DNA of 64,000 nt, taken from NCBI RefSeq assembly GCF_033954835.1, contig NZ_CP121471.1, forward strand, positions 1,116,001 to 1,180,000, in the 5' to 3' direction. The notes beneath the pieces were generated by a model, which searched no databases, was not told the DNA's origin, and saw only the letters and a program-made list of their open reading frames with translations. How positions within the stretch are numbered: the stretch's first letter is position 1; each line of letters starts with the position of its first letter. Below are positions 1-64,000 of the stretch, piece after piece. This DNA is from Thiorhodovibrio frisius (GTDB taxonomy: Bacteria; Pseudomonadota; Gammaproteobacteria; Chromatiales; Chromatiaceae). The position numbers were made by a program, and so were the translations under genes.

Positions 1-40
1 ATACGAATAAGCCCCAGGTCGCGCGCCGGTGGGAGCTGTC

Positions 41-1174
41 TTATCTGCGACAAGACGGAGCTAGCCCCAGCGTGTCCAGATAGGCTGTCGCACTTACTTC
101 AATACGATAGGGGGCGACCATTGCGGCAAAAGCTTCCGGCGGGGCATGGGTGTCAAGCCAGTGCCTGATGGCGGTAGCCATGGCAGGCGGATCTTGAATT
201 GGCACTAGCGTGCCGCAGTGGCTGTTGGTTAAAACTTCAGCCGGTCCACCAGGACAGTCGGTCGCAACAGCGGGGACCTCAAGCCCAAGAGCCTCAATGA
301 GAGCAACCGGCAAGCCCTCCCATAATGAACTCAGCACAAAGACCCGAGCGCGGCTCAGCCAGGCATAGGGATTGCTCTGGAATCCGGGCAAACTTAGGTA
401 TTGCTCGACGCCCAACTCACGGGCCAGCTTGAGCAAAGTCTCATGGCGACGGCCGCGCCCGAGAATCATCAACCGACAGGGGCGCTCGCGTCGCACCAGG
501 GCGAATGCCTGCACCAAGGTCTCGAACTGCTTGCGGTAGCAGAGTTCGCCGATACCCATGATAACGGGCGGTTGGCCATCTTCAAGCCAGGGATGTGGCA
601 CTGGGTGCGCTGCGAGAGAGGTGAATGCTGGCGTTAAAATGGGGCTGCGGATGACATTGACCTGCGCATCCGCAAGTCCGGCAAAGCTTAGCAAGTCAAG
701 CTTGACGCCCTGTGCGGGCACAATCACCCGATCCGCCAGCGGATAAAGGTAACGCATCGACAGTCGCTGCGTGAGCCGCTCTATCCGCCCGCGCTCCGCG
801 AGATTGACCGAGACTGCCGTGCCAAGCCGCACGCACAGTCGGGTGGGCGAGCCGGCCAAGCGGCGGGCAACAATGGCTACGCGGTTAACCCTGTCCTTAT
901 CGCACAGCATGGCTACGGGGCGCTCGCGGCGCAGATAACGCACCAGAGCCGGCAGCGCGGTATTGACATGGCTGGCTTTAAGGTCAACGCAGCTCACGCC
1001 AGCAGGGACCTGCGCAAGACGCGGCCCGTGGCGGCGAATTTGCAGTAAATCGATCTCAAGCCCCCAGGCAGCCCATTGCTCGATCAGGTTCGTCAGAATG
1101 CGATCAACGCCGCTGTGACCAGAAGTGGCCGCGAGAATGGCTAGCCGTGGGGATTGATCTTGACCTTGGCTCAT
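41..1174 (-). CDS. GT4-type glycosyltransferase
   Basis: A 377-residue GT-B glycosyltransferase that probably adds a sugar to an LPS or surface-glycan intermediate on the cytoplasmic side. The C-terminal half has the family-4 donor-site pattern: SLWEGLPVALIEAL at about residues 283-296, followed by PAVATDCPGGPAEVL. The N-terminal acceptor domain opens with a short Rossmann-like segment, LAILAATSGHSGVDRIL. Its start overlaps the stop of the upstream glycosyltransferase by 4 nt (ATGA), so the two are co-transcribed on the minus strand. Donor and acceptor cannot be told from sequence. The first 40 bases of the window lie downstream of its stop and show nothing else. Confidence 0.85.
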   Translation of the reverse strand: MSQGQDQSPRLAILAATSGHSGVDRILTNLIEQWAAWGLEIDLLQIRRHGPRLAQVPAGVSCVDLKASHVNTALPALVRYLRRERPVAMLCDKDRVNRVAIVARRLAGSPTRLCVRLGTAVSVNLAERGRIERLTQRLSMRYLYPLADRVIVPAQGVKLDLLSFAGLADAQVNVIRSPILTPAFTSLAAHPVPHPWLEDGQPPVIMGIGELCYRKQFETLVQAFALVRRERPCRLMILGRGRRHETLLKLARELGVEQYLSLPGFQSNPYAWLSRARVFVLSSLWEGLPVALIEALGLEVPAVATDCPGGPAEVLTNSHCGTLVPIQDPPAMATAIRHWLDTHAPPEAFAAMVAPYRIEVSATAYLDTLGLAPSCRR

Positions 1175-2361
1175 TCGGGCCGATCCGCATTTTCTGGGCG
1201 CAGGCCCAATGCCTCAAGATAGGCCGTTACGCTGGTATCGAGATCGAAGCGGCGCGCGGCGTGGAGCAGGGTGTCGGCTGGCAGGGGGGCATCCAGGGTC
1301 CGCGCCATCGCGCTCGCCAACGCGTCGACATGACCAACGGGAACCAGGGGCCCAAGCCGGCCCTGTTCGAGAATGTCGCGCGGACCGCTGCGACAGTCGG
1401 TCGCCACACAGGGCGTGGCGCAGGCCAGTGCCTCTATTAGCACATTGGGTGAGCCCTCATAGCGCGATGAGAGCACGAAGAGCGCCGCGCGCGACAGCGC
1501 CGCGAAGGGGTTGGCGATAAAGCCGGGCAGGGCGATGTCTTCGCTCAGACCCAAACGGCGGATCAGTCGTTCTAGCATGCTCCGCTGGCGTCCCTCTCCG
1601 AACAGGATCAGGCGCGCGCGCCGGTGCTGGCGCAGGCGGGCGAAAGCGCGGATCAGCGTTTGGAAGTCCTTCACCGCCACCAGTCGCCCCATGCCAATAA
1701 TCACCGGCGCGCCGGCGTCCGCCAGCCAGGGGTGTGGCGCGGGCTCCTTGCTCAGAGCCTGCACACGCGTCAGATTCAGCGGGTTGGCGATCACGCGCAG
1801 CGGCGGTTTGCGTGCGGCTGGGGTGCGCGACAGCAGAGATTCGATACTCTCGGCGACGCCGGCGGAGTTGGCGATGAGACCATCGGCCGCCAGATAAGCA
1901 CGATGCAGGCTGGCTCGATAGCCCGCTCGGCGCCAAAAACGCTGACGGCGGATTTTTTCCCGTAGGTCGCTGCCAATGCGCAGCCAGGTCGCTGGCAGCT
2001 CGACGCCCTGCTCGCGCAGATCCGCCAGCAGGGCACTGGTGCGTTCTTTGTTGCTGAGGATGGCAGCGGGCTGGCGTTGGGCGAGGTACGACTGGATTTC
2101 TTGATGCGCGCGTTCAGGCTTTCCGTTGCTAAGCGGAAAGCATGGAGGTTTGCCGCTCGCGAGCCGAGTGAAATCGGGATAATCGCCCGCTGGCAGCAGC
2201 AGTTCGACTGGGACATGCCAGCGCTGGAATCCGTCGATCAGATCCAGCATGACGCGCGGGATACCGCCGGGACCGGGGCGGAAGCCAAGCAGCGCGACAG
2301 GAGCCCGATGGCCGATTGAGTCCCCAGTTGGTTGCGGGGATAATAAGTTCTCATTGGGCAT
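1171..2361 (-). CDS. GT4-type glycosyltransferase
   Basis: A 396-residue GT-B transferase, paralogous in layout to the gene downstream of it. The donor-binding signature SRYEGSPNVLIEAL lies at about residues 299-312, followed by PCVATDCRSGPRDIL, and GMGRLVAVKDFQTLI is the usual lead into the second Rossmann domain. It is the first gene of a two-gene minus-strand operon and is divergent from the O-antigen ligase. Only 83 bp separate the two starts, so both promoters must sit in that gap. A role in LPS core or O-antigen assembly is inferred from the neighbours. Confidence 0.85.
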   Translation of the reverse strand: MPNENLLSPQPTGDSIGHRAPVALLGFRPGPGGIPRVMLDLIDGFQRWHVPVELLLPAGDYPDFTRLASGKPPCFPLSNGKPERAHQEIQSYLAQRQPAAILSNKERTSALLADLREQGVELPATWLRIGSDLREKIRRQRFWRRAGYRASLHRAYLAADGLIANSAGVAESIESLLSRTPAARKPPLRVIANPLNLTRVQALSKEPAPHPWLADAGAPVIIGMGRLVAVKDFQTLIRAFARLRQHRRARLILFGEGRQRSMLERLIRRLGLSEDIALPGFIANPFAALSRAALFVLSSRYEGSPNVLIEALACATPCVATDCRSGPRDILEQGRLGPLVPVGHVDALASAMARTLDAPLPADTLLHAARRFDLDTSVTAYLEALGLRPENADRPE

Positions 2362-2444
2362 GGCGAGTCAGGCAAGATGCGAAAAGTAAAAATTGATACC
2401 ACCAGCGCGCGGTCCAGGACGCGCCATCATCGCAGAGCCTTGGC

Positions 2445-3746
2445 ATGATGCGCTTTGACGGCTCGGCACTGCGCCTGCAACAAGCGACCTTATGGCTGTT
2501 TGGGATCTCGTTGTTTTTGATTCCGGCGGGTCTGGCGGGCGCCTTGGTGCTGCTCTGGCTTGGATTCCTGCTGGCCGCAGGCTCGCGTGAGACGCTTGGC
2601 TCACTGCGTGATCCCGCTGTGCTGCTGGTGCTGGCCTTCGTGCTCTATTCTCCCGCGCGCCAGCTGATCGGGCAATGGTTGGGGGGCGAATCGACCAAGG
2701 GCGATTGGGGCGGGGTCGGTGAATGGATGCAGCTCGCCGCAGTTTTTCCGTTCGCGTTGGCATTGCGGGCTGATGCCGCGCGTTTGCGGCAAGTGCTAGT
2801 GCTGGCGCTCATTGGCTTATTGATCTGCATCCCATTGCGCGCCGATTGGGAGTTGCTGCTGCTCGACCCAGGCCAGTGGCTGATGGCAAGAGATGGCTTC
2901 GGCTTCGTGGTCATTGCCTTCGGGCTTTATTGCGCGGCCGCGCTGCTCGGCGTGCTGTTCCTGCGGTGGCCGTCTGGGCGAACTATTACCGCCGCGCGCT
3001 GGCTGGCGGGATTGGTGTTGGCTCAGGGGTTGCTGTTCTCCCAGTCAAGGGCGTCCTGGCTGGCGTTTTTGGCTGCGCTAGTGGTGGGTCTATGGCTTCG
3101 GCGCTCGAATTCGCCCGGCCTTTCGTGGCCGTGGGCTGGCATTAAGCCCGGATGGCGTGCATGGGCCGCAGTCATCCTGCTGGCGGTCGTTGGCGGTTTG
3201 AATGCCTCCCTGGTGCTCAATCGCCTGACACAGGAAGCCGACAGTGCCGTGGTGTTGCTCGAACAACCGTCTGATCTGACCGTTCAGACGTCCATCGGTT
3301 TGCGCTGGCGGGCGCAGCAGCTTGGGCTCAACCTTTGGCTTGAGCGCCCCTGGTTTGGCTGGGGCGCAGATACAACACCTTCGCTGATTGCCGCAAGCGC
3401 TGAGGACTACGCGCTCATTGACGCCGGTGAAGTGCTGGTCCATCTGCACAACAGCTATCTCGAAATTCTCGTGCAGTTCGGTCTCGTCGGTCTGGTGCTA
3501 TTTTTTGCGCTGGTTGCCGCGCTTTTCCAGGGGGTGCTTGCTGCCTGGCGCCAGCGACTCCTGCCGGCCGATCTGGCAATTTTTCTCATCTGTCTCCTGC
3601 TTCTCACACTGATTTGGAATTTTTTCAATTTCCGCATGTTGCATCAAGATTGGCGTGGGTTCTGGGCGTTGGTGGCCGGCTCGGCGTTGAGCTTTGGGCT
3701 GGCCGCGCGAAGGCGTTTTACCCGCACGGCGGATCATAACGCATGA
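2445..3746 (+). CDS. O-antigen ligase / polymerase (Wzy_C family) membrane protein
   Basis: A 433-residue multi-span membrane protein with about ten hydrophobic segments. A large loop at about residues 250-345 carries the Wzy_C-type signature: RWRAQQLGLNLWLERPWFGWGA followed by HLHNSYLEILVQFGLVG. Family members join O-antigen or other glycans to lipid A-core in the periplasm (WaaL) or polymerise repeat units (Wzy); sequence alone does not separate these. The stop overlaps the ATG of the next reading frame (ATGA). That downstream frame is only a 46-codon remnant. The last codons lie in a segment duplicated near 5801 and read there in another frame, so the C-terminal tail may not be ancestral. 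Confidence 0.8.
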   Translation: MMRFDGSALRLQQATLWLFGISLFLIPAGLAGALVLLWLGFLLAAGSRETLGSLRDPAVLLVLAFVLYSPARQLIGQWLGGESTKGDWGGVGEWMQLAAVFPFALALRADAARLRQVLVLALIGLLICIPLRADWELLLLDPGQWLMARDGFGFVVIAFGLYCAAALLGVLFLRWPSGRTITAARWLAGLVLAQGLLFSQSRASWLAFLAALVVGLWLRRSNSPGLSWPWAGIKPGWRAWAAVILLAVVGGLNASLVLNRLTQEADSAVVLLEQPSDLTVQTSIGLRWRAQQLGLNLWLERPWFGWGADTTPSLIAASAEDYALIDAGEVLVHLHNSYLEILVQFGLVGLVLFFALVAALFQGVLAAWRQRLLPADLAIFLICLLLLTLIWNFFNFRMLHQDWRGFWALVAGSALSFGLAARRRFTRTADHNA

Positions 3747-3834
3747 CACCTGAAGCCGGCCCAGAGCGCATTTTGCTGGTGCGCCTAAGCGCCATCGGCG
3801 ACATTGTCTTTGCCTCGCCGCTCATCAATGGCAT
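3703..3834 (+). repeat. Partial duplication, copy 1 (mate at 5801-5932)
   Basis: About 130 bp are nearly identical to 5801-5932. The copy covers the last codons of the O-antigen ligase and the first 28 codons of a waaC-like gene. Homology stops abruptly after the codons for SPLI. The mate sits at the junction of the deacetylase and the intact waaC. Confidence 0.85.
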
Positions 3835-3883
3835 GGTCGAGGGCAAGCTGGCCCGTTACCGCGATCTGCGCAACGGCGGCTGA
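3743..3883 (+). pseudogene. Chimeric remnant: waaC 5' end fused to a glycosyltransferase 3' end
   Basis: A 46-codon open frame. Residues 1-28 (from MTPEAGPERILLVRLSAIGD to SPLI) match the N-terminus of the intact heptosyltransferase at 5845. Residues 30-46 (GMVEGKLARYRDLRNGG) match the C-terminus of the glycosyltransferase ending at 8102 (AMVEGNLAVYRELLSAG). The intact copies of these two genes are adjacent in the same order at 5845-8102. The simplest reading is a duplicate of that pair that lost about 2.1 kb internally and happened to stay in frame. The product has no catalytic region. Confidence 0.85.
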
Positions 3884-3894
3884 GGGGGCGGCGC

Positions 3895-4986
3895 ATGGAA
3901 TGGCCAACGAGCCTGCAACTGATTGGCAGCAAGGAACTTGGCGGGGCTGAGCGTTGGTTTCAGCGTTTTGCTGTCGCCCTGGCCACGGAGCAGGCGCCGG
4001 CGGTGCTGGGTGTGCGGCGCGGCAGCGCGCTGGAGCGACTGGATTATGCTGGCCTGTCGCTAGCGCGGTTGCCCTTTCTCAGCGTTTGGGACCCGCTTTC
4101 TCGCGCGGCCATCAAACGGCTAGTGGGGCGCGAATGCCCGCAGATTGTGCAAACTTATATGGGCCGCGCCACCCGCCTGACCCGGCTTGGTCGTCTCCAG
4201 CGGGGCGGTGCCGTGCATATTGCCCGGCTCGGGGGGTATTACAAGCTCTCGCCCTATCGTCACGCGCATGGCTGGGTTGGCAACACCCGCGGGCTGTGCG
4301 ACTGGATGATCGGCCAGGGTTTGCCTGTGGCTCAGGTCCATCACCTTTATAATTTTGCGGAGCCAGTGTGCCCGCACCCACCCGCCGCTATCGAGCATTT
4401 GCGCCATAGCCTGGGCTTGGGCGATGCCTGGGTGCTGTTGGCACTGGGACGCTTTGTGCCCGTCAAGGGGCAGAGTTATCTGTTGCAAGCGCTGAGCCGC
4501 TTGCCGGCTGAAATTGATCAGCGGCCCTGGGTATTGCTGCTGGTGGGGGATGGCCCGTTGCGCGCGAGCTTGCAGCAGCAGGCGCAAGACAGTGGCCTCT
4601 CGCAGCGGTTGCGGTGGTGCGGTTGGCAAGCTGATCCTGGGCCCTATCTTCAGCTTGCGGATCTGGTTGTTTTTCCATCACTCGAGCAGGAAACCCTGGG
4701 CAATGTGATTCTTGAGGCTTGGGCCTGGCGTCGACCCTTGCTGAGTGCCAGCTTTCGCGGTGCGCGTGAACTGATACGCCCGGGTGAGGATGCACTAACC
4801 GTGCCCTGCGCGGATGCGCCGGCGTTGTCCGTGGCGATCCGGCAATTGTTGGGCGATGCGCACTTGAGACATGAGCTGGTCGAGCGCGGTGCGCGCCGGG
4901 TGCGCGAGGAGTTCAGTCAGGCAGTCATCATGCAGCAGTATCGCGATCTATATGTATCCCTGCTTGAAGCGCCATCATGGCCATGA
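3895..4986 (+). CDS. GT4-type glycosyltransferase
   Basis: A 363-residue GT-B transferase. A purine-rich GAGGGGGCGG sits just before the ATG. The donor-site motif FPSLEQETLGNVILEAW is at about residues 260-276, and LALGRFVPVKGQSYLL begins the second domain. It differs from classical members in having LEQETLGNVILEA in place of the EGxxxxxLEA spacing. Its 3' end overlaps the deacetylase gene, so the two form a unit lying between the two waaC 5' copies. A role in LPS or exopolysaccharide assembly is inferred from context. Confidence 0.82.
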   Translation: MEWPTSLQLIGSKELGGAERWFQRFAVALATEQAPAVLGVRRGSALERLDYAGLSLARLPFLSVWDPLSRAAIKRLVGRECPQIVQTYMGRATRLTRLGRLQRGGAVHIARLGGYYKLSPYRHAHGWVGNTRGLCDWMIGQGLPVAQVHHLYNFAEPVCPHPPAAIEHLRHSLGLGDAWVLLALGRFVPVKGQSYLLQALSRLPAEIDQRPWVLLLVGDGPLRASLQQQAQDSGLSQRLRWCGWQADPGPYLQLADLVVFPSLEQETLGNVILEAWAWRRPLLSASFRGARELIRPGEDALTVPCADAPALSVAIRQLLGDAHLRHELVERGARRVREEFSQAVIMQQYRDLYVSLLEAPSWP

Positions 4987-5855
4987 GCAACTTCGTCAAG
5001 CAGCGCTCGCAGGCCCGGTTGTCCATCCTGATGTATCATCAGATCGGGCGTTTCGCGCCCATGCGCGCGCATCGCGCCAATTATTGCGATCATCGCCGTT
5101 TTGCCCGCCAGATGGCCTTTCTGCGTGCTGGGGACTTCCGGGTGCTGAGTCTGGATGACGCGCTCCGGTGTTTGTCAGGGAACGTTCCGCTACCGGCGCG
5201 CGCCGTGGTGCTGACTTTCGATGATGCCTACGCCAATTTTCTTGACTACGCCGCCCCGGTGCTGGCCGAGCATGGTTACCCGGCGACCCTCTATGCCATC
5301 AGCGAGTGGCTCGGCGAGCGCATGCGCTGGCGTGATCCGCAGCCCGGGCGTGCCTGTCCACGACTGATGACCGGCGCTGAACTTAGATCCCTGCGTGCCG
5401 CCGGCATTGGCGTGGGTTCGCACGGCTGCACGCATCAGCGCCTTGCAGAGCTGTCGGTGGCGGAGCAAGCTGCCGAGCTCAGTGACAGCCGCGCGCGTTT
5501 GCAGGAGGTTCTCGGCGAGCCGGTGCGAGATCTGTGCTATCCCTTTGGCAGCTTTAATGCCGACAGCATCCGGCTGGCGGCACACGCTGGCTACCGCAGC
5601 GCCACCACCTGTCTGCGCGGTGCGGCCAGCGCGGTGGATCATCCACTGATCCTGCCGCGCAAGGCGATCTCCTATGGGGATAATCTTATCGGTTATGGCT
5701 GGAAGTTATTGGTGAAGCATGCGCCCAAGCCAGCATTGCAGCACTGGCGTGCACGCGTTGCGGAATTCCCCTTAACCGCAGCTGACACCAGTCCGGAAGC
5801 CAAGCCGCGCGACGGCGTTTTACCCCCACGGCGGATCATTACGCATGACAGCTGA
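4977..5855 (+). CDS. Polysaccharide deacetylase (NodB/CE4 family)
   Basis: A 292-residue metal-dependent deacetylase that would remove N-acetyl or O-acetyl groups from a surface glycan. The CE4 motifs are in order: TFDDAYAN (residues 80-87, catalytic Asp plus metal Asp), SHGCTH (148-153, the two metal-binding His) and CYPFGS (187-192). No signal peptide is evident, so it may act on lipid-linked intermediates in the cytoplasm. A second ATG at 4983 would give the usual 4-nt ATGA overlap with the upstream gene. The C-terminal 15 residues or so are encoded by the duplicated segment also found at the end of the O-antigen ligase, read in a different frame. Confidence 0.88.
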   Translation: MAMSNFVKQRSQARLSILMYHQIGRFAPMRAHRANYCDHRRFARQMAFLRAGDFRVLSLDDALRCLSGNVPLPARAVVLTFDDAYANFLDYAAPVLAEHGYPATLYAISEWLGERMRWRDPQPGRACPRLMTGAELRSLRAAGIGVGSHGCTHQRLAELSVAEQAAELSDSRARLQEVLGEPVRDLCYPFGSFNADSIRLAAHAGYRSATTCLRGAASAVDHPLILPRKAISYGDNLIGYGWKLLVKHAPKPALQHWRARVAEFPLTAADTSPEAKPRDGVLPPRRIITHDS

Positions 5856-5932
5856 GGCCGGCCCAGAGCGCATTTTGCTGGTGCGCCTAAGCGCCATCGG
5901 CGACATCGTCTTTGCCTCGCCGCTGATCGATG
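5801..5932 (+). repeat. Partial duplication, copy 2 (mate at 3703-3834)
   Basis: Near-identical mate of 3703-3834. Here it spans the 3' end of the deacetylase gene and the 5' end of the intact waaC. It marks the right edge of the block carrying the glycosyltransferase at 3895 and the deacetylase at 4977. Confidence 0.85.
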
Positions 5933-6954
5933 CCTTCCGTGCGGCCTGGCCGCAGGCGCATCTCGCTTGGCTGGTGCACCCAGGCTGTGCATCCGTTCTT
6001 GTGCATCAACCGGCACTGGATGCGGTCATCGAGTGGCCTCAGCCAAGGCTGCGGGCCTTGCTTGCCGAGCGGCGCTTCGGGGTGCTGCGACGGGAGCTTA
6101 TGCGTCTTGGTCAGGAATTGCGCGCGCAGCGTTTCGATCTTGCAGTGGATTTGCAGGGACTGATGAAAAGCGCGCTGCCCACTCGCCTGACTGGCGCGCC
6201 CACGCGCATCGGCCTGGATTCCCGCGAAGGTGGCGGGCTGTTGATGACGCGGGTCATCCACTCGCCGCGCAACGATAGGCGCATTGGTTCCGAATACCGC
6301 GTGCTGGCCGAGGCGCTGGATCTTCCGCTCGGGGATTTCGCGATGCGCCTCGCGCCTGGAGCCGAGGCCCGCGCACGCGCCGAGCAGCTAATCCGGAGGG
6401 CTGGCCTGAGCGATGGCTTCGTGCTCTTTTGTCCTTTCACCACACGACCGCAGAAGCATTGGTTCGAGGATCGCTGGGCGGAGCTAGCCGGACGCTTGAG
6501 CAGGCTGGCAGCGGATGCTGGCATCGGCCTGCCGGTGCGACTGCTGGGCGCCCCGGATGATCGCGCAGCTGCACAAAGAATCGCGCAGGTTGCCGGCGCG
6601 CCGCTCGATGCCTGGGTGGGCGAGACCAGCCTGCCGTTGGCCGCAGCGCTGATTGAGCGCGCGTCTTTATTGATCGGCGTAGATACTGGGCTCAGTCACA
6701 TGGGCATTGCCGCGCAGATTCCGACCCTGCTGCTGTTCGGGGCCACCCGGCCCTATCTCAAGACCGGCCGTGCCGAGGCGCGCGTGCTCTACCATGCGCG
6801 CGATTGCTCGCCCTGTCGGCGCCGGCCGACCTGCGACGGGCGCTTCGACTGCATGCGGGCGATTGATGTTGACCAGGTGCTGCTGGCCGCTCGCGCGTTG
6901 CTCGATGAACACGGAAAATCCCCTATGTGCAAGCCCGAAGGCCAATCTCAATGA
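5845..6954 (+). CDS. waaC: Lipopolysaccharide heptosyltransferase I-like (GT9)
   Basis: A 369-residue GT9 heptosyltransferase expected to add the first L-glycero-D-manno-heptose to Kdo2-lipid A at the inner membrane. The N-terminus ILLVRLSAIGDIVFASPLI is the family signature. DLAVDLQGLMKSAL and GVDTGLSHMGIAAQIPTLLLFG (about 275-297) are the conserved core and ADP-heptose site. A Cys-rich tail (CSPCRRRPTCDGRFDC) is typical of the group. Its ATG overlaps the deacetylase stop by 11 nt, and its TGA overlaps the next start (ATGA). Heptosyltransferase I is preferred over II because of the SAIGDIVFASP form and the neighbouring waaA. Confidence 0.82.
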   Translation: MTAEAGPERILLVRLSAIGDIVFASPLIDAFRAAWPQAHLAWLVHPGCASVLVHQPALDAVIEWPQPRLRALLAERRFGVLRRELMRLGQELRAQRFDLAVDLQGLMKSALPTRLTGAPTRIGLDSREGGGLLMTRVIHSPRNDRRIGSEYRVLAEALDLPLGDFAMRLAPGAEARARAEQLIRRAGLSDGFVLFCPFTTRPQKHWFEDRWAELAGRLSRLAADAGIGLPVRLLGAPDDRAAAQRIAQVAGAPLDAWVGETSLPLAAALIERASLLIGVDTGLSHMGIAAQIPTLLLFGATRPYLKTGRAEARVLYHARDCSPCRRRPTCDGRFDCMRAIDVDQVLLAARALLDEHGKSPMCKPEGQSQ

Positions 6955-8102
6955 GAGTGCTGCACGTCGAAGGCGGAGCGCGCCTCTACGGCGGGGCGTT
7001 GCAACTGCTCTATCTGCTGCGCGGGCTGGCCGCGCGCGGGATCGACAATCACCTGGCCTGTCGCACCGATTGCGAACTTGCCGTCCGCGCGCAGCCTTTC
7101 GCGCGCGTGGAGCCTATGTCGATGCATGGCGATGCCGACCTGTTGCTGATTCCACGTCTGCGCAAGCTGATTGCTCGCACGCGCCCGGATATTGTGCATC
7201 TGCACAGCCGCATCGGGGCCGATGTGATGGGTGGCGTGGCCGGGCGCTTGGCCGGTGTGCCGGTGGTCCATACGCGACGGGTCGATAATCCCGAGCCACG
7301 CTGGCTGGCGGCCGTCAAGTACCGGCTGCATGATCGGGTGATTGCCATCTCAGCCGGGATTGCCGATGTGTTGCGCGGCGCCGGTGTGCCAGAGTCCAAA
7401 CTGCGCCTAGTGCGCAGTGCCGTCGACACCCAAGCCTATGCGCAACCCTGCGACAAGGCCTATTTCGACGCGCAACTCGGACTGAACGGCGCCGGCTCAG
7501 CTGCCAAGGCAGCCCAAGAGGCTGTCACTGATGCGCCAGTCATTGGAGTCGTGGCACAGCTCATCGCGCGCAAGGGGCACGGGGTTCTGCTCGAGGCATT
7601 GCCGGGTTTGGTCACGCGCTGGCCCGGTTTGCAGGTGTTCTTTTTCGGTCGCGGTCGAGAAGAAGGCGCATTGCGCGCACAAATTGCGGCTCTCGGGCTC
7701 GCACAGCACGTCAGGCTCGTCGGTTTTCGCGATGACCTCGACCGCCTGTTGCCCTGTCTGGACCTCTTGGTGCACCCGGCAACCATGGAAGGCTTAGGCG
7801 TCTCCCTGTTGCAGGCTGCTGCCGCCGCCGTGCCCGTGATCGCGAGCCGAGCTGGGGGAATCCCTGAGGCGGTGCTGGATGGCGAGACCGGACTGCTGGT
7901 GCCGCCGGGCGATGTCGCGGCACTCCAAGCCGCCATCGCGGGCTTGCTTGCCGATGCCGCGCAGCGCATGCGTTTCGGCAAAGCTGGAAGGGCACGCATG
8001 CTCGCTGAGTTCTCGCTCGATGCCATGGTCGAGGGCAACCTGGCCGTCTACCGCGAACTCCTGTCGGCTGGATGTAGCGCGTGGAAGGACAGCCAAGGAT
8101 AA
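6951..8102 (+). CDS. GT4-type glycosyltransferase
   Basis: A 383-residue GT-B transferase starting at the ATGA overlap with waaC. The N-terminal domain has LYGGALQLLYLLRGL and the pattern DIVHLHSRIGADV. The C-terminal domain has the donor motif HPATMEGLGVSLLQAA (about residues 275-290) followed by PVIASRAGGIPEAV and GETGLLVPPGDVAAL. Probably an LPS core transferase. It is followed 8 nt later by a truncated waaA start preceded by an AAGGA ribosome-binding site. This suggests the ancestral order waaC - glycosyltransferase - waaA, now interrupted. Its 3' end is the source of the tail in the remnant at 3743. Confidence 0.85.
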   Translation: MRVLHVEGGARLYGGALQLLYLLRGLAARGIDNHLACRTDCELAVRAQPFARVEPMSMHGDADLLLIPRLRKLIARTRPDIVHLHSRIGADVMGGVAGRLAGVPVVHTRRVDNPEPRWLAAVKYRLHDRVIAISAGIADVLRGAGVPESKLRLVRSAVDTQAYAQPCDKAYFDAQLGLNGAGSAAKAAQEAVTDAPVIGVVAQLIARKGHGVLLEALPGLVTRWPGLQVFFFGRGREEGALRAQIAALGLAQHVRLVGFRDDLDRLLPCLDLLVHPATMEGLGVSLLQAAAAAVPVIASRAGGIPEAVLDGETGLLVPPGDVAALQAAIAGLLADAAQRMRFGKAGRARMLAEFSLDAMVEGNLAVYRELLSAGCSAWKDSQG

Positions 8103-8110
8103 GACGCCCA

Positions 8111-8248
8111 ATGATAAGACGCCGATTGTATTCAACCCTGCTCTACTTGCTCCTGCCAGCGCTGCTGCTGTGGCGCAGCCTGCGCGCGCCGGCGCTCAGC
8201 TGTTGCGTGACTTCATGCGCGACTTGCGAAACCAGCTATCGGCAGTGA
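8111..8248 (+). pseudogene. Truncated 5' copy of waaA
   Basis: The first 28 codons (MIRRRLYSTLLYLLLPAL to RSLRAPA) are nearly identical to the start of waaA at 10797, with a 9-bp deletion in the hydrophobic stretch. After about position 8193 the sequence is unrelated and stops at 8248. It keeps a good Shine-Dalgarno (AAGGA) that the intact gene lacks. This is the left junction of the inserted cassette at 8.2-10.8 kb. Confidence 0.88.
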
Positions 8249-8363
8249 AGGCGGCAGCTGTGTCGCCTGGCTCGCCGCCGACGTAGCCGGAGAACAGATG
8301 CTGGCGGGAATAAACCTGTAGATGGCCTTCCTCGCCTTCGCAAAGCAGCTGGTTTTGCGCATC
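8226..8363 (-). pseudogene. Fragment of an AMP-dependent acyl-CoA synthetase (short copy)
   Basis: On the minus strand about 46 codons (GEEGHLQVYSRQHLFSGYVG and flanks) match the longer fragment at 9206-9461. They belong to the late part of the ANL/acyl-CoA ligase fold, just before the DGWFRTGDLG motif, which here is degraded to DSWFRKS. No catalytic unit remains. It shares the same internal sequence as the second fragment, so one was copied from the other or both from a common donor. Confidence 0.75.
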
Positions 8364-8449
8364 GCCCGAATTCCGGGACATATACTTAAATCCCACCAGC
8401 CAGCGCCCAACCCTCCCACTCCCGCCACCGAATCGGCTAAACTCCGCTC

Positions 8450-8593
8450 ATGACAGCCGACGCCCAAGCCGCTGACACCAGCGACAAACCCGACTACAAC
8501 AGACCCTGGAAAGAAGCCCTGGAGCGATTCTTTCCAGAGTTTCTCGACAAAGAACTCCAACAGCTCGGTGGCAAAGGAAAGAGGTCAGGTTAG
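8450..8593 (+). pseudogene. Remnant of an Rpn/DUF4351-type nuclease-transposase gene, internally deleted
   Basis: A 47-codon frame with the N-terminal signature RPWKEALERFFPEF common to Rpn-family (PD-(D/E)XK, recombination-promoting) proteins. It jumps directly to LDKELQQLGGKGKRSG, skipping the ALLF..VPPVF segment that is still present in the other remnant at 10626-10796. This fits a small in-frame deletion followed by truncation. It is too short to fold into the nuclease core. The upstream AATCGGCTA motif is shared with the second remnant. Confidence 0.65.
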
Positions 8594-8645
8594 AATTATT
8601 TTTGCGCTTCATACATAGCATTTAGTATTTCTGGTAATTTTCATC

Positions 8646-8915
8646 ATGCCAACAATCAGCATGTTTTATGGTATTTTAGTTGCCATGTATGCGCTTGATA
8701 CAGAGAAGCATCATCTTCCCCACATTCACATTCGTTATAACGAATACAAAGCTGTGCTGAAAATACCTGATGGCGAAGTGCTTGAAGGAGATTTTCCAAT
8801 ACGCCAGATGAAGCTGGTTCAAGCTTGGATTGAACTACACCAAGACGAGCTGATGGCCGATTGGTATTTAGCAAGTTCTGGACAAACGCCTTTCAAGATC
8901 GATCCATTGCGGTAA
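8646..8915 (+). CDS. DUF4160 family protein
   Basis: An 89-residue protein with the DUF4160 layout: PTISMFYGILVAMY start, HHLPHIHIRYNEYKAVL core, then QMKLVQAWIELHQDELMADW and a PFKIDPL end. The family's function is not established. Members are usually encoded next to a DUF2442 gene, as here, and are often listed as candidate toxin-antitoxin-like pairs. The region is clearly more AT-rich than its neighbours, suggesting recent acquisition. The 4-nt spacing to the next gene supports co-transcription. Confidence 0.85.
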   Translation: MPTISMFYGILVAMYALDTEKHHLPHIHIRYNEYKAVLKIPDGEVLEGDFPIRQMKLVQAWIELHQDELMADWYLASSGQTPFKIDPLR

Positions 8916-8919
8916 AAAA

Positions 8920-9177
8920 ATGCTAACTCCCGATGTCATTAAAGTTGTCGCCACTCCAGATTTTTGGATTGAGGCAGAATTTGAGACAGGTGAAACACGC
9001 CGATTTGACATGCGGCCTTACCTTGATTTTCCGGCTTATGCAGAGCTGAAAGAGTCTGGAGTGTTCATGCGGGCGCATGTAGAGAATGGCACGGTCGCAT
9101 GGCGTGAAGACATTGATTTATCCCCTGATACACTTTACCTGCGGGGTGAGAAATCAAAGATGTTGGACTCAATTTAA
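8920..9177 (+). CDS. DUF2442 family protein
   Basis: An 85-residue protein typical of DUF2442: short beta-rich N-terminus (DVIKVVATPDFWIEAEFETG), then RRFDMRPYLDFPAYAELK and a C-terminal WREDIDLSPDTLY. It starts 4 nt after the DUF4160 stop, so the two form one transcription unit. It has the same AT-rich composition as its partner. The biochemical role of this family is unknown, and a role as partner or antidote to DUF4160 is only inferred from pairing. Confidence 0.85.
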   Translation: MLTPDVIKVVATPDFWIEAEFETGETRRFDMRPYLDFPAYAELKESGVFMRAHVENGTVAWREDIDLSPDTLYLRGEKSKMLDSI

Positions 9178-9205
9178 TGGCATTGATCATGAAACACTCC
9201 CAACT

Positions 9206-9461
9206 TTAATCCGCTTGCGCCAACGTACCCGAGATGCTATCCATGACAGTGTGGCCGGTGATGGTGATCTCGCCGTTGTTCATCACGCCCAGATCGCCGG
9301 TGCGAAACCAGCCATCGGCAGAGAGGGCGGCAGTTTTGTCTTCTGGCTCGCCGCCGACGTAGCCGGAGAACAGATGCTGGCGGGAATAATCCTGTAGATG
9401 GCCTTCCTCGCCTTCGCACAGCAGCTGCTTTTGCGCATCGGCCACTCCGATGTGCCAGCCC
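9206..9461 (-). pseudogene. Fragment of an AMP-dependent acyl-CoA synthetase (long copy)
   Basis: About 84 codons on the minus strand, GWHIGVADAQKQLLCEGEEG through DGWFRTGDLG to TITGHTVMDSI, equal the ANL-fold segment containing motif A8 (GWFRTGDLG). Neither the ATP-binding N-terminal core nor the C-terminal lysine domain is present. The frame stays open far upstream only because it runs antisense to the gene at 9560. It overlaps in content with the shorter copy at 8226-8363. Confidence 0.75.
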
Positions 9462-9559
9462 GCAGTGCTCATGGGTTCACGTCTCGGGCGCATTTTCGCG
9501 TGATACTTGGTGCAGTGAGTGACTGTGCCGACAGACGCGCAATCCGCTACACTTTCCTC

Positions 9560-10204
9560 ATGGTGAACGAAGTCCCGGACAACCCTGACAAAGAGCCGCA
9601 GCGCCAATGGCACCGAGCGTTCGGCATTGCGCTGGTTGATGTGTTTGCGGGTGCTCCCTGGCGGGTGGAACTCGAACAAGAACTGGCCCTGACCAGCCAG
9701 GAACTCGACGTGGCAATCATCGAAGCAGCCGAAGAGGGCCGCAAGGCGTACCTGCCAGACCCGCTGCCCGATGGGCTGGAGAATCTGTGTGCCATCAACC
9801 TGCTCAGCTACAAATCCCGCCACGAGGCGCTGGATGTCTGGTCGCTGGACGAGCTGATTGGCTACTACGTCATTTACCGCAAGGTTAAACTGAATCCCGA
9901 TAACGCGCGCCACCCGCTCGACGCCTTTGGCCTGTACGCCGTCGCCACCCGTTTTCCCCGCGCGCTGTCCCAAGCCGACCGCCTGGAACCCACCGCTTGG
10001 CAAGGGGTCTACGATCTCCCCTGGGGTGGTCATCGCGTGCGCATGATCGTCCTGAACCAAATTGCCAAACACCCGCGCAACGCTCCCTGGGAACTGTTTT
10101 CCAGCCAGCAGGATCGGATGCGCCAGGGGCTCGAGCGCTACCGCGCCCGCCCCCGCGAGCGCAATGAGCGCGGTTACTGGAAACTGCTCGAACGCTTCAC
10201 CTGA
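9560..10204 (+). CDS. Uncharacterised protein, possibly PD-(D/E)XK-like
   Basis: A 214-residue protein with no recognised catalytic assignment. The pattern RAFGIALVDVF, then SQELDVAIIEA, then GLENLCAINLLSYKSRHEALD (about residues 40-100) resembles the E-x(n)-D-x(n)-(E/Q)xK spacing seen in Rpn-like PD-(D/E)XK proteins. Here the last position reads SYKS, so nuclease activity is doubtful. The following small gene is 23 bp downstream and probably co-transcribed. The flanking remnants are Rpn-like. The ATG at 9560 is chosen because upstream codons run through the acyl-CoA ligase fragment. Confidence 0.6.
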   Translation: MVNEVPDNPDKEPQRQWHRAFGIALVDVFAGAPWRVELEQELALTSQELDVAIIEAAEEGRKAYLPDPLPDGLENLCAINLLSYKSRHEALDVWSLDELIGYYVIYRKVKLNPDNARHPLDAFGLYAVATRFPRALSQADRLEPTAWQGVYDLPWGGHRVRMIVLNQIAKHPRNAPWELFSSQQDRMRQGLERYRARPRERNERGYWKLLERFT

Positions 10205-10227
10205 TTTACCAACGCGAGGCACCCGAC

Positions 10228-10482
10228 ATGGCCTACACCCTGGAAGACTTCGTGCGCGAAACCGATGAGATGGTGCTAGAGAACGCGCTCAAACGCGATC
10301 CGGAAGCCATCCTCAGACGCTTTGATCCTGAGCAACGGCTCAAGGGGCTTGATCCTGAGGCGCGGCTGAAGGGGCTCGATCCCGAAGCGCGCTTGAAGGG
10401 GCTGGGTCCCGATGAGGTGCTGGGGCGGTTTGATCCCGATCTGATCGAAGCCTGGCTGAACAAACAACGCAGGGATCACTGA
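10228..10482 (+). CDS. Small protein with tandem LKGLDPEAR repeats
   Basis: An 84-residue charged protein. After MAYTLEDFVRETDEMVLENA it carries about four repeats of a nine-residue unit (RLKGLDPEA) between residues 33 and 65, ending DLIEAWLNKQRRDH. Such GLDPE repeats are seen at the C-termini of Rpn/DUF4351-type proteins, so this may be a detached repeat domain working with the gene upstream. No enzymatic motif is present. It is probably soluble and helical. Confidence 0.6.
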   Translation: MAYTLEDFVRETDEMVLENALKRDPEAILRRFDPEQRLKGLDPEARLKGLDPEARLKGLGPDEVLGRFDPDLIEAWLNKQRRDH

Positions 10483-10577
10483 ACCGGAGCTATAAGGGGT
10501 CACATAGGGTCGGCCCCGCGATGTAAGATTGCGCGCGAAGTTTGTGCCTCGGGGCTTTTCGCTTTGCGCAGAGTCCG

Positions 10578-10599
10578 GCCAGTAGCTGTGTCTACTGGC
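10578..10599. other. Perfect 8-bp hairpin
   Basis: GCCAGTAG and CTACTGGC are separated by 6 nt, 50 bp before the second Rpn-type remnant. There is no T-run, so it is not a typical intrinsic terminator. Otherwise the 10483-10625 interval shows nothing recognisable. Confidence 0.5.
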
Positions 10600-10625
10600 A
10601 CTTAATCGGCTAGACTCGCCTCATT

Positions 10626-10796
10626 ACCATCGACACACCTAATGCCCCAGTCGAGTCGCCCAAGGGCGACTACGACAGCCCCCGGAAAGAAGCCCTGGAA
10701 CGATTCTTCCCGGAGTTTCTCGCGTTGCTGTTTCTGGTTGTTTATGCGCAGGTCGAATGGGGTGTGCCGCCGGTGTTTCTCGATAAAGAACGCCCA
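10626..10796 (+). pseudogene. Rpn/DUF4351-type N-terminal remnant fused in frame to waaA
   Basis: Codons read SPRKEALERFFPEFLALLF then VVYAQVEWGVPPVFLDKE, the N-terminal region of an Rpn-type protein, and run without a stop into the waaA ATG at 10797. The start codon expected by comparison with the copy at 8450 (CATGAC) is CATTAC here, so it is lost. This is the right junction of the cassette. It replaced the native upstream region of waaA. Confidence 0.7.
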
Positions 10797-12092
10797 ATGA
10801 TAAGACGCCGATTGTATTCAACCCTGCTCTACTTGCTACTGCCAGCGCTGCTCCTGCGGCTGCTGTGGCGCAGCCTGCGCGCGCCGGCTTATCGCGAGCG
10901 CTGGCGCGAGCGTCTGGGGTTTTACAACCAGCCATCCGGGCCTGCCACCATCTGGGTGCATGCTGTGTCAGTGGGTGAGGTGCAGGCCGCGCAGCCCATG
11001 ATTCGCCATCTGCTGCTGCGCGACCCGGCTGCCCGGATACTGGTCACCACCACCACGCCAACAGGCGCGCGCCGGCTTGGCGAACTCTTTGGCGATCGTG
11101 TTGCTCATCTTTATTGCCCCTTTGATCTCACACCCGTTGTGCGGCGTTTTCTTGCGCGGGTGTCGCCGCGCCTGGCCATTGTGATGGAGACCGAAATTTG
11201 GCCCAACCTGCTGGCTGAATGCGAGCGACGCGGGATACCGGTACTGCTGGTGAATGCCAGGCTGTCACAGCGTTCGGCGAGCGGCTACAAGCGGGCCCAG
11301 CCTTTGGCGGGCGAGAGCATGCGGCGTCTAACGCTCATTGCCGCGCAAACTCAGGCCGATGCCGAGCGCTTTATCGGCCTTGGCGTGCCTGCAGAGCGAG
11401 TAGCTGTGACCGGAAGCATCAAGTTCGACCTGCAATTGCCCGCCAGCCTGACGGATCAAGCCGAGGTCATGCGTCGCTGTTGGGGTAGCAATCGCCCGGT
11501 TTGGGTCGCTGCCAGCACCCACGAGGGCGAGGAAGACCTGCTTTTGCAAGCCCATGCCCGACTGCGAGAGCGCCTACCGGCGGCTTTGTTGGTGCTGGTG
11601 CCGCGCCATCCGGACCGATTTGATCGGGTAGCGGCGTTGGCGCAGCGGCGTGGCTTTCGTCTCGCGCGTCGCAGCGCAGGTCAGGCTTGCTGTGATCAGG
11701 CTAGCCTGTATCTTGGCGATACCATGGGCGAGCTGGTGAGCTTTATCGCGGCGGCCGATGCCGCCTTTGTCGGCGGCAGTCTGGTGCCGACTGGGGGGCA
11801 TAACCTGCTTGAGGCGGCAGCCGTTGGGGTGCCTGTGATTGTTGGTCCCCATGTGTTCAATTTTCTGGAAGTCACCCGTGTGCTCATCGAGCATCAGGCA
11901 GCGGTCCAGGTGCGCTCAGTCGATGAACTAACCGACCGCTTGCATCTGTGGTTAACCGATGCCGCCGAGCGCGCGCGCATCGGCGAGAATGGTCGCCAGG
12001 CCGTTGCCGCCAACCGGGGGGCACTGAAGCGTCTGCTCGGGTTGATCGATCCCTATCTGGACGGGCTGTCCGCAGCCGCTCCCACGACTTGA
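10797..12092 (+). CDS. waaA: 3-deoxy-D-manno-octulosonic acid (Kdo) transferase
   Basis: A 431-residue GT30 enzyme that transfers Kdo to lipid IVA, an essential step of LPS inner-core synthesis at the inner membrane. An N-terminal hydrophobic anchor (LLYLLLPALLLRLLW) is followed by IWVHAVSVGEVQAAQP, with the catalytic Glu, and METEIWPNLL. The C-terminal domain has GGSLVPTGGHNLLEAAAVGVPVIVGPHVFNF. The ATG at 10797 is chosen because a truncated copy with a good ribosome-binding site begins at the same codon at 8111. The open frame continues upstream only through the Rpn remnant. The present upstream context has a weaker Shine-Dalgarno (AAAGAA). Confidence 0.93.
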   Translation: MIRRRLYSTLLYLLLPALLLRLLWRSLRAPAYRERWRERLGFYNQPSGPATIWVHAVSVGEVQAAQPMIRHLLLRDPAARILVTTTTPTGARRLGELFGDRVAHLYCPFDLTPVVRRFLARVSPRLAIVMETEIWPNLLAECERRGIPVLLVNARLSQRSASGYKRAQPLAGESMRRLTLIAAQTQADAERFIGLGVPAERVAVTGSIKFDLQLPASLTDQAEVMRRCWGSNRPVWVAASTHEGEEDLLLQAHARLRERLPAALLVLVPRHPDRFDRVAALAQRRGFRLARRSAGQACCDQASLYLGDTMGELVSFIAAADAAFVGGSLVPTGGHNLLEAAAVGVPVIVGPHVFNFLEVTRVLIEHQAAVQVRSVDELTDRLHLWLTDAAERARIGENGRQAVAANRGALKRLLGLIDPYLDGLSAAAPTT

Positions 12093-12112
12093 ACAAGGGC
12101 CAAACCGGGTGG
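12087..12112 (-). pseudogene. 26-bp remnant of the isochorismatase-like gene 3' end
   Basis: 23 of 26 bases match 13766-13791, the last codons of the isochorismatase-like gene (RPVWQLFK). It sits directly after waaA, with the ArnT-like gene between the two copies. This suggests waaA once abutted the isochorismatase gene and the intervening gene was inserted with a terminal duplication. Confidence 0.55.
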
Positions 12113-12122
12113 CAGGGCCGGA

Positions 12123-13649
12123 ATGGACCGGTCTGAGCAACGATGGGATACTGCGCCAATGCAGGACAATCACCGACACTGGCCCCTTCTTCTTCTGTTG
12201 GGACTGGGTATTTATTTCGCCCTTCATGTGGTCATCCGTGCCACTGGGACCGCTGTACTGGAACTGGACGAAGCCGAACAGGTGATCGTCACCCAGTGGT
12301 GGCTGGCTGGGTATTCAGGGCAGCCGCCACTCTACGACTGGTTGCAGGGCGCAGTGTTCCGTGTGTTTGGGGTGAACCTGTGGTCGCTGAGCATCCTTAA
12401 GAACTCCCTGCTGTTTCTGACTTGGGTTTTCGTGTTTCTTGCCGCCCGATGCCTGCTGGGGGATTTGAGGCTTGCGGTGCTGGCAACCTTGTCCCTGTTT
12501 CTAATTCCCCAGGTAGCTTGGGAGTCCCAGCGGGACCTGAGTCACTCGGTGATAGTGACCACGGTGGCGGCTGCGTCCTTTTATATGATGCTACGCTGGC
12601 TGGATCGGCCTCATGTATGGAATTATCTGCTAATTGGCCTGTTGCTTGGGCTTGGGGTGTTGTCCAAGTACAACTTTTTGATCTTTGCTGCCGCTGCTGG
12701 AATGGCTCTGCTGAGTTTTCCACGGGGGCGAGCGGTGTTGCTGCATCCAAACATCCTGTGGAGTGCCTTGGTGGCAGTGCTGGTGATGCTGCCCCATGGG
12801 TTGTGGCTGTGGCAAAACCGAGACCTGGGAACGCGATCCCTGGATAAGTTAGATGTCGGTGTTGGCTTCTGGCCATGGTCCGGAATGGGCTCTTCACTGG
12901 TGGCGGTGCTGGCATTTTTGGCGCCACTGCTGCTGGTGCTGGGGGTGGTCTTCAAGCGAGACTTCGCGCGCGCTTTGGTGAAACGCCGTGGTGGCCCAAC
13001 GCCCTTTCCCATCCATCATTACTTTTGGGCCGTGCTGGGACTTTTGGTACTAATGGCCCTGTTTGGGGTGTCCCACTTCAAAGACCGCTGGCTGCTCCCT
13101 TTGCTGCTGGTCTTTCCGCTTTTCATTTTCGCCATGATGGGTGCGGCCGCCTTGACAGAGGCTCGGGTAAAGGCATTCGTATCGGTTTGCCTGATGATGC
13201 CCCTGATCGTGCTGGTGGCGATGGCGTGGCGGGTTCAAAAATGGCCGTTAGTACAAGACTGGCATCGGTATGAGGATCCCTTCAATGAAAAGGTCACCCA
13301 AGCGCGGGCATTGGGGTTTCGGCGGGGTTTAATCCTGGGGGATCGGGCAGTGACGGCGGGCAATCTGCGTTTTCGCCTGCCGCTCAGTCAGGCGATGACT
13401 CCGGGATTCAATCCCGAGGGAGTGCAATGCTCTGATAGAGACGATCTCCTGGTCGCCTGGAATGCGGAGCGCTATCAGCGAATCCCCAAACGGCTCAAGG
13501 CGTTGCTGGAAGCCGAGTTGGGCCTGTCGGTCGAGGATGTTGAAGCCCGATGGCAGAAATCCATAGCGGGGGGAGGCTCCCAGATGGGCGTGCTCGTGCT
13601 ACCGGATGCGCTGGCCGAGAATTGCCGTATTATCCCGATACCGAATTGA
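12123..13649 (+). CDS. ArnT/PMT-like family 39/83 membrane glycosyltransferase
   Basis: A 508-residue integral membrane protein with about ten hydrophobic spans. The first periplasmic loop has the family's acidic motif LDEAEQ followed by QPPLYDWLQGAVF (about residues 45-75). This pattern is typical of undecaprenyl-phosphate-sugar dependent transferases such as ArnT, which decorate lipid A or glycans in the periplasm. The C-terminal soluble tail holds the pair DDLLVAWN and ERYQRIP. Initiation could be at 12123 or at 12159 (MQDNHRHW), and the second fits the membrane start better. It lies between two copies of the isochorismatase 3' end, so it looks inserted. Confidence 0.8.
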   Translation: MDRSEQRWDTAPMQDNHRHWPLLLLLGLGIYFALHVVIRATGTAVLELDEAEQVIVTQWWLAGYSGQPPLYDWLQGAVFRVFGVNLWSLSILKNSLLFLTWVFVFLAARCLLGDLRLAVLATLSLFLIPQVAWESQRDLSHSVIVTTVAAASFYMMLRWLDRPHVWNYLLIGLLLGLGVLSKYNFLIFAAAAGMALLSFPRGRAVLLHPNILWSALVAVLVMLPHGLWLWQNRDLGTRSLDKLDVGVGFWPWSGMGSSLVAVLAFLAPLLLVLGVVFKRDFARALVKRRGGPTPFPIHHYFWAVLGLLVLMALFGVSHFKDRWLLPLLLVFPLFIFAMMGAAALTEARVKAFVSVCLMMPLIVLVAMAWRVQKWPLVQDWHRYEDPFNEKVTQARALGFRRGLILGDRAVTAGNLRFRLPLSQAMTPGFNPEGVQCSDRDDLLVAWNAERYQRIPKRLKALLEAELGLSVEDVEARWQKSIAGGGSQMGVLVLPDALAENCRIIPIPN

Positions 13650-13763
13650 CGATCCGGGAGCGTTTCGCTATCCGCCCACCTCGAACTGGCCGCTGGAGGC
13701 TTTACTGCGGTTGATCTTTTCCTGGCTGGCTCCAGCCGGGCGGTCTGTCCCAGGATAAGCCCG

Positions 13764-14345
13764 CTACTTGAACAACTGCCAAACCGGGCGGAAGCGCTCG
13801 TGGTTGGAGTCGCCCAGCCACTCGAAGGCGACGGATTCAGCGTTGGTGACGTGAATGCCGCAGTGGCGCATGCGCTCTAGCGCGTTATCACGATGATGGG
13901 CGTGGCGTGAGCAGATAGCATCGGCCGCCACGAACACCTGATAGCCCCAGCGTTGCAACCCGGAGGCAGTCTGTACGATGCAGATATGCGCCTCCATGCC
14001 AACCAGCACCACCTGCTTGCGCTCCGGCGCGCTGGTTAAGTTGCGCTCAAAACCTGACGCGGTGCAGCATGAGAAACAGGTTTTTTCCGTGGCAACCACC
14101 TCAGATGGCAGGTGCTCGCGAATGCCCTGAATGGTTGTTCCCAGCCCGGCCGGATTCTGCTCGGTGGCGATGACCGGGATGTCGAGAATCTTGGCTGCCT
14201 GAATCAGGCGGTTGATGTTCTCTTCAACATTGGCACGCAGCTCCTGGTCCATGGCGGCGGCCAATCGCTCCTGGGCGTCAATGATCAACAGCTGCGCGAA
14301 CTGACTTTGGCACAACGGCATGGCGGCTTGGTGGGTACTCATCAC
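13764..14345 (-). CDS. Isochorismatase-like cysteine hydrolase
   Basis: A 193-residue member of the isochorismatase/YcaC superfamily. Asp in LLIIDAQERL, Lys in ATEKTCFSC and the nucleophile Cys in VGMEAHICIVQTA form the usual triad. The substrate is unknown; relatives hydrolyse amides or act on small carbonyl compounds. It is the last gene of a minus-strand run pcm - rhodanese - isochorismatase with gaps of 26 and 63 nt. The intergenic stretch between it and the ArnT-like gene (13650-13763) holds a GC-rich hairpin near 13729-13745 without a T-run. Confidence 0.82.
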   Translation of the reverse strand: MMSTHQAAMPLCQSQFAQLLIIDAQERLAAAMDQELRANVEENINRLIQAAKILDIPVIATEQNPAGLGTTIQGIREHLPSEVVATEKTCFSCCTASGFERNLTSAPERKQVVLVGMEAHICIVQTASGLQRWGYQVFVAADAICSRHAHHRDNALERMRHCGIHVTNAESVAFEWLGDSNHERFRPVWQLFK

Positions 14346-14408
14346 AGACTCCTCGCGGGGCGGCGAAAGCAGGGCAGGGTAGTTGGCTCAAGGTTGATGG
14401 CGAATGGC

Positions 14409-14729
14409 TCAATAGGTCGCCATTTGGGGGTCGACCTGTTTGGCCCAGGCGGCGATGCCGCCTTGCAAGTTAAAAATATTGCGATGGCCCATGCGCTCTA
14501 GGTAAAGCGCGACCTGTAAGCTGCGCACCCCATGGTGGCAGATGACAACGGTCTCGCGGTTGGCATCCAGGCCAGCGCGCCGCTCGGGGATCTCGCGCAT
14601 GGGGAGCAGATGCGAGCCGGGGATCTGGCAGATGGCGGTTTCCCAGGGTTCGCGCACATCGAGCAACAGAGGTGGTTCCTGGTCTGTCGCGAGGCGCTCG
14701 CTCAAGTCGGTGGGGCTGATATCCTGCAT
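14409..14729 (-). CDS. Single-domain rhodanese-like protein
   Basis: A 106-residue rhodanese domain. Residues LLLDVREPWE mark the first conserved element, and the active-site loop is CHHGVRS with Cys at about 68, the persulfide-carrying residue in this family. The closing segment is MGHRNIFNLQGGIAAWA. A role in sulfur transfer is plausible in a sulfur oxidiser but not shown. It lies 26 nt downstream of pcm and is probably co-transcribed. Confidence 0.88.
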   Translation of the reverse strand: MQDISPTDLSERLATDQEPPLLLDVREPWETAICQIPGSHLLPMREIPERRAGLDANRETVVICHHGVRSLQVALYLERMGHRNIFNLQGGIAAWAKQVDPQMATY

Positions 14730-14755
14730 TTTTCGTCTGGAGCCTGTGCGGACGT

Positions 14756-15442
14756 CTAGAAGACAAAGGCTTCTGGCTGGGGGGCATTCTCGAGCGCCGG
14801 CACACAGGTCTCAAACAGCGACTCCTGCCGATATTGCCCAGGGCCCAGGCGCTGGATGAGCACCGCCTCCATCACGGGTGCCTCGCCCACAAAGGCAAAG
14901 AGGCGCCCGCCATCAATCAGCTGTTCACGTAATCGGATCAGCGGCTCCGCCGTGGGTACCGAGCCGGTCACCGCAATGGCAGCAAAGGGTGCGGCATCGT
15001 GGCGCTCATCAAAGGGCGCGCCAAAGGCATCCATCGCCCTGATCTCAATGCGCCCAGGTGTGCCCTCGGCAATTAGCCGCTCGCGCGCCTGATCCGCTAA
15101 CGTGCTGTCGATCTCGACGCTGTGCACCGCCTCACCCAGCTGGGCAAGGCAGGCGGTCAGATAGCCGGTGCCGGTGCCGATTTCATAGACGCGGTCGGTG
15201 GACTCAAGCGCTAGCGCTTGCAGCAGGCGCCCGACGATCTTTGGCGGCAGCATGCGCTGCGAGGGTGCCGCGCCGATGGGAATCTCTATATCCGCGTAGG
15301 CCAGACCCTGGTAGGCATCTGGCACAAAACGCTCGCGCGGCAGTTCGCCCATGATGCCCAGCACCCTGTCATCCAGTACCTGCCAGGGGCGAACCTGCTG
15401 TTCGATCATGTTAAAACGCGCGCGCTCGAAATCCGTGGTCAT
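14756..15442 (-). CDS. pcm: Protein-L-isoaspartate O-methyltransferase
   Basis: A 228-residue SAM-dependent methyltransferase that repairs isoaspartyl residues in aged proteins. The N-terminus MIEQQVRPW and RFVPDAYQGLAYAD is followed by AAPSQRMLPPKIVGRLLQAL and the SAM-binding VYEIGTGTGYLTACLAQL (about residues 85-102), all family signatures. It heads the minus-strand run with the rhodanese and isochorismatase genes. The 169 bp up to proB show no further gene. Confidence 0.88.
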   Translation of the reverse strand: MTTDFERARFNMIEQQVRPWQVLDDRVLGIMGELPRERFVPDAYQGLAYADIEIPIGAAPSQRMLPPKIVGRLLQALALESTDRVYEIGTGTGYLTACLAQLGEAVHSVEIDSTLADQARERLIAEGTPGRIEIRAMDAFGAPFDERHDAAPFAAIAVTGSVPTAEPLIRLREQLIDGGRLFAFVGEAPVMEAVLIQRLGPGQYRQESLFETCVPALENAPQPEAFVF

Positions 15443-15611
15443 TGATCGGGCAACCTTGTCAGATTAAAAAAGTCTGGCCTGGCCGTCAGGCGTCTTTGTG
15501 CGAGACAGCCGGACGGAGTAAATCGGGGCGAAGTTGATGGGGCTGCGTTCATCGCACCAGTCTCCCGCTGCGGTCGCGTCAAGGCTAAGGTTTTTGTCCG
15601 GTGCTGGCAAG

Positions 15612-16754
15612 TCAGACCATGACCAGATTATCCCGGTGGATGAGTTCCGCATCATCCATAAAGCCGAGAATCGCGGAAAAATTGCTGCTGGGCTGGCCGA
15701 GCAGGCGGCGGGTGTCGGTGGCATCATAGTTGACTAGGCCGCGGGCGATTGCCCGACCGGCTGGGTCGACACAGACGACAGGATCGCCGCGGCTGAAGTG
15801 GCCTTCTACCGCTTTTACGCCGACCGCGAGCAGGCTGCGACCTTTCTCGCGCAATGCGCGCACGGCGCCATCGTCGAGTAGCAGGCGGCCTTGGGGCTGG
15901 AGTTGCCCCGCCAGCCACTGCTTGCGGGCAGCCTGCGGACCTTGCACGGGCATCAGTAGGGTGCCAATGTCCACCCCGGAGTGAATCGCATCAAGCACCC
16001 CGGCGCGGCGTCCCGGTGCGATCACGGTCGCGCAGCCAGAGCGCGCGGCCAGGCGCGCGGCGCGGACTTTGGTCAGCATGCCGCCACGGCCAAGGCCAGA
16101 ACGGCTGCCGCCGGCGGCGGTGTCGAGACGGTGGTCGTCAATGCGCGTCTCGCTAATCAAGCTCGCATCCGGGTTGATGCGTGGATCGGTCTCGAATAGC
16201 CCGTCCTGGTCGGTCAGTAAAATCAACAGCTCGGCCTCGATCAGGTTTGCGACCAGCGCCGCCAGAGTGTCGTTGTCGCCAAAGCGCAGCTCGTCAGTGG
16301 CGACAGTGTCGTTTTCGTTCACCACTGGGATCACGCCCAGCGATAAGAGCGTCTTGAGCGTGCTGCGGGCGTTTAAATAGCGCGCACGGTTGGCCAGGTC
16401 GTCACGAGTGAGCAGAATCTGTGCCGTGTGTAGACCCTGACGGGCAAAGCCGTCCTCGTAAGCGCGGACCAGACCCATCTGTCCGATGGCAGCGGCCGCC
16501 TGAAGCTCGTGCAATCTGCGTGGTCGCTGCCGCCAGCCCATGCGCGCCATGCCCTGGGCCACCGCCCCTGAGGACACTAGCACCACCTGGTGACCCTGTT
16601 GGCATTGCGCGGAGATTTGCGCGATCCAGGGCGCGAGAATGTCCACCGACAGGCCCTCGCCATCGGCGGTCAGCAGTGCGCTGCCAATCTTGACCACCCA
16701 GCGCTTGATGCTTGGAATACGCTCGCGTGCGAAAAGTGGCCCCGGATGCTGCAT
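15612..16754 (-). CDS. proB: Glutamate 5-kinase
   Basis: A 380-residue gamma-glutamyl kinase, the first step of proline synthesis. The amino-acid kinase domain starts [11 protein letters not shown] and includes [30 protein letters not shown] and [16 protein letters not shown]-terminal PUA domain (about residues 280-375) gives the full-length bacterial form. The start at 16754 has no strong Shine-Dalgarno. It follows obgE on the same strand after a 148-bp gap with no terminator I can see, so it may be read from the rplU promoter as well as its own. Confidence 0.93.
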
Positions 16755-16902
16755 GGCGTTTCAGTGGATAAAAGGAAGTCGGCAGAAAACAGAAGGCACT
16801 GGGTATAAGCCGCCGGGCAGATAGCCGGTTTGGCGGAACATCTTTGACAGCTTGCAGATATGAACCCTTGAGTCTGGCACCTTGAAGATGCTTGCTGTGT
16901 CG

Positions 16903-18006
<1,104 letters not shown>

Positions 18007-18032
18007 TTATAGCGGAATGTAGTGAATGCGCT

Positions 18033-18296
18033 TCAGCCGGCAACCGGCTGCACGCTGACAAACTTGCGGTTGTTGGGGCCCTTCACGTCAAACTGCACCA
18101 CACCATCGGCGAGTGCAAAAAGGGTATGGTCGCGTCCAAGGCCGACATTCTCGCCATTGTGAAAGCGCGTGCCGCGCTGCCGCACAATAATAGTGCCGGC
18201 GTTAACCGCCTGCCCGCCAAAGCGCTTCACGCCAAGGCGTTTGGATTCTGAATCGCGACCGTTGCGCGAACTACCGCCTGCTTTTTTGTGTGCCAT
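18033..18296 (-). CDS. rpmA: 50S ribosomal protein L27
   Basis: An 87-residue L27. The start [20 protein letters not shown] is diagnostic, followed by the [13 protein letters not shown] core. ATG at 18296 is chosen on this signature and a GGAGA ribosome-binding site 6-10 nt upstream, not on longer upstream frames. It lies 25 nt after rplU. The N-terminal tail reaches the peptidyl-transferase centre in known ribosomes. Confidence 0.97.
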
Positions 18297-18321
18297 GAGA
18301 GTTCTCCAGAAAATCCGTCGG

Positions 18322-18699
18322 TCAGGCGGCAGCGGCTGCTTCAACCGGCGCGGAAACAGCAGCCGGGCGAGCGCTTGCCGCGCTGCTGGCGCCACCAATG
18401 CCGGTAATGCGCACCTCAGTGAAGGACTGACGATGCCCCTGACGCTTAAGATGATGCTTGCGACGACGAAACTTGATGATCTTCACCTTCTTGCCACGCC
18501 CATGGCTCAGCACCCGTGCCTGAACCTGCTGCCCGCTCAGAAAAGGTTTGCCGACCTGGACCTGGTCCCCGTCGGCCAGCATCATCACCTCATCGAACGA
18601 AATCTCCGCGCCCTCGTCAGCGACGAGCTTCTCAACGCGCAACTTGTCGCCCTCGGCGACCCGATACTGTTTGCCACCGGTGCGAATCACGGCGTACAT
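18322..18699 (-). CDS. rplU: 50S ribosomal protein L21 with Ala-rich extension
   Basis: A 125-residue L21; the usual length is about 103. The start [18 protein letters not shown] and the end [22 protein letters not shown] are canonical. After TGIGG come about 25 extra residues rich in Ala, Ser and Pro ([19 protein letters not shown]). The start is set by a TGAGGAG ribosome-binding site at 18706-18712. It is the first gene of rplU-rpmA-obgE, driven by the promoter at 18743-18771. Confidence 0.95.
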
Positions 18700-18742
18700 G
18701 GATAACTCCTCAAAAGATGCTGCTTTTGCGATCAAGCCGAAC

Positions 18743-18771
18743 AGTATAGTTACACTGAGGAAATGCGTCAA
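18743..18771 (-). promoter_or_regulatory. Sigma-70 promoter of rplU-rpmA-obgE
   Basis: On the minus strand TTGACG (18766-18771) and TATACT (18743-18748) are separated by exactly 17 nt, ending 43 nt before the rplU start. This is among the best promoter matches in the window. The rest of the 18700-19038 gap (339 bp, divergent to the epimerase gene) is AT-rich but shows no equally clear promoter for the plus strand. Confidence 0.8.
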
Positions 18772-19038
18772 ATCCGGCGTTGTCTCCTTGAGGTCGGTGG
18801 TGCAGGCCGCTATCGGCTCAGGGTGCACCAGTTTTTCACCGCAGTATTGCAGTGTTAGTTAACATGAGGTACACACGTTAGGCTAGAAAGATTGACCGCG
18901 AAAAGAACGGTTTCTTGCGTGGTCTGCTCTTGCAGCCTTGACCGAAACTGAAAACCGATTTTCGGCAGAAATCAATATGTGCAATCCGCGAACGAAAACA
19001 AAAAATGCTATGATCCGGCAGCGTTAAGTAAAAAATAT

Positions 19039-20925
19039 ATGATAAATAGATTGCGTAATCCATTCGTTGTATTTTTGTACGACCTGGCAATGGTCCCTCT
19101 TGCTTGGCTAGCTGCCTATTGGGTTAGGTTTAACCTTGAGGCAGTACCGGTGTGGTTTTTCGATCAGGCGCTCGTCGCTTTGCCATTACTTATGTTGGTT
19201 CAAGGAGGAGTGTTCTGGTTCTTCGGCCTTTATCGCGGGGTATGGCGTTTTGCCTCGATTCCCGATCTTCAGCGGATTGGCAAGGCGGTGCTCGCCGGAG
19301 TTATTCTCGGAACTGTCATCCTTTTTATGCTTAACAGGTTGGAGGCAATGCCTCGATCAGTACCGTTGCTTTATTCGGTATTTCTCTTGTTTTTACTCGG
19401 TGGATCAAGATTTGCGTATCGTGGTTATAAGGATAGACGCTTGTATGGTCGTGATACGAAGAATGTCTTAATTGTGGGTGCCGGTCGGGCCGGTGAAATT
19501 CTGGTTCGAGACCTCCTCCGCCAGCCGGAACTGGGCTTTAGTCCTGTCGCATTTGTTGATGACGACCACTCTAAAGAAGGGAAAGAAATTCACGGGGTTC
19601 GGGTTGTTGGCTCAGTGGACAGGGTTCCCTTTTTTGCAAAAAACCATAGTGTTGAGCTGATATTGATCGCGTTGCCGGGCGGATCGAGCCGGCAGGTGCG
19701 CCGGGTAGTTGAGGTTTGCGAACGCAGTGGGGTACCGTTTCGCATCTTGCCGCAGACAAGGGACTTGGTGTCTGGCCAGGTTTCGATAAAGGAGCTGCGC
19801 GAGGTGGCGATTGAGGACCTTCTTGGTCGAGACCCGATTCGACTCTCCTGGGGGACCGTGACAGAGCATGTCGCACGTAAGTGTGTGCTGGTCAGCGGGG
19901 GAGGCGGTTCTATCGGTTCCGAGCTTTGTCGCCAATTGGCCGGGCTTGATCCATCGTCGCTGGTCATTGTCGAAAACGGTGAGCATAACCTCTACAAGGT
20001 TGAGCAAGAATTGCGCGGGAGCTTTCCGTGTTTGGCGCTGCATGCTCACCTGGTGGATGTTCGTGACCGGGTTGCGTTGGAATGGGTCTTCGCGCACCAT
20101 CGCCCGGATTTAGTGTTCCACGCGGCGGCCTATAAGCATGTGCCGATGCTTGAAGGGCAGGTGCGCGAGGCCATACGAAACAATGTCCTTGGTACTGTCA
20201 CTGCAGCTCAGACAGCTGATCGTTATGGCTGCGGGGCGTTTATTCTGATTTCGACCGACAAGGCGGTCAATCCCACGAATGTAATGGGGGCGAGCAAGCG
20301 GATTGCGGAGATTTTCTGCCAGAACTTGAATGCCCGGTCCGCGACTCGGTTCGTGACGGTGCGCTTCGGCAATGTGCTGGGTTCGGCGGGCAGCGTTGTT
20401 CCATTGTTTCGAGATCAGATCGCCAAGGGGGGGCCTGTGACAGTGACCCATCCGGAGATTACCCGCTATTTCATGACGATTCCCGAAGCCTGCCAGCTTA
20501 TTATAGAGGCGGGAGCGGTTGGATGCGGTGGCGAGATTTTCGTTTTGGACATGGGCGACCCGATCAAGATCCATTACTTGGCCGAGCAAATGATCCGTCT
20601 GAGCGGCAAAATCCCGGGTGAGGACATAGAGATTCTTTATACAGGCCTGCGTCCTGGTGAAAAGCTGTTCGAAGAGTTGTTCCACGAGCAAGAAAACCTG
20701 CGCCCGACTGCTCAAGAGAAACTGCTCTTGGCAGACCCGCGCTATCTGGACTGGGACTGGTTGTGGGACCGTGTGAAAGGGTTGAAAGCGGCCTGCGATG
20801 CCTATGAGGAGGATCGACTTCTTTGGCTGGTTCGGGAACTGGTGCCTGAGCTGAATCGGTCCGCGCAGTTGTCGGATAATGTTGTGCCGCTGATCCCGCA
20901 CCCGAGGTATACCGAAACCCTGTGA
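19039..20925 (+). CDS. Membrane-anchored UDP-sugar 4,6-dehydratase/epimerase (CapD/WbpM type)
   Basis: A 628-residue protein. Four N-terminal hydrophobic segments (residues 10-120) anchor it. A CoA-binding-like Rossmann domain follows (VLIVGAGRAGEILVRDLL, about 145-265), then a long-form SDR domain with SGGGGSIGSELCRQL (about 290-305) and TDKAVNPTNVMGASKR, where Met replaces the SDR Tyr as in WbpM/FlaA1-type dehydratases. It would make precursors such as UDP-QuiNAc or FucNAc sugars for surface glycans. ATG at 19039 (MINRLRNP) is preferred over 18979. Composition is slightly AT-richer than the flanks. Confidence 0.88.
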   Translation: MINRLRNPFVVFLYDLAMVPLAWLAAYWVRFNLEAVPVWFFDQALVALPLLMLVQGGVFWFFGLYRGVWRFASIPDLQRIGKAVLAGVILGTVILFMLNRLEAMPRSVPLLYSVFLLFLLGGSRFAYRGYKDRRLYGRDTKNVLIVGAGRAGEILVRDLLRQPELGFSPVAFVDDDHSKEGKEIHGVRVVGSVDRVPFFAKNHSVELILIALPGGSSRQVRRVVEVCERSGVPFRILPQTRDLVSGQVSIKELREVAIEDLLGRDPIRLSWGTVTEHVARKCVLVSGGGGSIGSELCRQLAGLDPSSLVIVENGEHNLYKVEQELRGSFPCLALHAHLVDVRDRVALEWVFAHHRPDLVFHAAAYKHVPMLEGQVREAIRNNVLGTVTAAQTADRYGCGAFILISTDKAVNPTNVMGASKRIAEIFCQNLNARSATRFVTVRFGNVLGSAGSVVPLFRDQIAKGGPVTVTHPEITRYFMTIPEACQLIIEAGAVGCGGEIFVLDMGDPIKIHYLAEQMIRLSGKIPGEDIEILYTGLRPGEKLFEELFHEQENLRPTAQEKLLLADPRYLDWDWLWDRVKGLKAACDAYEEDRLLWLVRELVPELNRSAQLSDNVVPLIPHPRYTETL

Positions 20926-20943
20926 GATTTCCGCTCCTTCTGA

Positions 20944-21047
20944 GCCGGGTGACGGCCACGGGGCGCCGTGCATCCATCCCTATGATTACATCCAGGGAGG
21001 TTTCACGGCGGCATCCTTGCCGCATCACCTCGCGTCAGTCACCCGGC
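20944..21047. repeat. Palindromic interspersed element, copy 1
   Basis: Ends are GCCGGGTGAC and GTCACCCGGC (perfect 10-bp inverted repeat) enclosing about 84 bp with an inner inverted GGCGGCA...TTGCCG. Related elements lie at 52453-52554 and about 58510-58617. Copies 1 and 2 are both followed by ACCGAAAAC/ACC-AATTTGCGAT. It sits between the convergent epimerase and pucC-like genes. Confidence 0.75.
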
Positions 21048-21130
21048 CCGAAACCGAAAACAATTTGCGATTGGCATAATCAGCGCCGAAAACAAAGGAT
21101 CGATTAGGTGCGAGGCAGGGGCAAGTCACC

Positions 21131-22570
21131 TTAAAGCATCTCGGAGATGCCGAATTTTTTGGGTGCGTCCAGATCGGGTTGGTTCTTTTTGCGCATTAGC
21201 GGGAAGACGACTACCAGGGTGGCGAGCAGCAGGATGATCTCCAGGTGGTAGACCACGCCGTAGCTGAATGCCGGGCCGGACATTTCGCCGCCAAACCAGC
21301 CTTTGTGGACCATCATGCTGACAAGGTCGCGGATGGCGCCGCCGAGGAAAATGGCTCCACCTTGCGCCGTGGCTTGAACGGCTCCCCAGGCGCCCAGTGC
21401 CAGGCCGGTGTGGCCGCCTTGTGCGAGCCCCATGGCGGCTGTGAGGGTGCCTACTGCGAACAGTCCGCCGCCGAAGCCGATGAGTCCTGCTCCGGTGCGG
21501 AAGAGCCAGGGCATGCTGAGGAGGCCGGCGACAATGACGGCGACGAAGGCGAAGAGCCCCAGAGCCGCGCCAATGGCGGCCATTCGGTTGGGGTTTCCGC
21601 CTTTTGTTAGCAGCCAGCCGGCGAGCGAGAAGGCGATCAGGGTGCCGCCGGCCCAGATGGCGGTCAGCAGGGTGGTCTGGGAGACCGTCAGGCCCAGAAC
21701 CTCGCCCCCATAGGGTTCGAGCAGAATGTCTTGCATACTGAAGGCCGCGGTGCCGAGTCCGACGACGACCAGCAGGCGCGCGGCATAGCGGTCCTTGATG
21801 AAGGCTTTCCAGGTGGCGGAGAACTTGGGCGCGCGCACCGGGTTGGCGGCGCGCTTGCGGTCGATGGCTTCCTGGCGCCAGAGCGCGACGAGATTTAGCG
21901 CAACGGTCATAGCGGCGGTGGCCTGAATCACCTGAACCAGCCTCACCTGATCAAAATCTTGCAGAAACAGGCCGTAGAGGATGGCACTCAGCATCATGCC
22001 GAGCAGCAGGGTGACATAGAGCAAGGCCACTACCCGCGGGCGGGCCTCCACAGGCGCCAGATCGGTCGCCAACGCCAAGCCGGCGGTCTGGGTGGTGTGC
22101 AGGCCCGCGCCAACGAACAGAAAGGCGACGGCCGCAGCGACATAGCCCACGGCAGCCGCATTGTTGCCGGGGTCGGATAGCAGCAATAGCGCGAAGGGCA
22201 TAAAGGTGAAACCACCGAACTGCAACGCGGTTCCCCACCAGATGTAGGGCACTCGCCGCAGCCCGAAGGCGGATCTGTGATAGTCGGACCTGTGGCCGAT
22301 CAGTGCCCTCAGCGGTGCAAAGACCAGCGGCAAGGCCACCATCAGAGACACCACCCATACCGGCATGCCGAGCTCCACTACCATGACCCGGTTCAGGGTG
22401 CCATTGAGCAACACGATGGCGGCGCCGACCGAAATCTGGAACAGCGACAGGCGCAGCAGGCGTGGCAGTGGCAAGTCATCGGTGGCCGCGTCCGCGAATG
22501 GCAGAAAGCGCTGCAGAAGCTCCATGCCGAGCTGTTTGAATTCGTTACGCTGAGTATTATTCGTGGACAT
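21131..22570 (-). CDS. PucC/LhaA-family (BCD) transporter-like protein
   Basis: A 479-residue major-facilitator-type protein with about 12 membrane segments, of the family linked to light-harvesting complex assembly and bacteriochlorophyll handling in purple bacteria. Segments such as LRALIGHRSDYHRSAFGLRR and PYIWWGTALQFGGF are characteristic of the PucC/LhaA/Bch2 group. It is the last gene of bchF-bchN-bchB-pucC-like, 43 nt after bchB. In many purple bacteria bchH, bchL and bchM stand between bchB and lhaA, but here they are absent. I cannot separate LhaA from PucC by eye. Confidence 0.83.
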   Translation of the reverse strand: MSTNNTQRNEFKQLGMELLQRFLPFADAATDDLPLPRLLRLSLFQISVGAAIVLLNGTLNRVMVVELGMPVWVVSLMVALPLVFAPLRALIGHRSDYHRSAFGLRRVPYIWWGTALQFGGFTFMPFALLLLSDPGNNAAAVGYVAAAVAFLFVGAGLHTTQTAGLALATDLAPVEARPRVVALLYVTLLLGMMLSAILYGLFLQDFDQVRLVQVIQATAAMTVALNLVALWRQEAIDRKRAANPVRAPKFSATWKAFIKDRYAARLLVVVGLGTAAFSMQDILLEPYGGEVLGLTVSQTTLLTAIWAGGTLIAFSLAGWLLTKGGNPNRMAAIGAALGLFAFVAVIVAGLLSMPWLFRTGAGLIGFGGGLFAVGTLTAAMGLAQGGHTGLALGAWGAVQATAQGGAIFLGGAIRDLVSMMVHKGWFGGEMSGPAFSYGVVYHLEIILLLATLVVVFPLMRKKNQPDLDAPKKFGISEML

Positions 22571-22613
22571 GGGAGTATTCAGTGGTCAGTGGTTACAAGA
22601 ATGAAGTGAGAAT

Positions 22614-24218
22614 TCAGCGCCCGAAGTGCGCCTTGGCTTCATAAAGGGTATCGACGTAAATCACTTTGATGCCACGCTCGCGGGCAAAGTTCTCGGTATT
22701 TCGCCTGGCCTTACCACGCACGAAAAACGGGATCTTGCGCAACTCCTTCTCGGCATCAGTCTCCCACCGGACCTCGGATTCGCCGGCGGCGGGTGCGCGG
22801 GCTTCAGCCCGCTCATGCTCGGGTACGCCGGCTTCAGCCCCCCCTGTTGCGCTGACTTCAGCCGCCTGGGGCCGTCGCTTTGGCACTTGGCCATCATCAA
22901 ACTCGATATCCTCGCGGAACATGGTGATCAGGTGCTCTTCGAGCCCCATCATCAGCGGATGGACCCAGGTGTCGAAAATGACATTGGCGCCTTCAAAGCC
23001 CATCTGGGGCGCATAGCGGGCGGGAAAGTCCTGCACATGCACGGGGGAGGAGATGACCGCGCAGGGGATGCCCAGTCGCTTGGCGATGTGGCGCTCCATT
23101 TGGGTGCCGAGCACCAGCTCGGGGTGCAGTTCCGCCACCTGCGCCTCGACTGCCAGGTAGTCGTCGGTGATCAGCGCCTCGACGCCAATTTCTTCTGCCA
23201 GGGCGCGCAGTTCGCGGGCGAATTCGCGGCTGTAGCTGCCAAGGCCGACCACATCAAAGCCCAGCTCCTCGCGCGCGATGCGCACAGCGGCCATCACATG
23301 GGTGGCATCGCCGAAAATGAATACGCGTTTGCCGGTGAGATAGGTTGAGTCGACCGAGCGTGAGAACCAGGGCAGCCGGGTGCGGGCCTGCGCCAGGGCC
23401 GGTTCGGGATCGGCGCCCGCCAGTCGCGCCACCTCCAGTAGAAAGTCGCGGGTGGCGCCAACGCCGATGGGTACTGTGCGCACCCAGGGCTGTTTGAACA
23501 TGCGCTCTAGCCAGATGCAGGTGCTATGGGCGATCTCGGGATAAAGGCAGAGGTTGAAATCGGCCTCGGGAATGCGCACGAGATCCGCTGGGGTCGCTCC
23601 CGCCGGCGCGACCAGGTGCACATCGACGCCCAGCGTATCGAGCAGTTTGGTCACCTCGGCGACATCATCGCGGCAACGGAAGCCGAGCGCGGTCGGGCCG
23701 AGTAAATTGGCGCGTGGCCGGCGGCCTTCGGCCTTGGCGCGACTCGCCGGGTCGCCAGCGCCCTCGGGCACCGGGCGGCCGGACAGGAGTGAGCGCACCA
23801 GTTGGTGGAAGGTCTCGCTCGCGCCCCAGGATTCCTTGCGGGTGAAAGCGGGCAGCTCCAGCGGGATGACCGGAATGTCAAAGCCCATGCCGGTGGCCAG
23901 GGCGCCGGGCTGATCTTGCAGCAACTCGGCCGTGCAGGCCTCGCCGACCAGCAGTGCCTGGGGCTTGAAGCGCGCGACCGTCTCGGCCAGGCGCGTTTTG
24001 ACCAGTTGCGCGGTATCGCCGCCAAGGTCGCGCGCCTGAAAGCTGGTGTAGCTGACCGGTGGGCGCGCCGGTGAGCGCGCGATCATGGTAAAGAGTAGAT
24101 CAGCATAGCTGTCGCCCAGGGGGGCGTGCAGCACCAGATGCACCGCGTCCATGGAGGCGGCGATGCGCATGGCGCCAATGTGCGGCGGGCCTTCGTAAGT
24201 CCAGACGGTCAGTTCCAT
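22614..24218 (-). CDS. bchB: Light-independent protochlorophyllide reductase subunit B
   Basis: A 534-residue DPOR catalytic subunit; with BchN it forms the NB component that reduces the D ring of protochlorophyllide in the dark or anoxic cell. The start [20 protein letters not shown] is the family N-terminus (24218), behind a GGAG site. [15 protein letters not shown] carries the cluster/substrate region. The C-terminal PCP_red domain ([20 protein letters not shown]) is preceded by a long Ala/Glu/Pro-rich linker of about 50 residues. It lies 13 nt downstream of bchN. Confidence 0.95.
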
Positions 24219-24231
24219 GATGCCTGCTCCA

Positions 24232-26015
<1,784 letters not shown>

Positions 26016-26672
26016 GGTGTGTGTAAGCGGTGGGCAGTGGGCGATTGCAGCCAGACAACCGACAGCGAAGATCGGCAGAGAAATGGCGAAACAGCCCGCT
26101 ACTTTACCAGACGAAAAGGCAGCAGGGCATCGCGATCCAAAGCTTGAGTGAAAAAATTAAGCCCCTCCACTGTTCATGTCAACTATACTTAACGTAAACT
26201 GGACTTGACATTGATTTTGTCGGGTTTTACTAATCCACGCGAGAATCCCCGCTGTGGTGACCTGTGCCACCATCGGCTCGTGCCGCCTCGGCTGATTTGT
26301 TGCCAACTGCCAGCGCGCCCTCACTGGCCTTCGCGCATGGTCGGTCGGGTTTTCAGCCTCGGGTCGCCAGCCGGCAGCCAGGCACGCGACCCCTAGCTCG
26401 GACCTGGGCGCCGGATACCGGGCTCGGCTCTCGGCCCGGCTTGAGCGCAAACAGCTCTGGCAGGCGAGGGTGCCGCAGGAGGGTTCAGGGGGGTTCCTCA
26501 TATCCGTTCTTGCCTCAGCTGCAAACGGCGCGGACCACCATTGACCACCATTGACCATTGGAATAGCTCGATGTCGCAGCAAGAGCGCCATGCGCATCCA
26601 TCACAAGGCGATCACCCCAACCGGCCTTTTGGGCTGGCAAGGGTTGTGCGTGCCTGACATTCTGGCGGACTG
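26016..26672. promoter_or_regulatory. Divergent bchF / ppsR control region
   Basis: A 657-bp gap without a convincing gene. A near match to the PpsR/CrtJ site (TGT, 12 nt, ACG where ACA is expected) lies at 26177-26194. TTGACA at 26205-26210, with TACTAA 17 nt on, could be a plus-strand promoter. TTGACA on the minus strand at 26175-26180 faces bchF. Short direct repeats of GACCACCATT lie at 26532-26555. None of these is strong alone. Confidence 0.4.
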
Positions 26673-28109
26673 GTGAAATTGTTCGACGCACCGGAATCGG
26701 CCCTGGGAGAGTTGGGCACGGATGCTGCGGCAGAGCTGATTGCCGCAGCATCCGACATTGCGCTTATCATCGACGGTGAGGGGCGGATTCTTGATCTTGC
26801 CTTCGGCAATGACGAGCTTTCCAACCAGATCGGCGATTGGGTTGGCCTGAACTGGGCGGACACCGTCACCAACGACAGCCGCGCCCGGCTCGAGCAACTG
26901 CTCGACAGCGCCCGCGCCGACGAGCAGCCGCCACACTGGGAGCAGATCGAGCACGTGGCACTCAGTGGTGATGAGCTGCCTGTGCGTTATTGCGCTGCCA
27001 GCCTGGGTGATCGTCATCGCATCGTTGCGGTTGGTCGCAGCCAGCAGGGCATCGCCGCGCTCCAGCAGCGCTTGGTCGATGCCCAGCAGTCGCTGGAGCG
27101 CGACTATTGGCGCCTGCGCCAACTCGAGACCCGCTACCGTCTGCTGTTCCGCTCCATGTCCGAGGCGATTCTGATCGTCGATCCGGTCAACGGCAAGATC
27201 GTCGAGGCCAACCCGGCCGCCAGCCTGTTGCTCGCGACTGACTCGCGCAAACTGGTCGGTCGCCCCTTCCCCGAGGGCTTCGACACCAAGAGCACCGAGG
27301 CGATCAAGTCCCTGCTCGCCGGAGTGCGCTCGGCCGGGCGCGGCAGCGACGTGCGTGCCCGCTTGCGCGAATCTGAGACAGAATTCCTGGTCTCGGCCGC
27401 TCCGGTGCGCCAAGAGAACGCCACCTTGCTGCTGGTGCGCCTGACGCCGGTGGAAACCAACAACAACTCCGGCATGCTTGGCGAACCGCGTTCGCGGCTG
27501 TTTAAGATGTTGGAAAACGCCCCCGATGGTGTGGTCATCACCCGTCAGGACGGGCGCATTCTCAGTGCCAACAATGCCTTTTTAGAGCTTGCTCAGCTCT
27601 CAACCGAGGAGCAGGCACGCGGCGAGTCGCTTGACCGCTGGCTAGGGCGACCCGGCGTGGACCTGAACGTGCTGATCGCCAACCTGCGTCAGCACGGCGC
27701 GGTGCGGTTGTTCGCCACCACCGTGCGCAGCGACTATGGCAGCTCGACTGAGGTCGAGATTTCCGCCGTGGCGGTGCAAAATGCCGATCAGCCCAGTTTT
27801 GGCTTTATCATCCGCAATGTCGACCGCCGCGTGTCAGCCAGTTCCGGGGCTGGGCGTGCTCTGCCGCGCTCGGTCGAACAGCTTACCGAACTGGTCGGGC
27901 GGGTACCGCTGAAAGAGGTGGTGCGGGAGTCAACCGATATGATCGAGCGCCTGTGCATTGAGGCCGCGCTGGAGCTGACCGGCGACAACCGCGCCTCCGC
28001 CGCTGAGTTGCTGGGCTTGAGCCGCCAGAGTTTGTACGTCAAACTCCGCCGTTACGGCCTCAGTGAATCCGGTAGCGAATCCGGCGCCGAGCACGCAACC
28101 GAGCACTAA
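26673..28109 (+). CDS. ppsR: Photosynthesis regulator PpsR/CrtJ type
   Basis: A 478-residue regulator with a GTG start. It has an N-terminal PAS (about 20-130), a coiled Q-linker (QQRLVDAQQSLERDY), two further PAS domains (about 160-270 and 285-390) and a C-terminal Fis-type HTH (NRASAAELLGLSRQSLYVKL). The redox-sensitive Cys just before the HTH is kept (IERLCIEAAL). Family members repress bch, crt and puc genes under oxygen by binding TGT-N12-ACA. It is divergent from bchF and 16 nt upstream of bchG. I do not see a second conserved Cys in the PAS region. Confidence 0.92.
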   Translation: MKLFDAPESALGELGTDAAAELIAAASDIALIIDGEGRILDLAFGNDELSNQIGDWVGLNWADTVTNDSRARLEQLLDSARADEQPPHWEQIEHVALSGDELPVRYCAASLGDRHRIVAVGRSQQGIAALQQRLVDAQQSLERDYWRLRQLETRYRLLFRSMSEAILIVDPVNGKIVEANPAASLLLATDSRKLVGRPFPEGFDTKSTEAIKSLLAGVRSAGRGSDVRARLRESETEFLVSAAPVRQENATLLLVRLTPVETNNNSGMLGEPRSRLFKMLENAPDGVVITRQDGRILSANNAFLELAQLSTEEQARGESLDRWLGRPGVDLNVLIANLRQHGAVRLFATTVRSDYGSSTEVEISAVAVQNADQPSFGFIIRNVDRRVSASSGAGRALPRSVEQLTELVGRVPLKEVVRESTDMIERLCIEAALELTGDNRASAAELLGLSRQSLYVKLRRYGLSESGSESGAEHATEH

Positions 28110-28125
28110 CACGATCCCCGAACCA

Positions 28126-29049
28126 ATGTCCGAAGCCAGCAGCCCACCCTCCCAAGCACCAACACAGATCGAACCAACCCGCATCAAACCAGCCGATGTG
28201 CTGGAGTTCATGCACCCCATCACCTGGTTCCCGCCGATGTGGGCCTTCACCTGCGGGGTGGTGTCCTCCGGGCAGCCGATTCTCACCAACATGCTGGTGC
28301 TGATCGCCGGCGTCATCCTGGCCGGGCCGCTGCTGTGCGCCACCAGCCAGGCTGTGAATGACTGGTTCGATCGTCATGTCGATGCCATCAATGAGCCCGA
28401 CCGGCCGATTCCCTCCGGGCGCATTCCCGGGCGCTGGGGGCTATATATCGCCATCATCTGGTCGGCCATGTCGCTGCTGTGGTCGCTGTGGCTTGGCCCA
28501 TGGGTCATAGTCGCGACCTTGCTTGGCATCGCGCTCGCCTGGGCTTACAGCGCCCCGCCGGCGCGACTGAAGCAAAACGGCTGGTGGGGCAATGCGGCCG
28601 TCGGTTTTTCTTACGAGGGCCTGGCCTGGGTCACGGGCACCGCCGTGATGCTTGGCGGTATGATGCCGGACTGGCGCAGCCTGACATTGGCCTTTCTCTA
28701 CAGCATCGGCGCCCATGGCATCATGACGCTGAATGACTTCAAGGCGATTGAAGGCGACAAACAACTCGGTGTGCGCTCCCTGCCGGTGCAGCTGGGGGCG
28801 GATCGCGCCGCGCTGCTGGCCTGCATTGTGATGATCGCGCCCCAGTTGATTGTCATCGGCCTGCTGTTTGGCTGGGGTCAGCCCTGGCACGGCTGGGCGG
28901 TGACAGCCCTAGTCGCCGGGCAGAGCGCGATGATGCTGCGCTTCCTGCAAGCCCCGATTGAGCGCGCCACCTGGCTCAGCGCCTTCGGCGTCACTCTCTC
29001 GGTCAGCGGCATGATGATCAGTGCCTTCGCCGCCCGCGCGTTGGTCTGA
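28126..29049 (+). CDS. bchG: Bacteriochlorophyll synthase
   Basis: A 307-residue UbiA-type prenyltransferase that esterifies bacteriochlorophyllide a with geranylgeranyl diphosphate in the membrane. The Asp-rich site reads NDWFDRHVDAINEPDRPIPSG (about residues 83-103), and a second site includes NDFKAIEGDKQLG. About eight membrane spans. ATG at 28126 starts 16 nt after ppsR. An ATG at 28063 inside ppsR would add a non-conserved 21-residue tail. Confidence 0.94.
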   Translation: MSEASSPPSQAPTQIEPTRIKPADVLEFMHPITWFPPMWAFTCGVVSSGQPILTNMLVLIAGVILAGPLLCATSQAVNDWFDRHVDAINEPDRPIPSGRIPGRWGLYIAIIWSAMSLLWSLWLGPWVIVATLLGIALAWAYSAPPARLKQNGWWGNAAVGFSYEGLAWVTGTAVMLGGMMPDWRSLTLAFLYSIGAHGIMTLNDFKAIEGDKQLGVRSLPVQLGADRAALLACIVMIAPQLIVIGLLFGWGQPWHGWAVTALVAGQSAMMLRFLQAPIERATWLSAFGVTLSVSGMMISAFAARALV

Positions 29050-29071
29050 CACCATGAATGACTGAGACCCT

Positions 29072-29296
29072 ATGATGACTGACACTGAGATTCGCGTTGC
29101 CGGGCTACAGGCACCGATCAGCGCATTGGGATCCATTGAGGCTGAACGTTTTCTGGCGACGATGTCCCGTGAACGCTTTGATTACACCAAATAGCGTCAA
29201 ACTGGATTGCCAGACCTTGACATCGAAACCCTGGCGACCCAAGCCAACGCGCTGGCACGGCAGCTTAGTCAAGAAACCTTATCCACTGACCAATAA
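29072..29296 (+). pseudogene. Small conserved protein gene broken by one TAG
   Basis: A 75-codon frame, MTDTEIRVAGLQAPISALGS to RQLSQETLSTDQ, interrupted only at codon 41 (29192-29194, TAG) in FDYTK*RQTGLPDLDIETL. In the small hypothetical protein family I recall, this position is Trp, so TGG to TAG is the likely change. Otherwise the frame is intact and starts 22 nt after bchG. No function is known. It sits between bchG and bchP, where purple bacteria commonly have bch2 or nothing. Confidence 0.65.
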
Positions 29297-29311
29297 GTCA
29301 CTCAACACACC

Positions 29312-30556
29312 ATGTCAGAACTTGAAACTTTCGATGTCGTCGTGATCGGCGGCGGCCCCGCTGGCGCCACGGCGGCGACTGATCTCGCCCGTCGCGGGCG
29401 TTCTGTGCTGCTGCTCGACCGTCCCGGGCGTATCAAGCCTTGCGGCGGTGCCATTCCGCCCATTGCCATCTCTGAATTCGAGATTCCCGACGAGCAGCTG
29501 GTTGCCAAGATCAACTCCGCGCGCATGGTGGCGCCGAGCGAGCGCCACGTCGATATGCCCATCAATGGCGGCTATGTCGGCATGGTTGACCGCGCCCCCT
29601 TCGACGAATGGCTGCGCGAGCGTGCCGCTGCTGCCGGTGCCACCCGGCGCAATGGCAGCTATCAGCGCATTGATCGCGACAGCGACGGCACGGCCATCGT
29701 CCACTTCCAGCCCGAGGAAGCAGGCAGCAAAGCCGAGGCCAAACCGGCGCCCGAGCAGGTGCGCGCGCGCGCCATTATCGGCGCCGATGGAGCCATGTCG
29801 CGCGTGGCAAAAGACTGCGTACCCGGCGCCAAGGAGCTGCCGCATGTCGCGGCCTATCATGAGATCGTCCGCTCGCCGGATGCCAATCATGGCGACTTCG
29901 ACCCGACCCGCTGCGATGTCTACTACCAGGGCAAAATCTCACCGGACTTCTACGGCTGGGTCTTCCCCCATGGCGAGACCACCAGCGTTGGCGTCGGCAC
30001 CGAGCTAAAGGGCTTTTCGCTCAAGCAGGCCACCGCCGATCTGCGCAAGGCCGCCGGACTCGAAGACTGCGAGACCCTGCGCTGCGAGGGCGCCCCCATT
30101 CCGCTGCATCCGCTGAAGAAATGGGACAATGATCGCGATCTGGTGCTAGCTGGCGACGCTGCCGGCGTGGTCGCCCCCGCCTCCGGTGAAGGCATCTACT
30201 ATGCGCTCACCGGCGGGCGCCTCGCGGCCGACGCGGTCGAGCAGTTTCTGATCACCGGCGATGCCAAGGCTTTGGCCCAAGCCCGCAAGCGTTTTATGAA
30301 GGCCCACGGGCGGGTGTTCTGGATTCTCGGCATCATGCAGCGCTTCTGGTACAAGAGCGACAAGCGCCGCGAGCGGTTTGTCAGCCTGTGCGACGACCCG
30401 GACATCCAGCATCTGACCTGGGAAGCCTATATGCACAAGCGCTTGGTGCGCGCCAAACCCGCGGCGCACCTGCGTATTTTTCTCAAAGACACAGCCCATC
30501 TGCTCGGCCTGACCAAGGCTTGGAAGGGCGGCGAGGACAAGGCCCCGAAGACTTGA
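29312..30556 (+). CDS. bchP: Geranylgeranyl reductase
   Basis: A 414-residue FAD-dependent reductase that reduces the geranylgeranyl tail of bacteriochlorophyll to phytyl. The dinucleotide-binding N-terminus is VVVIGGGPAGATAATDLARRG (residues 9-29), then KPCGGAIPP, GADGAMSRVAK and the second FAD motif LVLAGDAAGVVAPASGEGIYYAL (about 280-302), all typical. It follows bchG after the small pseudogene, so ppsR-bchG-bchP probably form one transcript. No terminator is seen before the repeat tract downstream. Confidence 0.94.
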   Translation: MSELETFDVVVIGGGPAGATAATDLARRGRSVLLLDRPGRIKPCGGAIPPIAISEFEIPDEQLVAKINSARMVAPSERHVDMPINGGYVGMVDRAPFDEWLRERAAAAGATRRNGSYQRIDRDSDGTAIVHFQPEEAGSKAEAKPAPEQVRARAIIGADGAMSRVAKDCVPGAKELPHVAAYHEIVRSPDANHGDFDPTRCDVYYQGKISPDFYGWVFPHGETTSVGVGTELKGFSLKQATADLRKAAGLEDCETLRCEGAPIPLHPLKKWDNDRDLVLAGDAAGVVAPASGEGIYYALTGGRLAADAVEQFLITGDAKALAQARKRFMKAHGRVFWILGIMQRFWYKSDKRRERFVSLCDDPDIQHLTWEAYMHKRLVRAKPAAHLRIFLKDTAHLLGLTKAWKGGEDKAPKT

Positions 30557-30572
30557 CAGGAACCGCCTGCCT

Positions 30573-30778
30573 AAGGCTCATGGTCACGGCCACCCCGGAA
30601 GATTAAGCCTGTTGATTTACGGTAAGGCTCATAGTGAGCCCCTACCGGGGAGGGTGAAGCTGCTGCTGTTTCACGGTCACGCTCATGGTGAGGCACATCC
30701 CGGAGGGTAAAGCTGCTCTTTCACGTTCAGGCTGATGGTCCCGGCCACCCCGGAGGGTGTAAGCTACTGTTCCACAGC
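30573..30778. repeat. Four imperfect tandem repeats of 50-54 bp
   Basis: Units begin at 30573, 30624, 30678 and 30728. Each reads approximately GGCTCATGGTCACGGCC, then a CCCCGG(A)GG core, GTGAAGCTG(CT) and a closing TTTCACGGT. Units differ at 20-30% of positions. The tract fills the gap between bchP and the small membrane protein gene. It contains no long open frame; function unknown. Confidence 0.8.
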
Positions 30779-30814
30779 AATCCCAGTCAGTCGCAGCACA
30801 GTCAGTCACATCAA

Positions 30815-31099
30815 ATGGAAAGCCTTTTCGCCAGCGGCCGCATCATCGACCCCATCTTGATCATGGTGTTGGTGGAAGCTGTTGTGCTGTGGCTTTTGCA
30901 CCGCGCCACCGGGCGCGGGCCGGGACTCAAACCCCTGTTGCCGCTGCTCGCATCGGGTTTCCTGCTGCTGCTCGCCGTGCGCGCCGCGCTGGTGCAGGCG
31001 CCCTGGCCGCTGATCGCGCTGCCACTTGCGGCGGCTTTGCTTACTCACATCCTTGATCTGCTCCTGCGCTGGCCGCGCGAGCACCCATCCCGGCAATAA
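30815..31099 (+). CDS. Small three-span membrane protein, unknown function
   Basis: A 94-residue hydrophobic protein. Predicted spans are at about residues 11-29 (PILIMVLVEAVVLWLL), 41-60 and 66-85, with a basic end (RWPREHPSRQ). I do not recognise a family. Its stop overlaps the start of the following PAS/GGDEF/EAL gene (ATAATGG), so the two are probably translated together and the small protein may assist that sensor. Confidence 0.7.
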   Translation: MESLFASGRIIDPILIMVLVEAVVLWLLHRATGRGPGLKPLLPLLASGFLLLLAVRAALVQAPWPLIALPLAAALLTHILDLLLRWPREHPSRQ

Positions 31100-33723
31100 T
31101 GGCTTCTCCCCCGTCTCAGTCGCCGACGGCTTCGCATCGAGGCAACGAGCAGCGCTTCCGCACCCTGGTGGAAGTCAATCAAGTGGCCATCATGGAACTC
31201 GACACCCAGGGTCGCTTCCGCTACGCCAATCCGGCCGCCTGCCGGATGCTGGGCTATACCCACGAGCGCCTCGTCCAAATGGAGGTCGCGGATCTGCTGC
31301 CGGCCGAGGAGGCCGAGCAGTTGCACCGGGATCTGGCCTACTTTGTCGCCGAGCAGCCCGAACCCTTCACCTATACCAACCACAACCGCACCGGGGACGG
31401 GCGTTGGATCGAGGTGCAGGTCGACTGGAACTACCTGCGCGATGACAGCGGCGCGGTGATTGGTTTCGTCAGTATTTCCTCCGACATCACCGCCTTTCGA
31501 CTGTCGCAGCGGTTGCTCGACGGGCGCAATGCCGTCCTCGAGCGACTCGCCCGTGGCGCGCCGCTAGAAGAGATGCTGCGCGCCATTGTCGATTACAGCC
31601 AGGACATCATGCGCGATGCCTGGATCTCCATCCATCTGCTCGACGCCGAATGCGGCAAGTTGCATTCTGCCATCAGCAGTCGGTTGCCCACCAGCTACCT
31701 GCAAGCTGTCGAAGGCGTGCGCATCGGCCCCAATGTTGGTTCCTGCGGTCACGCCGCTTTCACCGGCGAGCGCACCATCGCGAGCGACCTGCGCAGCGAC
31801 CCAAAGTGGGACGGCTATCGCGACCTGGTCCTGCCGCTGGGATTGCTCGCCTGCTGGTCGGAACCCATCCTCGGACGCGATGGACATGTGCTCGGCACCT
31901 TTGCCATTTACCTGCCGGACGCGCGCGCGCCCGAGCCCGCTGACCTGCAACTCATCGCGTCCGCGGCTGAACTGGCCAGCATCGTAATTGAGCACCAGGA
32001 GGACGCCAACGCCCGAAGAGTGGCCGAGGAGCGGGCTCAACTGCTGCTGAATTCCACGGTCGAGGGTATCTTTGGTATCGACCTCGATGAACGCATCAGC
32101 TTTGCTAATCCGTCAACGGCGCGCCTGCTTGGTGGATCCGCCGAGGCGATCACCACCGCTGACCTCATTGGTCGCGATCCGCATGCCCTGTTTCACTATG
32201 CCAACGCCGCTGGCGAGCCGCTGCCGCGCTCGGAATGCCGCATGCTGCGCGCGGCGCGCGAAGCTTGCCAGCAACATGTGAGTGACGAGGTGTTCTGGCG
32301 GCTGGATGGCAGCGCCTTTCCGGTCGAGTACTGGGCCATGCCCGTGTATCATGACGGGCAGGTCACCGGCGCGGTTGTCACCTTCCATGACATCAGCGAG
32401 CGGCGTCGCGCCGAGCGTGAGATCGAGCATCTGGCCTTCCATGATCCCCTGACCGGCCTGCCTAACCGGGCGCTGTTTCGCGAAACCCTTAGCCACGCCC
32501 ATGCCAATTTTCTGCGCCAGGGCCGTCCTTTTGCGCTGCACATGCTCGATCTTGATCACTTCAAGGATGTCAACGACACCCTTGGGCATCCAGTTGGCGA
32601 TCAACTCCTGTGCGCGGTGGGTGCTCGTATTACAGATCTGCTACGCGCCAGCGATACCCTGGCCCGTCTCGGCGGCGATGAATTCGCCCTGCTGCAGGAA
32701 AACATCCAAACCTCTGACGATGCCGCGCGACTGGCGAGCAAGATTATCGAAGCGCTGAACCAGGAATTCCATATCGATCAGCACCCGCTGCGCATCAATA
32801 CCAGTATCGGCATTCTGATTGCGAGCCGCGATGACTCCAATGTTGATGAAATGATTGGTCGCGCCGATGCCGCCCTGTACCGAGCTAAGGCCGCCGGTCG
32901 CGGCACGCTGGCCTTTTTTGAGAGCGAGTTGGCTAGCCATCTGCAACAGGAGATGGAGATTGTCAACGCACTGTCTGAAGCCTTGCAGCAAGAGCGCATC
33001 CAGGTGTATTACCAGCCACAGGTGAACTTGGCCGACGCCAGCTTGGTTGGGATGGAAGCGCTGATGCGCTGGGACCATCCGACACGCGGCCTGCTGAAGC
33101 CGGAAGAATTTTTTGCCGTGGCGGACAAACGCGGCCTGCTGCGCGATCTCGCCAATGCCGCCATGATGCAGGCCTGCAAACAGGCAGGGGCCTGGCGGAA
33201 TGCTGGCCTGGACTACAATCAGATTGCGGTCAATCTGTGCGCGCGGCAACTCAACCACCCGCATTTCGTCACCGACACCAAACGCATCTTAGAGACCACC
33301 GGTGTTGCCCCCGAGAGCCTGACGCTGGAGCTGACCGAAAGCCTGCTCAGCCAGGCCGACGATCATGCGCAACAGAAGCTGCGTGAACTCGCGGAGCTTG
33401 GCGTTCAATTCGCCGTCGATGATTTTGGCGCTGGCTTCTCCTCGCTGCGCCATTTGTCCGACTTGCCGGTCGCCAAGCTCAAGCTTGATCGCAGCCTGGT
33501 TGTCAGCCTGCCTGAACAGCGCGACGCGGCAGAAATCGTCAAAGCCAGTATCGCGCTCGGTAAGGCACTGAACTTCACCATCCTTGCCGAGGGTGTCGAA
33601 ACCCAGAGCCAGGCTGAATTTCTGCACGCCCACGGCTGCGATCAGGCGCAAGGCTTTTTCTACGCCGTTCCAGCCGCCGCCAGCACCATAGAAAAAGACT
33701 GGCTGCGCCGCCCGGCCCCTTAA
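31099..33723 (+). CDS. PAS-GAF-PAS-GGDEF-EAL cyclic-di-GMP protein
   Basis: An 874-residue soluble sensor. Domains in order: PAS (about 10-140), GAF (about 150-300), PAS (about 312-440), GGDEF (about 445-605) and EAL (about 625-870). The cyclase site is intact (RLGGDEFALL) with an inhibitory RASD motif five residues upstream. The EAL site is intact (GMEALMRWDHP, VAVNL-type core, DDFGAGFSSL). Both synthesis and hydrolysis of c-di-GMP are possible. It overlaps the small membrane protein gene, and the receptor gene follows 26 nt later. Confidence 0.9.
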   Translation: MASPPSQSPTASHRGNEQRFRTLVEVNQVAIMELDTQGRFRYANPAACRMLGYTHERLVQMEVADLLPAEEAEQLHRDLAYFVAEQPEPFTYTNHNRTGDGRWIEVQVDWNYLRDDSGAVIGFVSISSDITAFRLSQRLLDGRNAVLERLARGAPLEEMLRAIVDYSQDIMRDAWISIHLLDAECGKLHSAISSRLPTSYLQAVEGVRIGPNVGSCGHAAFTGERTIASDLRSDPKWDGYRDLVLPLGLLACWSEPILGRDGHVLGTFAIYLPDARAPEPADLQLIASAAELASIVIEHQEDANARRVAEERAQLLLNSTVEGIFGIDLDERISFANPSTARLLGGSAEAITTADLIGRDPHALFHYANAAGEPLPRSECRMLRAAREACQQHVSDEVFWRLDGSAFPVEYWAMPVYHDGQVTGAVVTFHDISERRRAEREIEHLAFHDPLTGLPNRALFRETLSHAHANFLRQGRPFALHMLDLDHFKDVNDTLGHPVGDQLLCAVGARITDLLRASDTLARLGGDEFALLQENIQTSDDAARLASKIIEALNQEFHIDQHPLRINTSIGILIASRDDSNVDEMIGRADAALYRAKAAGRGTLAFFESELASHLQQEMEIVNALSEALQQERIQVYYQPQVNLADASLVGMEALMRWDHPTRGLLKPEEFFAVADKRGLLRDLANAAMMQACKQAGAWRNAGLDYNQIAVNLCARQLNHPHFVTDTKRILETTGVAPESLTLELTESLLSQADDHAQQKLRELAELGVQFAVDDFGAGFSSLRHLSDLPVAKLKLDRSLVVSLPEQRDAAEIVKASIALGKALNFTILAEGVETQSQAEFLHAHGCDQAQGFFYAVPAAASTIEKDWLRRPAP

Positions 33724-33749
33724 CGCGCCCTCAATGAAATAGCCCCGCG

Positions 33750-35651
33750 ATGTTCAAGAACCAAAGTCTTTCCATCAAGCGCCTGTTTCTGCTGTTGGCC
33801 ATCGCTGGCACCCTGCTCGCGGTGCTGCTGCTGGCAGCCCTGTGGAAAGTCAACCAGGCGCAAACCGAACTGGCGCAGGTCTATGAGCAGCGCTATCACT
33901 CTTATCTGCTCGCCGATCAGCTGCGCCAAAGCTCGGACGATCTCACCCGCATGGCACGCACCTATGTGGTCACCGATGATCCGGAGTTCGAGCGCGAGTA
34001 CTGGGAGGTCTTGGCCATCCGCAATGGCGAGCACCCCAGGCCCCAGCACTACGAGCGCATCTACTGGGATTTTGTCGCAGCGGGCGACCAGCAGCCGCGC
34101 CCGGATGGCGACACCATCGCCCTGCGCGAGCTGATGCGCCGCGCCGGTTTTACCGAGGATGAGTTTGCCAAACTGGCCGAGGCACAGGCCAATTCCGATG
34201 CCCTGGTGGACACGGAAATGGTCGCCATGAATGCGATGAAAGGCCGCTATCGTGACGACAGCGGCAATTTCGCTCAGCAGGGTGAGCCTGATCCCGAGCT
34301 GGCCCGGCGCTTGATGCACGACAAGGACTATCACGCCTTTAAGGCGCGCATCATGAAGCCGGTCGATGAGTTCTTCGTGCTGCTTGATGCGCGCACCAGC
34401 CAGGCTGTGGCCGAGGCCCAGCAACGCAGCCAAGCGGCCTATCAGCAGGTTATCGCGCTGGTCAGCCTGACTCTGGTGCTGGGCACTCTGGTGCTCTTTT
34501 TGCTCTATCGCTGGCTGCGCGGGCAACTCGGCGGAGAGCCGGCCTATGTGCGCGGCATTGTCGAGACCATTGCCGATGGCGATCTACAGGCGCCCATCAA
34601 GCGCCGTGCGCGCGACCACGACAGCCTGCTTGCGGCCATGGCAAGCATGCGCGCCAGCCTGGCCAAGATGCTCGGCGACATCGACAGCCATGCCGGACAG
34701 TTGACCGACTCGGCCGAGCGCCTGGCCGACACCGCCGGCATCATCGCCCGCTCTGGCGAAATGCGCATCGGGGCCAATCAGTCCATCGCCGCAGCCGTGG
34801 AGGAGATGTCCTCATCGGTGGCCGAAATTACCTCTACCATGGAAGAACTCTCGGCCTCTTCCACCCAGATTGCCGATCATTCCCAGGCGGTGGTGGATGT
34901 CGCCAGCCGCACTCTCGCCAGCAGCCGCGCCGGCACCCAGGCCATGCACCAACTGCTCGCGCGCATGGCGGAGATTCGCACCGACAACCAGAAGAGCCTG
35001 GATGAAATCCTGGCACTCGGCCAGCGCTCGAAAGAAATTGGCAAATTTATGGACCTGATCGACGCGGTGGCGGATCAGACCAAACTCATCGCTTTCAACG
35101 CCGCGCTTGAGGCATCCAGCGCCGGGGATGCTGGCAAGCGCTTCTCGGTGGTGGCGAGTGAAATCCGCCGTCTAGCCGACAGTGTGTCCGAGTCGACGCG
35201 CGAAATTGAAGGCAAGATGCTGGACATCCAGGACACCATCGCCCGCCTGGTGGTGACCTCGGAAAAAAGCTCCACCACCATAGCCGCCGGTCTGGCGAGC
35301 AGCGAATCCACCGCCGCCATTCTCGATGAGCTGGAACAGGCCGCAGATCAGACCACAGGCGCGGCACAAAAGATCTCTCTTTCCACCCAGCAGCAAAAAA
35401 CCGCCAGCGCCCAGGTGGTGCAGGCGCTGCATGAGATCGCCGAGGCCAGCACGCATACATCGAGCGCGGTGACCGGTATTTCGGAGATCAGCGCCACGCT
35501 TTTATCCATGGCCCAAAGGCTGCGCGCGCTCTTTAAGCGCTTTAAGTTTGCGCGCGCCGAGATCCGCGGCGACGCCCTTATGGACACCGGCGTGGACACG
35601 GGCAGCGACACTGGTATTGACACTGGCGGCAACAGCGGCAGCACCACCTGA
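33750..35651 (+). CDS. Methyl-accepting chemotaxis-type receptor
   Basis: A 633-residue receptor: TM1 at about 10-32, a periplasmic sensor of about 195 residues (DDLTRMARTYVVTDDPEFER and a GEHPRPQHYERIYWDF segment), TM2 at about 231-250, HAMP, and a long cytoplasmic coiled coil with the hairpin tip DQTKLIAFNAALEASSAG. The C-terminus ends in a low-complexity run of DTG-type repeats (DTGVDTGSDTGIDTG). No CheR-docking pentapeptide is seen. As first gene of the signalling cluster it corresponds to WspA in a Wsp-like reading. Confidence 0.9.
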   Translation: MFKNQSLSIKRLFLLLAIAGTLLAVLLLAALWKVNQAQTELAQVYEQRYHSYLLADQLRQSSDDLTRMARTYVVTDDPEFEREYWEVLAIRNGEHPRPQHYERIYWDFVAAGDQQPRPDGDTIALRELMRRAGFTEDEFAKLAEAQANSDALVDTEMVAMNAMKGRYRDDSGNFAQQGEPDPELARRLMHDKDYHAFKARIMKPVDEFFVLLDARTSQAVAEAQQRSQAAYQQVIALVSLTLVLGTLVLFLLYRWLRGQLGGEPAYVRGIVETIADGDLQAPIKRRARDHDSLLAAMASMRASLAKMLGDIDSHAGQLTDSAERLADTAGIIARSGEMRIGANQSIAAAVEEMSSSVAEITSTMEELSASSTQIADHSQAVVDVASRTLASSRAGTQAMHQLLARMAEIRTDNQKSLDEILALGQRSKEIGKFMDLIDAVADQTKLIAFNAALEASSAGDAGKRFSVVASEIRRLADSVSESTREIEGKMLDIQDTIARLVVTSEKSSTTIAAGLASSESTAAILDELEQAADQTTGAAQKISLSTQQQKTASAQVVQALHEIAEASTHTSSAVTGISEISATLLSMAQRLRALFKRFKFARAEIRGDALMDTGVDTGSDTGIDTGGNSGSTT

Positions 35652-35664
35652 ACGGCTCCACCCC

Positions 35665-36714
35665 ATGAGCATCCGGGTGCTGATCGTCGATGACAGCCCG
35701 CTTGCGCGGGGTCTGTTGCGCGCCATCCTCGAGCGCGAGCCGGATATCGAGGTAGTCGGCGAGGCCACCGACGGTTACCGTGCGGTTGATCTGGCACGTG
35801 AGCTGCGCCCGAGCCTGGTGACCATGGATATGGAAATGCCGGGCTTGCATGGCCTGGATGCCATTGCCAAGATCATGCGCACCAAGGCGCTGCCGATTCT
35901 GGTGGTGAGCAACGTCGAGGATGCCGCCACCGCCTGCGAGGCGCTCAATCGCGGCGCGCTCGATGTGATTGCCAAACCTGACGACAGCGAGGCCAGGGTC
36001 GCGGCCTTCATCGCCAAGGTGCGCCTGCTGGCCGGCATGGTGGTTGCCACCCGTTGGCGAGCCCCGCAAGCCCAGCGCCAACTGGCACAAGAACCCAAGG
36101 CTTCACCCACCCGGCGTCCCTCACCAGCGCCCCCTCAGGCCTCTGCCCAGTCAAGACTGGTGGCCATCGCCGCCTCAACCGGCGGCCCCCAGGCGCTGGC
36201 CACCATTCTCTCGACGCTGCCGGCCGACTTCCCGGCGACGGTGCTCATCGCCCAGCACATCGCTGAGGGCTTCAGTGCCGGTCTGGCGCAATGGCTGTCG
36301 CTGAGTTCGCGCCTGCCGGTGCAACTGGCCAGGGACGGTGAAACGCCCCGCAGTGGTCAGGTCTATCTATCCCCGTCGGAGCACAATCTGGCCCTCAGCG
36401 CTGGCGGGCGCTTGGAGTTGCGCCCGCGCACTGCCAGCGACATCTACCACCCAAACTGCGATCTGCTGCTGTGCTCGGTGGCCGAGGTAGCCGGCCCGCG
36501 AGCAATCGGCTTGATTCTCACCGGCATGAGCAGCGACGGCGCCCTGGGCATGGCGCATATCCGCGCCCATGGCGGCCTGACCCTGGCCCAGGACGAGGCC
36601 AGCTCGGTGGTCTATGGCATGAACCGGGTGGCGATTGAGGCTGGCGCCATCGATCGGGTTCTGCCGCTGGCCCAGCTTGGCGCCAGCATTGATCGTGCAG
36701 TGCGGGCCGCGTGA
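35665..36714 (+). CDS. cheB: Chemotaxis response regulator methylesterase CheB
   Basis: A 349-residue protein. The REC domain (1-125) has phosphoacceptor Asp55 in LVTMDMEMPG. The methylesterase domain (about 165-349) has the Ser site IAASTGGPQAL, the His in LIAQHIAEGF and the Asp in LTGMSSDGALGM. It resets receptor methylation. It starts 13 nt after the receptor gene; an upstream in-frame extension inside the receptor gene is not conserved. It overlaps cheR at the stop (TGATG). Equivalent to WspF in a Wsp-like system. Confidence 0.93.
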   Translation: MSIRVLIVDDSPLARGLLRAILEREPDIEVVGEATDGYRAVDLARELRPSLVTMDMEMPGLHGLDAIAKIMRTKALPILVVSNVEDAATACEALNRGALDVIAKPDDSEARVAAFIAKVRLLAGMVVATRWRAPQAQRQLAQEPKASPTRRPSPAPPQASAQSRLVAIAASTGGPQALATILSTLPADFPATVLIAQHIAEGFSAGLAQWLSLSSRLPVQLARDGETPRSGQVYLSPSEHNLALSAGGRLELRPRTASDIYHPNCDLLLCSVAEVAGPRAIGLILTGMSSDGALGMAHIRAHGGLTLAQDEASSVVYGMNRVAIEAGAIDRVLPLAQLGASIDRAVRAA

Positions 36715-38267
36715 TGAAAGCGCTTGAGCTCGACGCCTTCAAAACCCTGGTGCGCGAGCACTTCGGTCTCGTCTTCGAGCAGCAGACCCAGAGCAAGCTC
36801 GCCGGCGCTCTGGCCAAACGCATGGCCGCCTGCGAGCTATATCTGCCACGCGCCTATGCCGCGCGCCTGCGCGCTGATGCAGCTGAGCGCCAGGCGCTGG
36901 TCAATCTGCTCACGGTGAACGAGACCTATTTTTTTCGCGAGCCCGAGCAACTGCGGCTGCTGATCCAACGTCTGATTCCGCGCCGTCTGGCTGTGCGCGC
37001 AGACGACGCCAGGGTGCGTCTGCTAAGTGCCGGCTGTTCCTCGGGCGAGGAAGTCTATTCGCTGATCATGCTGCTGACCGAGGTCTACGGCGAGCGCACG
37101 CCAGAGTTGTTTGAGGTGATGGGCGGCGACATCGACAGTGCCATTCTGGAGAAAGCCCGCGCCGGGCACTATGGGCGCTTTTCCTTTCGCGGTGTCAGCG
37201 CCGAGCGCCAGACGCGGTTTTTCCTGCCCAGCGGCTCTGGCTACCAGGTGCGGGACGGGATTCTCGCTCAGGCGCGCTTCGTACCGCTGAATCTGAGCGC
37301 ACCGCCGGCCAGCCTGGGCCGGTTCGATTGTATTTTGTATCGCAATGTCTCCATCTACTTTGACGAGCCTACGCGCGAGCGGGTGCTGCGCAATCTGATC
37401 CGGCTGCTGAAGCCCGAGGGCTGCTTGATCATCGGCAGCTCCGAGACTCTGGGCAACGACATTGGTCTGCTGGAACTGATCCAGGAAGACGGCCTGTTTT
37501 ATTTCATCAACCGCTGCTGCGGCGAGAGCGACAGCCCGGTATCCAAGAGCGCGGCTGGGGCTCTGGTCACTGACGATTTCCCACCGCCGCGCCCGCCAGA
37601 CCCACCAGCCCCGCAACTCGCGCCACCCGCAGCACAAAGAGCCAGGCCGCTTGCCGCAGCGCCCGCGAGTCCGGCTGCTCCGGTCCAGCCCGCGCCGCCG
37701 GCACCTGCTAAGCAAGCGCCTATGCCGCTCGCTTCCCAGCCGCCTGCCGCGCCATGGCCACTCGACCCGGTGCAGCAGTTGATTGCCGAGCAGCGCTTCG
37801 ACGAAGCGCTGGCGACGGTTGGCGAGCGGCTCGCGCAGGCCCCGGCGGATGCCGATGCCCTGCTGCTTAGCGCCTATCTGCTGCTTGAGCGCCGCCAGTT
37901 CGACGCGGCCGAGGAGCAAGTCCGCCAGGTGCTCGGACAGCAGCCATGGCTCACCGATGCCTGGCTACTGCAGGGGCTCATCAACAAATGGCGCGAGCAA
38001 GCGGACCCGGCAGTGGCGGCTTTTAAGCGCGCGATTTACATCCAGCCGGACTGCTGGCCCGCGCATTTTCATCTCGGCGATCTTTACCGCGCCCGGGGTG
38101 ATGGCGCGCAGACCGGGCGTGCCTGGTCCGCCGTCGCACGGCTGCTGGCAGCTGAACCACCGCCGGCCAGCGGTCTGCGCCTTCGCGCTCTGGAACCGCC
38201 CGCCAAGATGGCCCGCTATCTGTGCGAGCGGCATCTGGCGCCCGAGCGGGAACCGAGGTCGAGCTAG
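36714..38267 (+). CDS. cheR: CheR methyltransferase with C-terminal TPR region
   Basis: A 517-residue protein. The methyltransferase (1-275) has TVNETYFFRE, the SAM site LSAGCSSGEEVYSL and FDCILYRNVSIYF. A Pro/Ala-rich linker (about 290-345) leads to two or three TPR-like helical repeats (about 350-470: FDEALATVGERLAQAPADAD and following). CheR fused to TPRs is typical of WspC-type and type IV pilus-type clusters, not of flagellar chemotaxis. It lies 2 nt before cheA. Confidence 0.9.
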   Translation: MKALELDAFKTLVREHFGLVFEQQTQSKLAGALAKRMAACELYLPRAYAARLRADAAERQALVNLLTVNETYFFREPEQLRLLIQRLIPRRLAVRADDARVRLLSAGCSSGEEVYSLIMLLTEVYGERTPELFEVMGGDIDSAILEKARAGHYGRFSFRGVSAERQTRFFLPSGSGYQVRDGILAQARFVPLNLSAPPASLGRFDCILYRNVSIYFDEPTRERVLRNLIRLLKPEGCLIIGSSETLGNDIGLLELIQEDGLFYFINRCCGESDSPVSKSAAGALVTDDFPPPRPPDPPAPQLAPPAAQRARPLAAAPASPAAPVQPAPPAPAKQAPMPLASQPPAAPWPLDPVQQLIAEQRFDEALATVGERLAQAPADADALLLSAYLLLERRQFDAAEEQVRQVLGQQPWLTDAWLLQGLINKWREQADPAVAAFKRAIYIQPDCWPAHFHLGDLYRARGDGAQTGRAWSAVARLLAAEPPPASGLRLRALEPPAKMARYLCERHLAPEREPRSS

Positions 38268-38269
38268 GC

Positions 38270-40513
38270 ATGGCCATCGACCGGAGCAAATTTATCGGCC
38301 GCTTTGTCGAGGAAGCACGCGACCATCTGGTCCGACTCGACCGCGGCCTGGCGGAAATGGCCCAGGGCACCGCGGGCGATGGGATCACTGCCAGCGAGAT
38401 CGATGCCCTGTTTCGTTCCGCGCACACCATCAAGGGCTCGGCGCGCATGCTGAGACTCTTGCCCATCTGCGACACCGCCCATGCCATCGAAGACCTGCTC
38501 GGCGCCTTCCGCAGCCGACAGGTGCAAGCGGACACCGGGCTGAGCGCACTGCTGCAGCGCGGCGTCGATGCCATTGCCAGTGCGGTCGATCAGCTCGACC
38601 GCCAGCCCGATCCGGACGCCTTGGCGCCGGCGGATGCCGAGCTGTGCGCTGCCCTGAGTGCCGCCGCGACCCCGGGGGATGCTCCCCGACCGGCCGCTCC
38701 GGCAGCCAACCAGACGTCCGAGCGGGCCGCAACCCAAGAGGCAAAAGCAGCTTCGGCTCCGGCGTCAGCTCCAACTCCAGCTCCGGCGTCAGCACCGACT
38801 CCGGCTCCAGCTAAGCCCCCAGCTCCAGCGGCCCCACCCACGTCAGGCCTGTCGGACAGCGACACCCTGCGCGTGCGCCTCGACCATCTCGACGGGTTGG
38901 TCCGCCTGATGGGCGAGATCATCGCCCAGCACGACCGATTGCGACTGCGCCCGGATGAAGCCCGGCGCATCGCCCGGGGTGCCGAGGCCGAGATCGCGCC
39001 GGCCTGCGAGGCCTTCGCCCACAGCCTGCGCGAGGATGTGCAGGACCAGGAGGTGCTGATCCGCGAGCTGCATGACCGCGCGCTGGCGCTGCGCATGCTG
39101 CCGTTGTCGATTCTGTTCGAGCCCGCAGCGCGCAATCTGCGCCAACTTGCCCGCTCGCTCGGCAAAGAGGTGCGCTGCACCATCACGGGCGACGCCATTT
39201 CCCTCGACCGCCAGTTGATTGATGAGCTGGCCGATCCCCTGCTGCACCTGCTGCGCAATGCCGTGGACCACGGGCTCGAACCGCCCGATGAACGCCAGGC
39301 TGCCGGCAAGCCCCGCAGCGGTTCTGTGCGACTCGAAGCACGCCGGGATGGGCGCTGGGTGGAGATCGTCATTCGCGACGACGGTCGCGGCATTAATGTC
39401 GCCGCGGCCCGCGACAAGGCCATTCGCAAGGGCTTGCTGAGTGCCGAGCAGGCGGGCACGGCCAGCGACAGCGAGATTGTTGATCTGATCTTCACCCCCG
39501 GCTTCTCCACCAGCGCGCTGATTACTGATATCTCCGGGCGCGGCGTGGGCATGGACGTGGTCAAGTCCATTGTGCTCGACCGCCTGCAGGGCAGTATTCA
39601 GGTCGACAACCGCCCCGGTCTGGGCGCGACCTTTCGCCTGCGCCTGCCCCTGTCACTGGCCATCATGCGGGTGCTCTTGATCGAGGCCGGGGGCGAGACC
39701 CTGGGGTTTCTTGCCCAGCATGTGGCGGAAATCCTGCGCCTTTCGCGCGACAGCCTGCTCGAGGTGGCCGAGCGGCGCGCGGTCATCGTGCGCAATGAGT
39801 TCGTCCCTGTCATGCCGCTTGCCGAGTTGCTCAATCCCGCGTTCAAGGCCGTGCCCGCAACTGCGACCGCACCGGAAGCGAACCCCCAAGTCTTGCTGGT
39901 CATCCTGCGCGTCGGCCAGGAGAAACTCGCGCTTGAGGTCGATGCGCTCCGCGACGAGCGCGATCTGGTGGTCAAGCCGGTACCTGAACATCTGCGTCAC
40001 CTGCATCTGGTCTCAGGCTTTGTCAGCAGTGGCGCGCTGGCGGTGGTCAGCGTGCTGCACGCGCCCGCAGTACTCGATCTGGCCGCGCGCGCCCGTGGTC
40101 AGTCGGTCAGCGACGGTGCTCAGGCAACGGCGACAGCAGGCGAGCGTGTCAATCGCCTGCTGGTGGTGGATGATTCCCTGAACACCCGGGAAATCGAAAA
40201 GGACGTACTCCAAGCCCATGGTTACAGCGTCACCCTGGCCGAGGACGGCATTGACGGCCTGCACAAGGCCATGCGGGAGCAATTCGATGCCGTGTTGACC
40301 GATGTGGAAATGCCGCGCATGGATGGCTTTACCCTGACTGAGCGCCTGCGCGCGCTCGACGCCTACCAGGCGACGCCCATTGTGATCGTCACCTCGCGCG
40401 AGAAGGAAGAAGACCGTCAGCGCGGTCTGCGCGTCGGCGCCGATGCCTATATCGTGAAAGGGGACTTCGACCAGAGCAATCTGATCGGCACCCTGCGCGC
40501 GCTGCTTGGCTGA
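38270..40513 (+). CDS. cheA: Hybrid CheA histidine kinase with receiver domain
   Basis: A 747-residue kinase. The Hpt domain has the phospho-His at 52 (AHTIKGSARM). A low-complexity Ala/Pro/Ser linker follows (about 160-195). The dimerisation and ATPase region has LLHLLRNAVDHGLEPPDER and DDGRGINVAAARDKA, with GRGVGMDVV. Then come a CheW-like domain and a C-terminal REC (about 640-747) with Asp in AVLTDVEMPRMDG. A single N-terminal Hpt plus terminal REC is the WspE architecture. ATG at 38270 is preferred on fit to the Hpt start. Confidence 0.93.
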   Translation: MAIDRSKFIGRFVEEARDHLVRLDRGLAEMAQGTAGDGITASEIDALFRSAHTIKGSARMLRLLPICDTAHAIEDLLGAFRSRQVQADTGLSALLQRGVDAIASAVDQLDRQPDPDALAPADAELCAALSAAATPGDAPRPAAPAANQTSERAATQEAKAASAPASAPTPAPASAPTPAPAKPPAPAAPPTSGLSDSDTLRVRLDHLDGLVRLMGEIIAQHDRLRLRPDEARRIARGAEAEIAPACEAFAHSLREDVQDQEVLIRELHDRALALRMLPLSILFEPAARNLRQLARSLGKEVRCTITGDAISLDRQLIDELADPLLHLLRNAVDHGLEPPDERQAAGKPRSGSVRLEARRDGRWVEIVIRDDGRGINVAAARDKAIRKGLLSAEQAGTASDSEIVDLIFTPGFSTSALITDISGRGVGMDVVKSIVLDRLQGSIQVDNRPGLGATFRLRLPLSLAIMRVLLIEAGGETLGFLAQHVAEILRLSRDSLLEVAERRAVIVRNEFVPVMPLAELLNPAFKAVPATATAPEANPQVLLVILRVGQEKLALEVDALRDERDLVVKPVPEHLRHLHLVSGFVSSGALAVVSVLHAPAVLDLAARARGQSVSDGAQATATAGERVNRLLVVDDSLNTREIEKDVLQAHGYSVTLAEDGIDGLHKAMREQFDAVLTDVEMPRMDGFTLTERLRALDAYQATPIVIVTSREKEEDRQRGLRVGADAYIVKGDFDQSNLIGTLRALLG

Positions 40514-40637
40514 CAGTGACGCGCATGATCGCAACCCGCCGGCGCGCCCCGACAACTGGTCCTACAACACCAAAGCCGGCATGGTATCTTGCGCTGATCA
40601 GCCGCACTGCCGCCTGCGTGCGTAGGAGCTCCCCCAA

Positions 40638-41006
40638 ATGCACATTCTGATTGTCGATGATGACCCGCTGGCCGCTGAACTCTCCGCCGCCATCCTCCAG
40701 GCCGCGGGCTACCAGACCCTGGTCGCCGAGCAGGCGCTGGATGCACTCGAACAGCTCGAGGCCAATCCGGACCTGGATGTGGTCGTCAGCGACATGCACA
40801 TGCCGCTGATGAACGGCATTGAATTCTTCGCCGAAGTGCGTGAGCGCGGCTATCCCTGTCGCTTTATTCTGCTCACCGGCGACGCGCCCGAGGAACTGCA
40901 AACACAGCAACCGGGGCTCGATGCCTGCCTGCTGAAAGACTTCAGCCTCGAACACAGCTTGCCGCGACTCGTTGCCGAACTGACCGCCAGCCGCCACGAA
41001 GCCTGA
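40638..41006 (+). CDS. Stand-alone CheY-like receiver
   Basis: A 122-residue REC domain: acidic pocket IVDDDPL, phosphoacceptor Asp52 in VVVSDMHMPLMNG, conserved Thr in LLTGDAPE and Lys in CLLKDFS. No output domain. It lies 124 nt after cheA, with a GGAG site before the ATG, and 8 nt before cheW, so it belongs to the same operon. It may be a phosphate sink or an adaptor for the kinase; such a protein is extra to a canonical Wsp set. Confidence 0.88.
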   Translation: MHILIVDDDPLAAELSAAILQAAGYQTLVAEQALDALEQLEANPDLDVVVSDMHMPLMNGIEFFAEVRERGYPCRFILLTGDAPEELQTQQPGLDACLLKDFSLEHSLPRLVAELTASRHEA

Positions 41007-41014
41007 GCTTGCCC

Positions 41015-41557
41015 ATGTCTGGTCCCAGCCTCGATGACATTCTGGCCGAGCGGCACAGCAGCCTTGCCTCCGGCGCCAGTCAGGCGGGCGAGGTTGTGGA
41101 TGTGGATGAGCCCGTCGTCAAGCTGGTGATCTTCACCCTGGCCGACCAGACATTCGCCTTGCCTGGTCAACAGATTCGCGAAATTCTTGCCGCCCCCTGG
41201 GTCTACAAGGTGCCTGGCGCGCCTGCGGCGCTTGAGGGGGTGATCAGCGTGCGCGGTGAGATCGAATCCGTTCTCTGCCTGCGTAATCTGCTGCAACTGC
41301 CAGCAACCAACCCTGAGAAAATGGCAGTGCTCTTGACGCGCGGCGCCCGCCTGCAAACCGGCTTGCGCGTCGATGAAGTCATTGACCTGTGCGACCAGCC
41401 CGAGAGCGCCCTGCAGCCGGCGCCAGACACACTGCCAGATAATCTGCGTCCGTACGTGCGCCACCTGACCCGCCTTGGCGAGCGCGGTGTCAGCCTGCTT
41501 GATCTCGACAGCCTGCTGGCGGCCTACAGCAAGAATGTTGCCCACAAAGCCGCTTGA
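41015..41557 (+). CDS. cheW: CheW-type scaffold protein
   Basis: A 180-residue CheW domain (VKLVIFTLADQTFALPGQQI, then APAALEGVISVRGEIESVLCL and LRVDEVIDLCD) with a short N-terminal extension. It links receptors to CheA. ATG at 41015 is used. It is the first of two CheW-like genes in the cluster, as in Wsp systems (WspB/WspD). Confidence 0.9.
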   Translation: MSGPSLDDILAERHSSLASGASQAGEVVDVDEPVVKLVIFTLADQTFALPGQQIREILAAPWVYKVPGAPAALEGVISVRGEIESVLCLRNLLQLPATNPEKMAVLLTRGARLQTGLRVDEVIDLCDQPESALQPAPDTLPDNLRPYVRHLTRLGERGVSLLDLDSLLAAYSKNVAHKAA

Positions 41558-41578
41558 GCAAGGCGCCGCTGCCAATCC

Positions 41579-42088
41579 ATGAGCGCCCTTGATTTGGTGC
41601 TGTGCCGGGCCGCCGGTCACTGCTTCGGTTTTGAAGCTGCCTTGGTGCGTCAGGCCCAGAACTGTGGCTCGGCTGCGGTTACAAGTCTCGAGACCTGCCT
41701 GGGCCTGCCTGAAGATGGAACACAAGACCGCCATCTGCTAAGCCTGCGCGGTTGCAATGGCGACTGGACTGTCGATGTTGCCGGACCACTAGAATTAACC
41801 AGTCTGCCGATCAGCCACATTCATCCACTGCCACCGCTGCTCGCCCTGCAACCGCCGCTCCCTGGCCTGCGAGCGCTCGCCCTTGTGCCGCCAGAAGAGC
41901 CAAAAGCTCCAAAAGCTCCAAAAGCTCCGAAAGCCCCACAAGCCCCTGACGCGCGACTGATTCTGCTGCTCGACCCCCGCACTCTGGCACTGCGGGCCAG
42001 CAACAATTCGCTAACCGCAGTAGGCTACAATGATGAGTCCCCTCCGAAAAGCCCCCGGACCGCTCGACCGAGAGCCGAGGACTGGTAA
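41579..42088 (+). pseudogene. Divergent CheW-like protein gene with 3' end replaced by an IS
   Basis: The present frame encodes 169 residues. Residues 1-152 are native and resemble a weak CheW domain (LVLCRAAGHCFGFEAALVRQ, HLLSLRGCNGDWTVDVAGPL) with a PKAPKAPKAPKAP repeat at about 108-120. The last 17 (ESPPKSPRTARPRAEDW) are encoded by the IS. Joining 42034 to 43870 restores a frame ending ALFSHSPEPCQRS at 43911, 165 residues in all. The insertion removes only the last 13 residues, so the protein may still work. Listed as pseudogene because its original end is lost. Confidence 0.8.
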
Positions 42089-43863
42089 AATAGGGCCATC
42101 CGTCCACCGTCTCACCCGAGCCCCTCCAAACGATGTTCCGAGCCAGCCCTGCCAGCAGCCAGATTGATCTGTTCAGCAACGTCGAGCAGTTCTTGCGCGC
42201 TCTCGACCAGAAGAAGCTCAACGATCCCAACGCCTGGCAGAACGTCTTCCTCGACCAAGTCACCAACCGCATTCCCGAGGAGCGTTTCGCCGAGCTGTTC
42301 GATGACACCACCGGTCGCCCGAACGCCCCGCTGCGCCTGCTGGTCGGGATGCTCATCCTCAAAGAGGGCTTCGGCTGGAGTGACGAGGAATTATTCGAGG
42401 CGGTGCACTTCAATCTGCTGGTGCGTCGCGCCTTGGGACTGATGAACCTCACCGACGAAGTGCCGGTCGAATCGACCTACTACCTGTTCAAGCAGCGATT
42501 GTATGCCCACCAAGTCGAGACAGGCGAGAACCTGCTCAAAGACGTCTTTCAGGAGCTCACGCGCGAGCAAGCCAAGCGCCTCGGCGTGGTGGGTGATCGC
42601 CTGCGCATGGATAGCACCCTTCTGGGCAGCAACCTGGCCGCTTGCACCCGCTTACAGCTCATCATCGCCTGCCTGCAGGTCTTCTGGAACAGCCTCGCGC
42701 CCGAGCAGCAAGCGCGCCTAAGCGACGCCGACCGCGCCCTGTTGCAGCGCCTGTGCGCCAAACGCCCGAGTCAGCACATCTACCGCCTGGAAGAAACCGC
42801 CAAGCACGCCTGGCTCGAGGAGCTTGGCGAATTACTCCTGCGTCTGCATCAGACTTACGATGCCCAGAGCAGCCCCCGCTATCCGCTCATCGAGCGGCTA
42901 CTGCTTGAGCAATACCAGGTCGATGATTCAAACGAGGCGACCCGCGTGACGCTCAAACCCGCCCAAGAGATCAGTGCCGACTCGCTCCAATCCCCGCATG
43001 ACGAAGACGCCGCCTACCGCAAGAAGCGTGATGAGACCGCGCGCGGTTACAGCGTCAACCTCACCGAAACCTGCCAGGACGACGGGCTCAACCTCATCAT
43101 CGACGTCCAAGTCGAGCCCGCCACCGCCGCTGACAACAGCTACCTCCAAGAGGCGGTCGCTAACAGCGAACAGGTGCTCGAGACCCCGGCAGAAGCGATC
43201 TCCGCCGACGGCGCCTACTACAGCGAAGCCAATGAGACCTACGCCAACGAGCAGGACAAAGACATCCATTACACCGGCTTCCCCGGCAAGCCCGGGCGCT
43301 ACGACGTTGAGCACACCGAGGAGGGCGTCGTGGTCATCGACCGTCACAGCGGCGAGCGCCAACTCGCCGAGGAATACAAACCCGGTCGCTATCGGTTCCG
43401 TGCCGATGGGCAGTGGCGCTACATCACTGACAAAACCATTGATGCCGCAGCCGCTCGACGGCGCACGGAGCATCTTCCGCGCGAGCTCTTCAATCGCCGT
43501 TGCAACGTCGAGGCGAGCATCTTCCAACTCGTCTACCACACCCGAAACAAGAAGCTGAAGTATCGCGGTCGCCGCGCCGTTCAGCTCTGGGCGGTGTGCC
43601 GAGTGGCGTGGCTCAACATGAAGCGGATTGTCCTGTATCAGGCCAAAGAGGCCGAAATGCTCACCTGAACGCTAGCCCGGGGCTGCCCGGCAATTGCCAA
43701 CAGCTTCGATCGCGGCAGGCTTACACGAATCGCGGCATAACCCAGTCAATTTTCGTCAATTATCTGTGTAATTCCCGCCGCTCGCGCGACTGTTTACTAT
43801 CCCTAGCGCTCAGCCCGCAGCCAGCAGCGGCTCGACGGCGGAGTGCCTTTTCGGAGGGGACTC
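42035..43863 (+). mobile_element. Complete insertion sequence (1829 bp, IS1182/IS5-superfamily-like)
   Basis: Perfect 17-bp terminal inverted repeats, GAGTCCCCTCCGAAAAG at 42035-42051 and its complement at 43847-43863, with further partial matches inward. Each end is bordered by the 6-bp target duplication AATGAT (42029-42034 and 43864-43869). It holds a single intact transposase gene. It inserted in the 3' end of the second cheW-like gene. Perfect ends suggest recent movement. Confidence 0.92.
42133..43668 (+). CDS. DDE transposase
   Basis: A 511-residue transposase. The N-terminal DUF772-type region is RPNAPLRLLVGMLILKEGFG with SDEELFEAVHFN. Candidate catalytic acids are Asp in GDRLRMDSTLLGSN (about 158), Asp in AISADGAYYS (about 357) and Glu in CNVEASIFQLVYH (about 459), an IS1182-like spacing. 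The full-length frame suggests it is active. It occupies most of the IS. Confidence 0.9.
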   Translation: MFRASPASSQIDLFSNVEQFLRALDQKKLNDPNAWQNVFLDQVTNRIPEERFAELFDDTTGRPNAPLRLLVGMLILKEGFGWSDEELFEAVHFNLLVRRALGLMNLTDEVPVESTYYLFKQRLYAHQVETGENLLKDVFQELTREQAKRLGVVGDRLRMDSTLLGSNLAACTRLQLIIACLQVFWNSLAPEQQARLSDADRALLQRLCAKRPSQHIYRLEETAKHAWLEELGELLLRLHQTYDAQSSPRYPLIERLLLEQYQVDDSNEATRVTLKPAQEISADSLQSPHDEDAAYRKKRDETARGYSVNLTETCQDDGLNLIIDVQVEPATAADNSYLQEAVANSEQVLETPAEAISADGAYYSEANETYANEQDKDIHYTGFPGKPGRYDVEHTEEGVVVIDRHSGERQLAEEYKPGRYRFRADGQWRYITDKTIDAAAARRRTEHLPRELFNRRCNVEASIFQLVYHTRNKKLKYRGRRAVQLWAVCRVAWLNMKRIVLYQAKEAEMLT

Positions 43864-43982
43864 AATGATGCTCTATTTTCCCACTCTCCTGAACCGTGCC
43901 AGCGCTCTTGATCCCAGTCCCCCGAAGAGCCAATCCGTTCGATTCACAGAAAACGCCCCCAGGCTAGCCAAAAACAACCAGA

Positions 43983-45725
43983 ATGACGGATCAAGATCAG
44001 TCCCCCAGTGATCAGTCCTCCGATGGTCAGTCTCTAGAAGCCATCAAGGCCCGCCTGCGCCAGAGCTTTGTCGAGGGACTGCCAGCGCGCATCGCGCAAT
44101 GTCGCGTCGATATTGCTGCCATCAATGCGCACGGCACTGCTGAAAAGGACCGTCTGGCGGCGCTGAAGCGTCTGCATCTCAGCTTTCACACGCTCAAGGG
44201 CTCGGGCGCATCCCTTGGCCTCAGCACGCTCGCGCAACTTGCGGAACCCGCCGAAAAGGCGGTGCAAGGGGCGTTGAAACAAGCACCAGTCAACGAGCGG
44301 GAATCCTTGCGCAAACTAGAGCGCACCCTCACACCCCAGCTCGACGCCATCGAGCGGGCGATTCTCAACCAGATGGCAAGGCCGCCGAGTGCGCCGGAGG
44401 CCGCGGACGCGAAAGCCGCATCCGTCGCCGCCCGCGCCGACCCACACCAGCGCGATCACCGCATGGTCTATCTGTGCGACGATGATCCGCATCAACTGCA
44501 GCAACTGGCCAATCAACTCGCCTGCTTTGGCTATCCGCTGAAAGCCTTCAGTCGGCTCGACGCGCTCAAGGCGGCCATTCTCGAGCAAACGCCCGCCGCC
44601 GTGGTGATCGACATCGTCTTCCCCGAGGGCGAAAACGCCGGCCCGGAAATGCTCGCCGAGCTGCGCCCGCAGCTCAATACCCAGATACCGGCTATTTTCA
44701 TCTCCAGCCGCGATGATTTCAGCGCCCGACTGCGCAGCGTGCGGGCCGGCTCAAGCGCCTTCTGCCCCAAGCCGGTGAATATCCCTGAGATGGTCGAGTT
44801 TCTCGATCACCTGACCAACCCCGCGCCGCCCGAGCAGTTTAATGTGCTGATCGTCGATGACGAACCCGAGCTGGCCCGGCTGCATGCCGCGACGCTTGAG
44901 AGCGCGGGCATGATCTGCCAGGTCGTCACGGCGCCCGAGGATGTCCTCAGCGTGCTCGAACGCTTCCGCGCCGATCTGGTGCTGATGGATCTGCACATGC
45001 CGGACTGCTCCGGCCAGGAACTCGCCAGCATGCTGCGCCAGATTCCCGGCTACGTCAGCCTGCCGATCATTTTTTTGTCATCCGAAACCAATCAGGAACG
45101 CCAGTTCCAGGCCCTGCAAGCCGGCGCCGATGGCTTTCTGGTCAAACCCATCGAACCACGCCGCCTGGTCGACGAGGTGCGGCTGCGGGCCGAGCGCATG
45201 CGCACGCTACGCTCCCTGATGGTGCGCGACAGCCTGACCGGCCTGTTCAACCACAACACCATCCTGCAATTTCTTGAGCTTGCCGTCGCCAACGCCCGCC
45301 GCAACACCAGCCCGCTGTGCTTTGCCATGATCGACGTCGACCACTTCAAGCTGGTCAATGACACCCACGGCCACCCTGCTGGCGATCACGTTCTCATGGC
45401 TTTAAGTCGCACCCTGCGTCTACGCCTACGCGACTCCGACTCCATCGGCCGCTACGGCGGCGAAGAATTCGCCGTCGTACTCAACGACACCGGGCTAAAG
45501 GACGCGACTGAACTCCTCGACGCCCTGCGCACCGACTTCTCGCGCATCCAATTCCAGGCAAACGGCCAGAAGTTCAGCTGCACCTTCAGCGCCGGCATCG
45601 CCACCTTCCCCAATTGCCCCGACCCCCGCCGACTGACCGAAACCGCCGACCACGCTCTCTATAATGCAAAACACGCCGGGCGCAACCAGGTCGCCACATT
45701 AGTGTGCGATGGCCTCGAGCGGTGA
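43983..45725 (+). CDS. Hpt-REC-REC-GGEEF diguanylate cyclase
   Basis: A 580-residue cytoplasmic protein. The Hpt domain has phospho-His69 (SFHTLKGSGASLGL). REC1 (about 158-275) has Asp in AVVIDIVFPEG, and REC2 (about 282-400) has Asp in LVLMDLHMPDCSG. The GGDEF domain reads GRYGGEEFAVVL with an RDSD inhibitory site five residues upstream. This is a WspR-like output protein with added Hpt and REC modules, expected to make c-di-GMP when phosphorylated by the upstream CheA. The IS lies 120 nt before its start, so its transcription may now depend on IS or local promoters. Confidence 0.92.
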   Translation: MTDQDQSPSDQSSDGQSLEAIKARLRQSFVEGLPARIAQCRVDIAAINAHGTAEKDRLAALKRLHLSFHTLKGSGASLGLSTLAQLAEPAEKAVQGALKQAPVNERESLRKLERTLTPQLDAIERAILNQMARPPSAPEAADAKAASVAARADPHQRDHRMVYLCDDDPHQLQQLANQLACFGYPLKAFSRLDALKAAILEQTPAAVVIDIVFPEGENAGPEMLAELRPQLNTQIPAIFISSRDDFSARLRSVRAGSSAFCPKPVNIPEMVEFLDHLTNPAPPEQFNVLIVDDEPELARLHAATLESAGMICQVVTAPEDVLSVLERFRADLVLMDLHMPDCSGQELASMLRQIPGYVSLPIIFLSSETNQERQFQALQAGADGFLVKPIEPRRLVDEVRLRAERMRTLRSLMVRDSLTGLFNHNTILQFLELAVANARRNTSPLCFAMIDVDHFKLVNDTHGHPAGDHVLMALSRTLRLRLRDSDSIGRYGGEEFAVVLNDTGLKDATELLDALRTDFSRIQFQANGQKFSCTFSAGIATFPNCPDPRRLTETADHALYNAKHAGRNQVATLVCDGLER

Positions 45726-45772
45726 ATACGGCGTACTGATGCGATGGTATCTGGTCGATTTGCTGTCTTGTC

Positions 45773-46210
45773 TTAGCTGCCTCTGCGCGCCGAACCCTCA
45801 GAGCATTGCGGCAGCCAGTCCTCAAGGCGCAGCTCAGATACGCGCTTGAACTCGCCGGTATTGTTGGTTACCAGCACCGCGTCTTCCGCCACCGCATGGG
45901 CAGCGATCAACAGGTCCATATTGCCGATCGGAGTTCCCGAGCGTTGCAGATGCACGCGAAGGCTTGCATAACAGCGCGCTGCAGCTTCGGACCAGGGGAG
46001 CACCCGTAACCGCCGGCGGAAATCCTCAATGTCTTCGAGAATCGCCTCACTTCGAGTGGGGTGAAGCTCCGCGCCAAAGCGCATCTCGGCGAGTACGATG
46101 ACCGAGATGGCAAGATTTTGGTCTCCAACTTGTTCAAACCGCTCTTTGACGGATGCTGGCCGACGCCGGATCACAAAGCTGCAAGTGTTGGTGTCAAGCA
46201 TCCATATCAT
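45773..46210 (-). CDS. vapC: VapC-type PIN-domain ribonuclease toxin
   Basis: A 145-residue PIN toxin. Acidic residues expected at the Mg site are in MLDTNTCSF, VLAEMRFGAEL and IGNMDLLIAAHA, with a final VTNNTGEFKRV. Family members cleave tRNA or rRNA. The start ATG at 46210 (or 46201) overlaps the end of vapB, the normal vapBC coupling. The listed start is preferred over a longer upstream frame that runs through vapB. Confidence 0.9.
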   Translation of the reverse strand: MIWMLDTNTCSFVIRRRPASVKERFEQVGDQNLAISVIVLAEMRFGAELHPTRSEAILEDIEDFRRRLRVLPWSEAAARCYASLRVHLQRSGTPIGNMDLLIAAHAVAEDAVLVTNNTGEFKRVSELRLEDWLPQCSEGSARRGS

Positions 46211-46439
46211 GGAAACAATCCCGATCCTGTGGTGGCTCTTGACCCCGATCCGCCAGGAAGTCTTCGGGAGTTTTGCTTGGCTTGGCGAAAAAGTCATCCC
46301 AGCCTTTGGGCTTTTCGCGCAATACCAAAGCATCGCCGATGCGTTCGATGAAGACTTCGTTACCCTTCATGCGGAACTCAGCTGGCAGGCGAACAGCCTG
46401 GCTGCGGCCATTCATAAAGAGCTTGGCAGTAGCGGTCAT
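46194..46439 (-). CDS. vapB: VapB-type antitoxin (AbrB/MazE fold)
   Basis: An 81-residue antitoxin. The N-terminal swapped-hairpin DNA-binding part is AKLFMNGRSQAVRLPAEFRM (residues 5-24). The acidic C-terminal half (GWDDFFAKPSKTPEDFLADR) would wrap VapC. A GGGAGAT ribosome-binding site precedes the ATG, and the promoter/operator at 46474-46502 lies just upstream. Confidence 0.92.
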   Translation of the reverse strand: MTATAKLFMNGRSQAVRLPAEFRMKGNEVFIERIGDALVLREKPKGWDDFFAKPSKTPEDFLADRGQEPPQDRDCFHDMDA

Positions 46440-46473
46440 CGAAATAATCTCCCAGGATGCAGTGGGTCAATGG

Positions 46474-46502
46474 TATATATCAAAAGTATAGACCAGCGCC
46501 AA
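46474..46502 (-). promoter_or_regulatory. vapBC promoter with palindromic operator
   Basis: On the minus strand TTGGCG (46497-46502), 17 nt, TATATA (46474-46479). An imperfect dyad GGTATATA...TATAGACC (46472-46494) covers the -10, as expected for autoregulation by VapB-VapC. Confidence 0.6.
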
Positions 46503-46640
46503 CGGGTGCGCGGTGCTGCCAGAGACAAGTGACGCGTGCCGGCTTTCTCGTCAGGACGGTTTGGAGTTACCGGGGAAATATTCCGAGAAATAGCGATCAG
46601 GCGAAACCCAGCAACGGTTCAAGAATTACCGATACAGGTA

Positions 46641-46668
46641 GGTTGGGCAAAGCGAAGCGTGCCCAACT
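46641..46668. repeat. REP-like hairpin
   Basis: GTTGGGC and GCCCAAC flank AAAGCGAAGCGT; this GGTTGGGCAAAGCGAAGCG hairpin is a common dispersed repeat in proteobacteria. It lies in the 46503-46848 gap, which otherwise holds only a possible short antitoxin-like coding scrap on the minus strand at 46697-46800 that I cannot identify. Confidence 0.6.
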
Positions 46669-46848
46669 TCAGCAGGCAAAGTTGTATCGCTAGTTTTTGA
46701 ACCATTCCCCAGCGTCAATCGCGTCCTTCGCGATCACTGGCAGACGAATCAACCGCGAGGCAACCTGCTCGCGTTGTTGCGCGGCATAGCCGGAGTGGTC
46801 GTGGAATTTGACTCAGTGCTGCTCTGAAACCAGAAAACTTCATGCGCC

Positions 46849-47112
46849 TCAGTTCCCGTAATGAAACCGACAGGCGAGGATCACCAGTGTCGAGTCGGTC
46901 GCCCGATAGACCAGCCGGTGGCTCTCGTCGATGCGGCGGGACCAATAGCCCGAAAGGTTGCCACGCAACGGTTCTGGCTTGCCAAGACCGGCGAATGGCT
47001 CGCGGGCAGCATCCTCAATCAGTGCGTTGATCCGTTTGAGTGTCTTGCGATCCTGACTTTGCCAGTACAGATAGGCGTCCCAGGCATCGGGCACGAACTC
47101 GATAGTCCGCAC
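46849..47112 (-). CDS. yoeB: YoeB/Txe-type mRNA interferase toxin
   Basis: An 87-residue RelE-fold toxin. IEFVPDAWDAYLYWQSQDRK, INALIEDAAREPFAGLGKPE and LRGNLSGYWSRRIDESHRLVYR are diagnostic, with the catalytic-type His and Tyr at the end (ACRFHYGN). It cleaves mRNA in the ribosomal A site in characterised members. It starts 3 nt after its antitoxin gene. Confidence 0.94.
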   Translation of the reverse strand: MRTIEFVPDAWDAYLYWQSQDRKTLKRINALIEDAAREPFAGLGKPEPLRGNLSGYWSRRIDESHRLVYRATDSTLVILACRFHYGN

Positions 47113-47115
47113 GAT

Positions 47116-47388
47116 TCAGTCACCATCCGCCTCGAGCAGCGTGCGCGGTTGCGCTTGACCGGCGCGATCCTGTTCGATGGCGTGCGCCAGCGCCCGGGCA
47201 TTGGCGGGCGTCGAGAGCAGATGCAGGGTTTCCATCAGGCTGTTGTAGTGTGCCAGTGACATGACCACCGCATCGCCTTCAGCGTCGCGGCGGCTGATAA
47301 TGGTGACATCGACATCGCGCACCACGGTATCCAGCACGGTTTTCAAGGCATTGCGCGCATGGGAATAGGTGATGACGTTCATGACCAC
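47116..47388 (-). CDS. yefM: YefM-type antitoxin
   Basis: A 90-residue Phd/YefM antitoxin. The N-terminus MNVITYSHARNALKTVLDTV (start possibly 47382) binds DNA. ISRRDAEGDAVVMSLAHYNSLMETLHLL is the family centre and the acidic tail (LLEADGD) would bind YoeB. A TGTACA motif lies 8-14 nt upstream. Confidence 0.93.
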   Translation of the reverse strand: MVMNVITYSHARNALKTVLDTVVRDVDVTIISRRDAEGDAVVMSLAHYNSLMETLHLLSTPANARALAHAIEQDRAGQAQPRTLLEADGD

Positions 47389-47395
47389 TCCGATC

Positions 47396-47401
47396 TGTAC
47401 A
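47396..47401 (-). promoter_or_regulatory. TGTACA operator candidate for yefM-yoeB
   Basis: TGTACA, the core known for YefM-YoeB operators in E. coli, lies directly upstream of yefM and is itself palindromic. The 47402-47602 gap contains nothing else clear. Confidence 0.5.
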
Positions 47402-47602
47402 AATTATTGATCAAGTGTAGCATCACCCATGACGATCCGCACCTTAGCCGAAAGGCTTTTGAGCTCGTTCTGCCCGAATGTCGCCCGGTTCGGTCTTTAG
47501 GTAAACTCTCAGCCTCCCGGGCAGCAAAGAATAAGGGAGCCCTCTGCACGGGCGAGCTGCGCGAAAAAGGGCTTGGGCATTGACCAATGGAGGAAACCAA
47601 CC

Positions 47603-47908
47603 ATGTCAACCATTTCGCTTCAGGAGGCTCGGGCGACGCTGCCGGGTCTCCTCCACCATTTGATGCCCGGCGAGGAGGTTAGGATCATCGAGAATGGTCG
47701 GATCCTTGGCCGCTTGTTGCCGGGTGAGGCGCCGTCTGTCAAGCAGCCTCGATCACTGGACTCAACGAAAGCATCCGACGCTGATATGGTGCCAGACTCC
47801 GGCGCCACAAACCGTCTGCGTCCGCCTCCTGGCCTTGGGAAGGGGTACATCACCATTGTCGCGGACGACGATGAATATCTCACCGATTTCGCGGACTATA
47901 TGCCGTGA
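47603..47908 (+). CDS. Phd/YefM-family antitoxin, orphaned
   Basis: A 101-residue protein. The Phd-type N-terminus MSTISLQEARATLPGLLHHL is followed by EEVRIIENGRILGRLLP. The second half is less conserved and ends ADDDEYLTDFADYMP. A strong GGAGG site lies 10 nt before the ATG. Its stop overlaps a GTG that starts the next frame, as in Phd-PIN pairs, but that toxin is truncated (next entry). It may now act on another toxin or simply persist. Confidence 0.82.
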   Translation: MSTISLQEARATLPGLLHHLMPGEEVRIIENGRILGRLLPGEAPSVKQPRSLDSTKASDADMVPDSGATNRLRPPPGLGKGYITIVADDDEYLTDFADYMP

Positions 47909-47961
47909 GGCTATTGCTGGATACTCGCGCGATGTATTGGTCCTTTAGGCCGTTTCTGTAG
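47905..47961 (+). pseudogene. 18-codon stub of a PIN-domain toxin
   Basis: GTG-initiated frame VRLLLDTRAMYWSFRPFL and stop. RLLLDT(H)A is the invariant start of PIN toxins paired with Phd antitoxins. It overlaps the antitoxin stop by 3 nt in the normal coupled fashion, then loses homology after about 13 residues, ending right at the 3' end of the RND gene. The toxin body has been deleted. Confidence 0.75.
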
Positions 47962-50900
47962 TCAACCCGTCGCGTTACGAATCCACTCCACCCGCTTGCG
48001 CATCGCGCCGTAGTAGACCACCGGGATCACCACCAGCGTGAGCAAGGTGGAGACGAACAGGCCGAACAGCAACGACACCGCGAGTCCGGAGAAAATGGGA
48101 TCGCTGAGCAGGAACATGGCGCCGGCCATGGCGGAGATGGCGGTGAGCACGATGGGCTTGGCGCGCACTACCGCGGAGTTTACGACGGCTTCCTCGAACG
48201 GCATGCCATCGCGCACCGAGAGGTTGATGAAGTCAACGAGCAGGATGGAGTTGCGCACGATGATGCCGGCCAGGGCGATCATGCCGATCATGCTGGTGGC
48301 GGTGAACTGGGTGCCGAGCAGCGCATGTCCGGGCAGGATGCCGATGATGGTGAGCGGAATAGGCGCCATGATGATCAGTGGGACCAGGTAGCTGCGGAAC
48401 TGGCCCACCACCAGGAGATAAATCAGCACCAGTCCGACGCCATAGGCGAGTCCCATGTCGCGGAAGGTCTCGTAGGTGATCTGCCATTCGCCATCCCATT
48501 TGATGCTGAATTCATAGGGATTTTCTGGTGCATGGGTGTACCACTGTGTCAGCCCCAGGGAGTCGGTCAGGGCGCTGGCGATGGTGAACATGCCGTAGAG
48601 CGGGCTGTCGGCGCGACCGGCCATGTCGCCGGTTACATAGACCACCGGTAGCAGGTCTTTGTGATAGGCGCTCGCGCTGCGCTCGGTGTCGAGCACCGTG
48701 ACAATTTCCGACAGTGGCACCAGGTGGTCGTCCTGGGAGCGCACGCGCAGTGCCAGCACCTGGTCGAGATCGGCCTTATCGACCTCGGAATACTCGACGC
48801 GAATGGGCACCGCGTATTTCACATTGGCCCCGTGCAGGTAGCTCATGTCCTCGCCATCGAGCACCGTGGCCAGTGCCTCGGTGATGCTGCTCTGCGCCAC
48901 TCCGAGCCGTGCGGCCTTGGCGCGATCAACCACCAGCACCAGCTTGTCGGCCGGGTATTCGACCGAGTCATCGACATCGACGATGTCTGTCGTGCCCTCA
49001 AATTGCGCGCGCACCTGACGTGCGATCTCGATCTGTCCCGGGTATTCGATCCCATAGACCTCGGCGACCAGGGGCGCGAGCACCGGCGGGCCGGGCGGGA
49101 TCTCGACGATCTTGGCGTTGCCGCCTAAGCCCAGCGCGATCTCTTGCAGGGGTTCGCGCACCGCGAGCGCGATCTCATGACTGGCGCGCTCGCGATGCTC
49201 TTTATCCGTCAGATTGACCTGAATATCGCCTAGGTGCGCGCCCTCGCGCAGATAGTACTGGCGCACCAGACCATTGAAGTTAATGGGCGCCGCCGTGCCG
49301 GTGTAGACCTGATAATCGGTCACCTCGGGGACGCTTTCCAGATACTCGCCCATGGCGCCAAGCACCCGCGCGGTCTGCTCCAGACTGGTGCCCTCGGGCA
49401 TATCGAGCACCACCTGAAATTCGCTCTTGTTATCAAAGGGGAGCATTTTCAGAATCACCGCCTGGCTGACCACCAGAGACAGCGACAAGCCAATGAGCAC
49501 CAGAATGCCACCGAGCAACAGCCAGCGGTTGCGCTTGCCCTTGCCGCCGAGCAGAAAGGGGCTGATCAGTCGGTTGAACAGCCGTTGCAAGCGACTGTCT
49601 GGTCCTGTCTCGCTCGGGTGTTCCTGGTCGTTTGTGGGCAGTGCGCCAGAGGCGGTCGCGAACTTGGGCGCGAGGATCTTATAAGTCAGCCAGGGCGTGA
49701 ACACAAAGGCCACCACCTGGGAAATCAACATGCCAATGGACGCATTGATGGGGATGGGGGTCATGTAGGGCCCCATCAGGCCGCTGACGAAGGCCATGGG
49801 CAGCAGGGCGGCAATGACCGTGAAGGTGGCCAGAATGGTGGGATTGCCGACCTCATCGACCGCGCGCGGGATGGCTTCGAGCAGCTTTTTCCCTCCCATG
49901 GCCAGATGGCGGTGGATGTTTTCCACCACCACGATGGCATCGTCGACCAAAATTCCGATGGAAAAAATCAGCGCGAACAGCGACACCCGGTTGAGCGTGA
50001 AGCCCCAGGCCCAGGAGGCGAAGAGCGTCAGCGACAGGGTGACAATGACCGCAGCTCCGACAATCAGCCCCTCACGCCAGCCCAGCGCGAGCATCACCAG
50101 AGCGACCACTGAGAGTGTCGCAAAGATCAATTCATGGATCAGCCGACTGGCCTTGGCATCGGCGGTGTCGCCATAGTCGCGGGTGATCAGCACCTCGACG
50201 CCTTCGGGGATGAAGGTGCCCTGCAGTTGCTCGAAGCGCTCGGTGACCGCCTCGGCGATCTGCACGGCATTGGTGCCCGCCTGCTTGGCCAGGGCGATGG
50301 TCACCGCCGGCGTGGTGCCGGCCAGTTCCAGGTCGCGGCTCGCGGCATCCGGCCCGGCACCAAGCCACACATAGACGTCCGGGAAGGCCGGGCCACGCTC
50401 CACCTTGGCGACATCGCGCAAATAGACCGGGCGTCCCTCATGCAGGCCCACCACCAGATCGGCAATCTGCTCGGGGGAGGTCAGAAAGGTGCCGGCCTGG
50501 ACTTCGATCTCGCGATTGTCGGCGGTCACGGTGATGTCGTCGCGAATCAGATTATTGGCTTGAAGCGCGCGGCGCAGATCGCTTAAGTCAATCCCAAAGC
50601 CGGTGAGCGCCTGGGGATCGAGCAGCACATGCACGATCTGATCCGGCGCGCCAAGCGTGTAGATATCCCGGGTGCCTGGCACGCGCTTGAGTTCCTGCTC
50701 AATGGCATGGGCGACCTTGCCGAGTTCAAAGGCGCCAATATCAGGGTTCTGTGACCACAGGGTCGCGGTCACAATGGGCACATCGTCGATTCCCTTGGGC
50801 TTGACGATGGGCGAGCCGACGCCCAGATTGGGCGGCAGCCAGTCCTCATTAGCAAACACCTTGCTGAACAGGCGCACAATGGCCTGGGTGCGGTCCTCGC

Positions 50901-51219
50901 CCACCTCGAACTGCACCGTGATCACCGCCATGCCGGGGCGCGAGACCGAATAGACGTGCTTGATGCCTTTAATCTCCGAGAGCACCTGTTCGGCCGGTCC
51001 GGCCACCAAGTGCTCCACCTCGCTGACCGAGGCACCAGGGAAGGGAATAAACACATCGGCGAAGGTCACATTGATCTGCGGTTCTTCCTCGCGCGGAGTG
51101 ACCAGGATGGCGAAGAGTCCCAGCAGCAGACCAACCAGCGCCAACAGCGGGGTGATTTCGGTATTCTGAAAGCGGGCGGCGATGCGCCCGGACAGGCCGA
51201 GTTGCTCGGTGTCAGCCAT
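47962..51219 (-). CDS. RND-family efflux transporter inner-membrane subunit
   Basis: A 1085-residue AcrB/CusA-type proton antiporter with 12 predicted spans and two large periplasmic loops. DDAIVVVENIHRHL (TM4 Asp pair region), the ATFTVIAALLPMAFVSG motif and MIALAGIIVRNSILLVDFI are typical. It starts 8 nt inside the membrane-fusion gene end, so both form one operon. No outer-membrane channel gene is adjacent. Substrate unknown; the group includes drug and organic-compound pumps. Confidence 0.92.
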   Translation of the reverse strand: MADTEQLGLSGRIAARFQNTEITPLLALVGLLLGLFAILVTPREEEPQINVTFADVFIPFPGASVSEVEHLVAGPAEQVLSEIKGIKHVYSVSRPGMAVITVQFEVGEDRTQAIVRLFSKVFANEDWLPPNLGVGSPIVKPKGIDDVPIVTATLWSQNPDIGAFELGKVAHAIEQELKRVPGTRDIYTLGAPDQIVHVLLDPQALTGFGIDLSDLRRALQANNLIRDDITVTADNREIEVQAGTFLTSPEQIADLVVGLHEGRPVYLRDVAKVERGPAFPDVYVWLGAGPDAASRDLELAGTTPAVTIALAKQAGTNAVQIAEAVTERFEQLQGTFIPEGVEVLITRDYGDTADAKASRLIHELIFATLSVVALVMLALGWREGLIVGAAVIVTLSLTLFASWAWGFTLNRVSLFALIFSIGILVDDAIVVVENIHRHLAMGGKKLLEAIPRAVDEVGNPTILATFTVIAALLPMAFVSGLMGPYMTPIPINASIGMLISQVVAFVFTPWLTYKILAPKFATASGALPTNDQEHPSETGPDSRLQRLFNRLISPFLLGGKGKRNRWLLLGGILVLIGLSLSLVVSQAVILKMLPFDNKSEFQVVLDMPEGTSLEQTARVLGAMGEYLESVPEVTDYQVYTGTAAPINFNGLVRQYYLREGAHLGDIQVNLTDKEHRERASHEIALAVREPLQEIALGLGGNAKIVEIPPGPPVLAPLVAEVYGIEYPGQIEIARQVRAQFEGTTDIVDVDDSVEYPADKLVLVVDRAKAARLGVAQSSITEALATVLDGEDMSYLHGANVKYAVPIRVEYSEVDKADLDQVLALRVRSQDDHLVPLSEIVTVLDTERSASAYHKDLLPVVYVTGDMAGRADSPLYGMFTIASALTDSLGLTQWYTHAPENPYEFSIKWDGEWQITYETFRDMGLAYGVGLVLIYLLVVGQFRSYLVPLIIMAPIPLTIIGILPGHALLGTQFTATSMIGMIALAGIIVRNSILLVDFINLSVRDGMPFEEAVVNSAVVRAKPIVLTAISAMAGAMFLLSDPIFSGLAVSLLFGLFVSTLLTLVVIPVVYYGAMRKRVEWIRNATG

Positions 51220-52345
51220 GGTCCTCGCTCCTAGCCGCAGCCCGCGCCGCTGACTGATCCTTTAATGCCACCCCGGCGGCGATGGGATCGAGCGCCACTT
51301 GCTCGCCTTCGGTCAGGCCCGAGAGCACCCGCAGCGACCCATTGAGCCGACGCCCGACGCGAATCAGCCGGAAGCCGATGCGCCCCTTGTCATCCACCAC
51401 ATAGGTGCCGGTGACCTCGGAGCGATAGACCACGGCCTCGACGGGGATGGTCAGTTCGGTATCCTCGCCAGTCACAAAGACGGTCTTCACGAACATGCCG
51501 GGGAAGAGCCCCGGATGGTCGCCGGCCAGCGCCACTCGCACCTCAAAGCTGTTGGAGCCGGCCTCAGCGAAGGGGAACACCGTGATAGCGCCGGTCTCGA
51601 CCGGCTTGCCATCGGGCGCGAACACCCGCACCGCGCCCTGCTCGCGCACCGCCGGAATGACGCTTTGCGGCACATCGACACTGACCCGCAGCTTCTCCAG
51701 CGAGACGCCTGTCATGACCGGCTTGCCGGGACTGACCATTTCGCCGACCTCGACGAAGCGTTCGTTGACGATGCCGGAGTAAGGCGCCTTGATCAGAGTG
51801 TAGCCGAGCTGCTCCTGGGCTTGCTCCAGTGCGGCCTGGGTGGCCTCAAGTCTGGCCTGTGCACTTTTTAGCTCGGCAGCGGCCTTGTCCATCTCCGAGT
51901 CGGAGGCGGTTTTCTTTTGATACAAGCCCTTCACGCGCCTGTGCTCTTCGCGTGCCTGCTCCAGCTGGGCCACGGCGGCTTTCATCTCCGCCGCCGCCTG
52001 AGCGACCCGAGCGCGGTGCTCGGTGTCGCGCAGCCGGGCGATGACTGAGCCGCGCTCGACGAAATCGTCCACGTCGTAGAACATCTCCTCGACCAGTCCC
52101 TGGGTCTGAGCGGAGACCGTGGTGCGGTTGACCGCCTCCACCACGCCGTCGAGCCGGTATTCGCGCTCAACCTCGTGGTAGCTCACAGGGGCGGTTTCCA
52201 GCCCGGCGCCCCTGGCATCCACGCCGGTTGTATCCGCGCCGGTTGCTTTTGCGCCGCTTTCATCATCGCCGGCGATCGCGACGCCGGCCAGAACGGTCAG
52301 CGTCAGCACGCCGACCCCGTGGAAAATCGTCTTGACAATTCGCAT
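51212..52345 (-). CDS. RND efflux periplasmic adaptor (membrane-fusion) subunit
   Basis: A 377-residue adaptor. N-terminal hydrophobic signal/anchor (IFHGVGVLTLTVLAGVAIAG), lipoyl halves at about 60-80 and 165-195 flanking a coiled hairpin (about 95-160, EMKAAVAQLEQAREEHRRVK), then the beta-barrel and membrane-proximal domains. Start ATG at 52345 (MRIVKTIF) gives a normal signal region. First gene of the operon, downstream of the dyad at 52367-52382. Confidence 0.9.
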   Translation of the reverse strand: MRIVKTIFHGVGVLTLTVLAGVAIAGDDESGAKATGADTTGVDARGAGLETAPVSYHEVEREYRLDGVVEAVNRTTVSAQTQGLVEEMFYDVDDFVERGSVIARLRDTEHRARVAQAAAEMKAAVAQLEQAREEHRRVKGLYQKKTASDSEMDKAAAELKSAQARLEATQAALEQAQEQLGYTLIKAPYSGIVNERFVEVGEMVSPGKPVMTGVSLEKLRVSVDVPQSVIPAVREQGAVRVFAPDGKPVETGAITVFPFAEAGSNSFEVRVALAGDHPGLFPGMFVKTVFVTGEDTELTIPVEAVVYRSEVTGTYVVDDKGRIGFRLIRVGRRLNGSLRVLSGLTEGEQVALDPIAAGVALKDQSAARAAARSEDHG

Positions 52346-52366
52346 GATGGCTTGCCTGCTTAGAAC

Positions 52367-52382
52367 ATTAGATTTTTCTAAT
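52367..52382 (-). promoter_or_regulatory. Palindromic operator upstream of the RND operon
   Basis: ATTAGATTTTTCTAAT, a perfect 6-4-6 dyad, lies 21 nt before the adaptor start, within what should be the promoter. AT-rich dyads of this size are typical targets of ArsR- or MarR/TetR-family repressors. No regulator gene is next to it. Confidence 0.6.
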
Positions 52383-52452
52383 ATACGGTGATAGCCCGTC
52401 TTGTTCAAGGCGCTATACCGAAACCCCTAGAGATTTCAGCTTGTTCTGGGCC

Positions 52453-52554
52453 GGGTGACGGCCACGGGGGACGCCGTGAATACATCCCCATTTTCATCCA
52501 AGGAGGCTGCTTCCCGGCGGCGTCCTGCCGCCGAGACCCCCGTGGCCGTCACCC
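52453..52554. repeat. Palindromic interspersed element, copy 2
   Basis: Perfect 18-bp inverted ends, GGGTGACGGCCACGGGGG (52453-52470) and its complement (52537-52554), enclose 66 bp that include an inner CGGCGGCGTCCTGCCGCCG hairpin. Followed by AAAACCAATTTGCGAT as in copy 1. It occupies most of the 52409-52604 gap. Confidence 0.8.
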
Positions 52555-52604
52555 GACCCAAAACCAATTTGCGATCGGTATATCTGCTCTCACCCAAAAG
52601 CACA

Positions 52605-52916
52605 TCAGGCCAAGATGCCATCGTGCGGGTCGCTGCGATTGCTTTGAAGCAGGCGCTCGAAGTGCGCCGGATCGGTTTTGATCAAAGCCACATAGTCATC
52701 GAGCAGATGCATCCAATCCGGTCCGCCATGGACGCGAAATTGCGCCAGGGCCACCAGCAGCAACTTGGCAGCCGCGCGCAACTCGCGCTGATCACCGTCG
52801 CCATAGTGTTCGACCAGTTCGCGATACAGCGTCTCAACGCGCTCGATTGGCGAGGCGGCAGGTGACGCAGGAGATGTCGGATCGGTCAAGCGTGATGTCA
52901 GGTCAGAGAATTTCAT
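52605..52916 (-). CDS. Uncharacterised 103-residue protein
   Basis: Starts MKFSDLTSRLTDP at 52916 behind a GGAGA site; a longer frame upstream is not supported. The Ser/Pro-rich N-terminus is followed by three or four predicted helices (VETLYRELVEHYGDGDQREL, AAKLLLVALAQFRVH, DWMHLLDDYVALIKTDP). No family recognised. It stands alone, with 259 bp to the divergent HD-GYP gene in which I see no gene or clear promoter. Confidence 0.6.
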   Translation of the reverse strand: MKFSDLTSRLTDPTSPASPAASPIERVETLYRELVEHYGDGDQRELRAAAKLLLVALAQFRVHGGPDWMHLLDDYVALIKTDPAHFERLLQSNRSDPHDGILA

Positions 52917-53175
52917 GAGCGGAGAGTCTCCGGTGTGGGGCTTGGCAACTCGGACGGGGCTGATCGTGAACGGGGTCTGGCGGGCGCGGCCATGAGAACG
53001 AGGGTCTGGTTTCGAGCGCATCCGGCAAAGTAATCTGCTGCTTTGGTCACGTTTTCCATTGCGAAAAGTCAGCGGTCAGGGTGGTCGATAGACTATCCTT
53101 TAAAGCGACGGGTGCGCAGAAAAGATCATCGCAAATCAACATTCTCCCATTCCCCAGCTATCTCTCCATTATCCA

Positions 53176-54558
53176 ATGCCCCCAGCCATTGCCGCAGCCG
53201 GCTCAAAGCCCACCCATTCCGACCCGGCCATCTCGCGCCAGGCGCTGGTCGAACAACTCCGCACCTGGGAGTCCATTGTCAGCCGTTTGCCTGAAGCTGT
53301 CTGCATTACCGATGGTCGTGGCATCATTGAGTATGTCAACGCCGCTTTCGAGCAGCTTTTTGGCTACCCCGCAGCCGATCTCCTTGACGGCAACCTCGGC
53401 GTGCTAGACCTGCCCGAGAGCCATGATACTGATACTTGCGCGCTGCCTGGGTTTGACCACAAAGGCAGTTTGCCACCGCGCGACACAGTCGAAAGCTGGC
53501 AAGGCGACGTGGTCGCCCGGCATCGCGACGGACAGGCCATTCCGGTGCGTGTCAGCACCCTGCCGCGCCGCACAGAGACTGATCATGCCCAAGGCTTTGT
53601 CAGCATTTTTGTTGATATTAGCGAAACCAAACGCCGCGAACGCCAGCTTGACGAAATTATCCATCGCAACCCCGATGCGATTCTGATCACCGACGACAGC
53701 GGTTGCGTGCGTTTTGCCAACCCGGCCGCGCAGCGGCTGCTTGCGCGTGACGGGCGCGAACTCGAAGACTTCCCGCTCGGACTTACCTCGCAGAGTGGCG
53801 GTGGTGAAATCGACGTGCAACGGCCCTCGGGCGAATTGGTGCCGGTGGAGCTGCATGCGATGGAAACCACCTGGGAAAACCAGCGCGCCCATGTGCTCAC
53901 CCTGCGCGATCTGACCGACCGCCATTTGGCCGAACAGGAAAAACTTGCCAGCGCTGAGCGCATCCGCACCGCCCTAGTTCAGACCATCGAGGCCATCTCG
54001 CGCACGGTCGAGACCCGCGACCCTTACACCGCCGGTCATCAACGCCGCGTCGCGACACTCGGCCGTGAGATGGCGCTAGCCTTGGGGCTGGACCAGCACA
54101 TGGTCGATGGCGTCTACATGGGCGGCACTATCCATGACATCGGCAAGCTTTACATCCCGGCAGAAATCCTCAATCGGCCAGGCAAGCTCAACGACGCGGA
54201 GTTTATGCTGATTAAAACCCACTGCTCCGTTGGACGCGACATTATTGCCGGCATCGAATTTCCCTGGCCGCTGGCGGAAATGATCCACCAGCATCACGAG
54301 CGCATCGACGGCACCGGCTATCCGCGTGGGCTGCGCGGGGAGGAGATTCTGCTCCAGGCGCGCATCCTGTCCATTGCCGATGTGGTCGATGCAATGAGTT
54401 CCAGGCGTCCCTATCGCGAAGCCATGGGGCTGGATGCCGCATTGAAAGAAATTGCCCGCGGCGCCGGCACCATCTACGATCCAGAGGCCGCAGACGTCTG
54501 CATCCAGCTTTTTAAGAGCCATGGACTGCGCCTTGAGGACCTGGAACCGGCCACCTGA
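53176..54558 (+). CDS. PAS-PAS-HD-GYP phosphodiesterase
   Basis: A 460-residue cytoplasmic sensor: PAS (about 33-150), PAS (about 155-260) and HD-GYP (about 270-455). The metal/catalytic signatures are intact: GHQRRVATLGREM, GGTIHDIGKLYIP (HD) and HHERIDGTGYPRGL (GYP). It should hydrolyse c-di-GMP to pGpG/GMP. It stands alone. With the two GGDEF proteins it makes three c-di-GMP enzymes within 24 kb. Confidence 0.92.
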   Translation: MPPAIAAAGSKPTHSDPAISRQALVEQLRTWESIVSRLPEAVCITDGRGIIEYVNAAFEQLFGYPAADLLDGNLGVLDLPESHDTDTCALPGFDHKGSLPPRDTVESWQGDVVARHRDGQAIPVRVSTLPRRTETDHAQGFVSIFVDISETKRRERQLDEIIHRNPDAILITDDSGCVRFANPAAQRLLARDGRELEDFPLGLTSQSGGGEIDVQRPSGELVPVELHAMETTWENQRAHVLTLRDLTDRHLAEQEKLASAERIRTALVQTIEAISRTVETRDPYTAGHQRRVATLGREMALALGLDQHMVDGVYMGGTIHDIGKLYIPAEILNRPGKLNDAEFMLIKTHCSVGRDIIAGIEFPWPLAEMIHQHHERIDGTGYPRGLRGEEILLQARILSIADVVDAMSSRRPYREAMGLDAALKEIARGAGTIYDPEAADVCIQLFKSHGLRLEDLEPAT

Positions 54559-54660
54559 ACCCCTTGTGATTAGGGCCTGAATCAGGGCCTGAATCACAGT
54601 TGGCGCCCCATCGCCGGTCAATCGATCGGTTCATCAGACCAGGTTGGGCGTCGCGTTTGC

Positions 54661-54689
54661 TTGACAGTGGCGACGCCCGCACCTAGCAT
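54661..54689 (+). promoter_or_regulatory. Candidate promoter of ispB
   Basis: TTGACA (54661-54666), 17 nt, TAGCAT (54684-54689), 35 nt before the ispB ATG. The -35 is perfect and the -10 is 4 of 6. A 12-bp direct repeat (AGGGCCTGAATC) lies further up at about 54570-54593. Confidence 0.6.
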
Positions 54690-54724
54690 CCCTCGGGTTA
54701 TTTGCCACCAGCCCCTAAGCCTCA

Positions 54725-55693
54725 ATGGATCTTTCCAGTATTCGGGCTCCCGTAAGGGAGGACCTTGCCGCCGTCGATGCACTCATTTTGCGTCGCCTGC
54801 AATCCGACGTGGTGCTGATCAACCAGATTGGCCATTACATCGTTGGCAGCGGCGGCAAACGCCTGCGCCCACTCATCGTCCTGCTTGCCGCACGCGCCTG
54901 CGGTTATCAGAGTGACCGCCACATCGACATGGCGGCCATTGTCGAATTCATCCACACCGCTACCCTGCTGCACGACGACGTGGTCGACGGCTCCGAACTG
55001 CGCCGCAACCGCGAAACCGCCAACGCCGTCTGGGGCAATGAGGCCAGCGTGCTGGTGGGGGATTTTCTCTACTCGCGGGCCTTCGAGATGATGGTCGACG
55101 TCGGGCATATGCGCGTCATGGATGTGCTTGCCCACGCCACTAACCGCATCTCCGAAGGCGAAGTCCTGCAACTGCTGAACGCCCATGACCCGGACACCAC
55201 CGAGGCCCGTTACATGGAAGTCATCCAGCGCAAGACCGCCACCCTGTTCGAGGCCGGCGCACGCCTAGGTGCCGTGCTGGCCGATACTGCAAGCGAGACC
55301 GAAGGCGCCCTTGCCGCTTATGGCCTGCATCTGGGCATTGCCTTCCAACTGGTCGACGACGCACTCGACTACGGCTCCGATCAGGAAACCATCGGCAAAA
55401 ATATCGGCGACGACCTCGCCGAGGGCAAACCCACGCTGCCCGTCATTCGTGCCATGGAAGTCGGCAGCGAAGACCAGCGCAACATCCTGCGCCAAGCCAT
55501 CGAAACCGGCGGTCGTGAGCAAATCGACCAGGTCGGCGCGGCCATTGTCGCAACCCAGGCACTGGAGTATACTGCCGCGCTTGCGCAAAGCCACGCGCAG
55601 TCCGCCCGCGACGCGCTTGCCGTCTTGCCGGAGAGCGACTTCCGCCAATCGCTGCTGACCACAGCGGACTTTGCCGTCGGCCGGACCTATTAA
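54725..55693 (+). CDS. ispB: Octaprenyl diphosphate synthase
   Basis: A 322-residue trans-isoprenyl diphosphate synthase making the side chain of ubiquinone/menaquinone. The first Asp-rich motif is LLHDDVVDGSELRRN (about 82-96), the second QLVDDALDYGSDQETIGKN (about 211-229), and GGKRLRPLIVLL lies near residue 43. Full length. In many gammaproteobacteria ispB is next to rplU-rpmA, but here they are 36 kb apart. Confidence 0.94.
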   Translation: MDLSSIRAPVREDLAAVDALILRRLQSDVVLINQIGHYIVGSGGKRLRPLIVLLAARACGYQSDRHIDMAAIVEFIHTATLLHDDVVDGSELRRNRETANAVWGNEASVLVGDFLYSRAFEMMVDVGHMRVMDVLAHATNRISEGEVLQLLNAHDPDTTEARYMEVIQRKTATLFEAGARLGAVLADTASETEGALAAYGLHLGIAFQLVDDALDYGSDQETIGKNIGDDLAEGKPTLPVIRAMEVGSEDQRNILRQAIETGGREQIDQVGAAIVATQALEYTAALAQSHAQSARDALAVLPESDFRQSLLTTADFAVGRTY

Positions 55694-55741
55694 GCCGGAC
55701 TTGATTGACCCAATCAGCCGCGCACCAGTCAGCTGTGCATG

Positions 55742-55825
55742 AGCATCGCCAAAAGCAGCACCTATAGCATCGCCAAAAGCAGCACCTATAGCATCGCCAA
55801 CAGCATCGCCAACAGCGTCGCCAAT
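55742..55825. repeat. Short tandem repeat tract (24-bp and 12-bp units)
   Basis: Two exact 24-bp units (55742-55765 and 55766-55789, each starting AGCATCGCCAAAAGCAGCAC), followed by three 12-bp units AGCATCGCCAAC, AGCATCGCCAAC and AGCGTCGCCAAT. It lies between ispB and the tRNA gene. No protein use is evident. Confidence 0.9.
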
Positions 55826-55862
55826 AGCATGACAAGCCGCGCGGTTTTCGGATATCTACCAT

Positions 55863-55939
55863 CGGGGTGTAGCTCAGCCTGGTAGAGCACTGCCTTCGGG
55901 AGGCAGGGGCCGGAGGTTCGAATCCTCTCACCCCGACCA
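55863..55939 (+). tRNA. tRNA-Pro (CGG)
   Basis: A 77-nt cloverleaf: acceptor CGGGGTG/CACCCCG, D-arm GCTC...GAGC, anticodon stem CTGCC/GGCAG with loop TTCGGGA (anticodon CGG), T-loop TTCGAAT, discriminator A and encoded CCA. A hairpin terminator follows. Confidence 0.97.
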
Positions 55940-55961
55940 ATATTCTCAGAGACATACAGGA

Positions 55962-55982
55962 ACGGCCTTGAGCCGGTTTTTT
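55962..55982 (+). terminator. Intrinsic terminator after tRNA-Pro
   Basis: ACGGCCTTGAGCCGGTTTTTT: a short GC stem with a 5-nt loop followed by six T, 22 nt after the tRNA CCA end. Confidence 0.7.
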
Positions 55983-56136
55983 GTTGGGGTCGCACCGGGG
56001 TCACTAATTTTTCGGAACCCTGGGTGAATCGGCAGTGCTTGCCAGCCTTGCCGCGCGATGGTTATGTGAAACCGGAAGAGCGCCAGCCTGACAGTCGATC
56101 AAAGCTTGGATTGGTGTCGGTGAGCCAAGCGTGACG

Positions 56137-56442
56137 CTAAGCCATCACAGCGAGATCGACCAGCCCGAAGTCTGAGTCTGGGTCTTCAATCTGCTCTAGC
56201 GTCTCACCGCCATCTGTCACAACCGCGAGCCAGTCCCACAGGTTCGGGGCGTTGTCGATGTAGTCGAGTCATTCCTGCAAGCTGCTGGGTGGCATTGTCA
56301 GAATGCCCTTGTCATAGAGAATGCCACCAGTGCGGCTTGCTGCCTTGTCCGGGTCATCATCCTCGAGCTTCGCCAGGTGCTCTAGTAGCAGGACCGCCCG
56401 GCTGCCCGCCGGACAAGCAGGGAGCTTGGCGCATACCTGGCG
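56137..56442 (-). pseudogene. Degraded gene with in-frame TGA, unknown family
   Basis: On the minus strand a coding-like frame reads CAKLPACPAGSRAVLLLEHL, then KLEDDDPDKAASRTGGILYD and LTMPPSSLQE*LDYIDNAPN, to DFGLVDLAVMA. The single TGA at 56269-56271 stands where Trp would fit. The frame has no clear start; a TAA lies at 56443-56445. Acidic and Trp-rich; family not recognised. The rest of 55983-56630 shows no gene. Confidence 0.5.
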
Positions 56443-56630
56443 TTAGTTAGTTGCCCGCTCACAGCCCCCTTGAGGGGGATGGGGGTGATCCGAGCCGGGT
56501 GCCAGTAAGGCGTCGTTTGCCTTTCTGGTGCCGGGCGGGACCAATGTCAGCAACAACACGAGCGATAGCTGGTGTTGCACAACGCCTCATGCGCAGGTGG
56601 CTCGGATAGCAGCGCAGTTTGACCGAGCCG

Positions 56631-57140
56631 CTATTTCTGCGCGATCTGCTCGTCAGAATCCAGGTGCTCTGTCTGTTGGCGACGATCATGCGCGAACTGA
56701 ACGGTGGGTAGAATCAATCTCGGCAGGTGCATCCGGGCACACTGGTTACTCAACAGCTCTCGCCAGTAAGGCCAAATATGGTAACTGGCGTTCTTGAGGG
56801 AGAATTCATCGATACAAGACTGCTCCAGCGTAGCAGTCATCTGATATTCGGCAATAAACTCGGCCTCTATCACCGCTCTTACGGCTAGCTCTTCGTTTTT
56901 TTTCTCTGGATCGATCCAACGCGCTCCCAGCCGAACAAACACTCGCAACAACTGGCTTTCGTCATCCAGGGCAGCCACGCTAGCCCGTTTAACCACGTGC
57001 ATTTGCTGGATGCTCAGGCGCTCAATCTCCGCCGAATACTTGGGGTCGAAATCTCCGATACAACTGGCAACCTGATCACGGACATAAACGTCCTGAATGT
57101 TCAGGTTGTCGATGGCCTTCTGTAAGCCGGTGCTGATCAT
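56631..57140 (-). CDS. SecB-like chaperone of a toxin-antitoxin-chaperone operon
   Basis: A 169-residue protein of SecB fold length. LLRVFVRLGARWIDPEKKNE (about 64-83) matches the SecB beta-strand region, and IWPYWRELLSNQCARMHLPR with LILPTVQF (about 122-149) matches the conserved SecB element FPYARE..S..vsRGtFPqLnLaPVNF. Its start overlaps the antitoxin stop by 4 nt. In known TAC operons such a chaperone binds the antitoxin tail and protects it. This is not the housekeeping SecB: it lacks the acidic QQQAGEG-type tail and has toxin-antitoxin neighbours. Confidence 0.85.
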   Translation of the reverse strand: MISTGLQKAIDNLNIQDVYVRDQVASCIGDFDPKYSAEIERLSIQQMHVVKRASVAALDDESQLLRVFVRLGARWIDPEKKNEELAVRAVIEAEFIAEYQMTATLEQSCIDEFSLKNASYHIWPYWRELLSNQCARMHLPRLILPTVQFAHDRRQQTEHLDSDEQIAQK

Positions 57141-57700
57141 GCTGCGTCCCTATATCTCACCTGCTGATCATTACTCGGTGTAGAGCTGGATACCAAACGC
57201 AGTGATCTGGCTTCGGTCGGGCGACGCGGCTCCGCCAGCCAGCTTTCAGCCTGCTGCCATTGCTCGCCAGCTAGTGCACGCTCAATGCCGGCCCGACGGC
57301 ACAATAGACCGAAGGCAGAAGGAAGCTCAGCCGCCAAACGCAGCAGCTTGTCCATGGCCTCGGTCTGGGCCACGTCATCACTTTCATACTTGGAGAAGGC
57401 CACCGGGCCACCACCGAAGACCTGTGCGGCCTCCGCCTGGCTCAGTCCCAGCTTCTCCCTGAGCGCCCGCACTTCGGCACCGATCAGCAAGCCGTCCACC
57501 CGCTTTTTGAAAGCGATCATCAGGCGTTTGTTGACGCGGGTCTGGGCGGCGTCTGCCTGCTCGCTACCGCAGGCATCACAGAGAGAGAAATGAAGACCCA
57601 ATTCTGTCGTCTGGCCTATATATTCCAAGGGATTCGTCCTGACTTCAGGGTGCAGGTTTCCTTCACCACAGATCGGGCACAGATTGCTTGAATCGCTCAT
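57137..57700 (-). CDS. MqsA-type antitoxin (zinc finger + HTH) with C-terminal extension
   Basis: A 187-residue antitoxin. An N-terminal YgiT-type zinc finger has Cys8, Cys11, Cys41 and Cys44 (CPIC...CDAC). The C-terminal Xre-like HTH (about 76-112) is LREKLGLSQAEAAQVFGGGP. About 45-50 further residues follow (from RAGIERALAGEQWQQAESWL to the end), longer than a plain MqsA. In TAC systems such a tail is the chaperone-addiction region. It lies 7 nt after the toxin gene and is coupled to the chaperone gene. Confidence 0.87.
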   Translation of the reverse strand: MSDSSNLCPICGEGNLHPEVRTNPLEYIGQTTELGLHFSLCDACGSEQADAAQTRVNKRLMIAFKKRVDGLLIGAEVRALREKLGLSQAEAAQVFGGGPVAFSKYESDDVAQTEAMDKLLRLAAELPSAFGLLCRRAGIERALAGEQWQQAESWLAEPRRPTEARSLRLVSSSTPSNDQQVRYRDAA

Positions 57701-57707
57701 CGTTCCT

Positions 57708-58145
57708 CTACCTTCTGTCTTCCCAGGGGTGGCAAGAAACCACCAACAGCAGTTTCCCCGTCTTGGCTATCGCGAACTTGATGTAATAACCTATGCCCAT
57801 CTCCTTGCGGGCATTGGCAATCCATTCGCGCCGAACCAGTGAGTAGGCATCGCAGGCCGCCCAAGGACCGTTCGGGTGCTGAACGCACCACTCGGCGCCC
57901 CGAAAACGTCCTGACTGCAAGGCAATTTGTAGCAGTTCGCACAAGTCATCCGTATCCAGCGACCACTTTTGCATGTCTCTCTGGCACTTATTGGTCCAAG
58001 CGCGAACTGCCTGAGCACCCAGACCCGTCAGCAACGCCTGCACCTCAGCGACCGGATAGAGCGGACCACCGGCAATCTTGCGACATACCCCCTCGTCCAG
58101 AGGGGGATCGCCGGTGAATCGGCTGACGATTGTCTTATTTACCAT
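57708..58145 (-). CDS. MqsR-like ribonuclease toxin
   Basis: A 145-residue protein. The C-terminal half (RDMQKWSLDTDDLCELLQIA, then GAEWCVQHPNGPWAACDAY and YYIKFAIAKTGKLLLVVSCH) has the MqsR/RelE-like strand and helix order, with the YIKF...LLVVSCH end resembling MqsR YLKI...LIVSFK. It is about 45 residues longer than E. coli MqsR. The gene order toxin, antitoxin, chaperone matches described TAC operons. The start codon lies inside the dyad at 58139-58153. Confidence 0.75.
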   Translation of the reverse strand: MVNKTIVSRFTGDPPLDEGVCRKIAGGPLYPVAEVQALLTGLGAQAVRAWTNKCQRDMQKWSLDTDDLCELLQIALQSGRFRGAEWCVQHPNGPWAACDAYSLVRREWIANARKEMGIGYYIKFAIAKTGKLLLVVSCHPWEDRR

Positions 58146-58153
58146 TATGGTAA
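58139..58153 (-). promoter_or_regulatory. Operator dyad over the toxin start codon
   Basis: TTACCATTATGGTAA, a perfect 7-1-7 palindrome with ACC/GGT arms, overlaps the ATG of the toxin gene. It is a likely site for autorepression by the antitoxin HTH. Another perfect dyad, AATCAAATTTGATT, lies at 58321-58334. Confidence 0.6.
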
Positions 58154-58509
58154 GTAAATCCTGATTTTTCGAGGGCTAGGCCGATAAAATTTTCTTATCG
58201 CTGCCTACAGTCTCCCCTCCTTGGACGCCTGGTCGAGGACGGCGGGGAAAATGGCGTCAAACTCGGTTTGCGTGTCGGTTCTGCGCACGAAAGGGTGACG
58301 GCGAGATATGCAAGTTATTGAATCAAATTTGATTGCCGAAATCCCCGGGTAGATGTAACTGGCATCGCTATCACTCCGTGGTTCTGGTGTCTTGTTAGGC
58401 TGCCAGCGCCGATAGGCCGCAACGCCTGTTGGACGGTTCAGATCGCCGTTCGCTTCGCTCAGACGATTTAACCTTATTCGATATGTTGATCGCAAACTAA
58501 TGGTTTTCG

Positions 58510-58617
58510 GTTGGGTCGCGGCCACGGGGGTCACGGCGGCAAGGATGCCCCCGTGAAGCCTCCCCAGCTGTTATTCCATGAGGAAGGATTTACGGCGTGC
58601 CGCGTGGCCGTTACCCG
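58510..58617. repeat. Palindromic interspersed element, copy 3 (degenerate)
   Basis: Ends GGGTCGCGGCCACGGGGG and GCGTGGCCGTTACCC are imperfect complements of each other and resemble the ends of copies 1 and 2. The inner part carries the same CACGGCGGCAAGGATGCC block as copy 1 in inverse order. It lies in the 58154-58731 gap between the TAC operon and nadR. The remainder of that gap (58154-58509) contains no gene I can support. Confidence 0.65.
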
Positions 58618-58731
58618 GCCTAGAACGAGCCGAAATCTCAAAGGGTTTTGGTATAGAAATGCCACCTAGCGGAGACGCGCCTCGTCTCCTCAAGCTCACC
58701 GGCCATTGCACCTAAACGAGTCATCTTGATC

Positions 58732-59718
58732 TCAGCATGATTCGACGAAGCGGGCCAGTTCCTGGTCGACCGGCGCCATCCGCTGCTCGAGCGGACCGTG
58801 CAAGGCCAGGTAGGGGAGCTTGCGCAGCGCCAGGTCGGTTTTGACCTGGGCTTGCATCTCGCGACGATTGGCCGGGCCGGAGCGATCCCAGGTGTCGGCG
58901 TAGGCAATGTCGTCCTCGCACAGGAAGATCAGGTCGTAGCGCTGGGCGCATTCCGCAACCAGTTGGTCTAGTCGCGGCAGCGCCCTGCCGTGGTAGTAGC
59001 GGGCGAAGTGCCGCGTGGTGGATGCGTCGGTGTCGACGAACAGAAAGCGGTTGGCCTGCTCGGCCAGGCGGTCCTCCCGCTGGCGGTGCCCTTCGGCGAT
59101 CTCCACCAATTGCGTCGGGCTCAGGCGGCGCTGGCGCTGGTGTGCTTCCCAGTATTCTCGGCCATATTCTGGCATCCAGCAGGTGTGATGGCGCGCGGCC
59201 AGGGCCGCAGCCAGGGTGCTTTTGCCGGTGCTAGGGGCGCCGAGAAACACCACGCGGGTGATCAAGTCGCGATAAACCAGGGGTTCCAGGAATTCACGGT
59301 GTTGGTAGGGGGCGGCGCGGATTGCGGTGGCCGAGATGGGCACGCGGGTGCGTTCCGGGTCGATGCGACGGTCGATTGCGCCGAGGGCGCAGCTGACGTG
59401 TTTGCCATAGAACTCACTGGAGTAGAAGGCATCGACTCGGCGCTCGCCGAGCTGACCGAGGATGTAGGTTTCGTGCTGGCGCCGGATTTCGGGCGCATTG
59501 CTGACTTGCATGGGCCCGTCCCAGGCCTCGATGACCTCGACCTGGGGGTACAGGGCGCGAATCCACCCGGCCCGCACCGGCAGGGGAACCTTGGTGACGT
59601 CGGGGGCGTGGTAGATCATGGCCAGCACCCGGTCGTTTTCCGCCAAGGCGGTCTCGATGAGCAGTTGGTGGCCCCGGTGCAAGGGCGCGAACTTGCCCAG
59701 TAGCAGCCCGGTACTCAT
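58732..59718 (-). CDS. nadR: NadR-type NMN adenylyltransferase / ribosylnicotinamide kinase
   Basis: A 328-residue bifunctional enzyme without the N-terminal HTH of enterobacterial NadR. Nucleotidyltransferase domain: GKFAPLHRGHQLLIETA (HxGH at 14-17) and PISATAIR (127-134). Kinase domain: Walker A GAPSTGKS (160-167) and FLFVDTDASTTRHFARYY. It turns imported nicotinamide riboside into NMN and NAD. Start at 59718, overlapping the pnuC stop by 4 nt; a longer in-frame extension across pnuC is an artefact. Confidence 0.93.
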   Translation of the reverse strand: MSTGLLLGKFAPLHRGHQLLIETALAENDRVLAMIYHAPDVTKVPLPVRAGWIRALYPQVEVIEAWDGPMQVSNAPEIRRQHETYILGQLGERRVDAFYSSEFYGKHVSCALGAIDRRIDPERTRVPISATAIRAAPYQHREFLEPLVYRDLITRVVFLGAPSTGKSTLAAALAARHHTCWMPEYGREYWEAHQRQRRLSPTQLVEIAEGHRQREDRLAEQANRFLFVDTDASTTRHFARYYHGRALPRLDQLVAECAQRYDLIFLCEDDIAYADTWDRSGPANRREMQAQVKTDLALRKLPYLALHGPLEQRMAPVDQELARFVESC

Positions 59719-60296
59719 GCCGGTTGCGGCACCGCCTGCCGCTCGCGCTGGGATCTGTGCCAGGCGAGCAGTCCAAAAACAGCCATCACAAGAAAGGTTG
59801 CGTAGAGACCGGCGGTCAAGTAAAGGTCCTTGTGCCAATAGATGGCGATGGCGGCCAGGTCGACGGTAATCCAGAACAGCCAGGACTCCAGCTTCTTGCG
59901 CGCCAGCAGCCACTGCGCCACCAGGCTCGCCACCGTGGTGAAGGCGTCGGCGTAGGGCAAGGCGGCATCGGTCTGGGTCGCCATCAGGTGGCCCCAGAGC
60001 AGGCTGGCGACGATCACCAGCAGGGGCCAAGCGAACCGGCTGCCGCCCTGGAGCCGGCTGACCGCAAGCGCGCTGCGCTCCCGGCTGCCATGTAGCCACC
60101 AGTACCAACCGTAAAGCTGCATGACCACGTAGATGCCATGCAGCAGCATGTCCGAGTAAAGCTTGATCTGGTAAAAGATGAACAGGTACAGCACCACCTG
60201 CACCAACCCGGCAGGCCAGCACCAGATGTTCTGGCGAATGGTCAGCCAGACGCAGAGAAAGCCAAAGACGACCGCCGTTGCCTCAATGCCCGTCAT
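59715..60296 (-). CDS. pnuC: Nicotinamide riboside transporter PnuC
   Basis: A 193-residue membrane protein with seven hydrophobic segments. ENIWCWPAGLVQVVLY-type segment (here IRQNIWCWPAGLVQVVLYLF, about 21-40), YGWYWWLHG and a C-terminal WITVDLAAIAIYWHKDLYLT with FGLLAWHRSQ are family signatures. First gene of the pnuC-nadR operon. The upstream gap to the MoxR gene (60297-60430) shows no riboswitch that I can recognise. Confidence 0.94.
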   Translation of the reverse strand: MTGIEATAVVFGFLCVWLTIRQNIWCWPAGLVQVVLYLFIFYQIKLYSDMLLHGIYVVMQLYGWYWWLHGSRERSALAVSRLQGGSRFAWPLLVIVASLLWGHLMATQTDAALPYADAFTTVASLVAQWLLARKKLESWLFWITVDLAAIAIYWHKDLYLTAGLYATFLVMAVFGLLAWHRSQRERQAVPQPA

Positions 60297-60430
60297 GAAT
60301 TTAGGCTCATGATTTTCGGTTCATGATGTTAGGTTTCAGTTCGCCAAGAATGCCAATGGACGCAAATTGGATCGACACGCGCCACGGGCAAATTGTGCCA
60401 TAGTTGCGAGAGTCCTCCTGGAGACCGCTC

Positions 60431-62020
60431 ATGCGCCAACGCGACCGCTACGCCAAGATTTCCCAGTCGCCCACCCGGCCAGCCGCCGAGCGACCGCAGC
60501 ACGATTTCGACGTCGCTGACCTCTACCGCGGCCCGGTCGCCAGCAGCGAGCCGGCAACGGCTCAGGCCGATGAGCAGCCGCTCGACGAGAAATTGCGCCA
60601 GGCCTATTTCTGGATCGTCAATCACGCCATCATCTCGCCCTTCTACGACATCGAGTACAACGACGCGCCCCCAATGCGCTTCGACTTCGGCGACCGTAAG
60701 GTGGCGATCAATTTGCCTACCGACCAGAGTTACTCAAGTTACGCCCTGGCGCCGCTTTTGAACCTGGCGGTGCGGCGGCGCTGCCTGCTGGTGGGCGGGC
60801 CCGGTCGCGGCAAGACCGCCATCGCTATCCTGATGGGCGTGCTGGCCGGCTACAACTTGCACGAGATCCGCCGCGCCATCCAGCACGGCCAACCGCAGAT
60901 GACCATCGCCGATCTGCTCGGCAACCCGCTGCCGGCGACTCTTATCAACGCCCAATCCATGGACGAGGTCAAGATCGCCTGGCGCCGCTGGCTGTCGATG
61001 CGGGTCAAAATCATCGACGAGTACAACCGCATTCCCACCCGCACTCAGTCGGCCCTGCTCACCACCATGGCCGACAACTACGCCGAACTGTACGACCAAG
61101 TCTACGAGTGCCCGCCGGCGGCCTGGTACCTAACCGCCAACGACGACGCTGGCGGCGGCACCTACCAGGTCATTGAGGCCCTGCGCGACCGCATCGACAT
61201 TGTCGTCAAGGCGCTGCACTTCAACACGCGCTTTCTCAACGAGTTGCTGCTGCGCATTGAGGACGGCATCCAGCCCGAGCAGGTGGTGCCGGCGCAGATC
61301 ATCTTCAGCCCCGAGGAACTCGACCGGCTCGAGCGCGAGATCCTGGCGGTGGAGTTCCCGGCCCTGCTGCGCCGCCGGCTGGAGTTCTTCGCCAGTCACT
61401 TCGAGTTCTTTGAGCCCGCCGCCAACCAGTTCGAGTACATGACCAAGGACACGGTCAAGCTCTCAGGTATCGAGTTTAGCGCCTTGAACACCGAGGAGAC
61501 CGGCAAGAGCGCCCAGGTCGAGTTGGGTAGTCAGTCCCTGAACGGCTTTTCCGTGCGGGCGCTGATGACCTGCATTCACTTTATCAAGGCGATGGCCTAC
61601 TTTCGCGGCGATCACGCGGTGAGCTTCGAGGACATGCGCCAGATGATCCCCTTTGTCATGCACGACAAGCTGACCCAAAACCCGGATGCCCCTGCCTTCG
61701 AGCAAGACGGCCAGACCACCCTGCGTGTCGACCGGATCAGCTGGATTCGTGGCCTGTTTGACCGCTCCTGCCAGGAGTTCGACCGGCTCGGTCTCGAGCG
61801 GGACGACCCGGTGGCCGAGCTGGAGGCTGAGTTCGAGCGCGGCCTCGACGGGCTGACGGCGGCCGAGGTGCGCAAGCGCCTGGCCCGCATCGAGGGTGTG
61901 CTGCGCGACTGGACCAGAGGGCGCAAGCTTTACGGTCACATGTATGACGACATCCTCAAGCTTAAGTACCTGCATCAGCGCTACAGCAACTACCTGGGTT
62001 GGCTGAAGTGGCAGAAATGA
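60431..62020 (+). CDS. MoxR-type AAA+ ATPase
   Basis: A 529-residue ATPase. The disordered N-terminus (1-55) is followed by a domain with the Walker A GGPGRGKT (122-129), Walker B VKIIDE (192-197) and a LTANDDAGGG sensor-1 region. It then has a long C-terminal part (about 300-529) with helices not present in the short MoxR proteins. ATG at 60431 has a GGAG site. It opens an operon with ATGA-coupled genes. Such ATPases usually act as chaperones on partner vWA proteins. Function in this system unknown. Confidence 0.85.
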   Translation: MRQRDRYAKISQSPTRPAAERPQHDFDVADLYRGPVASSEPATAQADEQPLDEKLRQAYFWIVNHAIISPFYDIEYNDAPPMRFDFGDRKVAINLPTDQSYSSYALAPLLNLAVRRRCLLVGGPGRGKTAIAILMGVLAGYNLHEIRRAIQHGQPQMTIADLLGNPLPATLINAQSMDEVKIAWRRWLSMRVKIIDEYNRIPTRTQSALLTTMADNYAELYDQVYECPPAAWYLTANDDAGGGTYQVIEALRDRIDIVVKALHFNTRFLNELLLRIEDGIQPEQVVPAQIIFSPEELDRLEREILAVEFPALLRRRLEFFASHFEFFEPAANQFEYMTKDTVKLSGIEFSALNTEETGKSAQVELGSQSLNGFSVRALMTCIHFIKAMAYFRGDHAVSFEDMRQMIPFVMHDKLTQNPDAPAFEQDGQTTLRVDRISWIRGLFDRSCQEFDRLGLERDDPVAELEAEFERGLDGLTAAEVRKRLARIEGVLRDWTRGRKLYGHMYDDILKLKYLHQRYSNYLGWLKWQK

Positions 62021-63048
62021 CGGCACTGGCCGAGGCCCTGCTGCGCCGGCGGGACGACTACAACCAGCGGTTTCTGCGCGCCCGGTACCTGCAGCGGCGG
62101 CTGGCGCCGGATGATTTCCAGGATGTGTTGCGCCGCTATGCCGCCCCGGTCGCCGAAGGGCTGGCCGAGAGGACCAGCAGCGATGCCGAGCTGGACACCA
62201 TCGTTTCGGCTCTGTACGACCTCTGCCTGCAACTGACCGCTCAGGACCTGCTCGGCTCCCGTGCCCGTGTGCCCGTGCTTGCAGAGCTGTTCGACGAGCT
62301 GCTTCCCTGTCTGGCCGGTCTGATCGCCGAGCAACCCGAGCGGGTCTTGGTCGCGCTCTGCAATGCTGCCTACAACCTGGCGCTGGAACCGGCGGCGGAC
62401 CCGCGCTGCTGGATTGCCCGGCTGGTGGCGCTGGCACCGCGCCTGGCCTCGGTGGACGCCCTGCTGCTGGCCGGCCAGGTCGCTGCCTGGCGCTGCGGCA
62501 TGGCCCACTACCGCGAGAGTGCCTTGCAGGCGGCTCGCCAGCTGGAACCTGACCTGCTGGCCGCCTTGGTCGATCAGCCTCAGATTCAGAACGAGCCCCA
62601 GAGCGAGGCCCAGAATGAGAAAGCGGCCGAACGCCTGCTGGCCGCTCTGTCCGATCCCTGGTTTGATCCCGCCGCTCGTGTCGGCGAAAAACGTCTGCAG
62701 CGAGTCGGTCGGGTCGGCGGTTTCGTCGGCTTCGACGGCCCCTTCATCGAACCTCCCGAAGTGACCCGCTTCGGTGAGCGCATCTATGCGCTGGACAGCC
62801 AGCAGGCCTGGCTGCTGTTCGCCGACCGCTTTGGTCAAGTGCTGAAAGGGCAGGGCAGCGATCTGCCCGCCGGCGCACCGGACGATTCGACCCACTTCGA
62901 CATTGATACTGACGGCAGGGTCAGTTGCGGTAAGCACCGCGCCCGCTTTCCGGAACTGGCCGGCTGGCGCTCGGCGGCCTCCACCGAGCACAGCCTGGTG
63001 GTGACTCTGCCGCACAGTCACTATCTGTTTCTGGTGGCGTTGCGCTGA
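62017..63048 (+). CDS. Uncharacterised protein of the MoxR operon
   Basis: A 343-residue protein; start ATG at 62017 overlaps the ATPase stop (ATGA). The first 210 residues are helical (ARYLQRRLAPDDFQDVLRRY, AELDTIVSALYDLCLQL, RVLVALCNAAYNLALEP). After an acidic Gln/Glu linker (QIQNEPQSEAQNEKA) comes a small C-terminal domain (about 255-343) rich in Gly and beta strands (VGGFVGFDGPFIEPPE, SLVVTLPHSHYLFLVAL). No family recognised. Tight coupling on both sides indicates it is an obligate part of the system. Confidence 0.8.
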   Translation: MTALAEALLRRRDDYNQRFLRARYLQRRLAPDDFQDVLRRYAAPVAEGLAERTSSDAELDTIVSALYDLCLQLTAQDLLGSRARVPVLAELFDELLPCLAGLIAEQPERVLVALCNAAYNLALEPAADPRCWIARLVALAPRLASVDALLLAGQVAAWRCGMAHYRESALQAARQLEPDLLAALVDQPQIQNEPQSEAQNEKAAERLLAALSDPWFDPAARVGEKRLQRVGRVGGFVGFDGPFIEPPEVTRFGERIYALDSQQAWLLFADRFGQVLKGQGSDLPAGAPDDSTHFDIDTDGRVSCGKHRARFPELAGWRSAASTEHSLVVTLPHSHYLFLVALR

Positions 63049-64000
63049 TGCCGGGACGGGGTCGCCATCGTGCCGCTGACCTGCTGCCCGCCTGGCAGCA
63101 GGCCTGGCCCGCCGCGCTGGCGGCCTGGAGCCGCTTCACCCGACTGCCGGAACCGCGCTTCCTGCTCGATGAGGCGGCCGAGCAGGCCGAAGGGCTCAGT
63201 GGCAGCTTTGCCATGATCCGCCTCAACGACCACGCCGTGCTGGTCAGCTTGCGCCAGGTTGCCGAGCTGGGGCTCGAGCGGTTCGCCCGCGAGGTGCTGG
63301 CCCACGAAGTCGGCCACCATGTGCTGGCGCCGGCTGATCTGGCCGACAACGGCCGCCTGCTGGCACGCTTGCGTGCTGCGCTGCCGGGGCTGCAAGAGCA
63401 CGCCGCTTTCGTCGGCAACCTCTGCACCGATCTTTTGATCAACGACCGCTTGGCTCGCAGCGCCGAACTAGACTTGGCCGGTCTCTATCAGGCCCTTAAG
63501 CCCAAGGACAAACCGGGCAAGCTGTGGAGCCTGTACATGCGCATCTACGAGCAGCTCTGGTCGTTGCCGAGCGGTACCCTGACCCAGGGCCGGCTCGACC
63601 CGGCCCTGCGCGCCGATGCTGCCCTTGGCGCCCGCCTCGTGCGGGTCTATGCCCGCGACTGGCTGAACGGCGCCGGCCGCTTCGCCTCGCTGCTCTACCC
63701 CTATCTGGCGACAGAGCAGGCCGAGATGCAAAACGGCTTTGGCAATCTGCTCGACGCCACCGACGCCGGTAGCGGCGAGGTGGTGCCCGACGGCTTGGCC
63801 GAGATCGACGAGGCCGAGGTGACCGGCAGCCTCGATCCTCGCAACGACCCCGAGTTGTCCGGTGTCGATCAGCCTGGCGATGCTGCCGAACCCGGTGCAT
63901 CGAGCGGGCGCGAGACTGTCGGCGGGCGCAAGCAGCGCTACCGTGGTCCGTTGGACTACACCGAGCTGATGGAAGCGGCCGGGGTCAAGGTTCCGCGCAA
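63048..64000 (+). CDS. HExxH putative metallopeptidase of the MoxR operon (3' end outside window)
   Basis: An open frame of at least 317 codons that reaches the window edge. The start ATG overlaps the previous stop (TGATG). HEVGH at residues 86-90 is a zinc-metallopeptidase type motif followed by LCTDLLINDRLA. An acidic, Pro-rich segment (about 240-290) follows. Proteins with this front part usually carry a vWA domain at the C-terminus; if so it lies beyond 64000. Partial. Confidence 0.78.
   Translation, partial: MPGRGRHRAADLLPAWQQAWPAALAAWSRFTRLPEPRFLLDEAAEQAEGLSGSFAMIRLNDHAVLVSLRQVAELGLERFAREVLAHEVGHHVLAPADLADNGRLLARLRAALPGLQEHAAFVGNLCTDLLINDRLARSAELDLAGLYQALKPKDKPGKLWSLYMRIYEQLWSLPSGTLTQGRLDPALRADAALGARLVRVYARDWLNGAGRFASLLYPYLATEQAEMQNGFGNLLDATDAGSGEVVPDGLAEIDEAEVTGSLDPRNDPELSGVDQPGDAAEPGASSGRETVGGRKQRYRGPLDYTELMEAAGVKVPR

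Follow-up and report, generated by a model that had tools for sequence, protein, structure and literature searches.

At the right-hand end of a 64,000-nucleotide stretch of the Thiorhodovibrio frisius genome (hereafter the window), three tightly packed genes encode a MoxR-type ATPase, a protein of no evident family and an HExxH protein that is cut off by the last nucleotide. The question raised by this locus is what kind of system these genes form and whether the adjacent pnuC and nadR genes, read in the opposite direction, belong to it. An earlier note, made from the letters of the window alone, regarded the genes as a MoxR-vWA system, perhaps of the conflict type, and treated a link to NAD as only a possibility. 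Here, we describe the locus as part of a five-gene set (genes A to E) which has apparently not been described before.

The five genes and their products

The three coupled genes lie where the earlier note had placed them. In a genome stretch extending 3' past the window edge (L002, corresponding to G000:C1:1174001-1192000), gene C is completed and followed by genes D and E (Table 1), which had been overlooked because the window edge cut the operon.

Table 1. Genes of the T. frisius locus. Plain coordinates refer to the window, those with the prefix L002 to the extending stretch.
Feature	Position	Strand	Length	Basis
nadR-like, HxGH nucleotidyltransferase + AAA_28 kinase	58732..59718	-	328 aa	Pfam domains, recurrent operon partner
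pnuC, nicotinamide riboside/NMN transporter family	59715..60296	-	193 aa	Pfam, recurrent operon partner
gene A, MoxR-type AAA+ ATPase	60431..62020 (ATG 60431, stop at 62020)	+	529 aa	AAA_3, AAA_lid_2
gene B, no family match	62017..63048 (ATG 62017, stop at 63048)	+	343 aa	AlphaFold2 model
gene C, zincin-like HExGHH + acidic linker + vWA	63048..64000, on to L002:6811 (ATG 63048)	+	587 aa	
gene D, all-helical	L002:6808-7410, wholly beyond window		200 aa	model
gene E, PaaK-like AMP-forming ligase	L002:7413-8819, wholly beyond window		468 aa	Pfam AMP-binding

Genes A and B overlap by 4 nt (ATGA), as had been noted, but B and C share a single base (TGATG) instead of the 3 or 4 nt assumed. C and D again overlap by 4 nt, and E starts 2 nt past D. 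Among the measurable cases in the fetched loci, with start codons chosen by script, the junction was 30 nt or shorter in 65 of 70 cases for A/B, 58 of 63 for B/C, 45 of 57 for C/D and 43 of 49 for D/E. Since these short junctions recur across the fetched loci, the coupling of the genes exceeds chance. TCATGA repeats of regulatory appearance are located between pnuC and A and are not preserved in two congeners. A search of 7 of the loci with Rfam gathering thresholds detected no riboswitch.

By comparison of 81 loci, many of them from metagenome-assembled genomes, the five genes were recognized as a conserved operon or, where split, as a genome-wide set. The order A-B-C-D-E on one strand is kept in 50 loci from about a dozen phyla, which bears out the expected conservation of the neighbourhood. 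Of the remaining 31 loci, 19 stop at a contig edge ahead of E, and three (L018, L026 and L055) are without C at the locus although no contig edge cuts them. Where the fetched locus was without E, the gene was nevertheless present in the genome in all 11 cases tested, on another contig in nine and farther along the same contig in two; in the genome of L011, E adjoins nadR-pnuC on a contig (L098) separate from A-B-C. Among relatives, the distribution is patchy: gene C occurs in 4 of 55 and in none of the 31 genomes of the same family outside its own genus. Gene D is present in 3 of 398 Pseudomonadota genomes, the identical three that contain gene C.

Gene A is predicted to encode an intact MoxR AAA+ ATPase. 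Its AAA_3 (32.4 bits) and AAA_lid_2 (27.5 bits) domains each exceed the Pfam cut-off, and both Walker motifs reported earlier are present. Walker A (GGPGRGKT) is identical in all 77 aligned sequences and Walker B (IIDEYN) lies within the pattern [KR][IV][IV]DEYNRI, likewise found in 77 of 77. The motif AL[RKQS]DRID, a candidate arginine finger before strand 5, is equally universal in this alignment, and 121 of the 529 positions are invariant.

The gene C product has the sequence of an intact protein with a zincin motif and a vWA domain. HEVGH was found at residue 86, and the vWA domain suspected downstream of the window has an intact MIDAS motif (DCSGS) at residue 407, 180 residues after whose start the protein ends. 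Residues H86, E87, H90, D407, S409 and S411 are invariant in 52 aligned sequences, of which 50 contain DCSGS and two DSSGS. In a comparison with the PDB, the sequence profile of C matched a designed protein (E 0.0049) and a vWA protein (E 0.027).

No recognizable family could be assigned to the product of gene B, in agreement with the first reading: there was no Pfam family at E <= 1, no PADLOC family and a single chance-level match in NCBIfam (E 0.1). The AlphaFold2 model (mean pLDDT 96.4) predicts the helical front (residues 1-211) and beta-rich end (227-343) that had been anticipated. For gene D an all-helical protein is modelled (pLDDT 95.5), with a long C-terminal helix and a conserved end; no serine or cysteine occurs among its invariant or nearly invariant columns. 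For both models, Foldseek returned no match in the PDB at E <= 0.001, and PDB sequence profiles gave chance-level matches only.

Gene E (Pfam AMP-binding, 32.4 bits; cut-off 29.9) retains the adenylation motifs A3, A5 and A7 in an alignment of 39 sequences, and its product is predicted to be of the ATP-dependent acid-activating (adenylating) enzyme type with an intact active site. The best NCBIfam match, DVU_1553, reached 73.5 bits, far under its cut-off of 300. An assignment as phenylacetate-CoA ligase proper was rejected (TIGR02155, PaaK, 28.7 bits against a cut-off of 646.3). A set spread over about a dozen phyla, with two members (B and D) for which neither the family libraries nor Foldseek gave a match, represents a sizeable piece of unexplained biology.

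Association with NadR or a radical-SAM pair

In most genomes examined, A to E are accompanied by a NadR protein, often together with PnuC and often beside E, and elsewhere by a radical-SAM pair. The T. frisius nadR-like gene shows AAA_28 (119 bits) and CTP_transf_like (21.2 bits, cut-off 21) domains in Pfam and 177.5 bits against TIGR01526, under the cut-off of 341.15. PnuC is a predicted transporter (NMN_transporter, 192.6 bits; cut-off 27.3). The pnuC-nadR neighbour is not incidental, because NadR recurs in 37 of the 81 loci, 24 of them outside Flavobacterium, across phyla and in several arrangements. The weight of this link, once considered only a possibility, had been underestimated.

The 40 operon genomes comprise 29 with NadR, 10 with the radical-SAM gene radSAM2 instead, none with both and one (L045) with neither; these co-occurrence counts are uncorrected for the background frequency of NadR outside Pseudomonadota. 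All 10 genomes with radSAM2 are without NadR, and 29 of the 30 without radSAM2 contain it. In the genome of L040, NadR is absent and radSAM2 is located 0.7 kb from E. NadR and the operon are on different contigs in 11 of the 29 genomes with NadR. In the 55 relatives, NadR was found in the four with gene C plus one more; the profile used does not distinguish operon NadR from ordinary NadR (443 bits in G034, a genome without C). The Fisher value for NadR against radSAM2 (1.3e-8) is not independent evidence, because the tree shows no multiple independent switches: three changes occur on the best tree, and the starred branches force only one.

Proposed function and competing explanations

As order and junctions are conserved, the active sites of A, C and E are intact, E and D co-occur with the set and NadR recurs, our preferred reading, to which we assign a probability of roughly 40%, is that A to E belong together as a single accessory system of five parts with a link to NAD salvage, in which an AAA+/zincin-vWA assembly machine serves an NAD-linked ligase pathway. 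A ring of A, with B as adaptor, would grip a client through the vWA domain of C, whose metal site would process or metallate it. The likeliest client may be the D-E ligase or an enzyme taking its product; by analogy, MoxR-vWA pairs acting on metal-cluster and chelatase systems would provide a precedent. E would turn a small carboxylate into an acyl-adenylate. NadR (chiefly its nucleotidyltransferase half) and PnuC might supply or recycle the pyridine nucleotide consumed by the pathway, and the radical-SAM pair could supply an equivalent moiety where NadR is missing.

Just as the nickel-pincer nucleotide is made from a precursor of NAD, A to E with NadR or the radical-SAM pair could form a biosynthesis-and-insertion pathway for a new pyridine-nucleotide-derived cofactor, in which E would adenylate or acylate the moiety and the MoxR-zincin-vWA machine would insert the moiety or its metal into the client enzyme. 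We regard this as rather improbable.

It is unlikely that the locus is a conflict system, either anti-phage or with a stress threshold, in which A to C sense and remodel, E or an NAD-active partner serves as effector and NadR/PnuC restores NAD. Such a role would agree with the patchy spread among relatives and with the fusion proteins encoded upstream of A in eight loci: TCAD9 is present in both of the two that were scanned, accompanied by an isochorismatase and a DSP phosphatase in L021 and by a Nudix domain in L017, and a figure legend of PMC10910872 describes TCAD9 as associated with vWA-MoxR-VMAP. However, a known anti-phage system was not recognized by PADLOC 2.0.0, which gave only P-loop-length matches for A (E >= 0.013) and none for B to E. 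Gene C, the sole query, had no match on phages or plasmids (for 50,697 phage records, none at E <= 1e-5), gene A is very conserved, and no hypervariable effector was seen. The position of E on a separate contig in 9 of the 11 genomes checked would be odd for a defence cassette.

Equally doubtful is a general proteostasis or complex-assembly chaperone, similar to RavA-ViaA or DUF2201 proteins, with D-E and pnuC-nadR as co-inherited passengers. MoxR-vWA pairs often assemble enzymes (PMC7159879), and in C, as in DUF2201 proteins, a zincin part precedes the vWA domain; a DUF2201 protein is also encoded elsewhere in the T. frisius genome. Passengers, however, are not expected to persist in several gene orders, D is confined to genomes with C, and the recovery of E in all 11 tested genomes is unlike a passenger.

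A protein-modifying system, in which E moves an acyl or AMP group onto a protein (with LuxE and F390 synthetase as chemical models), D acts as carrier or scaffold and A to C expose or release the target, is quite improbable: the adenylation motifs of an E far from CoA-ligase equivalogs and the long C-terminal helix of D with its conserved end would suit it, but D offers no conserved Ser/Cys, no carrier domain was found, and on its own it leaves NadR and the radical-SAM pair unexplained. Carriers of A to E include named Flavobacterium isolates, which are open to testing.

Comparison with known systems

Like the MoxR-vWA ternary conflict systems (Kaur et al. 2020, PMC7159879), the locus combines a MoxR ATPase, a vWA protein and a third protein, but it has D and E in addition and no effector variability was seen. 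None of the four subsystems published there fits A to E. For VMAP, B is without a Pfam family and its model without a PDB match at the thresholds given above; for iSTAND, the B model consists of helices followed by beta strands, and B has no STAND match among the Pfam profiles, to which this comparison was confined. For FtsH systems, in which the P-loop is often GXXXTAKS, there is no FtsH among A to E and the P-loop reads GGPGRGKT; for the propeller type, with about four blades C-terminal to the vWA domain, C ends too soon after its MIDAS motif. NadR, isochorismatase and TCAD are unmentioned in the main text of PMC7159879. Membership in the published conflict systems is therefore not borne out; the earlier observation is confirmed, and its interpretation as a whole is partly supported.

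A jumbo-phage pair (PMC7824862) resembles C and A in having a metallopeptidase N-terminal to vWA beside MoxR, but virion assembly is proposed for it there, whereas gene C matched no phage record at the threshold given above. DUF2201_N/DUF2201 proteins share with C the N-terminal HExxH domain and C-terminal vWA domain, and in L160 a MoxR-like gene adjoins one by eye, similar to the pairing of A and C. Gene C does not exceed the cut-offs of the PF13203 and DUF2201 vWA Pfam models; hhalign aligned it with DUF2201 vWA over the vWA domain only (probability 58, E 1e-4). DUF2201_N is also more widespread, in 17 of 28 relatives against 4 of 55 for gene C.

With PaaK and DVU_1553-family AMP-dependent CoA ligases, E has the AMP-binding domain in common but stays far under both cut-offs. 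In the open-licence PMC literature, nothing was found that joins MoxR to nadR and pnuC, MoxR-vWA to phenylacetate-CoA ligase or AMP-binding, or nadR and pnuC to phenylacetate-CoA ligase. In this system a MoxR-vWA machine is coupled to NAD salvage and to an acid-activating ligase, a combination absent from the papers found there. The operon NadR retains the two domains known from NadR-PnuC nicotinamide riboside salvage, including their HxGH and P-loop residues. It differs from ordinary salvage in being tied to A to E and in being missing where the radical-SAM pair occurs, and this either/or relation offers a handle on the chemistry of the system.

Structure of the operon and its encoded proteins

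In the window (positions 1116001-1180000 of the contig), the three genes described in the earlier note, a MoxR ATPase gene (A), an unclassified gene (B) and a gene with a zincin motif (C), are present as described. Extension of C in 3′ direction, using the overlapping stretch L002 of the same genome, completed the operon and revealed the vWA domain with its MIDAS motif DCSGS. Two further genes follow, D and the PaaK-like AMP-forming ligase gene E (see table). The junctions A/B and C/D show ATGA overlaps, B and C have one base in common, and D and E are separated by two bases. The NAD salvage genes pnuC and nadR are located divergently upstream of A at a distance of 134 bp, and an acyl-CoA synthetase-like gene (assigned by eye) lies on the opposite strand 3′ of E. 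Three TCATGA palindromes in the divergent intergenic region are probably due to chance, since they are absent in two congeners.

Features of the operon, its surroundings and related loci (L numbers other than L002 denote stretches of other genomes)
Feature	Location	Length	Description
Gene A		529 aa	MoxR ATPase
Gene B	start ATG at 62017 (window)	343 aa	
Gene C		587 aa	HEVGHH at residue 86, acidic linker, vWA MIDAS DCSGS at residue 407
Gene D		200 aa	
Gene E		468 aa	
TCATGA palindromes	window 60296-60430		three, close to pnuC
MqsA-like antitoxin	window 57137-57700		flanks operon region (by eye)
VapBC-like pair	L002:14207-15012		flanks operon region (by eye)
DraT-like protein	L002:12424-13317		like dinitrogenase reductase ADP-ribosyltransferase, an NAD user; 3.6 kb beyond E (by eye)
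Additional protein	L016:9157-11364	736 aa	immediately after C, before distant D; no Pfam match
Two D-E pairs	L028:13415-18568		successive, radical-SAM gene between them
Operon and radical-SAM pair	L065, 307 nt before A start to 9059 nt after		between ThiS-like and ThiG-like genes (by eye)
Fusion upstream of A	L021:6186-8483		TCAD9, isochorismatase, dual-specificity (DSP) phosphatase
Fusion upstream of A	L017:6094-8757		TCAD9, Nudix domain

In protein A, both AAA_3 and AAA_lid_2 exceed the cut-off, the Walker A motif is identical in all 77 aligned sequences, and 121 of the 529 positions are invariant among these. Residues H86, E87, H90, D407, S409 and S411 of C are kept in 52 of 52 aligned sequences, and D128, an invariant residue of the NLxxDLLIND stretch, could plausibly provide a third ligand for zinc; neither domain of C was detected by Pfam. 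E contains an AMP-binding domain with conserved adenylation motifs (alignment of 39 sequences). For B and D, comparisons with Pfam, NCBIfam and PADLOC gave no convincing match. AlphaFold2 modelled both with high confidence (mean pLDDT of 96.4 and 95.5, respectively), and neither model had a match in the PDB at E <= 0.001. B is predicted to consist of twelve helices and a subsequent beta domain, whereas D is predicted to be helical and to end in a long helix.

Distribution and gene order

Relatives were sought in one genome per species with patterns derived from A, which are biased to closer relatives; 131 were obtained and 80 retained, including 13 loci from Flavobacterium and many from MAGs. 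Judged by record titles, they span Acidobacteriota, Myxococcota, Spirochaetota, Bacteroidota, Verrucomicrobiota, Planctomycetota, Nitrospinota, desulfobacteria, Pseudomonadota, Obscuribacterales and Riflebacteria, among others. Together with L002, this set comprises 81 loci. A is followed by B in 78 of these, and the contigs of the remaining three stop within 860 nt. The order A-B-C-D-E on a single strand was found in 50 loci; of the other 31, 19 reach a contig edge before E is visible and 12 are real departures, such as the absence of a nearby C (L018, L026, L055), a divergent D-E (L039, L041) or E ahead of A (L052). A search for E in 12 genomes, namely 11 lacking it in the fetched locus and that of L023 (operon with E) as control, detected E in all of them. 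It lies 0.14 kb past D in L016 and about 10 kb past D in L047, both on the same contig just outside the fetched stretch, and on a different contig in the other nine.

C occurs in four of 55 relatives of this genome, three congeneric and one from another family. Among 398 Pseudomonadota genomes chosen for spread, with few first-look candidates scored per genome, C was found in three and D in the same three. The tree of A, built with a quick method, mixes phyla on starred branches (Riflebacteria with Bacteroidota, Holophagae with Planctomycetales), which suggests that the operon has moved by horizontal transfer. The near-identical A proteins of L057 and L058, from MAGs labeled Chloroflexota and Alphaproteobacteria, may reflect a binning error or recent transfer. 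The species label of the MAG containing L021 looks doubtful, as it groups with Betaproteobacteria.

NadR or a radical-SAM pair as companion

In most of the genomes examined, the five-gene unit is accompanied by NadR or by a radical-SAM pair. NadR is encoded inside 37 of the 81 fetched loci, 24 of them outside Flavobacterium, in diverse arrangements. Where it lies upstream, for instance, it is either divergent (L002, L032) or co-directional (Flavobacterium, L057). On the downstream side, it comes after E (L013, and in L031 and L062 together with pnuC), is convergent (L003, L030) or lies behind a second D-E pair (L028). By coordinates, the frames overlap in L013 and L062, and pnuC of L031 starts about 54 nt past E. 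In the genome of L011, E adjoins a convergent nadR-pnuC (L098) on a contig different from that of A-B-C.

Among the 55 relatives, NadR (TIGR01526) was found in five, comprising all four C carriers, each with NadR less than 4 kb from C, and one other (Fisher 1.5e-5, but three carriers are congeners). In the 398 genomes, the NadR profile matched in 51, covering the kinase half only in 23 and most of the protein in 28; all three C genomes fall among these 28, their NadR and C genes being no more than 4 kb apart. This profile cannot separate operon NadR from ordinary NadR, as genome G034 scores 443 bits without C.

The radical-SAM pair is located behind E in eight loci, at the position occupied elsewhere by pnuC-nadR; L028 has only its first gene. 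We searched 40 operon genomes for the second gene, radSAM2, and for NadR (batches of 24 and 18, two common to both). RadSAM2 was found in ten, none of which has NadR; in the NadR-negative genome of L040, it lies 0.7 kb from E. Of the 30 genomes without radSAM2, 29 possess NadR (17 in the fetched locus, 11 on a different contig, and that of L047 on the contig of the operon, about 6.5 kb beyond D) and that of L045 has neither. NadR is reduced to the nucleotidyltransferase half (positions 2-152) in the L028 genome and split in two pieces in that of L026; two other matches (L101, L103) have a reported stop inside. Since at least three NadR/radical-SAM switches are needed on the best A tree and only one is forced, shared ancestry may account for much of this either-or pattern.

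Possible functions of the operon

A role of A-E as a MoxR-vWA conflict system appears unlikely. The best evidence for it is a large fusion protein encoded upstream of A in eight loci (L011, L017, L021, L022, L027, L033, L038, L046): both fusions scanned, L021 and L017, contain TCAD9, a domain given as vWA-MoxR-VMAP-associated in a figure legend (PMC10910872), and proteins related to them occur in the six further loci. However, searches for defence genes, as well as phage and plasmid searches with C only, were empty, some loci are split across contigs, and A is strongly conserved.

In MoxR-vWA pairs, as described in PMC7159879, the client is usually gripped via the vWA protein and remodelled with ATP, often for metal insertion or enzyme assembly. 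The intact metal-site motif in C and the ligase E as a constant partner lead us to read A-B-C as a putative assembly machine for a pathway dependent on D and E, which might consume or recycle a pyridine nucleotide; the client, substrate and product are likewise conjectural. Among known proteins, those of DUF2201 have a layout in common with C. Against a profile of ten DUF2201 proteins, the vWA domain alone aligned (probability 58, E 1e-4), and the zincin label of C thus rests on the motif and the shared layout, the profile likeness to DUF2201 being restricted to the vWA domain.
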